DNA of 39,308 nt from Sphingomonadaceae bacterium. GTDB lineage: Bacteria > Pseudomonadota > Alphaproteobacteria > Sphingomonadales > Sphingomonadaceae. The translations under genes and the position numbers were made by a program. Below the pieces are notes generated by a model. It made no database searches. It saw nothing but the letters and a program-made list of their open reading frames with translations, and was not told where the DNA came from. The stretch is from positions 1 through 39,308 of the forward strand of contig JADLBY010000117.1 in the NCBI GenBank assembly GCA_020847445.1, read 5' to 3'. Shown here one piece after another: positions 1 to 39,308 of this stretch (positions within the stretch are counted from its first letter, which is position 1; each line of letters opens with the position of its first letter).

Positions 1-1
1 A

Positions 2-151
2 AACTCCACCATAACGATGAACCCGGTGGCCACCAGCGACGCCGCATTCCGGGGTGGGGCATGCCCCACCCCGGAATACACCATCGCCTACACCGGAAAT
101 TACACCACGAGCGCGGACGCTAACGCTATCTGCACCGCGAGAGACAAATGA
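2..151 (+). CDS. C-terminal end of an unidentified protein, cut by the left edge
   Basis: An open frame enters from the left edge and ends at a TGA at 149-151, giving about 49 residues ending in CTARDK. The stop overlaps the ATG of the next gene in an ATGATG arrangement, which suggests translational coupling. The residues are rich in Thr, Ala and Asn and include two Cys. I do not recognise a family. The same coupling to an acyl-carrier-like gene is seen for the RHS fragment at 600-869, so this may be the variable C-terminal tip of an RHS-type protein. That is inference from context only. The frame contains a perfect 32-bp palindrome at 46-77. Confidence 0.35.
   Translation, partial: NSTITMNPVATSDAAFRGGACPTPEYTIAYTGNYTTSADANAICTARDK
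46..77. repeat. Perfect 32-bp palindrome
   Basis: The arm ATTCCGGGGTGGGGCA (46-61) is followed with no spacer by its exact reverse complement (62-77). It lies inside the partial reading frame at 2-151 and codes there for a Gly/Pro-rich turn. A zero-loop GC-rich palindrome of this length could extrude as a cruciform or be the remnant of a palindromic repeat insertion. No T-tract follows, so it is not an ordinary terminator. Confidence 0.8.
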
Positions 152-426
152 TGTGGCTCAAGAGGCCTCGCCTCACCGGCAAATTTGGCGACAGCTCGAT
201 TTCTCTGCTGAGGGAGTCCTTCGCCGAATATGGTGTAAGCATCAATGAGACGGAAGGTGCCAGGAATCTGAAATCCTTGAAGATGGACGACATCGATTTT
301 GTGGAAGCAGTTCAGCTCGTGTCGAAATTTACTGGCGCGAAGATCGATGTGAGAAACGTCGGCCCAAGCACGACGATCGACGAAGTTGTCGCACTGATAG
401 ACGTTGCTCGAGTGGGTTCATCATAG
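148..426 (+). CDS. Acyl-carrier-like small protein (DUF1493-like), RHS-associated
   Basis: This is a 92-residue acidic protein. Its second half follows the acyl carrier protein helix pattern: a DDIDFVEAV segment sits where carriers have DSLDxVEL, followed by a hydrophobic helix, a TTIDEVVALI segment and a short tail. The Ser that would carry phosphopantetheine is replaced by Asp, so a true carrier role is unlikely. The start is ATG 148 (or ATG 151), overlapping the stop of the preceding fragment. A second protein of this type lies at 866-1111, also coupled to an RHS fragment. In polymorphic toxin loci the small gene directly after the toxin tip is usually the immunity gene, so an immunity role is plausible. 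That assignment is inference, and the fold call rests on the motif pattern alone. Confidence 0.5.
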   Translation: MMWLKRPRLTGKFGDSSISLLRESFAEYGVSINETEGARNLKSLKMDDIDFVEAVQLVSKFTGAKIDVRNVGPSTTIDEVVALIDVARVGSS

Positions 427-599
427 GCTTGGCCCACATTCAGGCCCGTTTTCTGGATCGGTGCATTGAAGTGATTGCTTGACCGGCACACCGTACGCAG
501 GAGCCTGCTGGCGTTATGGTGTTGAAGTAGCGCGATAATCGGGCATTTTTGGGCGCTTGTCACTTCCCCGTTACAGTGATTTGCGGGCGGTAGGGTGAT

Positions 600-869
600 G
601 TGCGTGGTGTTCAAGCTGTTGTAATCGCTATCCTTCCTGCTGCCACCAACATTGGCCGATTCCAATATACAGGTCAGGCATGGCTCCCCGAGCTTGGCAT
701 GTATTACTACAAGGCGCGGATATACTCGCCGACGCTCGGGCGGTTCCTGCAAACCGTTCCTATCGGCTATGGCGACGGGATGAACTGGTATAACTATGTT
801 GACGGGGAACCGCTATTAGGATTGTCGGCAGGAGAATATGCCGCAGCGTTGAAGGTCTGTTCAAAATGA
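600..869 (+). pseudogene. RHS core C-terminal fragment (decayed polymorphic toxin)
   Basis: From about position 639 this frame reads as the conserved end of an RHS repeat protein: GRFQYTGQAWLPELGMYYY, then ARIYSPTLGRFLQT, then a PIGYGDGMNWYNYV segment that normally marks the junction between core and toxin. An expected DP is VP here. Only about 17 residues follow the junction before the TGA at 867-869, far too few for a toxin domain. Upstream, VIAI appears joined almost directly to PAATN, as if the intervening core residues were deleted. The gene therefore lacks its N-terminal body and its toxin tip. RHS proteins form secreted or surface shells that deliver C-terminal toxins. The stop overlaps the start of the next gene (AAATGAG). 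Confidence 0.75.
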
Positions 870-1111
870 GTGATGCACGAGAATGGTTGTTGAGTCATGT
901 AACGGATTTTTCGGGAAACAAGCACCCCAGACTAGACCAACGCATTTTTGCGGATCTTGATATAAATGGATCTGACTATGTCGATTTTTTTGACAAAATT
1001 GACAAAAAATTTCGCGTCGACACCAAGATTATAACGGAAGATCAAAATGGAAAGGCTGTTGACCCAACTGTTGAGCAGGTCATAACGTTTATTGAACAAG
1101 GCAAACGCTGA
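866..1111 (+). CDS. DUF1493-like small acidic protein, RHS-associated
   Basis: This 81-residue protein begins at an ATG overlapping the stop of the RHS fragment by four bases. It contains DLDINGSDYVDFFDKIDKKF followed by VD, which fits the DUF1493 acyl-carrier-like pattern (D-L-x-I-x-G-x-D then an amphipathic helix ending FxVD), and ends with a TVEQVITFIEQ helix. It is more AT-rich than the core genes of the window, consistent with an accessory gene. It shares layout and fold pattern with the protein at 148-426, though direct sequence identity is low. By position it would be the immunity partner of the lost toxin tip. That role is inferred. Confidence 0.5.
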   Translation: MSDAREWLLSHVTDFSGNKHPRLDQRIFADLDINGSDYVDFFDKIDKKFRVDTKIITEDQNGKAVDPTVEQVITFIEQGKR

Positions 1112-1121
1112 GCAGCAACTT

Positions 1122-1571
1122 GCGGGCACAACAAACGACCAGACGACGACTTTGGTCTATAACCCCGCAGGCCAAATCCGACAGCTTAGGCAAGTCGACC
1201 GATGACTATGCGTAGAACGGGAATTACGGTGACACGTGCTATAGCCCCTAAATAGGCACGCAGCTTCCACCCGCTCCTACAGTGTCTTTTGCGAAACGAT
1301 GCAGCCGATTGGCGTGGCGCGAACATTGCATTTTGATCTGAGCGGGCAGCTGACCAATGGCGCCAATGTCACCAGGTTCGATTATCGGGGCAGTGGCTGC
1401 TGACCGATGGCGCCGGTACGGTGCGGCGCCGCTATGTTCCCGGCCCCGACGCCGACGAGCTGCTAGTCTGGTACGAAGGCAGCGGGCTGTCCGACAAGCG
1501 CTTCCTGACCGCCGACCAACATGGGTCGGTTCCAATTTACAGGGCAAGCTTGCCGCGCTGTGGCGATGTAG
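1122..1571 (+). pseudogene. Shattered RHS repeat remnant
   Basis: Several RHS core pieces lie in different frames. Positions 1122-1205 encode TTTLVYNPAGQIRQL and then a stop. Positions 1321-1392 encode a TLHFDLSGQLTNGANVTRFDY stretch ending in TGA. The adjoining frame from about 1386 continues as WLLTDGAGTVRRRYVPG and DELLVWYEGSGLSDKRFL up to ADQHGS. At 1521-1571 another frame gives MGRFQFTGQA and stops. The ADQHGS to GRFQFTGQA jump means the block normally between them is deleted. At least two frameshifts, several stops and one deletion make this non-functional. Together with 600-869 it shows an RHS locus that recombined and decayed here. Confidence 0.75.
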
Positions 1572-1697
1572 GCGTTAGCCCGACCGAATAGCGCTTTCTC
1601 GTTTCGGTCAGATTACATCAGCTCCCTGTGTGTCGACGGCATGCTCGAACTCGGCCAGCGACCGATCGCCCTGTCGTTGGAGCATCGGCCGCATAAT

Positions 1698-2369
1698 CTA
1701 GCCATCCGGGGCGATTGCCCGGGCGTATTCGGCCAATTTTTCATGGTCCAGAACGGTGATCGTGCCATAGCCGGTGGCGATCCATCCGCGTTCGCGCAAT
1801 TCCCGCAATGCTTCGTTCACGGTTTTGCGGCTGAAATTGAGCCGCAGCGCCAGGTCCGATGGTCGCAACGAAACCCTGCCCCCAACATTCCTGTCGACCA
1901 GCGCCTGCCCGACATGCTGGGTCGCCGTGCGCCGCAGCTTTTCATCGAGTCTTTCCAGCGCCCGATTGAGCGAATGCGCCAGATTTGCCATCATCCAGTT
2001 GCGAATATCATCATTATTATCAATAAGATATTGCATCTTTGCAAAGGGAATGCGCGTCAGGCGCACCGTTGTTTCCGCCACCGCATCCAGCGTCCGGAAC
2101 TTGCCCGTCAGAAACGGAATCTCGCCAAAGGTTCGGAAGCGCCCGCCCGCAGCGATGGTCATTTCCTCGCCATTCTCGTCAATTCGCCGAAACCGCACCT
2201 GTCCGGCAAGGATGACGGTAATGGACCGATCCACATCGCCAGCCTGATGGATCAGCTGCCCCGCCGCAAACTTCAGCTCGGTGCCCGCATCGAGCAGCGC
2301 GCGCCAGACCGGTGCCGGGATCGCATCGGCAATTTCCGCTTCGGACGTGTCGCCCGGTACTATCGTCAT
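1698..2369 (-). CDS. Crp/Fnr-family transcriptional regulator
   Basis: The protein has 223 residues. The N-terminal part is a cyclic-nucleotide-binding-type beta roll (about residues 25-120; AAGQLIHQAGDVDRSITVIL and FGEIPFLTG). A long dimerisation helix follows at about 125-145, then a Crp-type winged helix-turn-helix with recognition segment LRLNFSRKTVNEALRELRERG. The beta roll lacks the full Arg-Ser phosphate-binding signature of cAMP receptors, and no Cys cluster of Fnr type is visible, so the ligand is unknown. A GGGGG stretch precedes the ATG. It is divergent from the sterol-desaturase-family gene at 2478, with a Crp-style dyad between them at 2391-2406, so it probably controls itself and that gene. 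Family call is firm; target is inferred. Confidence 0.85.
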   Translation of the reverse strand: MTIVPGDTSEAEIADAIPAPVWRALLDAGTELKFAAGQLIHQAGDVDRSITVILAGQVRFRRIDENGEEMTIAAGGRFRTFGEIPFLTGKFRTLDAVAETTVRLTRIPFAKMQYLIDNNDDIRNWMMANLAHSLNRALERLDEKLRRTATQHVGQALVDRNVGGRVSLRPSDLALRLNFSRKTVNEALRELRERGWIATGYGTITVLDHEKLAEYARAIAPDG

Positions 2370-2390
2370 CGCCCACCCCCTTTCACAGAA

Positions 2391-2406
2391 TGTAACCCAG
2401 GTTATA
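2391..2406. promoter_or_regulatory. Candidate operator for the divergent Crp/Fnr-type regulator
   Basis: TGTAACCCAGGTTATA has the 16-bp architecture of Crp/Fnr sites: two 5-bp half-sites (TGTAA and TTATA, one mismatch from perfect) around six bases. The core TAACC-CA-GGTTA is an exact inverted repeat. It lies in the 108-bp space between divergent starts. A further half-site-like TGTAAACCAG occurs 34 bp away at 2425-2434, about three helical turns. Confidence 0.5.
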
Positions 2407-2477
2407 TTTCAGTTTGGATCCGCATGTAAACCAGCCTCCATTCGCGTGCATCGCTGCCGCATGAGGAGACGTTCGAG

Positions 2478-3302
2478 ATGAAACCTGAAATCATGATGGT
2501 ATTTGGCATATTTGCCGGCTTTGCCCTGCTGGAGGCCTTGCGTACCGGTTTCCTGCACAAGAAACGGCAGACGCGCTCCGATCTGGTCGTCGAAGTGGTC
2601 AGCGCGCTTTGGTCGTTGGGGGTTGTGCAACCGCTGATCGTGGTCAGCGCGGCCTTGCTGCTCGCATGGTCGATCCCCGGCTATCAGGGCGTGCTTGGCG
2701 GCGTCGGCTTTCTGGTTGGTTTCGGGCTGTTGCTGATCTTCGACGATTTCACGGTCTATTGGTGGCACAGGCTCGCGCACAGCGTTCCGATGCTCTACAA
2801 TCTGCACCGCCCGCACCACAATGCTGAATATATGAGTGTGCGTGTCACCTTCCGGAACAACATATTCTATTATGCGATGTAGCCTTCGCTCTGGATGTCC
2901 GGCGTCGCGATCTATCTGGGTCTGGGATTTGTCTATCCGCTGTACATCGTGCTGAAGGCAGCAGTGACATTTTCGGCCCATTCGGATGTTCGCTGGGACG
3001 CGCCGCTCTATCGGATTCGCTGGCTCAGCCCGATCATGTGGGTGGTTGAACGGGTTATCATTACCCCCGCCGTGCACCATGCCCATCACGGCATGTATGC
3101 CGCCGATGGCATCACCCATTACAAGGGCAATTTCGGCAATTTCCTGATGATCTGGGATGTCCTTTTGGGCACGGCGCACATCACCCGCCAGGTTCCGGAG
3201 CTTTACGGTGTCGAGAACCTGCCGCCCTCCAACGCCACCGAACAATTGTTCTGGCCGCTCGTCACCGCGCCGTCGGCGGTGCCCGTCAGCAAGGTCGCCT
3301 GA
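2478..3302 (+). pseudogene. Sterol desaturase / fatty acid hydroxylase family, interrupted by an in-frame amber codon
   Basis: Both halves lie in one frame and together give the normal family length of about 274 codons. Codon 135 (2880-2882) is TAG. The part before it has membrane segments and the first histidine boxes, HRLAH and HRPHH. The part after it has HHAHH and the ITHYKGNFGNFLMIWDVLLGT segment. These His clusters bind the di-iron centre that hydroxylates or desaturates lipid substrates in the membrane. The first product alone would lack a metal ligand set. One base change (for example TTG or CAG to TAG) explains the break, and no other damage is visible, so it is recent, a read error, or suppressed. 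It has GAGGAGA as ribosome site and is divergent from the Crp-like regulator. Confidence 0.8.
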
Positions 3303-3305
3303 TCG

Positions 3306-3821
3306 ATGCCTGCGTCAAGCTTGCTGTTGCGTCACCTCGTCGTCGCGATGGGTCTGATTGCCTGCACCGGATGTGCGAGCCAGCCGGAACGCGCGTCGGT
3401 GCAGTCGGTCTCCGTCGGCGGTCGGCCAATCGCGTTCGAGACGCATGGCGCGCAGGACCGTGCGACCATCGCCCTGCTCACGCGCTTCCTTGAGGCCTTT
3501 GCCCGGATGGACCCGGTGGCGCTGGACGGCGTCGTCACCCCGGATTTTGTCTGGCATCTTCACGTCAAACAGGGCGAATATGGCGGCCGGGCAGTGTCGG
3601 GCGCGGCCGGAATCATCACCGTGCTGAACGAGCGCAAAGCGGATTGGCGCGATGTCCGGTACACGGACGTGAAATTCATTATAGACGGAAAGCATGTGTT
3701 CCAGACATACCGGGTGACGGGCAGCTCGGTTCGTTCGGGAAATTTCGATGCGAACGGGATCGATGTCTATCTGATCGAGGATGGCCGGATCAAAACCAAG
3801 GATAGTTACTGGAAACAATAG
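3306..3821 (+). CDS. NTF2/SnoaL-like lipoprotein
   Basis: The protein has 171 residues. A short signal peptide (hydrophobic residues 11-19) ends at a lipobox-like ACTG-C with Cys23, so it is probably membrane anchored. The rest fits an NTF2-like alpha+beta cone: ATIALLTRFLEAFARMD, a VVTPDFVWHL strand, GRAVSGAAGIITVL, and paired strands ending DVYLIEDGRIKTKDSYW. Such domains bind small hydrophobic ligands or act as isomerases and hydrolases; the exact role cannot be read here. The start follows the stop of the desaturase-family gene by three bases, so the two were probably cotranscribed, and a shared lipid-related role is plausible but unproven. Confidence 0.7.
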   Translation: MPASSLLLRHLVVAMGLIACTGCASQPERASVQSVSVGGRPIAFETHGAQDRATIALLTRFLEAFARMDPVALDGVVTPDFVWHLHVKQGEYGGRAVSGAAGIITVLNERKADWRDVRYTDVKFIIDGKHVFQTYRVTGSSVRSGNFDANGIDVYLIEDGRIKTKDSYWKQ

Positions 3822-4084
3822 GCTGGCGGTTCCGTGCCGGGCTGTGCGGATGCGGCCAAGGTGGCGGGTTGCCCAATGCGACCGGCAGCCACAGCGATTG
3901 CTTCGGCTATGGCAATCCCTTCTCATTCGCGGCGGCGGACCAACGCACGCCTTTGGTGCCGCGCCGGTTTTCGGGGCGGATATCCTACCGGTATTGAACG
4001 GGTGCGGCGTCCGCATTTGCAGACGACAGGCCGCCGCCCACGCCCAAGGCAATCCGACCGACGGTGTGTGGGCAGGGCAATCTT

Positions 4085-4528
4085 TTAAGGGGTTTTCAAA
4101 AGCTTGAGGCGCGTCAGCGCCGACCGCATTTTTGCGGATAGTGTGGCAGCGGGGCAGAGCCGCACATCATCGACCCACTGGACACCCTGGCTGGGTGAAA
4201 ATGCGCGCACCGACGCCTGCCCGTTCGGTCGCGCGATCACCTCCAACGGGCCTTCGTTGACGACGGTATATCCGTTCTGCCCCCGGCTGACGCGGGACAA
4301 TGGCTCGGTTTCGTTGGCGGGCCCCATGGATTGGTTCTGGCCGTAGAAATAGACCGTACCAAAACGTCCGCCGCCATAGACATGTGCAATGAAGGCCTCG
4401 CGACATTTCGTATCCGTTTTGACCCAGACCCCTTCGGCGATGGGCAATTTGGGACTCTGCCCGATAGCGGCGGTGGTGATCGATAAACATGCCGCCACGG
4501 CAAGCATCGGCGCTGTGCAGTTCGTCAT
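4085..4528 (-). CDS. Small secreted protein of unknown function
   Basis: The protein has 147 residues. An N-terminal hydrophobic stretch (about residues 6-22) followed by a polar QSPKLP segment looks like a Sec signal peptide. The mature part has a WVKTDTKC motif and a single matching Cys near the end (VRLCPAA), which could form one disulfide in the periplasm. YGGGRFGTVYFYG and NGYTVVNEGPLEVIARPNG suggest a small beta-rich domain. I recognise no named family. It stands alone, convergent with the NTF2-like gene across a 263-bp space in which I see no gene. Confidence 0.6.
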   Translation of the reverse strand: MTNCTAPMLAVAACLSITTAAIGQSPKLPIAEGVWVKTDTKCREAFIAHVYGGGRFGTVYFYGQNQSMGPANETEPLSRVSRGQNGYTVVNEGPLEVIARPNGQASVRAFSPSQGVQWVDDVRLCPAATLSAKMRSALTRLKLLKTP

Positions 4529-4741
4529 TCCCCGGCTCCCTTTGTGAAGCAGGCATTATGCATCAATCGGGCGCAATGTGAATGGACCATAGCCGGGTCC
4601 GGCGTTCGCGGGCGCAGCCTCTTGCCGACAGACAATCTTATGTGGGTGGCTCATATGGGTGGGACAACGCAGCCACTGACATTTGCCCCCGATATTGCCC
4701 TGGCTTTTGCAACCAGCGCCGCCCAGCGATGAATGGAAAAA

Positions 4742-4817
4742 TGGTGCCGCTTACGTGACTCGAACACGTGACCCCATCATTACGAATGATGTGCTCTACC
4801 GACTGAGCTAAAGCGGC
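4742..4817 (-). tRNA. tRNA-Thr (anticodon CGT)
   Basis: The complement folds as a standard 76-nt cloverleaf with the 3' CCA encoded. The acceptor stem is GCCGCTT with AAGCGGC. The D arm contains AGCTCAGTCGGTAGAGC. The anticodon stem CATCA/TGATG holds the loop TTCGTAA, giving anticodon CGT that reads ACG. The T arm contains GTTCGAGTC. No intron or mismatch is visible. Confidence 0.95.
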
Positions 4818-4949
4818 GACGGGCGGGCGCTTACCAGTGTGTGCTTGGGAAGACAAGCCTGCAATCCTCCGGCTTCGTCCTCCGGCTTTTCGGGATGGCT
4901 GCCCGTTGGGCCTGTCTGTCGGCCGCCGCCGGGCGTCCCTGCGTGCGGG

Positions 4950-4983
4950 TTGACTGGATCCCGAATAGGAACATAATAAGAAC
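4950..4983 (+). promoter_or_regulatory. SOS promoter with alphaproteobacterial LexA box
   Basis: GAAC (4969-4972), seven bases, GAAC (4980-4983) is the exact alphaproteobacterial LexA operator. It overlaps the -10 of a promoter formed by TTGACT (4950-4955) and CATAAT (4972-4977) with a 16-bp spacer, so LexA would block polymerase. It directly precedes imuA-imuB-dnaE2, the family's usual SOS target. Transcription would begin near 4984, which argues against the ATG at 4986 as the imuA start. Confidence 0.9.
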
Positions 4984-5033
4984 ATATGCGAGTCGGCGCT
5001 TTTCCCCTGCCCGCCCTTCCGCGCGAAGGACAT

Positions 5034-5783
5034 ATGTTGCCGCCCGGGCTGCGGCGCAGCCTGCGGCGCTGGGCGAGTGGCGTGGCGTCGCTCGATGCGG
5101 CGCTGGGGGGCGGGCTGGCTTATGGGCGGGTGCATGAGCTTTATGCGACAGATGGCGGGGATGTGGCCGCGGCGGCGGGCTTTGCCCTGTCGCTTGCCAC
5201 GGGGATGACGGATATGGGCGATGCGGTTTCCTGGCTGCGTTCGCGTCGGGCGGTGCGGCAGGCGGGCGTGGTCCAGGCCAATGGCTGGGCGGAAATGGGC
5301 GGTCGGCCCGAAAACTGCGCCTTCGGGATAATCGCCGATGCGAAGGAGCTGCTCAGGGCGGCGGTCGATGGTCTGCGCAGCGGGGCGCTCGGTGCCGTCA
5401 TCGTCGAAACCTGCGGGGCGCTGCCCGAGCTTGACCTGACCGCCAGCCGCAGGCTCGCACTCGCCGCCGAAAAATCGGGAACGCCGCTCTTTCTGCTGCG
5501 CAGCGGGGCGGAGCCGGTGCCGAGTGCTGCAGAAACGCGCTGGCGGGTGGCGGCGGCGGCCTCGCGCGCGCTTCCCGGCAATGCCCCGGGCGCGCCTGTT
5601 TTCGATATCGAATTGCTCCGCCAGCGGTCGGGCCCTTGCGGCCTCAGCTGGCGGCTGGAGTGGAACCGTGACCAATGCATCTTTACCGAGACGGGCGCTG
5701 GCGCTCTGGTTTCCGTATCTCGCCGCGGATCGCCTGCGGCAACAGGAGCCGGACCGGTGCGCCACGGCCAGCGCGCCGCCTGA
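5034..5783 (+). CDS. imuA: ImuA, RecA-like accessory protein of mutagenic repair
   Basis: ImuA is a degenerate RecA-fold protein that works with ImuB and DnaE2 in damage-induced mutagenic translesion synthesis. The sequence starts with the family segment GVASLDAALGGGLAYGRVHE, then LATGMTDMGDAVSWLRSRRA and ends with WRLEWNRDQCIF. A standard Walker A loop is absent, as is usual. I chose ATG 5034 (about 249 residues) because GAAGGA lies just upstream and the earlier ATG at 4986 sits two bases from the LexA box, nearly at the predicted transcript start. The C-terminal tail overlaps imuB by about 116 bases in another frame, fitting a compact operon. Regulation is by LexA. Confidence 0.85.
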   Translation: MLPPGLRRSLRRWASGVASLDAALGGGLAYGRVHELYATDGGDVAAAAGFALSLATGMTDMGDAVSWLRSRRAVRQAGVVQANGWAEMGGRPENCAFGIIADAKELLRAAVDGLRSGALGAVIVETCGALPELDLTASRRLALAAEKSGTPLFLLRSGAEPVPSAAETRWRVAAAASRALPGNAPGAPVFDIELLRQRSGPCGLSWRLEWNRDQCIFTETGAGALVSVSRRGSPAATGAGPVRHGQRAA

Positions 5784-7263
5784 CACGCCGCCCGATGCAC
5801 CGCCCGATGCACCGCTTGTGTTTGTCGCCAGGCAGAAGAATGCGCTGCGACTGGCGGCGGTGGATGCGCGTGCGCAGGGCCAGGGGCTTGCCCCGGGAAT
5901 GGCGCTTGCCGATGCGCGGGTGCGCGCTCCCGGCCTGATCGCGGTCGAGGCCGATGGGGAAGCGGACCGGCACTGGCTGGAATTGCTGGCGCGGTCCTGC
6001 ATCCGTTTTTCGCCGCTTGTCATGCCGCACCCGCCCGATGCGATCGCGGTCGATATTGCCGGAGTCGCGCATCTGTTCGGTGGCGAAGCGGCGCTGGCCG
6101 ATGCGGTGGCCGAACAGATGGAGGCGCGCGGCATGACGGTGCGTGTTGCCTGCGCCGCCACCGCCGGGGCCGCGCTGGCGCTTGCCCGTTATGCCCCGCT
6201 GCCGGTGGCGGACGAGGCGAAAGCCATTCGCGCGCTGCCGGTGACCGCGCTGGGGCTGGATGATGAAGCGACGCTGGGGTTGCTGCGCGCCGGCCTCAAA
6301 AATGTCGGTGCAGTCGCTGCGCGGCCAAGGGCGGCGCTCGCCATACGCTTCGGGATCGGGGCCGTGCGCGCGCTCGAGGTGCTGCTGGGCGAGGCGCAGA
6401 GCCCTGCCATTCCGCTGCCCCATCGGGCCCCCTTGCGTTTCGAACGCCGCTTTGCCGAACCGGTCGCGCATGAACGGGCGGTTGCGGCTGCCTTTGCCGA
6501 ACTGCTTGAGGCGGCAGGGCGGACGCTGGAGGAACGGGGCCTGGGCGGGCGGCGTTTCCGGTTGCTGCTCGACCGGAGCGATGGCGCGAAGCGACGGCTC
6601 GAGATCGAAACCGGCGCGCCGACGCGTGATCCCGCACTGGTGTTGCGGCTGTTCGACGAACGGATCGCCGCGCTCTCCGATCCGCTCGATCCGGGTTTCG
6701 GTTATGACCGGCTGCGGCTCCATATCCCGCTGGCCGAGCCACTCGCCGCAAGCCAGCCTGCGCTCGACGGGGCAGAGAAAGCGAAGGGCCGACTCACCGA
6801 ACTGGTCGACCGGCTGGGCACACGGCTTGGCCCGGGCAGCATCCGGCGGCTGGTGCCGAATGATAGCCATATCCCCGAACAGGCACAGCTCGCGTTGCCC
6901 GCCATCGATTGCCGGGCACCGGTGCGCTGGCCCGCCCCGCATGCTGGAGAGCCGCCGCTGCGCCCGCTTTTCCTTTTCGATCCGCCGCAACCGGTCGAGG
7001 CGGTTGCCGAGGTTCCGGACGGCCCGCCGCACCGCTTCCGCTGGAAAGGCAAATTGCACGAGGTGCGGCTGTATGAGGGGCCGGAACGGATCGCGACCGA
7101 ATGGTGGAGAAAAAGGGGCGGTGAGCAGGACGGGCGTGGCGGCCTGACCCGCGACTATTACCGCATCGAGGATGCGCGCGGCCGCCGCTACTGGATTTTC
7201 CGCCACGGACTATATGGGGAGAAAACGCAGCCCAAATGGTATCTGCATGGGCTGTTCGCATGA
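5668..7263 (+). CDS. imuB: ImuB, Y-family polymerase-like hub protein
   Basis: ImuB is a catalytically dead Y-family polymerase homologue that recruits DnaE2 to the beta clamp during SOS mutagenesis. The protein has 531 residues. The conserved N-terminus ALWFPYLAADRL forces a start upstream of 5698, and GTG 5668 with GGAG seven bases ahead is the only good choice. The polymerase acidic residues are missing: the first strand reads LWFPY, and IAVDIAGVAHLFGGE lacks the catalytic Asp-Glu pair. Residues 407-411 (QLALP) resemble a clamp-binding motif. The C-terminal part (FRWKGKLHEVRLYEGPERIA, then WWR and YYRIEDARGRRYWIFR) is the typical ImuB tail. It carries a Pro/Asp-rich 12-bp tandem repeat near codon 37 and overlaps dnaE2 by ATGA. 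Confidence 0.92.
   Translation: MTNASLPRRALALWFPYLAADRLRQQEPDRCATASAPPDTPPDAPPDAPLVFVARQKNALRLAAVDARAQGQGLAPGMALADARVRAPGLIAVEADGEADRHWLELLARSCIRFSPLVMPHPPDAIAVDIAGVAHLFGGEAALADAVAEQMEARGMTVRVACAATAGAALALARYAPLPVADEAKAIRALPVTALGLDDEATLGLLRAGLKNVGAVAARPRAALAIRFGIGAVRALEVLLGEAQSPAIPLPHRAPLRFERRFAEPVAHERAVAAAFAELLEAAGRTLEERGLGGRRFRLLLDRSDGAKRRLEIETGAPTRDPALVLRLFDERIAALSDPLDPGFGYDRLRLHIPLAEPLAASQPALDGAEKAKGRLTELVDRLGTRLGPGSIRRLVPNDSHIPEQAQLALPAIDCRAPVRWPAPHAGEPPLRPLFLFDPPQPVEAVAEVPDGPPHRFRWKGKLHEVRLYEGPERIATEWWRKRGGEQDGRGGLTRDYYRIEDARGRRYWIFRHGLYGEKTQPKWYLHGLFA
5776..5811 (+). repeat. 12-bp tandem repeat in imuB
   Basis: Three consecutive 12-bp units, the last two identical (CCGCCCGATGCA) and the first diverged (CCGCCTGACACG), encode a repeated Pro-Pro-Asp-(Ala/Thr) in ImuB. 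They also overlap the imuA stop codon (5781-5783). The unit length keeps the frame, so copy number could vary without breaking imuB. Confidence 0.8.
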
Positions 7264-10200
7264 GCACAGGGTTCGCCGAACTGGTTGCCGCAACCAATTA
7301 CAGCTTTCTGCGCGGGGCATCGCACCCTGCCGATATGGTATGGCGCGCGGCCTTGCTGGGGATGACGGGCATCGGCATTGCCGACCGGAATACGGTGGCC
7401 GGGGTGGTGCGCGCGCATGTCGCCTGGCGCGAGGTGCGCGCGCAGATTCCCGGTTTCCGTCTGGTGGTGGGCGCGCGGCTGGTGTTTGCCGATGCCACGC
7501 CGGACATCATCGCCTATCCGGCAACCCGCCATGGCTGGGGGCGGTTGACCCGGCTGCTCACGCTCGGCAACCGGCGCGCGGTGAAGGGCGACTGCATCCT
7601 TTATTTGGCGGACCTGCTCGAACATGGCGAAGACCTGTTGCTGATAATCCTCCCTGGCACGGGGAGGGGGACCGCGCCACAAAGTGGCGGGGTGGAGGGG
7701 CACGTGCAGAATATCCTGCCGCCGAAAGCTCAGCAAAACCGGCCTGCACCCCTCGACCATGCTTCGCATGATCCCCCTCCCCGCGCAGGGGAGGAATTGT
7801 TCGGCCACCTCAAGGCCGCTTTCCAGGACCGTCTCTGGCTTGGCGCAACGATGCCGCGCGGCGGGGCCGATGCCCGCAGGCTTGCGGAACGCGCCGCTTT
7901 GGGTGCGGCAACCGGCATCCCCCTGATCGCCACCAATGATGCGCTTTATGCGACGCCGGACAATCGCGCGCTCCACGATATCGTCACCTGCATCCGCGAA
8001 GGGACGACGATCGAGGCGGCGGGCAGGCGCCTTCTTGCCAATGCCGAACGGCATCTGAAACCGCCCGGAGAGATGGCGCGGCTGTTCCGTCATCACCCGC
8101 AAGCGGTCGCGGCGACGCAGGATTTGCTCTCGCGCATCGCCTTCACCCTCGACGATCTCAGATATGAATATCCGCACGAGCCGGTGCCGCCCGGCTGGTG
8201 CCCGCAGGACTGGCTCGAGCATATGGTGATGGAGGCCGCCAACCGGCGTTTCCCCGAAGGCCTGCCCGTTATCTGGCGCAAGACGATCGATGAAGAGTTT
8301 CGCCTGATCCGTGCCAAGGACTATGCCTGTTACTTCCTCACCGTGCACGATGTGGTGCGCCATGCGCGCAGCCTTGATCCCCCGATCCTCTGCCAGGGGC
8401 GGGGGAGTGCGGCCAATTCGGTGGTCTGCTACCTGCTGGGGATCACCCCGGTCGATCCGGTGGCGAACAAGCTGCTCTTCACGCGCTTCCTTTCCGAAGA
8501 GCGCAACGAGCCGCCCGATATCGACGTCGATTTCGAACATGAACGGCGCGAGGAGGTGATGCAATATATCTATGCGCGCTATGGCCGCGAACGCGCCGGG
8601 ATTGCCGCAACGGTGATCCATTACCGCCCGAGGAGCACAATCCGCGAGGTTGGCAAGGCGCTGGGTTTTACCGAGGATGTCACCGCGCGGCTTGCCGGCA
8701 CCCTCTGGGGCAGCTGGGGCGGCGATGTGCCCGACGCACGCATCAGCGAGGCGGGCTTTGATCCGGCCAATCCGGGAATCGCGCGGCTGGGCCATCTGGT
8801 GGGCCAGCTGCTCGAATTTCCCCGGCACCTGTCGCAGCATGTCGGCGGCTTTGTGCTGACCGAGGGGCGGTTGGACGAACTGGTGCCGATCCATAATGCC
8901 GCGATGCCCGACCGCACCTTCATCGAATGGGACAAGGACGATATCGACGCGCTCGGGCTGATGAAGGTTGATGTGCTGGCGCTGGGGATGCTGACCTGCA
9001 TCCGGAAAAGCTTTGATCTGATGCGCGCCAACGGCCTGGGCGATTACAATCTGGCCACCATCCCCACCGATTGCCCCAAGGTCTATGCCATGCTGCAAAA
9101 GGGCGACAGCATCGGCACATTCCAGGTCGAAAGCCGGGCGCAGATCAACATGCTGCCGCGGATGAAGCCCAAAACCCTCTATGATCTTGTCATCCAGGTG
9201 GCGATCGTCCGGCCCGGGCCGATCCAGGGCGGGATGGTGCATCCCTATCTGCGCCGCCGCAATGGCGAGGAGGCGGTCGACTTTCCCTCGCCCGCGCCGC
9301 CGCACAACCCCGATGAACTGCGCGACGTGCTCGAAAAGACGCTGGGGGTGCCGCTGTTCCAGGAACAGGCGATGAAGCTTGCCATCGTCGCGGCAGGCTT
9401 CACCCCGGCACAGGCCGATGGCCTCCGGCGGGCGATGGCAACCTTTCGCAATGTCGGCACGATGCACCGTTACGAAGAGATGCTGGTCGATGGCATGGTC
9501 GCGCGCGGCTATAGCCGCGACTTTGCCGAACGCTGTTACGGCCAGATCAGGGGATTTGGCGAATATGGCTTTCCCGAAAGCCATGCGCAGGCGTTCGGAT
9601 GGCTGGCCTATGTGTCGAGCTGGCTCAAATGCCATCATCCGGCGGTGTTCACCTGCGCGCTACTGAACGCGCAGCCCATGGGCTTTTATGCGCCTGCGCA
9701 ACTGGTGCGCGACGCGCGGGAGCATGGTGTCGCGGTGCATGGGGTCGATATCAATGCGAGCGGATGGGATAATAGGGTGGGGCCCAAACTGGCCCTGCGG
9801 CTTGGTTTTCGCCAGATCGACGGTTTCCGGCAGGCATGGGGCAGGGCCATAGAGGAGGCGCGTGCCGCAGGCCGCTTCGGTTCGATCGAGGATCTTGCCC
9901 GCCGCGCCACCCTGCCCCCCGCCGCGCTGCGCAAGCTGGCTGATGCCGATGCTTTCGGTTCGCTCGGCAAGGGGCGGCGCGATGCGTTGTGGGAAGCGCG
10001 CCGGACCCCGCCCGATCAGCTGCCGCTGTTCGCCTTTGCCGACGCCGCCGAACTGGGCGCGGAACCCGATGCCCGCCTTCCTGCCATGCCGCTGTCGGAG
10101 GAGGTGGTCGCCGATTACCAGATGTTGCGGCTCTCGTTGAAGGCGCATCCGATGCAGTTTCTGCGCGATGCCTTCACGCGCGAGGGCGTATCGAGTTGTG

Positions 10201-10634
10201 CCCGGACCAATGCCGCGCCCGACGGTCGGCGGATGGCCTGTGCAGGCATCGTTCTGGCCCGCCAGCGACCGGGCAAGGGCAATGCCGTTTTCATCACCAT
10301 CGAGGACGAGACCGGCATCGTCAACGCGCTGCTCTGGGCGCGCGAGATGGAAAAACAGCGGCGCGCGGTGATGGCGTCGCGGCTGATGCGGATCGAGGGC
10401 GAGGTGCAGCGCAGCAAGGAAGGCGTCGTCCATCTGATGGCGAGCCGCATCATCGACTGCACCGACCGGCTCGATCATCTGTCGGAGAGTCATCGCGCCG
10501 ACCCGCAACCGTCCCGAGGAGACGAGGTGGCCCATCCGCAACAGCCCCGCGCGCCCAACCCCCGCGCGCCCAGCCGCAGCGTGGGCCATCCGCGCAATGT
10601 GCGGATATTGCCCAGGTCGCGTGATTTTCACTGA
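7260..10634 (+). CDS. dnaE2: DnaE2, error-prone DNA polymerase III alpha subunit
   Basis: DnaE2 is the C-family polymerase that performs SOS translesion synthesis with ImuA and ImuB. The protein has 1124 residues. It shows the N-terminal PHP domain (FAELVAATNYSFLRGASHPAD), the palm with catalytic aspartates in PPDIDVDFEHERREEV and MKVDVLALGML, the FGEYGFPESHAQAFGWLAY finger region, a helix-hairpin-helix region, an OB domain (GNAVFITIEDETGIVNALLW) and the usual RSRDFH end. The start ATG 7260 overlaps the imuB stop as ATGA. Residues about 129-180 are an unusual low-similarity insertion encoded by an inverted-repeat element (7645-7798) that keeps the frame open. The gene ends 12 bp from the convergent acyl-CoA synthetase. 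Confidence 0.95.
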   Translation: MSTGFAELVAATNYSFLRGASHPADMVWRAALLGMTGIGIADRNTVAGVVRAHVAWREVRAQIPGFRLVVGARLVFADATPDIIAYPATRHGWGRLTRLLTLGNRRAVKGDCILYLADLLEHGEDLLLIILPGTGRGTAPQSGGVEGHVQNILPPKAQQNRPAPLDHASHDPPPRAGEELFGHLKAAFQDRLWLGATMPRGGADARRLAERAALGAATGIPLIATNDALYATPDNRALHDIVTCIREGTTIEAAGRRLLANAERHLKPPGEMARLFRHHPQAVAATQDLLSRIAFTLDDLRYEYPHEPVPPGWCPQDWLEHMVMEAANRRFPEGLPVIWRKTIDEEFRLIRAKDYACYFLTVHDVVRHARSLDPPILCQGRGSAANSVVCYLLGITPVDPVANKLLFTRFLSEERNEPPDIDVDFEHERREEVMQYIYARYGRERAGIAATVIHYRPRSTIREVGKALGFTEDVTARLAGTLWGSWGGDVPDARISEAGFDPANPGIARLGHLVGQLLEFPRHLSQHVGGFVLTEGRLDELVPIHNAAMPDRTFIEWDKDDIDALGLMKVDVLALGMLTCIRKSFDLMRANGLGDYNLATIPTDCPKVYAMLQKGDSIGTFQVESRAQINMLPRMKPKTLYDLVIQVAIVRPGPIQGGMVHPYLRRRNGEEAVDFPSPAPPHNPDELRDVLEKTLGVPLFQEQAMKLAIVAAGFTPAQADGLRRAMATFRNVGTMHRYEEMLVDGMVARGYSRDFAERCYGQIRGFGEYGFPESHAQAFGWLAYVSSWLKCHHPAVFTCALLNAQPMGFYAPAQLVRDAREHGVAVHGVDINASGWDNRVGPKLALRLGFRQIDGFRQAWGRAIEEARAAGRFGSIEDLARRATLPPAALRKLADADAFGSLGKGRRDALWEARRTPPDQLPLFAFADAAELGAEPDARLPAMPLSEEVVADYQMLRLSLKAHPMQFLRDAFTREGVSSCARTNAAPDGRRMACAGIVLARQRPGKGNAVFITIEDETGIVNALLWAREMEKQRRAVMASRLMRIEGEVQRSKEGVVHLMASRIIDCTDRLDHLSESHRADPQPSRGDEVAHPQQPRAPNPRAPSRSVGHPRNVRILPRSRDFH
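7645..7798. repeat. REPIN-like inverted-repeat element inserted in-frame in dnaE2
   Basis: Two roughly 55-bp half-elements face each other. The left half (7645-7700) contains CCTCCC..GGGGAGG, a small hairpin GCCAC-AAA-GTGGC and GGTGGAGGGG. The right half (7748-7798) reads as the reverse: CCCCTC, hairpin CATGC-TTC-GCATG, then CCCCCTCCCC and GGGGAGG. The outer 28-29 bp of the two ends are nearly exact reverse complements. About 47 bp of unrelated sequence lies between them. Short paired palindromic units of this kind are normally intergenic repeats; here they add about 50 codons to a polymerase gene without a stop. Confidence 0.75.
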
Positions 10635-10646
10635 ACGCGCTGGGTC

Positions 10647-12338
10647 TCAGGCCCCGGCGGTGTTCAGCATTTCCTTCAGCTCGCGGCGCAGGAATTTGCC
10701 GCTGGCATTGCGCGGCAGGGGCTCGTCACGGAACCAGACGAAGCGCGGCAATTTGTGCTTCGCAATATGGTTCGACATTTCCGCGCGCAATGTATCGGCA
10801 TCAAGTGTTTCGCCGGGCTTCAGGAAGATCGCCGCAGCAACCTCTTCGCCCAGCCGCTCGTCTGGAACACCGAATACGCTGCATTCCGCAACCGCCGGAT
10901 GGCGATAGATGGCGGCCTCGACCTCGGCACAATAGACATTCTCGCCACCGCGCAGCACCATGTCCTTCTTGCGGTCGACAATGTAGATGAAATCATTCTC
11001 GTCCATCCGTGCGATGTCGCCGGTGTGCAGCCAGCCATCGGTGATGGTTTCTGCGGTGGCATCGGGGCGGTTGATATAGCCCTTGATGACGGCAGCGCCG
11101 CGGACCCATAATTCGCCCGTTTCGCCTTGCGGCACCGGATTGCCGTCATCATCGACACATTTGGCTTCAAAGGCGGGCATGGCCGGGCCCGCGCTATCGG
11201 GGCGGTCGACGAAAAAGTCGCCGCCATTGGATGTGATGATGCCGCAGGTTTCGGTCATGCCATAGCCGGTGGCCGGACGCGCGGTCGACACGGCCTGGTC
11301 GATTTTCAGCACCTGGTCGGGCGGCACCTGTGCCCCGCCGCCGGAAAGCGCGAGCAGGCTAGACGTGTCGGTGCTGGCAAAATCGGGGTGGGAGATGAGT
11401 TCGCGCGCCATGATCGGCACCCCGCTCATCCCCGTCACCCGTTCGCGCGCGATGATTTTCAGCGCCTCGCCCGCATCCCAGCGGTACATCAGCACCATCG
11501 CACCGCCCGCGGCGGTCACGCCATAGGCTGCGCAATTATTCGCGGTCACGTGGAACAGCGGCGTTGTTACCAGCGTTACCGGGATCGGCGGGGTCGCGGG
11601 CGGAGCCACGCCGGTTGCCCTTTGGACCGCCAGCGCAGACGAGCTAGCCGCATAGAGCATGTTGAACAGATTGGTGACGCAGCCCCGTTGCGTCAGCTGC
11701 GCCCCTTTGGGAAAGCCGGTGGTGCCCGAGGTATAGAAGATGCACGCATCCGAATCGGGATCGACGGCCACGGTCGGCATGTCGCCACCATGCGCGATCA
11801 CCTCGGCCCAGGGGGTCAGGTCGGCGGGCTGATCGGCGATGCGCACCCCGACAAGCTTCACACTTCCCGCCAGTTCGGGCCGTTCGCGAAAGTTGGCCAA
11901 TCGTTCGGCATCGAGGAACAGGATGTCGGGGGCCGAATCCCGGATCGCGAACGCCATCTCGTCGGGGGTCCACCATGCATTCATGCCCACTGCGGTAACG
12001 CCGCTGGCAACGCAGGCCCAATAGATCAGCATCCATTCAGGATAGTTGCGCATGGCGATAGCCACGCGATCGCCGGGCTGTACACCCTGGGCCGCCATCC
12101 AGGCCGCGACGGCGTTCACCTGTGCATGCGCCTCGGCATAGGTCAGCCGTTCGTCCTGATAGATCAGATAGGGACGATCGGCGAAGGCGATTGTCGACAG
12201 CCATATCTCGCGCACGCTGGGTGGTGCGTTCTTGTAGGTGCGAATGCGGTTGCCCAGCACATCGGCTTCAACGATCTCGAACATGCCGCCCGGGCCTGTC
12301 AGTTCTTCGCGCGCCTGGCGCAACTCTGCGTAGTACAT
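10647..12338 (-). CDS. Acyl-CoA synthetase (AMP-binding, FadD-like)
   Basis: This is a class I adenylate-forming enzyme of 563 residues that would activate a carboxylic acid, probably a medium or long acyl chain, to its CoA thioester. It carries the P-loop YTSGTTGFPKGAQ, the TGYGMTETCG motif, the hinge segment LHTGDIARMDENDFIYIVDR and the C-terminal catalytic Lys in RNASGKFLRREL. A GGGAGAGG site lies just before the ATG. The chain specificity cannot be read. Its leader contains a TTAA-N8-TTAA motif (12363-12378) shared with the GMC oxidoreductase leader at 18193-18208, which suggests a common regulator. It converges on dnaE2 and is divergent from the glycosylation-type operon. Confidence 0.88.
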   Translation of the reverse strand: MYYAELRQAREELTGPGGMFEIVEADVLGNRIRTYKNAPPSVREIWLSTIAFADRPYLIYQDERLTYAEAHAQVNAVAAWMAAQGVQPGDRVAIAMRNYPEWMLIYWACVASGVTAVGMNAWWTPDEMAFAIRDSAPDILFLDAERLANFRERPELAGSVKLVGVRIADQPADLTPWAEVIAHGGDMPTVAVDPDSDACIFYTSGTTGFPKGAQLTQRGCVTNLFNMLYAASSSALAVQRATGVAPPATPPIPVTLVTTPLFHVTANNCAAYGVTAAGGAMVLMYRWDAGEALKIIARERVTGMSGVPIMARELISHPDFASTDTSSLLALSGGGAQVPPDQVLKIDQAVSTARPATGYGMTETCGIITSNGGDFFVDRPDSAGPAMPAFEAKCVDDDGNPVPQGETGELWVRGAAVIKGYINRPDATAETITDGWLHTGDIARMDENDFIYIVDRKKDMVLRGGENVYCAEVEAAIYRHPAVAECSVFGVPDERLGEEVAAAIFLKPGETLDADTLRAEMSNHIAKHKLPRFVWFRDEPLPRNASGKFLRRELKEMLNTAGA

Positions 12339-12362
12339 GCCTCTCCCAGCTCTCTCTCACTG

Positions 12363-12378
12363 TTAATTAGACGATTAA
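12363..12378. promoter_or_regulatory. TTAA-N8-TTAA motif, candidate operator (copy 1)
   Basis: TTAATTAGACGATTAA lies 25 bp upstream of the acyl-CoA synthetase start in the divergent space 12339-12516. A second copy with the same spacing and the same CGATTAA end stands upstream of the GMC oxidoreductase gene. TTAA is self-complementary, so the motif is a dyad. The regulator is not in this window. Confidence 0.4.
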
Positions 12379-12516
12379 AGCCGAACGAGCCAACTGCAAG
12401 CCTCTTGTTGAACGCGGGCATCCGGCAGGGGGCAAAATGCCGCCCTGTTAACTTTCCAATAACCATTTTCGTTCACTGATTTCCCCGAAGGCGATTTTGC
12501 ATGGAGGAAATGCGAA

Positions 12517-14112
12517 GTGACGAAGCAACAGGATATTGTCGACGTAGCCATTATCGGTGCCGGGCCTGCCGGTCTGACCGCGGCCTATCTGCTGTCGAAA
12601 AAGGGCTATAGCGTTACCGTTATCGAAAAAGACGAGCGCTATGTCGGCGGCATCAGCCGCACCGTCGAGGTCGACGGCTATCGTTTCGATATTGGCGGCC
12701 ACCGTTTCTTTTCGAAATCGAAGGAAGTGGTCGATCTGTGGAACGAGATCCTGCCGAACGACTTCATCCAGCGTCCGCGCATGAGCCGCATCTATTATGA
12801 AGGCAAATTCTACAGCTATCCGCTGCGCGCGTTCGAGGCGCTGTTCAATCTGGGCATCATCCGTTCGACCTTGTGCATGGCGAGCTATGCCAAGGCCAAG
12901 CTGCTTCCGAACAACCGGGTGCGCAGCTTTGAAGACTGGACGGTCAACCAGTTCGGCTGGAAACTCTATTCGATCTTTTTCAAGACCTATACCGAGAAGG
13001 TGTGGGGCATGCCGTGCGACGAAATGTCGGCCGACTGGGCGGCGCAGCGCATCAAGGGATTGAGCCTCGGTGCGGCGGTGATGGACGGGCTGAAGCGCAG
13101 CCTCGGCCTCAACAAGAAGCCCAATGACGGCATGGAAACCAAGACGCTGCTCGAAACCTTCCGCTATCCCCGCCTCGGCCCCGGCATGATGTGGGATGCC
13201 GCGCGCGATTTCGTCGTCGCCAAGGGTAACAGCGTGCTGATGGGGCACAGCTTCAAGCAGCTTGCGCAGGATGCCGACGGCAACTGGCGCCTGTCGGCCA
13301 GCAAGGCAGATGGCAGCGAAACCGTGATCGAGGCACGCCATGTGATCAGCTCCGCGCCGATGCGCGAGCTTTCGGCGCGCATCCATCCGCTGCCGCAGAC
13401 CTCGATCCAGGCATCGGATCTCAAATATCGCGACTTTTTGACCGTCGCGCTCATGATCAAGTCGGACGATCTGTTCCCCGACAACTGGATCTATATCCAC
13501 GACAGCAAGGTGAAGGTCGGCCGCGTGCAGAATTTCCGCAGCTGGTCGCCCGAAATGGTTCCCGATCCGTCGATCGCCTGTGTCGGCCTCGAATATTTCT
13601 GCTTCGAAGGCGATGGCCTCTGGTCGTCGAGCGATGCCGATCTGGTCGAACTGGCGAAGAAGGAAATGGCGATCCTCGGCCTGTGCAACCCCGACGATGT
13701 GATCGGCGGCGCGGTGGTCCGGCAGGAAAAGGCCTATCCGGTCTATGATGACAGCTATGCCGCCAATGTCGAGGCGATGCGATCGGAGCTTGAAGCCAGA
13801 TATCCGACGCTGCACATGGTCGGCCGCAACGGCATGCACCGCTACAACAACCAGGATCATGCGATGATGACCGCGATGCTGACCGTCGAGAATATCGAAG
13901 CCGGGGCGCGCGTCTACAACATCTGGAACGTCAACGAAGACGCCGAATATCACGAGGCGGGCGACGAAGGCGAGCAGGAAGCGATTGCCGCCAAGGTGCA
14001 GGTCAGCGAAGATCGGGCCGCAGCGCTCACCTCAGAGCGTGACGTGCCGTCGCGCATCGAAAAGGCCGCAGACGAAAAGGCTGGCGACGATGGCAAGCGC
14101 AAAGCAGCCTGA
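12517..14112 (+). CDS. FAD-dependent oxidoreductase, UDP-galactopyranose-mutase-like
   Basis: The protein has 531 residues. An N-terminal dinucleotide fold ([17 protein letters not shown], Gly14, Gly16, Gly19) is followed by the acidic ribose-binding VIEKD and a [12 protein letters not shown] segment. The C-terminal half has [20 protein letters not shown], typical of amine-oxidase-fold proteins close to UDP-galactopyranose mutase. The last 50 residues are charged and probably disordered. The start is GTG 12517, chosen because GGAGGAAA sits six bases before it. It heads a four-gene overlapping operon with a GtrA-type protein and two STT3-like proteins, so a role in remodelling or oxidising a nucleotide- or lipid-linked sugar is plausible. 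The reaction itself cannot be assigned. Confidence 0.8.
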
Positions 14113-14599
14113 CCGTCGCAAGGCAGACCGCCGCCAGTTGGACGGCGGTCTTGTCATACCCCGTTCGGCCGGTGATGTTTCGGGCTGGGTCCGCTTCTTT
14201 CGCCAGCTGACCTATATGCGCTATCTGGTGGTCAGCATCGGCGCGCTGGCGGTCGATCTCGGACTATTCCTGCTGTTGCTGCAAATGGGCATGCTCAGCA
14301 TGGCCGCCTCGGCCATCGGCTATTCGGCCGGTATCGTCGTCCACTGGTTCCTGTCGAGCCGCAAGGTTTTCGGCGACAGGGTTTCGGACAAGGGCACAAG
14401 CGAACGCACGCAGCAAAAGGCGATGTTCGCGATGTCAGCAGTGCTTGGCCTCGGCATGACCACCGCGATTGTCGGCGCGGGCGATGCCCTTGGTTTCGAC
14501 CCGCGCATCGCCAAGGTTGTTGCCATTGGCGTTTCGTTCCAGTTGACCTACATGCTACGCAATGTGATCATTTTCCGGTCTGCCAAAGCAGGGGCCTGA
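14090..14599 (+). CDS. GtrA-family membrane protein
   Basis: The protein has 169 residues. After a charged cytoplasmic start (about 35 residues) come four membrane segments in the GtrA pattern: [20 protein letters not shown], a second pair after [20 protein letters not shown], and [14 protein letters not shown] at the end. GtrA proteins are thought to move undecaprenyl-phosphate-linked sugars across the inner membrane or assist their transfer. ATG 14090 lies 23 bases inside the flavoprotein gene, in another frame; the long frame upstream of it is not needed for the family. The stop overlaps the next start as TGATG. It probably supplies a lipid-linked sugar to the STT3-like proteins that follow; that link is inference. 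Confidence 0.8.
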
Positions 14600-16407
14600 T
14601 GCCCGAACTTTCCAAATCCAGTTACACCAGACTGCTGCTCATCATCTGGCTGGTCAGCGCCGCCCTGCTTGTCTTTGCGGGGCGCAGCGCGATCGCGGGC
14701 TGGCAGATGGGCGATCCTGACGACCAGTTGCGGCTGGTGCAGATCCGCGACTGGCTGGCGGGGCAAAGCTGGTGGGATGTCACGCAATACCGGATGAATC
14801 CGCCCGATGGCGGGCCGATGCACTGGTCGCGGCTGGTGGATGTGCCGATTGCAGGGTTGATCCTTCTGCTCGCGCCGTTCGTCGGGCAGGCGTCGGCAGA
14901 GCTGGCGGCGGCAATCGTCATTCCGCTTGTTACCTATGGCATCGTGTTGTGGCTGCTCGCCGCGATTGCCGCCCGGCTTGGCGGACGCTGGGCCGGGGTT
15001 GCCGCCGCCGTGGCGCTGTTCGCGATCCTTCCGGCGACGGTCCAGCTTGCCCCGATGCGGATCGACCATCATGGCTGGCAGCTGGTAGCCTTCCTTGCCG
15101 CCACACTTGCCTATCTCGACACGGACCGGCCATGGTGGGCGGCGGTCATCATCGGCTGCGCCTGCGCGCTGTGGATGGAAATTTCGATCGAAGGGCTGCC
15201 CTTTGCCGTCCTGTTCATCGGCTTGCTCGGCCTGCGCTGGCTGCAGGCCGATCGTGCACGCGCGGCACAACTTCCGCTGGCCAGCGCTGCGCTGGCGGCG
15301 GGTACAGGGCTGCTCTATCTGGCTACCGAAGGGCTGTCCGGAACCAATTTCTGCGATTCGCTGTCGCCGGTGCATGTCGTTGCATTGTCGGCCGCTGCGG
15401 CAGTCGTCTGCCTGGCGCAGCCGCTGACCCGCGATCTTGAAGCGAGGCGACGGCTGATCGCGCGGCTGGTCGCGGGCGGGCTGGCGGCGGCGGCGGCGCT
15501 GACCGCGCTGATGCTGCTTGCGCCGCAATGCAGCGGCGATGCCTTTGCCGGTCTCGACCCTCTGGTCCGCCAATATTGGTACAACCGCACGCCCGAAGGC
15601 TTGCCCCTGTGGCAGCACAAGCCCTCTGCCATCGTGCAGGAACTGGCCGGAATGGTCGCGGGCTGCATCGGTCTGGCGGCGCTCTGGCGCCTGCCGTCGG
15701 CGCTTCCGGTTGCCGACAGGATCGGGTTGACGCTGCTCTATCTCGGCACATTGCTCGTCGCCGCATCGGTGGCGCGGGCCGCCATCTATCCGCTCTGTCT
15801 GGCGGCCGTCCTGACGGCACCGCTGATTGTCCGGCTGTTTGCGGAATCAAATGGTGCGGCAGGCGTCGCGCGCCGGATGGGCCTGCGGATCGCGGCGGTC
15901 GCGCTGATCATGCCGGGGGTTGCGGGCACGCATATCGCCCGTGCATTTCCTGACAATAGGACATCACCCGACGCAGCAAGGATCGCGGATGAAGAAGCCT
16001 TTGTCGGGCTTGCGCGCCGGTGCCAGTCGGCGGACGCGATCGGGCGGCTCAACAGCATACCCGCCGCGCAACTGATGGCCGGGCTCGATGCCAGCCCCGG
16101 CTTGCTGCAATTCACCCACCACAAGGTTGTCGCTACGGGGCATCATCGCAATCAGCTGGCGATGCGCGATGTCATCCGCGGCTATACCCAGTCGCCCGAA
16201 ATCATGCGTCAGGTGCTTGCCGCACGACATGTCGACTATCTGGTCGCCTGCAAAGGCAGTTTCGAATTGCGCATCTATGCCGAAAACGCACCCGATGGAT
16301 TCTGGGCGCAGCTCGAATCGGGGCGGCAATTTCCATGGCTGGCGAAGCAGCCCGATATCGGGCCCTATCAGATCTGGCGCGTTGACCGGCGGGCGGTCGA
16401 ATCATGA
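14599..16407 (+). CDS. Polytopic STT3/AglB-like glycosyltransferase (GT-C), copy 1
   Basis: The protein has 602 residues and about a dozen predicted membrane segments. The first periplasmic loop has DPDDQLRLVQIRDWL (Asp39-Pro-Asp41-Asp42), followed by a DVTQYRMNPPDGGPMHW stretch; the next has RIDHHGWQ (Arg154 to Gln161). These match the order of the acidic motif, the DPY..PPG..W region and the DHH motif in STT3/AglB oligosaccharyltransferases. The C-terminal soluble part has ATGHHRNQLAMRDVI. A clear WWDYG motif is not seen, so it may transfer a simple sugar or use another acceptor. It is paralogous to the next gene and starts by TGATG overlap with gtrA. The GT-C assignment is from motifs, not from a search. 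Confidence 0.55.
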   Translation: MPELSKSSYTRLLLIIWLVSAALLVFAGRSAIAGWQMGDPDDQLRLVQIRDWLAGQSWWDVTQYRMNPPDGGPMHWSRLVDVPIAGLILLLAPFVGQASAELAAAIVIPLVTYGIVLWLLAAIAARLGGRWAGVAAAVALFAILPATVQLAPMRIDHHGWQLVAFLAATLAYLDTDRPWWAAVIIGCACALWMEISIEGLPFAVLFIGLLGLRWLQADRARAAQLPLASAALAAGTGLLYLATEGLSGTNFCDSLSPVHVVALSAAAAVVCLAQPLTRDLEARRRLIARLVAGGLAAAAALTALMLLAPQCSGDAFAGLDPLVRQYWYNRTPEGLPLWQHKPSAIVQELAGMVAGCIGLAALWRLPSALPVADRIGLTLLYLGTLLVAASVARAAIYPLCLAAVLTAPLIVRLFAESNGAAGVARRMGLRIAAVALIMPGVAGTHIARAFPDNRTSPDAARIADEEAFVGLARRCQSADAIGRLNSIPAAQLMAGLDASPGLLQFTHHKVVATGHHRNQLAMRDVIRGYTQSPEIMRQVLAARHVDYLVACKGSFELRIYAENAPDGFWAQLESGRQFPWLAKQPDIGPYQIWRVDRRAVES

Positions 16408-18164
16408 TCGCGCGGCTTAGATCGCCGACCCTATTGGTCTGGCTGTGCCTTGCACTGTTTCTGGTCTATCTGAGCTGGAGCCATATCGTCACCCGTTCCG
16501 GCTGGGATCCGGACGACCAGTTGCGCCTCGTGCAGCTGCGCGATTTTCTGAACGGGCAAAGCTGGTTCGACACCACCCAGTACCGCCTCAACGCGCCCGA
16601 AGGCGGGCCGATGCACTGGTCGCGGCTGATCGAGCTTCCACTTGCCTTGCTGGTGCTGCTGTTCCGTCCGCTGTTCGGCCAGCCGGTTGCCGAAATGCTG
16701 GCGGGAACGCTGGTTCCGCTCGGCTGCTTCGGGCTTGCCGCATTCATGCTCGGCCGCATTGCCACCCATCTTGGCGGCCCGCTAGCAGGCAGCATTGCCG
16801 TGGTCATGGCGATGGTTTCGCCCGCGATATCGATGCAGATGCGCCCGATGCGGATCGACCATCATGGCTGGCAGCTGGTTTGCGCCGCGCTGGCGCTCTG
16901 GACGCTGTTCTGGCCGAACGCGCGCAAGGCGGGGGTCTGCATGGGGCTGGCGCTCGCGGTCTGGCTGCATATTTCGCTCGAAGGTGCACCCGTGACGGCT
17001 GCCTTTTTCGGCCTGCTTGGCTGGCGCTGGGCCGTGACCGGCGACGATGGTGTCCGGCTGGGCCATACCGTCGGCACATTTGCGCTGGCAAGCCTGATGC
17101 TCTTTTTCGGGACGCAGCTATCCGGGCTGCGCGCGCCAAATTATTGCGACACGATTTCGCCCGCGCATATATTTGCCATCATCGCGGCCAGCGCGGTCGT
17201 CGTGCCATCCGCCGCTGCAACCCGGCTCCCCAAAGGGCTGCGGCTGGCCGCGCTGGGCATTGCCGGTGCCGTCGCTTTGGCTATCCTTTACCAGCAGGCG
17301 CCGATGTGCGCGTCCGGCGCGTTTTCGACGATGGACCCGGTGGTGCGCGACTATTGGTATGTGCGGGTCAATGAAGGCATGCCGGTCTGGCATCAGAAAT
17401 GGGCGGTCGCGCTGTCACTGCTGGGCGTTCCGGTTGCCGGGGCGGCGACGCTGCTGTTTCTCGGCCGGTCGATAGCGCCGGACAAGAAAGCGCAATATGC
17501 CGGACTTGCCGTGCTGCTGCTCTATTCGGCGCTGCTGGCGCTGCTGGTGTTCCGGACCATTTCGGTGGCGACACTGATTGCGGTTCCGCTGGTGGCCGTC
17601 GGCATCGCCAGCCTCTTCGCCCGCTATCGCGCGGAAAATGCGCCGTCCCGCCGGATAGGTCTGGTGGCGCTGATGATCCTCATGCTGATGCCGGGGGCGT
17701 TCATCACCCAGGCGGTGATGCTGTTTTCGACCGGCGCGGCGGCGGAGGCGGCGTCGGACAGGCAACCCTCGGCAATCGCCACCGAGCAATGCGAATCGAT
17801 CGAATCGGTGTCGGCGCTGGCAAAGCTCGACAAGGCCAATATCGTCGCGCCGTTCGACATCGGGCCGTTGATCCTGCTCACCACGCCGCACAGCGTGATG
17901 GCCTCCAGCCACCATCGCAACGAACGGGGCATGCGGGCGCATATCGACATATTCCGGCTGCCGCCCGAACAGTCGCACGCGATCGTCCGGCAGCATCAGG
18001 TGACACATATCGTCGCCTGCCCGGACGAGGCGGAAATGGCCGGCTATCGGCGGCGTAATCCCGACGGATTATGGGCGCAGCTGGCCAGCGACAAAACGCC
18101 CGACTGGCTGCAACCGCTGCCCGGTTTCGGCGACGGCCTGAAAGTCTGGCGCGTCGTTCGCTGA
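16404..18164 (+). CDS. Polytopic STT3/AglB-like glycosyltransferase (GT-C), copy 2
   Basis: The protein has 586 residues and is a clear tandem paralogue of the preceding one. It repeats GWDPDDQLRLVQLRDFL (Asp35-Asp38), GGPMHWSRLIELPLALLV, MRIDHHGWQLV (Asp152-His153-His154), a YWYVRVNEGMPVWHQ segment and the C-terminal MASSHHRNERGM. Identity is concentrated in these periplasmic motifs and lower in the membrane helices, as expected for enzymes of shared chemistry and different acceptors or donors. ATG 16404 overlaps the previous stop as ATGA. It ends the operon; the GMC oxidoreductase follows after 68 bp with its own dyad. Possible roles are glycosylation of envelope proteins or of a surface polysaccharide. 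Confidence 0.55.
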   Translation: MIARLRSPTLLVWLCLALFLVYLSWSHIVTRSGWDPDDQLRLVQLRDFLNGQSWFDTTQYRLNAPEGGPMHWSRLIELPLALLVLLFRPLFGQPVAEMLAGTLVPLGCFGLAAFMLGRIATHLGGPLAGSIAVVMAMVSPAISMQMRPMRIDHHGWQLVCAALALWTLFWPNARKAGVCMGLALAVWLHISLEGAPVTAAFFGLLGWRWAVTGDDGVRLGHTVGTFALASLMLFFGTQLSGLRAPNYCDTISPAHIFAIIAASAVVVPSAAATRLPKGLRLAALGIAGAVALAILYQQAPMCASGAFSTMDPVVRDYWYVRVNEGMPVWHQKWAVALSLLGVPVAGAATLLFLGRSIAPDKKAQYAGLAVLLLYSALLALLVFRTISVATLIAVPLVAVGIASLFARYRAENAPSRRIGLVALMILMLMPGAFITQAVMLFSTGAAAEAASDRQPSAIATEQCESIESVSALAKLDKANIVAPFDIGPLILLTTPHSVMASSHHRNERGMRAHIDIFRLPPEQSHAIVRQHQVTHIVACPDEAEMAGYRRRNPDGLWAQLASDKTPDWLQPLPGFGDGLKVWRVVR

Positions 18165-18190
18165 CATTTCTGTAAATTGGCGTTGCGCCT

Positions 18191-18210
18191 GCTTAACCGT
18201 CCGATTAAGC
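18191..18210. promoter_or_regulatory. TTAA-N8-TTAA motif, candidate operator (copy 2)
   Basis: GCTTAA (18191-18196) and TTAAGC (18205-18210) form a 6-bp inverted repeat around eight bases. The core TTAA-CCGTCCGA-TTAA matches the motif at 12363-12378 in spacing and in its CGATTAA end. It lies 22 bp before the GMC oxidoreductase ATG, between it and the STT3-like operon. Confidence 0.45.
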
Positions 18211-18232
18211 CCCTCGCGCAAGAGGAGGCAGC

Positions 18233-19822
18233 ATGGACGAATTCGACATCATCGTGGTCGGCGGCGGATCGGCGGGCAGCGCGGCTGCGGGGCGGCTGGC
18301 CGAAAGCGGCCGGTTCAGTGTCTGCCTGGTCGAAGCCGGCGGCAAGAACAACGATCTGTTCGTGCGCACCCCCGGCCTGTTGGCGCTGATGCCCGAACGC
18401 AGCAACTGGGCCTTTGACACCGAACCGATGCCGGGGCTCGGCGGACGTATCGGTTACCAGCCGCGCGGGCGCGGGCTGGGCGGGTCGAGCGCGATCAACG
18501 GCATGGTCTATATTCGCGGCAATGCCTGGGATTATGACAATTGGGCGGCGCTGGGCTGCACCGGCTGGGGCTGGGACGATGTCTTGCCGGTTTTCCGCAG
18601 ACAGGAAGACAATGCCCGCGGTGCCGATGGTTTTCACGGCAAGGGCGGGCCGCTGCATGTCAGCGATCAGATCGCCCCCAGCCCGGTGGGCGAGGCGTTC
18701 GTCGAAGCCGCAACCCGGCTGCAACTGCCGCGCAATGACGATTTCAACGGTGCCAGGCAGGAAGGCTTCGGCCTTTATCAGGTCACCCAGCATGAAGGCG
18801 AACGCTGGTCGGCGGCGCGCGCCTTCATCGATCCACTGAAGGACAATCCGAAGCTGAGCGTGCGCACCGGCGCGCTGGTCGAAAAAATCATCGTCGAGGA
18901 AGGCCGGGCGACCGGTGTGGCCGTGCGCTTCGGCAATAAGCGTGAAGTGCTGCGGGCCAGGGCAGGGGTCATCCTGTCGGCCGGTGCCTTTGGCAGCCCG
19001 CAGATCATGATGCTGTCGGGCATCGGCCCCGGCGCGCATCTGCAGGACCATGGTATCGACGCATTGGTCGACAAGGCAGCTGTCGGTGCCGATCTGCAGG
19101 ATCATTGCGACTATCTGGTCGGCTATGATCTTGACGATGTTTCGCTCTTTGGCGGATCGTTGCGCGGCACCTTCGCCGTTGCCAGGGCCTTTTTCGAACA
19201 TCGCCTGCGCCGCACCGGGATGCTGACGACGAACTTTGCCGAAAGTGGCGGTTTCGTGACCATTCGTCCCGATGCGCCCGCGCCCGATATCCAGTATCAT
19301 TTCATTCGCGCGATCATCCAGAATCACGGCCGGGACAAGCTGAAGGAACATGGTTTCTCGCTCCACGCCTGTGTGCTGCGCCCGGAAAGCCGGGGCTGGG
19401 TGAAGCTGAAATCACCCGATCCGGCGGCCGCCCCCGCGATCAACCCCAATTTCCTCAGCGACGAGCGCGACCTTCATCTGCTGCGCGATGCGGCGCGGCT
19501 GATGTACCGCATCGCCGAAACCCCGCCGCTGTCGGATCTTGGCGCGCGCGACCGGAACCCGGTCGACTATCATGATGATTCCGCGCTTGAGGCCCGCATC
19601 CGTGAGGTTTCGGACACGATCTACCACCCGGTCGGCACCTGCCGGATGGGCAATGATGCCGACAGCGTGGTCGATCCCAAATTGAAGGCGCGCGGCATCG
19701 AAGGGCTATGGATCGCCGATGCCAGCATCATGCCGCGGCTGGTTTCGGGCAACACCAACGCGCCGTCGATCATGATCGGCGAACGCGCGGCGGATTTTGT
19801 GAAGGCTGAGCTGGCGGCTTAA
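18233..19822 (+). CDS. GMC-family FAD-dependent alcohol dehydrogenase
   Basis: The protein has 529 residues, the usual length for choline dehydrogenase/AlkJ-type enzymes that oxidise alcohols to aldehydes and feed electrons to the respiratory chain. It has the FAD motif VVGGGSAGSAAAGRLAE, the GMC signature GRGLGGSSAINGMVYIRGN with WDYDNWA, and the C-terminal active-site region YHPVGTCRMG with a later SGNTNAPSIMIGE. The catalytic His and the partnering Asn are therefore present. The substrate is not readable; AlkJ-like aliphatic alcohols fit the presence of acyl-CoA synthetases nearby and the shared TTAA-N8-TTAA leader motif. AGAGGAGG precedes the ATG. Confidence 0.9.
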   Translation: MDEFDIIVVGGGSAGSAAAGRLAESGRFSVCLVEAGGKNNDLFVRTPGLLALMPERSNWAFDTEPMPGLGGRIGYQPRGRGLGGSSAINGMVYIRGNAWDYDNWAALGCTGWGWDDVLPVFRRQEDNARGADGFHGKGGPLHVSDQIAPSPVGEAFVEAATRLQLPRNDDFNGARQEGFGLYQVTQHEGERWSAARAFIDPLKDNPKLSVRTGALVEKIIVEEGRATGVAVRFGNKREVLRARAGVILSAGAFGSPQIMMLSGIGPGAHLQDHGIDALVDKAAVGADLQDHCDYLVGYDLDDVSLFGGSLRGTFAVARAFFEHRLRRTGMLTTNFAESGGFVTIRPDAPAPDIQYHFIRAIIQNHGRDKLKEHGFSLHACVLRPESRGWVKLKSPDPAAAPAINPNFLSDERDLHLLRDAARLMYRIAETPPLSDLGARDRNPVDYHDDSALEARIREVSDTIYHPVGTCRMGNDADSVVDPKLKARGIEGLWIADASIMPRLVSGNTNAPSIMIGERAADFVKAELAA

Positions 19823-19861
19823 GGCTTTGTAGAATCCGATTCCGGCGCTAAACCGCACGAT

Positions 19862-20728
19862 ATGTCGACGACCCCCAAAACGCTCACGCTTCCCGTTTCC
19901 ACCAGCCGCGCGAACCCGACGCCACAGCCGATGAAGCGGCTGACGGTGCCGCGCATCCGCCAGCGCAAGGGCGGCGAGCCGCTGGTGATGCTGACCGCCT
20001 ATACGGTGCGCATGGCGCAGTTGATGGACCCGCATTGCGATATGCTGCTGGTCGGCGATTCGCTGGCGCAGGTGATTTACGGGCTGCCGCACACCGTTGC
20101 GGTGACGATGGAGATGATGGCGCTGCACGGCGCGGCGGTGGTGCGTGGCAGCTATCATGCGGCGGTCATCGTCGACATGCCCTTTGGCAGCTATGAAGCG
20201 TCGCCTGAACAGGCCTTCACCAATGCCTCGCGGCTGCTCAAGGAAACCGGGGCGGCTGGCGTCAAGGTGGAAGGCGGCAAGGTGATCGCGCCGACCATCG
20301 AATTCCTCACCGCGCGCGGCATCCCGGTGATGGGGCATGTCGGGCTGACCCCGCAGGCGGTCAACATCCTCGGCGGCTATGGCGTGCGCGGCAAGAGCGC
20401 GGCCGAGGCCCGATCGATCGTCGAGGATGCGGAAGCCGTTGCCCGGGCAGGGGCCTTTGCCCTGGTGATCGAGGGCGTGATGGAACCGATCGCCATCGAA
20501 ATCACCGAAAAGGTTGCTTGTCCGACGATTGGCATCGGTGCCTCGGCGCAGTGCGACGGGCAGGTGCTGGTGGCAGAGGATATGCTCGGCCTGTTCGATC
20601 GCACGCCGAAATTCGTGAAGCGGTTCGGCGCGATGCAGCAGCATGTCGAAGAAGCGGTCAAAAAATATGCAGAGGATGTCCGCGCGCGCACCTTCCCGAG
20701 CGACGAGCAACTCTACCGTCCCGATTGA
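19862..20728 (+). CDS. panB: 3-methyl-2-oxobutanoate hydroxymethyltransferase
   Basis: PanB makes ketopantoate from alpha-ketoisovalerate and methylene-tetrahydrofolate, the first committed step to pantothenate and CoA. The protein has up to 288 residues. It shows LVMLTAYTVRMAQ, the metal-binding LLVGDSLAQVIYG, VIVDMPFGSY, VKVEGG, MGHVGLTPQ and the IGIGASAQCDGQVLV motif. All main active-site residues seem present. The start is unsure: ATG 19862 adds a Thr/Pro-rich lead of about 23 residues, while ATG 19931 (MKRLTVPRIR) matches the usual N-terminus; neither has a strong ribosome site. It stands alone between the GMC gene and yfgM. coaD, a later step of the same pathway, is at 32801. Confidence 0.95.
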   Translation: MSTTPKTLTLPVSTSRANPTPQPMKRLTVPRIRQRKGGEPLVMLTAYTVRMAQLMDPHCDMLLVGDSLAQVIYGLPHTVAVTMEMMALHGAAVVRGSYHAAVIVDMPFGSYEASPEQAFTNASRLLKETGAAGVKVEGGKVIAPTIEFLTARGIPVMGHVGLTPQAVNILGGYGVRGKSAAEARSIVEDAEAVARAGAFALVIEGVMEPIAIEITEKVACPTIGIGASAQCDGQVLVAEDMLGLFDRTPKFVKRFGAMQQHVEEAVKKYAEDVRARTFPSDEQLYRPD

Positions 20729-20837
20729 CCAACCACGCCTTTGCACCGGCCAATCACCCTTGGCACTGGAATCTCCGGCCATCCATGGCTAAGGAGCCGA
20801 CAAGCATAAATTTCTGGCATGATTACAGGAGTCCATT

Positions 20838-21584
20838 TTGGCACTGACCCCCACCGACAAGCGCGCCGCCACCGACGAGGCCTTTCTGCGCGAAGTCGAC
20901 GATGCCGTCCGCGCGGGCGATCTTGAAAATTTCTGGAAACGCTATGGCCGCTGGCTTGTGGCCGCGATTGTCATCGGGCTGGCTGCCTTTGGCGGCTGGA
21001 TCTATTGGCAGAACCAGCAACTGGCAGCAGCCGAAAAGCAGGGCGAGCAGTTCATCCTTGCGGTCGAAAAGCTGCAGGCCGGAAACCTTCCGGCGGCCAA
21101 GGCCGATCTGCTGAAGGCGACCAGCGCAGAACAGCCCGGCTATCGCGCGATGGCGCAAATCCTGCTGGCGAATATCGCCGCTGCCGAAGGCAACACCAAA
21201 AAGGCGATTGCCGATTATGCCAAGGTGGCAGCCGATGACAGCCTGCCACAGCCTTTCCGCGATATGGCGCTCGTTCGCCAGACCACGGCCGAATTCGATA
21301 CGCTCAGCCCGCAGGCGGTGATCGACCGGCTGAAGCCGCTCGCTAAACCGGGCACCGCCTGGTTCGGCAGCGCGGGCGAGATGACCGCAATCGCCTATAT
21401 GAAAATGGGCAAGGACAATCTGGCTGGCCCCATTTTTGCCCAGATTGCAAAGCAGGAAGACCTGCCCCAGACGTTGCGCGCGCGCGCGCAGCAGATGGCG
21501 GGGGCTCTGGGAGTGGATACCGTTCAGCTTGACGTAAAGCCGACCGGCGCATCTGCAGCAGCGGATGCAGGAAAGGACAAATAA
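20838..21584 (+). CDS. YfgM-like inner-membrane TPR protein
   Basis: The protein has 248 residues. A cytoplasmic lead with DEAFLREVDDAVRAGDLENFWKRYG-type sequence precedes one membrane segment (about residues 40-58, LVAAIVIGLAAFGGWIYW). A periplasmic helical TPR-like domain follows, with an Ala/Lys/Gln-rich pattern. YfgM-type proteins act near the SecYEG translocon and periplasmic chaperones. The start is TTG 20838, supported by AGGAG six bases upstream. It precedes bamB and der, the conserved order in many proteobacteria. The bamB start lies only four bases past its stop, so the two are cotranscribed. Confidence 0.85.
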   Translation: MALTPTDKRAATDEAFLREVDDAVRAGDLENFWKRYGRWLVAAIVIGLAAFGGWIYWQNQQLAAAEKQGEQFILAVEKLQAGNLPAAKADLLKATSAEQPGYRAMAQILLANIAAAEGNTKKAIADYAKVAADDSLPQPFRDMALVRQTTAEFDTLSPQAVIDRLKPLAKPGTAWFGSAGEMTAIAYMKMGKDNLAGPIFAQIAKQEDLPQTLRARAQQMAGALGVDTVQLDVKPTGASAAADAGKDK

Positions 21585-21588
21585 GTCT

Positions 21589-22914
21589 GTGAAGAAACAC
21601 GCGACCATTTTTGCTTCGCTGGCGGCCATCGCGCTGCTCGGCGGCTGCTCGGCACTGGGCGGCGGCGACAAGAAAGACACGCCGACCATCGGCAAGCGCA
21701 TCGATATTCTGGGAACCGAGGCGGATACCGTCGCCGACCCCAATCTTGCGGGTATCGCCGTGATCCTGCCCCCCGCTGCCACCAATGCCAACTGGTCGCA
21801 ACCGGGTGGCAACGCCGCCAAGGCGCCGGGGCATCTGATGCTCGCCGAGGCGCCGCAACGGGTATGGAGCGCGCAGGTTGCAGGCGCGAGCAACCGGATG
21901 CGGCTGGCGGCAACGCCGGTGATTCACGAAGGAAAGCTGTATGTGATCGATACCGATGCGGTGGTCAGCGCCTTTGATGCCGCCAATGGGTCGAAATTAT
22001 GGGCGACCGCGCTCGCAGTCGACAAGGACGGAAAGCCTTCCCGCTTTGGCGGCGGAGTCAGCACCGACGGCACATCCGTATTTGCCACCAACGGCGTGGG
22101 CGACGTCGCGGCGCTCGACGCTGGTAACGGCGCGGTCAAATGGACCAAGCGCCCGGCCGGGCCGCTGCGCGGGGCCCCGACCTTGTCGAACGGCAATGCC
22201 TATGTGATGACGCAGGACAACCAGATCTATGCCGTGCGGATGAGCGATGGGGAATCGCAATGGAACGAGGCCGGTCCTGTCGGCGCATCGGGCATCTTCG
22301 GCGTCGCCGCGCCTGCCGCAGCGCAGGGAACGGTTATCGCGGGCTATTCGACCGGCGAACTGGCGGCCTATCGCTATGAAAACGGCCGCACCGTGTGGAA
22401 CGACACGCTATCGCGCACGGCCATGTCGACCAGCGTATCGACACTGACCGATATCGATGCCGATCCGGTCATCGATCGCGGCCGCGTCTTTGCGCTCGGC
22501 CAGGGCGGGCGCATGGCGGCCTATGAACTGGTTACCGGCCAGCGCATCTGGGAAATCAACATTGCGGGCATTTCCACGCCGGTCGTTTCGGGCGAATGGG
22601 TGTTCGTGATGACCAGCGATGCCAAGCTGCTCTGCGTTCAGCGCGCGAGCGGGAAGATCCGCTGGATTTCCAGGCTGCCGCGTTATCGCGACGAGGAAGA
22701 CAAGAAGGGCGTCATCACCTGGCGCGGGCCGGTACTGGCCAATGGCCGCCTGATCGTGGCCAACAGCGATGGCCAGATCTGGTCGGTATCGTCGGGTGAG
22801 GGTTCCGCCAGCCTGCTGGTCGACATCAAGGCACCGGTGTCGGTCGCGCCGGTTGTGGCCAACGACACGCTCTACATCCTCGACGATAGCGGGCGCCTGA
22901 CGGCGTTCCGTTAA
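21589..22914 (+). CDS. bamB: BamB-like outer-membrane assembly lipoprotein
   Basis: The protein has 441 residues. The N-terminus is a lipoprotein signal with lipobox LGG-Cys20. It is followed by repeated beta-propeller blades of the PQQ type, with recurrent motifs such as GKLYVIDTDAVVSAFDAANG, VAALDAGNGAVKW and LLCVQRASGKIRWISRL. BamB binds BamA and helps fold beta-barrel proteins into the outer membrane. I chose GTG 21589 over the in-frame ATG 21565 because it leaves a compact signal peptide (VKKH then a hydrophobic core) and does not overlap yfgM; AAGGA lies about 11 bases upstream. A long hairpin separates it from der. Confidence 0.88.
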   Translation: MKKHATIFASLAAIALLGGCSALGGGDKKDTPTIGKRIDILGTEADTVADPNLAGIAVILPPAATNANWSQPGGNAAKAPGHLMLAEAPQRVWSAQVAGASNRMRLAATPVIHEGKLYVIDTDAVVSAFDAANGSKLWATALAVDKDGKPSRFGGGVSTDGTSVFATNGVGDVAALDAGNGAVKWTKRPAGPLRGAPTLSNGNAYVMTQDNQIYAVRMSDGESQWNEAGPVGASGIFGVAAPAAAQGTVIAGYSTGELAAYRYENGRTVWNDTLSRTAMSTSVSTLTDIDADPVIDRGRVFALGQGGRMAAYELVTGQRIWEINIAGISTPVVSGEWVFVMTSDAKLLCVQRASGKIRWISRLPRYRDEEDKKGVITWRGPVLANGRLIVANSDGQIWSVSSGEGSASLLVDIKAPVSVAPVVANDTLYILDDSGRLTAFR

Positions 22915-22936
22915 TTCGGGTCCACTGCGTGGAAAG

Positions 22937-23017
22937 CGGCACCGGCCCGCTCCGCCACCCGGCCTCCCGAACAGGCTATTGCAGGGGGAGGCCGGGTGGA
23001 GGAGAGGTCTGGTGCCG
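22937..23017. repeat. Long imperfect hairpin between bamB and der
   Basis: CCACCCGGCCTCCC (22956-22969 region) and its exact reverse complement GGGAGGCCGGGTGG face each other across about 16 bases. The pairing extends outwards, with mismatches, to CGGCACC (22937-22943) and GGTGCCG (23011-23017), giving arms of about 32 bp. No T-run follows closely, so it is more like a dispersed palindromic repeat or an RNA-stability element than a simple terminator. Confidence 0.75.
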
Positions 23018-23040
23018 AAACCTTTTAGAAGGATAAAGTC

Positions 23041-24414
23041 ATGCTGCCGTCGGTAGCCATTATCGGACGTCCGAATGTTGGCAAGTCGACCTTGTTCAAC
23101 CGCCTTGTCGGCAAGAAGATCGCGCTGGTCGACGATCAGCCGGGGGTGACGCGCGACCGGCGCGAGGGCGATGCCCGGCTGTTCGACCTCAAATTCCGCA
23201 TCGTCGATACCGCCGGCTATGAAGATGATGACGCCGCAACACTGCCGGGGCGGATGCGGCAGCAGACCGAGGCGGCACTGGCGGGGGCGTCGGCGGCGCT
23301 GTTTGTGATCGACGGGCGCGCCGGCGTGACCCCGCTCGACGAGGAAATTGCCCGCTGGCTGCGCGCCAGCGACAAGCCGATCATCCTGGTGATCAACAAG
23401 GCCGAGGGCAAGAAAGCCGACGAAACGCTGATGGAGGCCTTTTCGCTGGGCTTTGGCGAAGCGGTGGCGATCAGCGCCGAACATGGCGAGGGCATGGCCG
23501 ACCTGTTCCAGGCGCTGCTGCCGCATGTCGACGAGGGCGAGGAGGAGCATTTCGACCTCGAAGCCCCCGACGCACCGCTCCAGCTTGCCATTGTCGGTCG
23601 CCCCAATGCGGGCAAATCGACGCTGGTCAACCGGCTGCTGGGTGAGAACCGGCTGGTGACCGGCCCCGAAGCCGGGATTACCCGCGACAGTATCGCCGTC
23701 GACTGGCTGTGGCACGATCCCAATCCGGCGGACCCCGACCTTGCCGAGCGGCGTATCCGGCTGATCGACACGGCGGGGATGCGCAAACGCGCGCGGGTGC
23801 AGGAAAAACTCGAAAAGCTGTCTGTGGCCGACACAAGGCGCGCGATCGATTTTGCCGAGGTCGTGGTGCTGCTGCTCGACGCAACCAAGGGCCTCGAACA
23901 TCAGGATCTGAAAATCGCCGACCATGTGATCGAGGAAGGCCGCGCGCTGATTATCGCGATCAACAAATGGGATGTGGCCGAGCATGCCTCCAGCCTGTTC
24001 AACGGGATCAAGGCCGCGCTCGACGAAGGCCTGTCGCAGCTGAAGGGCGTGCCGGTGCTTGCGGTGTCGGCCGCAACCGGAAAGGGCCTCGACCAGATGC
24101 TGAAGGCGGCCTTCGAGGCGCGCGAAAGCTGGAACCGCCGCGTGCCTACCGGCCAGCTCAATCGCTGGTTCGAAGAGGCCGTAGCCGCCAATCCGCCCCC
24201 GGCCCCCGGCGGCAAGCGGATCAAGCTGCGCTATGTCACCCAGGCGCGCAACCGCCCGCCGACCTTTGTCGTCTTTGGCAACCGCACCGATCAGCTGCCC
24301 GACAGCTATCGGCGATACCTGCTGAACGGCATCCGCCGCGATCTGGGTTTCGGAGCGGTTCCGGTGCGGATGAACTTCCGTTCGTCGAAAAACCCGTTCG
24401 CTGACAAGGATTGA
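23041..24414 (+). CDS. der: Ribosome assembly GTPase Der
   Basis: Der (EngA) is the essential double-GTPase that helps mature the 50S subunit. The protein has 457 residues. Its first G domain has GRPNVGKST (Gly9-Thr17), DTAGYE and NKAEG. The second has GRPNAGKST (Gly186-Thr194), DTAGMRKRA and NKWD. The C-terminal KH-like domain includes LRYVTQARNRPPTFVVFGNR. The first NKxD motif has Glu instead of Asp, as seen in some relatives. AGAAGGA stands before the ATG. It follows yfgM-bamB, with the hairpin 22937-23017 in between. Confidence 0.97.
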   Translation: MLPSVAIIGRPNVGKSTLFNRLVGKKIALVDDQPGVTRDRREGDARLFDLKFRIVDTAGYEDDDAATLPGRMRQQTEAALAGASAALFVIDGRAGVTPLDEEIARWLRASDKPIILVINKAEGKKADETLMEAFSLGFGEAVAISAEHGEGMADLFQALLPHVDEGEEEHFDLEAPDAPLQLAIVGRPNAGKSTLVNRLLGENRLVTGPEAGITRDSIAVDWLWHDPNPADPDLAERRIRLIDTAGMRKRARVQEKLEKLSVADTRRAIDFAEVVVLLLDATKGLEHQDLKIADHVIEEGRALIIAINKWDVAEHASSLFNGIKAALDEGLSQLKGVPVLAVSAATGKGLDQMLKAAFEARESWNRRVPTGQLNRWFEEAVAANPPPAPGGKRIKLRYVTQARNRPPTFVVFGNRTDQLPDSYRRYLLNGIRRDLGFGAVPVRMNFRSSKNPFADKD

Positions 24415-24510
24415 CCGGAAGCATCGCCCGGATAGCGTCAACTGCTTGTTTACCTGTGTGCATTAAGGCTGTGCGCTTGGATCGAACCACCAGGCGGAGC
24501 ATGAACGGCG

Positions 24511-24942
24511 ATGAGCCATTCGGCGGATGAAATTGTGAACTGGGAGACTTTTGGCGAGACGCGCAGCGTGCTCGGCGAAGCCTTTGTCCGCGTTCTCGGC
24601 TATTTCCGCGAAGACGGCATCAAATCGGTCGCGACCATCGAACAGGCGATGCGCGAACGCGATTCGGCCAAGCTGGTCCTGCCATCGCACACGCTGAAGG
24701 GCGAAAGCTGGCAGTTCGGCGCGGAAAAGCTTGCCACACTGTCCGAAGAAATCGAGGTGGCGGCGCGCCATTATGTCGAGATCCGGCAGGGCCCCGAAGA
24801 GCTGGTCGAAAAGGTTGTCCAGCTTCGTCCGCTGTTTGAGGCCACGCTGACCGCACTGGAAGCCGAAGCCAGCCCGCTGGTCGAACGCCGCGCGCAATAT
24901 GGCGCGCGCACCTTCGGCCAGACCCAGTTCGGCCGACTCTAA
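24511..24942 (+). CDS. Hpt-domain histidine phosphotransfer protein
   Basis: The protein has 143 residues and is a stand-alone four-helix Hpt domain. The phosphorylated His60 lies in SHTLKGESWQFGAEKL, which matches the HxLKGxxxxxGA signature. Residues before and after form the expected long amphipathic helices, and an Ala/Glu-rich tail follows. Such proteins pass phosphoryl groups between response-regulator domains. No kinase or receiver gene is adjacent, so its partners are elsewhere. It lies 96 bp after der, on the same strand, and ends 16 bp from the convergent bfr. Confidence 0.88.
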   Translation: MSHSADEIVNWETFGETRSVLGEAFVRVLGYFREDGIKSVATIEQAMRERDSAKLVLPSHTLKGESWQFGAEKLATLSEEIEVAARHYVEIRQGPEELVEKVVQLRPLFEATLTALEAEASPLVERRAQYGARTFGQTQFGRL

Positions 24943-24965
24943 AAAAACTGGGGCGGACTCAGCCC
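24943..24965 (-). terminator. Possible terminator of bfr
   Basis: Read on the minus strand, GGGC-TGAGTCC-GCCC-CAG is followed by seven T. The loop contains the bfr stop codon. The stem is only 4 bp of GC, so the call is tentative. Confidence 0.4.
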
Positions 24966-25438
24966 TCGACCGGATTTGACTGCAGCTGGATGTAATTCTG
25001 GATGCCCATCTGGTCGATCAGTTCGATCTGCGTTTCCAGCGTATCGACATGCTCTTCCTCGCTTCCGAGGATTTCGGCAAACAGATCGCGGCTGACATAG
25101 TCGCGCACCTTTTCGCAATGCTCGATCGCGTCCTTGAGCAGCGGAATCGCCTCATGCTCCAGCTCCAGGTCGGCACGGAGAATTTCCTCCACGGTTTCGC
25201 CGATTTTCAGCCGGCCGAGCATCTGGAAATTGGGCAGCCCTTCGAGGAACAGGATGCGTTCCGCCAGCTTGTCGGCATGCTTCATCTCGTCGATCGATTC
25301 ATGCCGTTCGAGCGCGGCAAGCTTTGCCACGCCCATATTGTCGAGCAGCCGGTAGTGCAGCCAATATTGGTTGATCGCCGTCAGCTCGTTCTTCAGCGCG
25401 TCGTTCAGAAATTCGATGACCTTGCTGTCGCCCTTCAT
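24959..25438 (-). CDS. bfr: Bacterioferritin
   Basis: Bacterioferritin is the 24-subunit, haem-containing iron-storage protein. The protein has 159 residues, the normal length. The ferroxidase ligands Glu18, Glu51, His54, Glu94, Glu127 and His130 are all in place, and the haem-ligating Met52 is present. I chose ATG 25438 because CAGGAGAAC stands just upstream and it gives the family N-terminus [12 protein letters not shown]; a longer frame upstream has no support. It is downstream of bfd on the same strand after 112 bp, the usual storage-and-release pair. Confidence 0.97.
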
Positions 25439-25550
25439 GGCCGTTCTCCTGATTTGCGATGTGCGCAGGATAGGCCGGTGGCGCGCTTTCTGAAAGCGGG
25501 AAAAGCCCCTATATCCGGCGCTGATACAATTCGACAAGCTTGCGCTATTG

Positions 25551-25721
25551 CTAGGCGGTCGCAGGTTTGACGCTGATTATGTCCTTCGCAAAGGACAGGC
25601 ATTGCCCGCATTTGGGTTTGCGGCCGAGGCGGGCATAGACTTCGGACGGCCGCTCGCTGCCGCAGCGCACGGCTTCGCGCAGATCCTTTTCCCTGATGGC
25701 ATTGCACACGCAAACGATCAT
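25551..25721 (-). CDS. bfd: Bacterioferritin-associated [2Fe-2S] ferredoxin
   Basis: Bfd reduces the bacterioferritin core to release iron. The protein has 56 residues. The cluster ligands Cys4, Cys6, Cys38 and Cys41 follow the C-x-C...C-x2-C pattern ([11 protein letters not shown] and KPKCGQC). I start it at ATG 25721 because the family begins MIVCVCN; the longer reading to 25763 runs into the promoter region. It is expected to be expressed under iron limitation, and AT-rich dyads lie directly upstream (25738-25766). Confidence 0.93.
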
Positions 25722-25737
25722 GGCTTCGCGATTAGCG

Positions 25738-25766
25738 TTAATGCGAATTGGTTGCAATAGCAATTG
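25738..25766. promoter_or_regulatory. AT-rich dyads upstream of bfd, possible iron-responsive operator
   Basis: On the minus strand, TTGCTATTGCAA (dyad TTGC/GCAA) and TTGCAACCAATTCGCATTAA stand just upstream of bfd. TGC...GCA-type dyads with an AT core resemble alphaproteobacterial Fur-family sites. The match is loose; the evidence is position plus composition. Confidence 0.3.
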
Positions 25767-25778
25767 TGCGGCGGCGAA

Positions 25779-27014
25779 TTATTTCCTGAACGGCTGCAGG
25801 CTGCCCCGCGCCAGGCTGCGCCACAGCCATTCGAGCGGACCATAATGGAACCGCGCGAGCCAGGGCCTGGACCAGAGCAGCATCAGCGCCCAGGCACCGA
25901 AGACGAAAAACCACAGGCTGGCCCGGCCGAGCTGGTTGTAGAGGCCAAGACCATAGCCATAGAAGATGGTCGACATCAGGATGCTCGTGCCCAGATAGTT
26001 GGTGAAGGCGGCCTGCCCTGCGGCGGCCACGCGGCCGATCAGCCCGGATGCAGCCCTGTCCTTGATCAACAGGATCAGCAGCGATGCATAGCCGATCGTC
26101 ATCAGCAGCCGGGGGACCATGCTCCAGGCAAGAAAACCGGCCAGCGTCGTGATCATGTCAAAGCCCGTCGCGGCAATCCAGAGCCCCAGTGCAGCCGAAA
26201 TCGCCACGCCCGGCAGCAGCAGCTTCCGCGCCCAGCCGACATAGTCGGCCCGCGCCCATTCGCCGGTCAGGAAACCATTTTTCTTGAGCGCCATGCCGAG
26301 CATCATCAACGGCAATGTCTCGCTGATCGATTGCGGGACGAGCGCCAGCAGATGTACCACCTCGTTCCAGCGCCGGGCGACAATCCCGGCATAGCCGCCC
26401 GCATAGGCGGCGATTTCCTCGCTGGCGTCAAGGCTGAGCTGCGGGTCGGCAAGCACTTCCTGATAGCGCTTTACCGTTTCGGCGTCCGCCCCGGGCAGCG
26501 AGGCCGCGAACTGCAGATATTGCAGACCGCCAAATTGCAGCGCGTACAGCAGAAAACCCAGGCCATAGATGATCAGCGCCCATATGATCAGCCGCCGGGC
26601 CTCCCATTTGTGGAACAGATAGGCGATGCAGCCGATCACCGCGTAGAGGAACAATATGTCGCCCCACCAGATGAAGAGATAATGGGCAAAGCCGAACAGC
26701 AGCAGCCAGAACATCCGTGCATAATGCACCCGGGCGGGGCTTTCCCCCTTGGCCTGGGCGCGCCCGATGATCAGCGCCATGCTCGCCCCGAACAGCAGCG
26801 AGAACAGCCCGCGCATCTTGCCGTCGATGAAGATGAAGGAAAAAAGCCAGCTCGCCCTGTCGGCGAAACTGTCTCCCCCATAGGTTCCGGGCGCGACATA
26901 GGCCCATTCGGGCAGGGCAAAGGCGACGATATTCATCGCCAATATTCCCATCACGGCAAAGCCGCGCAGCGCGTCGAGCGTGATGTGGCGGGCGGCAAGC
27001 GCTTGTCCGGACAT
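25779..27014 (-). CDS. DUF418-family polytopic membrane protein
   Basis: The protein has 411 residues and about ten membrane segments. It begins with the DUF418 (YeiB-type) hallmark RHITLDALRGFAVMGILAMN, then LFSLLFGASMALI, and has the later FTNYLGTSILMSTIFYGYGLG followed by the C-terminal FHYGPLEWLWRSL. The family is related to membrane acyltransferases and heparan N-acetyltransferases, but its substrate is unknown. An exact 7-bp inverted repeat lies in its leader (27028-27049), which suggests control by a TetR- or MarR-like repressor located elsewhere. It is divergent from coq4. Confidence 0.88.
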   Translation of the reverse strand: MSGQALAARHITLDALRGFAVMGILAMNIVAFALPEWAYVAPGTYGGDSFADRASWLFSFIFIDGKMRGLFSLLFGASMALIIGRAQAKGESPARVHYARMFWLLLFGFAHYLFIWWGDILFLYAVIGCIAYLFHKWEARRLIIWALIIYGLGFLLYALQFGGLQYLQFAASLPGADAETVKRYQEVLADPQLSLDASEEIAAYAGGYAGIVARRWNEVVHLLALVPQSISETLPLMMLGMALKKNGFLTGEWARADYVGWARKLLLPGVAISAALGLWIAATGFDMITTLAGFLAWSMVPRLLMTIGYASLLILLIKDRAASGLIGRVAAAGQAAFTNYLGTSILMSTIFYGYGLGLYNQLGRASLWFFVFGAWALMLLWSRPWLARFHYGPLEWLWRSLARGSLQPFRK

Positions 27015-27027
27015 GATTTTCCTCTCC

Positions 27028-27049
27028 CTGTATTAGATGGTCAATACAG
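27028..27049. promoter_or_regulatory. Palindromic operator upstream of the DUF418 gene
   Basis: CTGTATT (27028-27034) and AATACAG (27043-27049) are exact reverse complements around eight bases. On the minus strand the site includes TTGACC, a possible -35, and ends about 13 bases before the DUF418 start, so a bound repressor would block transcription or early elongation. Confidence 0.6.
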
Positions 27050-27150
27050 TTTTGTGGGCAAAGCGTCCAGTCGCTATTGATAGTGATTCGCCAAGCTGTT
27101 ATTAACACTGATGTCGGTAAGACATCCGTAACCGTCCATATATAGGTAAG

Positions 27151-27945
27151 ATGTTCATGTATCAGGCAATTCCCCTTTGCGATCCCGCCCGCACCGATTC
27201 GGGTTTCCGCCCCATGAAGGCGCTGCACCATTTCCGTAAGCTGATCGCCGACAAGGAAGACACCGAACAGGTCTTCCATATTATCGAAGCATTGCGCGAT
27301 CATCGCTTCGCCCGTTCGGTCGAGCATTTCTTTGCGACCGCCACCGGACGGCAGGTGCTTGAGAAGAATGAATATCTGCCGCATCTGCTCGACGATCATG
27401 CCCGGCTGCGCAAATTCCCGATGGGCAGCGTCGCCCATGCCTATTGCGACTTCATGGAAAAAGAGGGGCTGACCGCACAGGGGCTGGTCGACGAATTCGA
27501 CAAATTCCAGAGCGGCAAGCCGCGCTATGATGACATGCTCGAACGGTACAGCAACCGCTTGCGCGACACGCACGACCTGTTCCACGTCCTCACCGGCTAT
27601 GGCCGCGATGCGCTTGGCGAACAATGTGTCCTGGCCTTTTCCTACAGCCTGAATCCCAGCTGGGGGGTGTTGTTCCTCGCATGGGCAGGCGCGCGCGAAC
27701 TCAAGAAAACGGTTGCAACCGACGCGCCGATCTATGCCGCAGTGCGCGAGGGACAGCGTCTGGGCCGCCTCGCGAAAAGCCCCGCGCATCAGGATATAGA
27801 GGTGTTGCTCAGCCTGCCGCTGGCCGAAGCGCGCAAGCAGCTGAATATCGGTGAGCCGCTGACCTATCAGCGCGCGCATGCGATCATGCGGGGCGAAGGC
27901 ATCGACCCCTATGACCTGTTGGGGACGCAGAAAGCGGCGGCCTAG
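27151..27945 (+). CDS. coq4: Coq4-family ubiquinone biosynthesis protein
   Basis: Coq4 is needed for ubiquinone synthesis in mitochondria and in some alphaproteobacteria, where it may act in C1 decarboxylation-hydroxylation of the ring or organise the enzyme complex. The protein has 264 residues. It holds the Coq4 metal motif: His141-Asp142-x2-His145 and Glu157 in THDLFHVLTGYGRDALGE. Other segments are GSVAHAYCDFMEKEGL and the C-terminal RAHAIMRGEGIDPYDLLG. ATG 27151 and ATG 27157 are both possible; AGGTAAG just upstream fits the second better by spacing. Its 3' end is followed by nested hairpins before the convergent purL. Confidence 0.9.
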   Translation: MFMYQAIPLCDPARTDSGFRPMKALHHFRKLIADKEDTEQVFHIIEALRDHRFARSVEHFFATATGRQVLEKNEYLPHLLDDHARLRKFPMGSVAHAYCDFMEKEGLTAQGLVDEFDKFQSGKPRYDDMLERYSNRLRDTHDLFHVLTGYGRDALGEQCVLAFSYSLNPSWGVLFLAWAGARELKKTVATDAPIYAAVREGQRLGRLAKSPAHQDIEVLLSLPLAEARKQLNIGEPLTYQRAHAIMRGEGIDPYDLLGTQKAAA

Positions 27946-27995
27946 GGCGGATCGCCATAGGCGCGCTTTCAGCGCGCAAGACGGGCAGAAGAGAA

Positions 27996-28056
27996 GCGGG
28001 AAGCGCTTGTGCTGATCCAAAGGCGCAGGTCAGCACCTGCCCTTTTTGCTTCCCGC
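27996..28056 (+). terminator. Nested stem-loop after coq4
   Basis: An outer stem GCGGGAAGC/GCTTCCCGC (27996-28004 with 28048-28056) encloses an inner stem GTGCTGA/TCAGCAC. CTTTT and a later TTTT follow the outer stem on the plus strand. A separate GCGCGC-TTTCA-GCGCGC hairpin precedes it at 27961-27977. It probably separates the convergent coq4 and purL transcripts. Confidence 0.55.
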
Positions 28057-28120
28057 CTTTTCGGCATTTTGCTGTCTGCGGCAGATGCCTGTCGCGCAAC
28101 CACCCCGTCTGCAGGCAATG

Positions 28121-30325
28121 TCAGCCTTCCATCCAGTCGCTGAAAAAGCTCTCATGCGCGGCGCGCAGATCGGTGAGCGATACCACCGAGCCGTTGACGC
28201 GGATGGCATCGCCGCCGGTGGTGCCGACCGGTTCGAACGGCACTTTTTCGGGGTCGAGCGGCTTGTCGGCGGGGAAGGTGACCAGATAGCGCGCCTGGCC
28301 TTCGTTGAAGGCAAAGGCGGTGTCCATCGCCTGCAATTCGGCACCGATGCCGCCCGCCAGCGCCATTTCCGCAATCGCGATCAGCAGCCCGCCGTCCGCA
28401 ATATCGTGCACTGCGCTGACCGCGCCGTCGGCAATCAGCTGGCGGACGATATCGCCGTTCAATTTCTCATCAGCCAGATCGACATGCGGCGGATCGCCTT
28501 CTTCGCGGCCATGGATTTCGCGCAGCCATAGCGACTGGCCAATTTCCGGATGTTTTGGGCCTATCAGCGCAATGGTTTCGCCCCCGGCCTTGAAAGCGAT
28601 GGTCGCCATATTGGCTACATCGTCGAGCAGGCCGACGCCGCCGATCGCGGGCGTGGGCAGGATCGCGCTGCCGCCGCCGGTCGCCTTGCTTTCGTTATAG
28701 AGCGAAACATTGCCCGACACGATCGGGTAATCGAGCGCGCGGCAGGCATCCCCCATGCCTTCGAGCGCGCCGACAAATTGCGCCATGATCTCGGGGCGCT
28801 GCGGATTGGCGAAGTTGAGGCAGTTGGTGATGGCGAGCGGTGTCGCGCCGACCGCGCAGATGTTGCGCCAGGTCTCGGCGACTGCCTGTTTGCCGCCTTC
28901 ATAGGGGTTGGCATAGACATAGCGCGGGGTGCAGTCGGTCGACATGGCGAGCGCCTTTTGATGCCCGTGCACCCGCACCACCGCCGCATCGCCACCCGAT
29001 TTCTGCGCGGTGTCGGCACCGACCTGGCTGTCATATTGCTGCCAGATCCAGGCGCGCGAGGCGAGGTCGGGCGAGGCCATCAGCTTCAGCAAATCCGCGC
29101 CGATGTCGGCGCTTTCGGGGATGTCACCCAGCGGCGGCACATTGGCCCATGCCTTGTAATCCTCGCGGCTCAGCGCTGGGCGATCATATTGCGGCGCATC
29201 GTCGGCGAGCGGCCCGAGCGGAATATCGCACACCACCTCACCATTCCATTCGAGCACCATATGACCCCCGTCGGCCAGGGCTTCGGTGACTTCGCCGATC
29301 ACCGCGAAATCGAGCTCCCATTTGCGGAAGATCGCCTCGGCCATCGGCTCCTTGCCCGGCTTCAGCACCATCAGCATGCGTTCCTGCGATTCGGACAGCA
29401 TCATTTCATAGGGCGTCATGCCGGTTTCGCGCTGCGGCACCTTGTTCATGTCGAGCCTTATGCCGCAGCCGCCCTTCGACGCCATTTCGACGCTGGAGGA
29501 GGTCAGCCCCGCCGCGCCCATATCCTGGATTGCGACGATCGCATCGGTCGCCATCAGTTCGAGGCAGGCCTCGATCAGCAGTTTCTCGGTAAAGGGATCG
29601 CCGACCTGCACGGTGAGGCGCTTTTCTTCCGCATCCTCGGCGAAATCGGCGCTCGCCATCGTCGCGCCGTGAATGCCGTCGCGCCCGGTCTTGCTGCCGA
29701 CATAGACGATCGGATTGCCCACACCGGTGGCCGCCGAATAGAAAATCCTGTCGGTATCGGCGACGCCCACCGTCATTGCGTTGACCAGGATGTTGCCGTC
29801 ATAGGCGCGGTGGAAATTGGTTTCGCCGCCCACCGTCGGCACGCCGACGCAATTGCCATAGCCGCCGATTCCGGCAACCACGCCCTGCACCAGATGCTTC
29901 ATCTTCGGATGATCGGGGCGGCCGAAACGCAGCGCGTTCATGTTTGCAACCGGCCGCGCGCCCATGGTGAACACGTCGCGCAATATGCCGCCGACGCCGG
30001 TCGCCGCACCCTGATAGGGTTCGATATAGCTGGGGTGGTTGTGCGACTCCATCTTGAAGATCGCCGCCTGCCCGTCGCCAATGTCGATCACGCCGGCATT
30101 CTCGCCCGGGCCGCAAATCACCCAGGGGGCCTCGGTCGGCAGTTTCTTCAGATGGATGCGCGAGCTTTTATAGCTGCAATGTTCCGACCACATCACCGAA
30201 AATATGCCGAGTTCGACCAGATTGGGCTCGCGCCCCAGCGCCTTCAGGATGCGCGCATATTCCTCTTCGTTGAGGCCGTGGTCGGCGACGGTTTGGGGGG
30301 TGATCTGGGAGGCGGTCTGGGTCAT
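28121..30325 (-). CDS. purL: Phosphoribosylformylglycinamidine synthase subunit PurL
   Basis: PurL is the ATP-dependent synthase of the fourth step of purine synthesis, working with PurQ and PurS in the small-subunit system. The protein has 734 residues, matching the small type. It shows [17 protein letters not shown], the nucleotide-binding [53 protein letters not shown], and the second-domain motifs [16 protein letters not shown] and [14 protein letters not shown] start at ATG 30325 ([13 protein letters not shown]), the usual N-terminus; a much longer in-frame reading upstream runs antisense-like through the neighbouring gene. It lies 29 bp after a YdjM-like gene on the same strand. Confidence 0.97.
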
Positions 30326-30354
30326 GCGCGGCGCTTTAGCGTTGCATGCCGCCT

Positions 30355-31005
30355 TTAGCCAGCCTGTTTGCGGCCTTCGCTGCGATAAACCCACCATGCC
30401 GCCAGCGTTGCCAGCGCATAAGCGAAAAAGGCGAGCAGGCTGGTTCCGGAAGTGACCGCTGTCTCCACTGGCCCGAACCAGTTGATCGCCTGCAAAAGGA
30501 GCAGGATAGCGGCCAATACCGCCAGCGGCACCGCTTTGGGCATTGCCACTTTGGCATATAGCCAGAGCGCGCCGAAGGTCAGGATCAGCTCGAACGGCAT
30601 TTCGATCATGGGATGGTTCCAAAGCCCCAGCCCCAGCTTGGGCGGGCTGCCCGCCAGCGTCAGGTCGGGCACATGCACCAGCAGGTCGAGAAACCAGTGC
30701 GACAAAACCACAAGAGCCGCGAGGATCGCCGCCGTCCGGTTCCTGCAAATCAGCGAAACCAGGCCGCCAAACAGGATGGCGAATATCGCCGACCCCAGCA
30801 GGCTGTGCGTATAGGGCATATGATAGAGGTCCATCGGGTTCATCACCGAAACCCCCGGCGTGAACCGCATCTTTTCGGCGCCCGTCAGCAACAGCGCGAA
30901 AAAGGCCCAGTCGACCAGCTGCGCGCCGATGAACAGCAACGGCAGGCTTGGTGCATCCTTGTGCCGCGCGGCGATCAGTGCGGGTGCAAAATGTCCGATA
31001 AACAT
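30355..31005 (-). CDS. YdjM/DUF457-like membrane protein
   Basis: The protein has 216 residues with five or six membrane segments. It starts [15 protein letters not shown] and has [15 protein letters not shown] and the [14 protein letters not shown] segment. Spaced His/Asp residues in membrane helices are typical of YdjM-type metal-dependent hydrolase-like proteins (LexA-regulated in E. coli). The catalytic role is unproven. ATG 31005 is chosen for its GGGGGA ribosome site. It probably is cotranscribed with purL downstream. No LexA box is visible in front of it here. Confidence 0.65.
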
Positions 31006-31055
31006 GGCCTGTTCCCCCTGGGAGGAACCTAGCGTGGCGATTGCGTTGCGCAAGA

Positions 31056-31082
31056 AAAAGGGGCCGACACGCGACCCCTTTT
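31056..31082 (-). terminator. Rho-independent terminator of the MliC-like gene
   Basis: AAAAGGGG and CCCCTTTT (31056-31063 and 31075-31082) pair across eleven bases. Read on the minus strand the hairpin ends in CCCCTTTTTCTT, a good T-tract, just after the stop of the lipoprotein gene at 31105. The A-tract on the other side could allow use in both directions. Confidence 0.8.
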
Positions 31083-31104
31083 CCCGTTTCGAAAAGTGAA
31101 CGAC

Positions 31105-31533
31105 TCAGTTGCTTTTGCAGGTCTGGGCACCCTTGTCGGCAAGCTTGAGGTTGATCTGCTTGCCGCTGCCCGACAGCATGGTCGAACCATCGGCGGATTT
31201 CAGCGGGCCTGCAGCTGCCTCAGCCGCAGGCGCAGCAGCACCTTCGGCGGGCGCAGCGGGCTTTTCTGCGTTCACGCGAATGGCCGCAGCGGTCTTGTCG
31301 CCGACGCGGATGTCAGCGGCCTCGTTCTTGCCGAGAAAGTCGACATGCACGATGGTGTTGTCGGCACAGCGATAGGTGGTCTGCGCGGTGATGGCCGGGG
31401 GCAGTTCGACGGGTGCCGCAGGCGCTTCGGCGGTGGCCGCAGCTTCGCCTTCGGCAGCCGGGGTTTCGGACTTGTTGCATGCCGCAAGCGCCAGCATGGA
31501 CAACGGGGCGATAAGGAGAAGGTTTTTCTTCAT
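31105..31533 (-). CDS. MliC-like lipoprotein (possible C-type lysozyme inhibitor)
   Basis: The protein has 142 residues. A signal peptide ends in the lipobox LAA-Cys19. An Ala/Pro/Glu-rich linker of about 30 residues follows. The rest has [16 protein letters not shown], a short second Ala/Pro-rich stretch, and then [19 protein letters not shown] with a final Cys in AQTCKSN. The two Cys and the order of strands fit the MliC/PliC fold that inhibits lysozyme in the periplasm. The second Ala/Pro run inside the fold is unusual and lowers confidence in activity. Start ATG 31533 gives the classic [10 protein letters not shown]. It is divergent from xseB, with a 12-bp inverted repeat between them. 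Confidence 0.7.
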
Positions 31534-31546
31534 AGGGCCTGACCTT

Positions 31547-31641
31547 GCCCCAGCTTTGCCGCAGCGGAAAGTAAAATCGGACTCTTTTCCCGACGAAGCG
31601 AAACGCTTGACCGGCAAGCCGCCGCGCGTCAAAGCTGGGGC
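31547..31641. repeat. 12-bp perfect inverted repeat framing a divergent promoter region
   Basis: GCCCCAGCTTTG (31547-31558) and its exact reverse complement CAAAGCTGGGGC (31630-31641) lie 71 bp apart. Each gene therefore has CAAAGCTGGGGC in its own leader in the same orientation: directly touching the xseB ATG, and 13 bp before the MliC-like ATG. The GGGG may serve as ribosome site for xseB. Confidence 0.75.
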
Positions 31642-31881
31642 ATGTCGACCGATACCCCGCAACCCAGTTTTGAAGATGCGCTGAAGGCGCTCGAAGAGAT
31701 AGTCCGCAAGCTGGAAAGCGGCGAAGCGTCGCTCGACGAATCGATCGCGCTTTATGAACAGGGCAGCAAGTTGCGCACCCTGTGCCAGGCACGGCTGGAT
31801 TCGGCGCAGGCCCGCATTGAACAGATTGTTCTTGGTGCCGACGGGACGCCATCCGGCACACGCCCGTTCGACGCGGACTGA
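31642..31881 (+). CDS. xseB: Exodeoxyribonuclease VII small subunit
   Basis: XseB forms with XseA the nuclease that trims single-stranded DNA. The protein has 79 residues, the usual length. It carries the family signature FEDALKALEEIVRKLESGE then SLDESIALYEQGSKLRTLCQ, two helices that bind the XseA arm. The xseB-ispA pairing is widespread. Its ATG directly follows the GGGGC of the inverted repeat; no other ribosome site is evident. The large subunit is not in this window. Confidence 0.95.
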   Translation: MSTDTPQPSFEDALKALEEIVRKLESGEASLDESIALYEQGSKLRTLCQARLDSAQARIEQIVLGADGTPSGTRPFDAD

Positions 31882-31884
31882 ACA

Positions 31885-32787
31885 TTGACACAGCCCCCGG
31901 CCCTGTCGTTGAACGACGCAATCGAACAGGTTGCCGGCGACGTGGACCGGCTGTTCGACAGCCTGCTCACCATTCCCGACGATGCCCGCGAACGATTGTT
32001 CGAAGCGATGCGCCATGCCGCCATTGGCGGCGGCAAGCGGCTTCGACCATTGCTCGTCGTGGCAACCGCCAATATCTTCAATGTGGCGCGCAGCTATGCC
32101 GTGCGTGCGGGTACGGCGGTGGAATCGATGCATGTCTATTCGCTGGTGCATGACGACCTGCCCTGCATGGACGATGACGATCTGCGCCGCGGCAAGCCGA
32201 CGGTGCACAAGGCCTTTGACGAAGCGACGGCGGTGCTGGCCGGGGACTCGCTGCACGCGCTCGCCTTCGAGATTCTGGCCGATCCGGCGACCCATCCCGA
32301 TCCTTTCACCCGCAGCGAGCTGATGGCGACGCTGGCAAAGGCCAGCGGCTCCGACGGCATGGCAGGCGGGCAAATGATGGATCTCGAAGCCGAGAAATCG
32401 AGTTTCGACCTGCCCACCGTCACGCGGCTGCAGGCGCTGAAAACGGGTGCGTTGATCGCCGCCAGCGTCGAAATGGGTGCGATACTGGGCCATGTGCCGC
32501 CCGAAGGGCGCACGCATTTGCGCGGCTATGCGCGCGACATCGGGCTCGCTTTCCAGATTGTCGATGACATCATGGACGTCGAAGGCGACGAACTGCTGGC
32601 AGGCAAGGCGCTGCACAAGGATGCCGATGCCGGCAAGGCGACCTTTGTGTCGCTGATGGGGCTGGACCGGGCGAAGCAGCAGGCGGAAATGCTGGTAAAT
32701 CAATCGGTCAGCCATCTGGCGGGCTATGGGCAAGAGGCCGATCTGCTGCGCGCCATTGCCCGTTATGTGCTCGAACGGGATCGCTAG
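31885..32787 (+). CDS. ispA: Farnesyl diphosphate synthase
   Basis: IspA condenses isopentenyl diphosphate with dimethylallyl and geranyl diphosphate to give farnesyl diphosphate, precursor of ubiquinone, undecaprenyl phosphate and carotenoids. The protein has 300 residues. It shows GGGKRLRPLL, the first Asp-rich motif DDLPCMDDDDLRRGKPT and the second motif DDIMD (normally DDILD). GDSLHALAFEIL and GMAGGQMMDLEAE also fit. The start is TTG 31885, three bases after the xseB stop, without a strong ribosome site of its own, which suggests translational coupling. Confidence 0.95.
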   Translation: MTQPPALSLNDAIEQVAGDVDRLFDSLLTIPDDARERLFEAMRHAAIGGGKRLRPLLVVATANIFNVARSYAVRAGTAVESMHVYSLVHDDLPCMDDDDLRRGKPTVHKAFDEATAVLAGDSLHALAFEILADPATHPDPFTRSELMATLAKASGSDGMAGGQMMDLEAEKSSFDLPTVTRLQALKTGALIAASVEMGAILGHVPPEGRTHLRGYARDIGLAFQIVDDIMDVEGDELLAGKALHKDADAGKATFVSLMGLDRAKQQAEMLVNQSVSHLAGYGQEADLLRAIARYVLERDR

Positions 32788-32800
32788 GGGAGGAGAAGTC

Positions 32801-33307
32801 ATGAAGCGTATCGGCGTCTATCCGGGAACATTCGATCCGATCACCCTTGGCCATATGGATATCATCGCCCGCGGGGCAAAGCTGGTCGACGAACTGATCA
32901 TCGGCGTCACCACCAATATCGCCAAATCGCCGATGTTCGCCGATGATGAGCGGATCGCGATGGTCGAACGCGAAGTGGCCGGGATCGGCAATGGCAATAT
33001 CCGCGTGGTCGGGTTCAACTCGCTGCTGATGGACTTTGCCGAGGCGCAAGGCGCGGCGGTTGTCATCCGTGGCATTCGCGGCGTCACCGATTTCGAATAT
33101 GAATATCAATTGACCGGCATGAACCGGCAGTTGAACGCGCGTATCGAAACGGTGTTCCTGATGGCCGATGTATCGCTGCAGCCCATTGCCAGCCGCCTGG
33201 TCAAGGAAATTGCGGTTTATGGCGGCAATATCGCCAAATTCGTTACGCCGACGGTGCGCGACGAGGTTGTCGCGCGGGTTGCCGAATCGGCCAGCCGCAG
33301 CGCTTAA
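32801..33307 (+). CDS. coaD: Phosphopantetheine adenylyltransferase
   Basis: CoaD transfers AMP from ATP to 4'-phosphopantetheine, the penultimate step to CoA. The protein has 168 residues. It has the nucleotidyltransferase motif GTFDPITLGH, RGIRGVTDFEYEYQL and a C-terminal IASRLVKEIAVYGG stretch that corresponds to the ISSxxVKE motif. AGGAGAAG stands before ATG 32801. It follows ispA by 13 bp in the same operon. Its TAA overlaps the stop codon of the convergent DUF2721 gene in a shared TTAA. Confidence 0.96.
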   Translation: MKRIGVYPGTFDPITLGHMDIIARGAKLVDELIIGVTTNIAKSPMFADDERIAMVEREVAGIGNGNIRVVGFNSLLMDFAEAQGAAVVIRGIRGVTDFEYEYQLTGMNRQLNARIETVFLMADVSLQPIASRLVKEIAVYGGNIAKFVTPTVRDEVVARVAESASRSA

Positions 33308-33789
33308 TCGCCGCTGTCGGGCAGTTCCAGATATTCCTTGGGGATCTTGATGGCGTGGGTCGCGAGCGACACTTCGCGGACAAAGGCCACAAGCGCGGCC
33401 GCCAGCAGCACCAGGGCGACGATAAAGACCCCGACGACCAGCCCGACCGCTGAATAATCGGTCAGCCCCATCAGGAACAACAGGCCGATCATCACGCAGA
33501 CGCAAACCGCCGCCAGCACCGACAGCAGGATCGACCGGCCTACGATCCGCATCCGTTTTTCCAGCAGGCGCAGTTCCAGAACAAGATTCACCAGCGCCCT
33601 GCCGCTGACGTTCGCATGTCGTTCCTCAAGATGGCGCGAGCGGTCGACGATGCGCGACAGGCGGCCGGTCAGCACGTTCAGCAGGCTGCCCACCGCCACC
33701 AGCAGGAAGGCCGGCGTCAGCGCGGTCTGGACCACGCGGATGACCGCCTCCAGTTCGATGCTCCATTGGACATGCGCCAGCGGGTTCAA
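33304..33789 (-). CDS. DUF2721 membrane protein
   Basis: The protein has about 161 residues. It fits DUF2721: an N-terminal membrane segment (LTPAFLLVAVGSLLNVLTGR), a charged amphipathic helix with RIVDRSRHLEE and ELRLLEKRMRIVGRSI, then two closely spaced membrane helices and a short tail. The function of the family is unknown. The start is unusual: TTG at 33787-33789 overlaps the stop of the acyl-CoA synthetase upstream as TTGA, an analogue of the ATGA coupling. No in-frame ATG exists close by. The two genes are thus probably cotranslated. Its stop overlaps that of coaD. Confidence 0.75.
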   Translation of the reverse strand: MNPLAHVQWSIELEAVIRVVQTALTPAFLLVAVGSLLNVLTGRLSRIVDRSRHLEERHANVSGRALVNLVLELRLLEKRMRIVGRSILLSVLAAVCVCVMIGLLFLMGLTDYSAVGLVVGVFIVALVLLAAALVAFVREVSLATHAIKIPKEYLELPDSGD

Positions 33790-35354
33790 GCGATTTCCTT
33801 TCCGGCGACCATGGCGCGCAATTCGGTTTTCAGCAGCTTGCCGATATGGCTGCGCGGCATTTCCCCGATCTGGAAGAGCGCGGTCAGCCGCTGGGTCTTG
33901 CCCAGTTGCGCGTTCGCCGCCGCCAGCAGGGCATCGGTATCGAGCCGGGCGTCTCTGGCACCGCAAACAAAGCCGACCGGGGTTTCGCCCCAGCGTTCGC
34001 TCGGCACACCGATCACCGCGGCTTCTTCGACACCCGGCAGGCCAAGCAAAATGCCTTCCAGATCAACCGGATAGATATTGAATCCGCCCGAAATGATCAT
34101 GTCTTTCGACCGGCCGAGCAGTTCGACAAAGCCATCGGCATCGACGCGGCCGATATCGCCCATGCGCTGCCAGATGCTGCCGTCGTCGGGATCGATCCAA
34201 TAGCCTTCGCGGGTCTTTTCGGGCTGGTTCTGATAGCCCGACATCATCGTTGCCGAACGTCCGACCAGTTCGCCCGTCTCGCCCGCAGGCAGGCGGTTGC
34301 CAGCCTCGTCGATGGTGAACACCTCGCTGCCTTTCCAGGGGATGCCGACCGTGTGCAGCTTGTCGGGATGTTCGTGCGCCTGCAGCAGGCAGACCACGCC
34401 ACCTTCGGTCATCGAATAGATTTCGACCAGCCCGCCCGGCCAGCGTTTGAGCACATCGGCCTTCAGCGCGGGCGCGAAGGGGGCGCTGGTGCAATATTTC
34501 AGCCAATAGCTCGACAGGTCGTAATCGCCGAATTTTTCATATTCCATCAACCGCTTATACTGGACGGGCACCAGCATGGTGTGGGTGATGCGGTGCTTTT
34601 GCGCGCGCTCCAGATAGCCGACGGTGTCGAATTTGCCCATCAGGTGCAGCGTCCCGCCATAGGCCAGCGTCGGGATGACGAGCGCCAATGTGGTGTTCGA
34701 ATAGAGCGGGGTCGAGGCGAGCGAGGCCGCTTCGGGCGCGCCATAGCCGGTATTGGCACCGACACAGGCATGCAGCCAGCGCATCTGGCGCGAATGGATG
34801 ATGCCCTTGGGGGTACCTGTCGTTCCGCTCGAATAGATGATGTTGAACGGGTCTTTCGGCCCGCAACCGTGCGGCGCAGCCTCGGCGCCTTCTTCCGCCA
34901 TCCAGCCGGAAATGTCGGGATTGTCGCCCAGCGGCGCATCGAGCATGATCGTCTTGACCGGCGGCAGATCGCGTCCGGCGAGATCGGACAGCTTGGGCGC
35001 GTCGATGAACAGATGGATCGCGCCCGAATCCTTCAGCATTGCCTCCAGCTGTTGCGGCGTTGCCGAGGTGGTCAGCGGCGCCGCGCATCCGCCGGCCCGG
35101 ATCGCGCCCAGATAGGCCAGCGCATAGCGCACGCTGCTGGTTCCCAATATCGCGACCGCCTGGCCCTTTTGCAGCCCGTCGCGCTGCAATTGCGCCGCAA
35201 TCCGTTCGACCAGCGCCGCAACCTCGGCCCAGGTCAGGCTTTCGCTGCCGTCATCAAGCGCAACCCGATCGGGCCGCTCGCGCCCCCATGCGGCAATCAG
35301 CCCGCTATAGTCACCAAAGGGTTTTTCCAGTTCGGCCGTCGGGTCGAATGTCAT
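33786..35354 (-). CDS. Acyl-CoA synthetase (class I AMP-forming ligase)
   Basis: The protein has 522 residues. It has IIYSSGTTGTPKGIIHS as P-loop, the YSMTEGG motif, RMGDIGRVDADGFVELLGR in the hinge region, ISGGFNIYPVDLEG and the C-terminal catalytic Lys in SHIGKLLKTELR. It would activate a carboxylic acid to a CoA ester; the substrate is not evident. ATG 35354 is chosen for its GGAGAG site and a normal N-terminus; a longer reading passes through the inverted repeat of the 35395-35887 element and is rejected. It overlaps the DUF2721 gene downstream. The left end of that element lies 41 bp before its start and so borders or disrupts its original promoter. Confidence 0.88.
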   Translation of the reverse strand: MTFDPTAELEKPFGDYSGLIAAWGRERPDRVALDDGSESLTWAEVAALVERIAAQLQRDGLQKGQAVAILGTSSVRYALAYLGAIRAGGCAAPLTTSATPQQLEAMLKDSGAIHLFIDAPKLSDLAGRDLPPVKTIMLDAPLGDNPDISGWMAEEGAEAAPHGCGPKDPFNIIYSSGTTGTPKGIIHSRQMRWLHACVGANTGYGAPEAASLASTPLYSNTTLALVIPTLAYGGTLHLMGKFDTVGYLERAQKHRITHTMLVPVQYKRLMEYEKFGDYDLSSYWLKYCTSAPFAPALKADVLKRWPGGLVEIYSMTEGGVVCLLQAHEHPDKLHTVGIPWKGSEVFTIDEAGNRLPAGETGELVGRSATMMSGYQNQPEKTREGYWIDPDDGSIWQRMGDIGRVDADGFVELLGRSKDMIISGGFNIYPVDLEGILLGLPGVEEAAVIGVPSERWGETPVGFVCGARDARLDTDALLAAANAQLGKTQRLTALFQIGEMPRSHIGKLLKTELRAMVAGKEIA

Positions 35355-35394
35355 CGCGTCTCTCTCCGTCTTTCCTTGCCAGAGAGCTAGTGCC

Positions 35395-35887
35395 ATATTT
35401 TTCCTCAGAAGGAAGAAGGAAATAAGGAAGAAGGCGGCATCGGCATCTTCAACGGTTGTTGTAGATGCGTCGGACGCCCTCGACAAAAGTTTCGCAGCCA
35501 AAATTCATAATCAGCCCATAGGGCTGATTGAGCAATTTCACATAAGTCTGCGCTTGCCTGATATGCACGCCCAGCAGCTTTTCATGCGCCTTCAGCTCAA
35601 CGACCAGCCAGTTGTTGATGAACAAATCGACACGGTAGGCGTCCACAAACTCGAAGCCGTCGACCGCAATGTTGACCGGCATTTGCCGAACAACAGGAAC
35701 GCCCATCCGCTGCAGGCGACCGGCCAATATGGTTTCATAGACCGATTCCAGAAGGCCCGGACCCAGTTCCTTGTGCAGCCGGAATCCGGCATCGATCAAA
35801 CAGGAAATCAGCCGCTCTTGCTCTGCTCTTGTTGCCAACGCGCCGCCCCTTATTGCTTATTTCCTTCTTCCTTCTGAGGAAAAATAT
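35395..35887. mobile_element. Candidate 493-bp mobile unit with 32-bp terminal inverted repeats
   Basis: Positions 35395-35426 and 35856-35887 are exact reverse complements over 32 bases; each end contains CCTCAGAAGGAAGAAGGA on one strand. Matching stops exactly at both sides of the 32 bp. The only gene between them is the GxxExxY gene at 35449-35838, which fills most of the unit. The ends are AT- and purine-rich, unlike flanking DNA. No target-site duplication is visible. No transposase is present, so movement would need a factor in trans or the GxxExxY protein itself. Confidence 0.6.
35449..35838 (-). CDS. GxxExxY-family protein
   Basis: The protein has 129 residues and is a GxxExxY protein. 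The name-giving motif is GPGLLESVYE. The following VDAYRVDLFINNWLVVELKA has the D-x(n)-E-x-K spacing of PD-(D/E)XK nucleases, and the end has NFGCETFVEGVRRIY. The family has no proven function; a nuclease-like role is inferred from the fold motif. The start is TTG 35836-35838 with AAGGGG seven bases upstream, and no in-frame ATG lies before it: a stop sits in the flanking repeat. It is enclosed by 32-bp inverted repeats and separates acyl-CoA synthetase and gyrB, suggesting that it travels as part of a small element. Confidence 0.9.
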   Translation of the reverse strand: MATRAEQERLISCLIDAGFRLHKELGPGLLESVYETILAGRLQRMGVPVVRQMPVNIAVDGFEFVDAYRVDLFINNWLVVELKAHEKLLGVHIRQAQTYVKLLNQPYGLIMNFGCETFVEGVRRIYNNR

Positions 35888-35990
35888 TCACACCCTTTCG
35901 ACCAACACAAACCCCGCAATTGCCTAGGCAAATATATGTGGAAAAAGACCCCGAAAGCTCGCCTTTCGCGGCGCTCTCGCTTATGGTTGA

Positions 35991-38519
<2,529 letters not shown>

Positions 38520-38530
38520 CTAGACGGGCG

Positions 38531-38552
38531 GGCCGGGTGCCGACGCCCGGCC
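38531..38552 (+). terminator. Hairpin after gyrB
   Basis: GGCCGGG (38531-38537) and CCCGGCC (38546-38552) pair exactly around eight bases, 11 bp after the gyrB stop. Only a short ATTT follows, so termination is likely but not certain. Confidence 0.55.
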
Positions 38553-38605
38553 ATTTGGGTTCGCGCCAGGGCCGCGCGCAAGGCAAAGCCCTGCATTTTC
38601 CGTGG

Positions 38606-38986
38606 TCAGCGCCCTTCGGCCGGATCGGTATCAGCGGCTTTCAATCGCGAAAGCGCGGGGTAAAGCTCCTTGCAGGCCAGTTCCAGCGCGGTCCATTGTG
38701 CCGCCGTTTCGCGCACTTCGCCCTGCGCCAGCCTGGCGAGATAGTCGGTTTTGCGCTGATCCAGATCGGTCTTTACCGCGTCGGCTTCGTTATCCGCAGA
38801 CAAGAGCGCGTGCGCGGCATGGGCGAAGTCGGTGGCAATCGCCTTTTGCGCATCGCCCGCCGCCGCACCTTCATCGCGCGCCAGTCGCTCGCCTTCGATG
38901 GTGTGGAACGCCGCGCATCGCAGCAACGCGTCATAGGTCTCCGCGTCGGCCGACTGGAACAGGAACAGAAAGGGCAATATCAGCAT
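38606..38986 (-). CDS. Small secreted protein of unknown function
   Basis: The protein has 126 residues. It starts with a short signal peptide (MLILPFLFLFQSADA) and the mature part is helical and rich in Ala, Glu and Asp, with Cys in LLRCAAFHT and in LELACKELYP. It converges on gyrB across 86 bp. I recognise no named family. Its last third (ending ALELACKELYPAL) resembles in layout the end of the next upstream protein (ELKQVCAEFEPAA), so the two may be paralogues of one envelope-protein family. That relation is inferred from pattern only. Confidence 0.6.
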   Translation of the reverse strand: MLILPFLFLFQSADAETYDALLRCAAFHTIEGERLARDEGAAAGDAQKAIATDFAHAAHALLSADNEADAVKTDLDQRKTDYLARLAQGEVRETAAQWTALELACKELYPALSRLKAADTDPAEGR

Positions 38987-39032
38987 CAGCCCGCCCTACG
39001 GCTGTCGCATGACCAGTGGCTGAACGAAGCGG

Positions 39033-39308
39033 TCATTCCGGTTTCGGCGACGCCGCCGCCTGCTCGGCGATCGCTGTCGCGGCAGGCTCGAACTCGGCGC
39101 ACACCTGCTTCAGTTCGGCCATTTCCTTGCCGTGCTGTTCCGGTGCGACACTGGCCGAATCCTCGAACAGGCCCTTCACCTTGCCCTCGATCCGGGCTTC
39201 GGCGGCACCCCGATCTTCATCGGGCATCCGGGCATAGGCAGCCAACAGAAACATCGTGGCCTTGTCCTCGGCTGATCGGGCCTCGTCGCTTTGCGGGGTG
39301 GCGGTTGC
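39033..39308 (-). CDS. C-terminal part of a small secreted or envelope protein, cut by the right edge
   Basis: The frame stays open to the right edge, so the gene begins outside the window and the in-frame ATG at 39254 is probably internal. About 91 residues are visible, with SDEARSAEDKATMFLLAAYA, then ARIEGKVKGLFED and ELKQVCAEFEPAA near the end. It is Ala/Glu-rich and mostly helical with one Cys. It lies 46 bp upstream of the similar protein at 38606-38986 on the same strand, and both may form one operon. No family is recognised. Confidence 0.6.
   Translation of the reverse strand, partial: ATATPQSDEARSAEDKATMFLLAAYARMPDEDRGAAEARIEGKVKGLFEDSASVAPEQHGKEMAELKQVCAEFEPAATAIAEQAAASPKPE

Follow-up and report, generated by a model that had tools for sequence, protein, structure and literature searches.

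REPIN–RAYT systems and the IVS elements of 23S rRNA are the described systems that are closest to the locus presented here. In the available text of the papers that deal with them, RAYT genes are described as vertically inherited, single-copy genes that are absent from plasmids and flanked by inverted REPs, with REPINs dispersed in the genome (PMC8049555; PMC2817692; PMC3116915). The IVS of Coxiella, as covered in the available part of its source, is a 428-nt element with an ORF, in which tandem heptamers lie beside the S23p ORF, and it is excised by RNase III; S23p is probably not expressed from it, which speaks against an active protein in the Coxiella IVS (PMC4990558).

The unit considered here lies in the window (the whole 39,308-nt stretch of Sphingomonadaceae DNA that was analysed) and consists of two inverted arms that enclose a single GxxExxY gene. 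PD-(D/E)XK nucleases with a link to DNA mobility include the Rpn/YhgA-type recombination-promoting nucleases and TnsA, the latter of which works with a DDE partner; Rpn is not known to have inverted-arm packaging. Our preferred reading is that the unit represents, with its gene, a family of elements with repeat ends, whose arms are acted on by the mechanism proposed below; we put its probability at about 0.6. It is highly probable that the family is mobile or dispersed and that the gene is cognate to it.

Likeness to REPIN–RAYT systems, in the available text of the papers, extends to an enzyme gene flanked by two inverted repeats, to the scattering of that repeat through intergenic DNA as short inverted doublets, and to different repeat types that pair with different enzyme genes (PMC2817692; PMC3116915; PMC8049555). 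The GxxExxY gene lies between two inverted copies of one repeat, and dispersed doublets tied to the gene were found, the tie being weaker with a loose arm pattern. The analogy to REP-linked elements drawn in an earlier note on this DNA holds in that a resident enzyme gene is accompanied by dispersed short inverted pairs, and the behaviour of the family resembles REPIN–RAYT more closely than it does an active insertion sequence. The enzyme differs, being of PD-(D/E)XK type (PF13366, the only Pfam profile matched at E ≤ 0.001) and not a Y1/HUH transposase (Transposase_17), as do the arms, which are 30–40 bp of tandem 7–8 bp purine units and not GC palindromes headed by GT(A/G)G; neither head nor palindrome is present in the window arm. 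In addition, whereas RAYTs were not seen on plasmids according to the available text, the window protein has matches in 7 of 72,556 plasmid records.

With the 23S rRNA IVS, again as described in the available text, the unit shares a length of ∼430–490 nt, inverted ends, a single small ORF and tandem short repeats (PMC4990558). It differs in its unrelated protein family, with no S23/four-helix-bundle ORF, in a repeat period of 8 where the IVS has 7, and in its position outside rRNA genes, in the acyl-CoA synthetase/gyrB interval. The gene-less copies described below resemble MITEs: they are 100–150 bp long, have terminal inverted repeats and no gene, and are present or absent at orthologous sites, with empty sites seen in three cases. 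They differ in that no insertion sequence that encodes a known transposase could be identified as their parent; as to target-site duplications, one possible case was seen (at element 1 below) but no consistent one.

The unit and its GxxExxY protein

The features of the unit are collected in Table 1. Its arms are 95% complementary over 40 nt and stand 413 nt apart; the outer 32 nt (35395–35426 and 35856–35887) are identical, and the inner 8 nt contain two differences. They are the longest of 31 inverted pairs in the window with arms of at least 20 nt that are at most 1500 bp apart (25 listed, longest first). The earlier note had described identical 32-bp inverted ends around one gene, set between acyl-CoA synthetase and gyrB, and both points were confirmed: the arms enclose a single gene and extend to 40 nt, and ORF positions place the unit between the starts of the synthetase (minus strand) and gyrB (plus strand). 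Two of its details are corrected here, in that the ends are not simply AT-rich but consist of a T-run and then purine-rich tandem units, and they are not private to the unit but belong to a family dispersed in the genome. The AAGGGG stretch is, from its sequence and position, a putative Shine-Dalgarno element. Searching 34000–37000 against Rfam gave no match up to E 1, and a structured RNA of a known family was rejected on that result.

Table 1. Positions of the unit and its parts in the window.
Feature	Position	Strand	Evidence or remark
Whole unit: inverted arms and GxxExxY gene	35395..35887	.	Of 29 orthologous intervals, 4 hold arms plus gene, 3 hold only arms and 22 hold neither
Left arm: T-run, CCTC, purine units AGAAGG/AAGAAGG/AAATAAGG/AAGAAGG	35395..35434	+	Member of a family with 12 further sites in this genome
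Right arm: inverted copy of left arm, outer 32 nt identical	35848..35887	-	
GxxExxY / PDDEXK_3 gene, 129 aa, TTG start	35449..35838	-	Profile matches, 20-row alignment, model, Foldseek
Shine-Dalgarno-like AAGGGG (putative)	35846..35851	-	Overlaps inner end of right arm, 7 nt before TTG start

Membership of the window protein in the GxxExxY/PDDEXK_3 family is established by curated cut-offs: it matches the TIGR04256 GxxExxY profile at E 1.5e-29 (102.7 bits against a cut-off of 35) and the PF13366 PDDEXK_3 profile at E 5.1e-30 (104.7 bits against 22). Within a 20-row alignment H22, E31, Y34, D71, E81, K83 and Y99 are invariant and Q95 is nearly so. D71 and E81-x-K83 supply the D…ExK pattern of PD-(D/E)XK nucleases, alongside an alpha/beta core in the AlphaFold2 model (pLDDT 92.1, pTM 0.86). 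The best Foldseek match of the model, and the sole one at E ≤ 0.001, is SSO0001 (4ic1; E 7.7e-4, TM 0.40), which we take to be a Cas4-type nuclease; Bax1 and lambda-type exonucleases are among the further matches, and RNA splicing endonucleases stand lower in the list. A search by sequence returned no solved homologue at E ≤ 1, and profile search detected no transposase domain in the gene. From the invariance of D71, E81 and K83, the model and the Foldseek match, the protein would appear to be a small one of PD-(D/E)XK type in which the D-ExK-Q..Y signature is intact, with a predicted nuclease activity.

Values of dN/dS were 0.03–0.29 in the 5 of 13 pairs for which they were computable, one of the five having a saturated and unreliable dS of 4.0; judged from these sequence comparisons, the gene is under purifying selection where dS is measurable. 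PADLOC returned one weak, partial match (RTasPDDEXK, E 0.0039, profile positions 118–169 of 226), and, with this as the only match, a known defence system appears unlikely. In the available text of the literature searched, no function is reported for the GxxExxY family, widespread as it is, and the name occurs in passing.

Several observations were made beside these. One GxxExxY copy in the same genome (L033; G000, C76:7669–7887) lacks profile positions 47–85 in frame, a deletion that should include the D-ExK core, and its 43-bp arms are still 93% matched. Short inverted pairs of a second type, GGGGAGGGGGA, with arms of 24–29 nt that are 92–100 nt apart, are found elsewhere in the window, at 7648–7795, and at 1525–1674 of L032, beside the GxxExxY locus of contig C84; they are possibly another dispersed repeat family. 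At 22937–23017 of the window, 32-nt arms matched at 88% around a 17-nt loop form a strong GC-rich hairpin.

Gene-less copies, filled sites and empty sites

The genome from which the window derives (G000; 3.15 Mb in 232 contigs) gave 38 matches to the unit and 15 pattern matches to the 32-nt arm core at ≤3 mismatches. The places matched are the window unit and 12 gene-less inverted pairs of 100–254 bp, each with the plan arm, spacer, inverted arm, and these copies elsewhere support the earlier note's reading of the unit as an element. Two of the 12 pairs are on contig C186 in similar flanks, which are probably duplicated, and the gene-less element of contig C121 (L009, 5288–5541; element 1 below) encloses a nested pair of the CGCAGAG type. 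In several pairs the arms are followed on their inner side by small GC hairpins, which were noticed by eye and are visible in folds; when five short elements were folded as ssDNA hairpins, z was −4.8 to −9.2.

The synthetase–gyrB interval was located in 45 genomes of the genus. Thirty loci were retrieved, and 29 of them could be read; the synthetase anchor, although translated out of frame, matched homologous DNA in these 29, and in distant genomes the interval lengths are therefore approximate. The unit with its gene occupies the gyrB-side site in G000, G002, G036 and G022, and an inverted pair without a gene is found there in G019, G016 and G031; these seven arm-bearing intervals have inverted-repeat scores of 40–87. 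The remaining 22 are 126–210 bp long, have no arms and score ≤21, in agreement with the expectation that the unit would be missing from this interval in relatives.

Comparison of orthologous sites was extended to three gene-less copies, and each of these is absent from most of the relatives read. Element 1 is filled in G000 and G002; amongst the 12 relatives asked, its site is empty by alignment in 10, and in G029 it is contiguous by BLAST, with no usable alignment row. It sits exactly between the stop and the start of two same-strand ORFs, both of which are kept. Stop and start are separated by 1 bp in the empty sites of G061 and G032, as against 171 bp for G000 and 188 bp for G002. In G000 the insert reaches ∼31 bp past one arm; in G002 there is a possible 3-bp duplication (AAC), with none clear at other sites. 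Since the spacers of G000 and G002 differ, the two may have been inserted here independently. Of the genomes read at L014, likewise, only G000 and G002 contain elements A and B. At site A, 330 bp in G000 correspond to 77 bp in five relatives and to 148 bp without arms in G031, G019 and G022, whilst the 166 bp of G036 contain an inverted repeat of another kind, G012 has 1094 bp and G016 has no anchor. At site B, arms are missing both from the 55–77 bp of seven relatives and from the 836 bp that G062 and G001 have there; no anchor was obtained in G032 or G012. A different palindromic repeat, of the CCTGAA…TTCAGG type, was observed within the pairs that occupy the gyrB site of G016 and G031 without a gene, and also at site A in G036 (L072, L078, L243).

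Among the BLAST matches listed, GxxExxY loci share long flanks across species and genus boundaries, from which it follows that many gene-bearing copies are old residents; indeed, many are long-lived and syntenic. The recent insertion inferred in the earlier note from the perfect ends is not upheld, given that the gene-bearing unit is at the same gyrB-side site in four genomes and that other GxxExxY loci are syntenic across genera among the matches listed. That note had also held that the unit would be a fixed gene if all relatives carried it at the same place and its end occurred nowhere else, and neither proved to be so. Its view of a mobile element consequently stands as regards copies elsewhere, empty sites and the REP-like analogy, and falls as regards recent insertion. 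A tblastn search with the window protein at E 1e-5, at which divergent members could be missed, found 0 matches in 50,697 phage records and matches in 7 of 72,556 plasmid records. An active or recently inserted insertion sequence was rejected in view of these counts, the missing transposase domain (no DDE, HUH or recombinase transposase of its own is encoded) and the many syntenic loci. Dispersal of the element and its tie to the gene are supported.

Arm type, protein type and packaging across phyla

In a set of 61 genomes (the source genome and 60 relatives), a GxxExxY gene is found in 16, all within the genus, with one to four genes of several arm types per gene-bearing genome when split copies are counted once. 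The window-type arm pattern occurs in exactly five, namely G000 (20 matches), G002 (9), G016 (6), G022 (1) and G036 (6), and its reversed control is absent from all 61. These are the same five genomes that hold the window-type protein clade, which comprises the window gene, those of G002, G022 and G036 (C1), and gene L091 of G016 (support 99/94). On a gyrB tree, built from one 700-bp fragment and with several weakly supported forks, the five are interleaved with gene-less genomes, G016 and G022 for example grouping with G019 and G031 (100/100), and shared ancestry alone is therefore no explanation. L091 is the sister of the window gene (100/95) at a different place with similar arms, the gyrB site of G016 being held by the gene-less pair. 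The exact match of gene and arm in five of 61 depends partly on the strictness of the pattern, because G019 and G031 keep diverged arms without a gene that the window-type pattern misses. In G016, G022 and G036 none of the pattern matches is at the gene itself, the arms of which have diverged too far to fit the pattern.

A looser general pattern of three CRCRRAG units was found in 19 of the 61 genomes (reversed control, 4), with both arms and gene in 11, arms only in 8, gene only in 5 and neither in 37. The tie of arm to gene has a Fisher p of 0.0003 over all 61 genomes, where 24 of the 37 with neither are all the genomes outside the genus; within the genus (37 genomes, 13 with neither) it is weak (p 0.099). 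Protein identity and arm similarity are correlated across 28 genus loci (Mantel r 0.64, above all 5000 permutations, and above permutations also when arms were shuffled only within genomes), L060 being left out; part of this correlation is vertical co-inheritance, since orthologous same-site loci were kept in. The correlation is 0.37 in 61 wider loci and 0.295 in 33 non-sphingomonad loci. The partner arm of a locus is closer than the mean of orthologous arms in 26 of 30 loci, but in only 1 of 5 at site S2, and this count, biased upward because arm choice maximises left–right similarity, is given no weight here.

All four GxxExxY genes of the source genome lie between inverted repeats, each of a different sequence, and the packaging was scored more widely as the inverted repeat over 300-bp flanks with displaced windows as the control. 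A control that paired the left flank of one locus with the right flank of another was rejected (99% point 295), as it is useless where loci share flanks. In the genus, 29 of 31 loci score above 35, the maximum of 116 displaced windows (L030, the same gene as L029, was left out), and the arms are mostly within ∼50 bp of the matched stretch. In a wider set, which is the best 80 of 572 relatives by similarity from several phyla and not a random draw, 61 of 78 loci score above 35 (median 45; L110 and L131, with short flanks, were left out), and 426 displaced windows have a median of 20, a 99% point of 36 and a maximum of 51. With L105 and L049 recognised as the same locus, the only such pair found, the 31 and 78 scored loci reduce to 108, and an inverted repeat spans 89 of these distinct loci from several phyla (the wider part again being the best 80 of 572); 19 of the 109 scored loci are at ≤35.

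By eye, the arms follow a grammar (t)TCACGC-RAAG-R-CGC-RAAG-R-CGC-RAAG with variants; the window arms are of a derived type. Across 90 arms that score ≥36 (L049 and L105 both included), identity at lag 8 comes to 0.483, whereas shuffled arms give 0.284 (sd 0.008). In 68 of the 90, this lag gives the highest identity. Three-unit arms of the CRCVRAG pattern were found in 25 of 30 genomes, at up to 68 sites (reversed control, 4 genomes); these genomes were chosen as gene carriers and nearly all are outside the sphingomonads. Arm copies crowd together locally in large numbers, in part spaced at 38 bp, at G190 C13:75000–75212, G170 C296:5021–6178 and G181 C37:28457–37668, and REPIN clusters in the available text of PMC3116915 resemble these clusters.

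Genes for the four-helix-bundle (IVS) protein, TIGR02436, are present in 5 of 96 genomes of the class and in 25 of the 30 GxxExxY-bearing genomes, with no match in G000. Their loci score above 35 in 15 of 37 cases (median 32), compared with a 95% point of 25 and a maximum of 39 in 144 displaced windows. Arms that score ≥30 (23 of 35 loci given) have a period of 7, with an identity of 0.671 against 0.314 and lag 7 the best in 17 of 23, and this period matches that of the tandem heptamers of the Coxiella IVS. Five rRNA motifs were sought among the loci in a partial test on short flanks, and matched only in L175 (three 23S motifs) and in L069, a gyrB locus (one motif). L175 comes from a relative in the class and has a four-helix-bundle gene with 48-nt arms adjoining the three 23S rRNA motifs; it is likely to be an IVS.

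Proposed mechanism and competing explanations

In the mechanism that we propose, the GxxExxY protein would recognise the tandem units of its cognate arms, either as hairpin or cruciform DNA or as a single strand at a fork, and would cut at them, after which host replication and repair would copy short arm–spacer–arm units to new sites. This would be REPIN–RAYT logic with a RecB/Cas4-like nuclease replacing the tyrosine transposase. A PD-(D/E)XK nuclease alone cannot join strands. We consider it somewhat more probable than not that the nuclease acts on the arms; mobility itself may not depend on the nuclease, because four-helix-bundle genes share the packaging.

The four-helix-bundle genes also bear on a different account, in which the elements act at the level of RNA as the 23S rRNA IVS does, the arm stem being cut by RNase III, the protein binding or maturing RNA and insertion being rare. 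These IVS-type genes have a similar plan of arms plus one gene with 7-bp units; the Coxiella IVS, in the available text of its source, combines 428 nt, an ORF, tandem heptamers and RNase III excision (PMC4990558); and element 1 lies exactly at a stop/start junction of two ORFs, where an RNA hairpin would be tolerable. The window unit, however, lies between divergent gene starts outside rRNA, the Rfam search of 34000–37000 gave nothing up to E 1, and the top matched folds are DNA nucleases (Cas4-type, Bax1, lambda-type exonucleases) with RNA splicing endonucleases below them, so that we regard an RNA-level element as unlikely. It is less likely still that GxxExxY genes are passengers, merely captured by generic host repeats that another enzyme moves. 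Gene-less copies with differing spacers, and the general arm pattern without a detected gene in 8 of 61 genomes, speak for passengers, but gene and arms are found together in one phylum after another, the type of arm goes with the type of protein, the window-type gene and arm pattern coincide in five of 61 genomes, and the gene is apparently under purifying selection where dS is measurable.

The presence of 12 gene-less pairs, three of them at tested sites that are empty in relatives, weighs against an explanation without mobility, in which the arms are operator- or antitoxin-like sites that control a toxin- or defence-like nuclease and were duplicated by ordinary rearrangement; the PADLOC match is also weak and partial (E 0.0039). 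We give this explanation little credence, even though most genus loci have their arms no more than ∼50 bp from the matched stretch, the right arm of the window supplies the Shine-Dalgarno-like stretch, and the syntenic loci are long-lived. Transcription terminators are hairpin-forming intergenic repeats too, but here the RNA hairpin would be followed by an A-run and not a U-run on either strand, and terminator hairpins were rejected on this wrong polarity of the T-run; an assembly artefact is at odds with the same kind of unit in many separate genomes. Either of these can hardly be correct.

The preferred reading thus remains a dispersed family of repeat-ended elements with a cognate nuclease gene. 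In the available text of the literature searched, a search with most subscription journals and bioRxiv preprints outside its scope, there is no description of inverted-arm packaging of GxxExxY genes, and arm strings gave only an unrelated match. The combination of a probable nuclease gene, scattered repeats and the same packaging in several phyla points to a type of mobile element that has attracted little notice. Should every one of these genes encode the enzyme cognate to the tandem-unit arms around it, the GxxExxY family would gain a testable substrate, a new type of enzyme would join the REPIN–RAYT style of within-genome dispersal, and IVS elements with their tandem heptamers, a long-standing puzzle, could be seen in a comparative frame. 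More tentatively, and with somewhat less than even odds, there may be a phylum-spanning ‘iteron-armed’ class that includes the 23S IVS, in which arms of tandem units surround one small gene, the protein sets the period (8 for GxxExxY, 7 for IVS), and the proteins recognise their own arms and spread gene-less copies, so that GxxExxY would be the enzyme family behind a mobility system not yet described. The heptamer arms of L196 and of other four-helix-bundle loci resemble the short tandemly repeated repetitive (STRR) sequences of cyanobacteria, which may be remnants of such elements.
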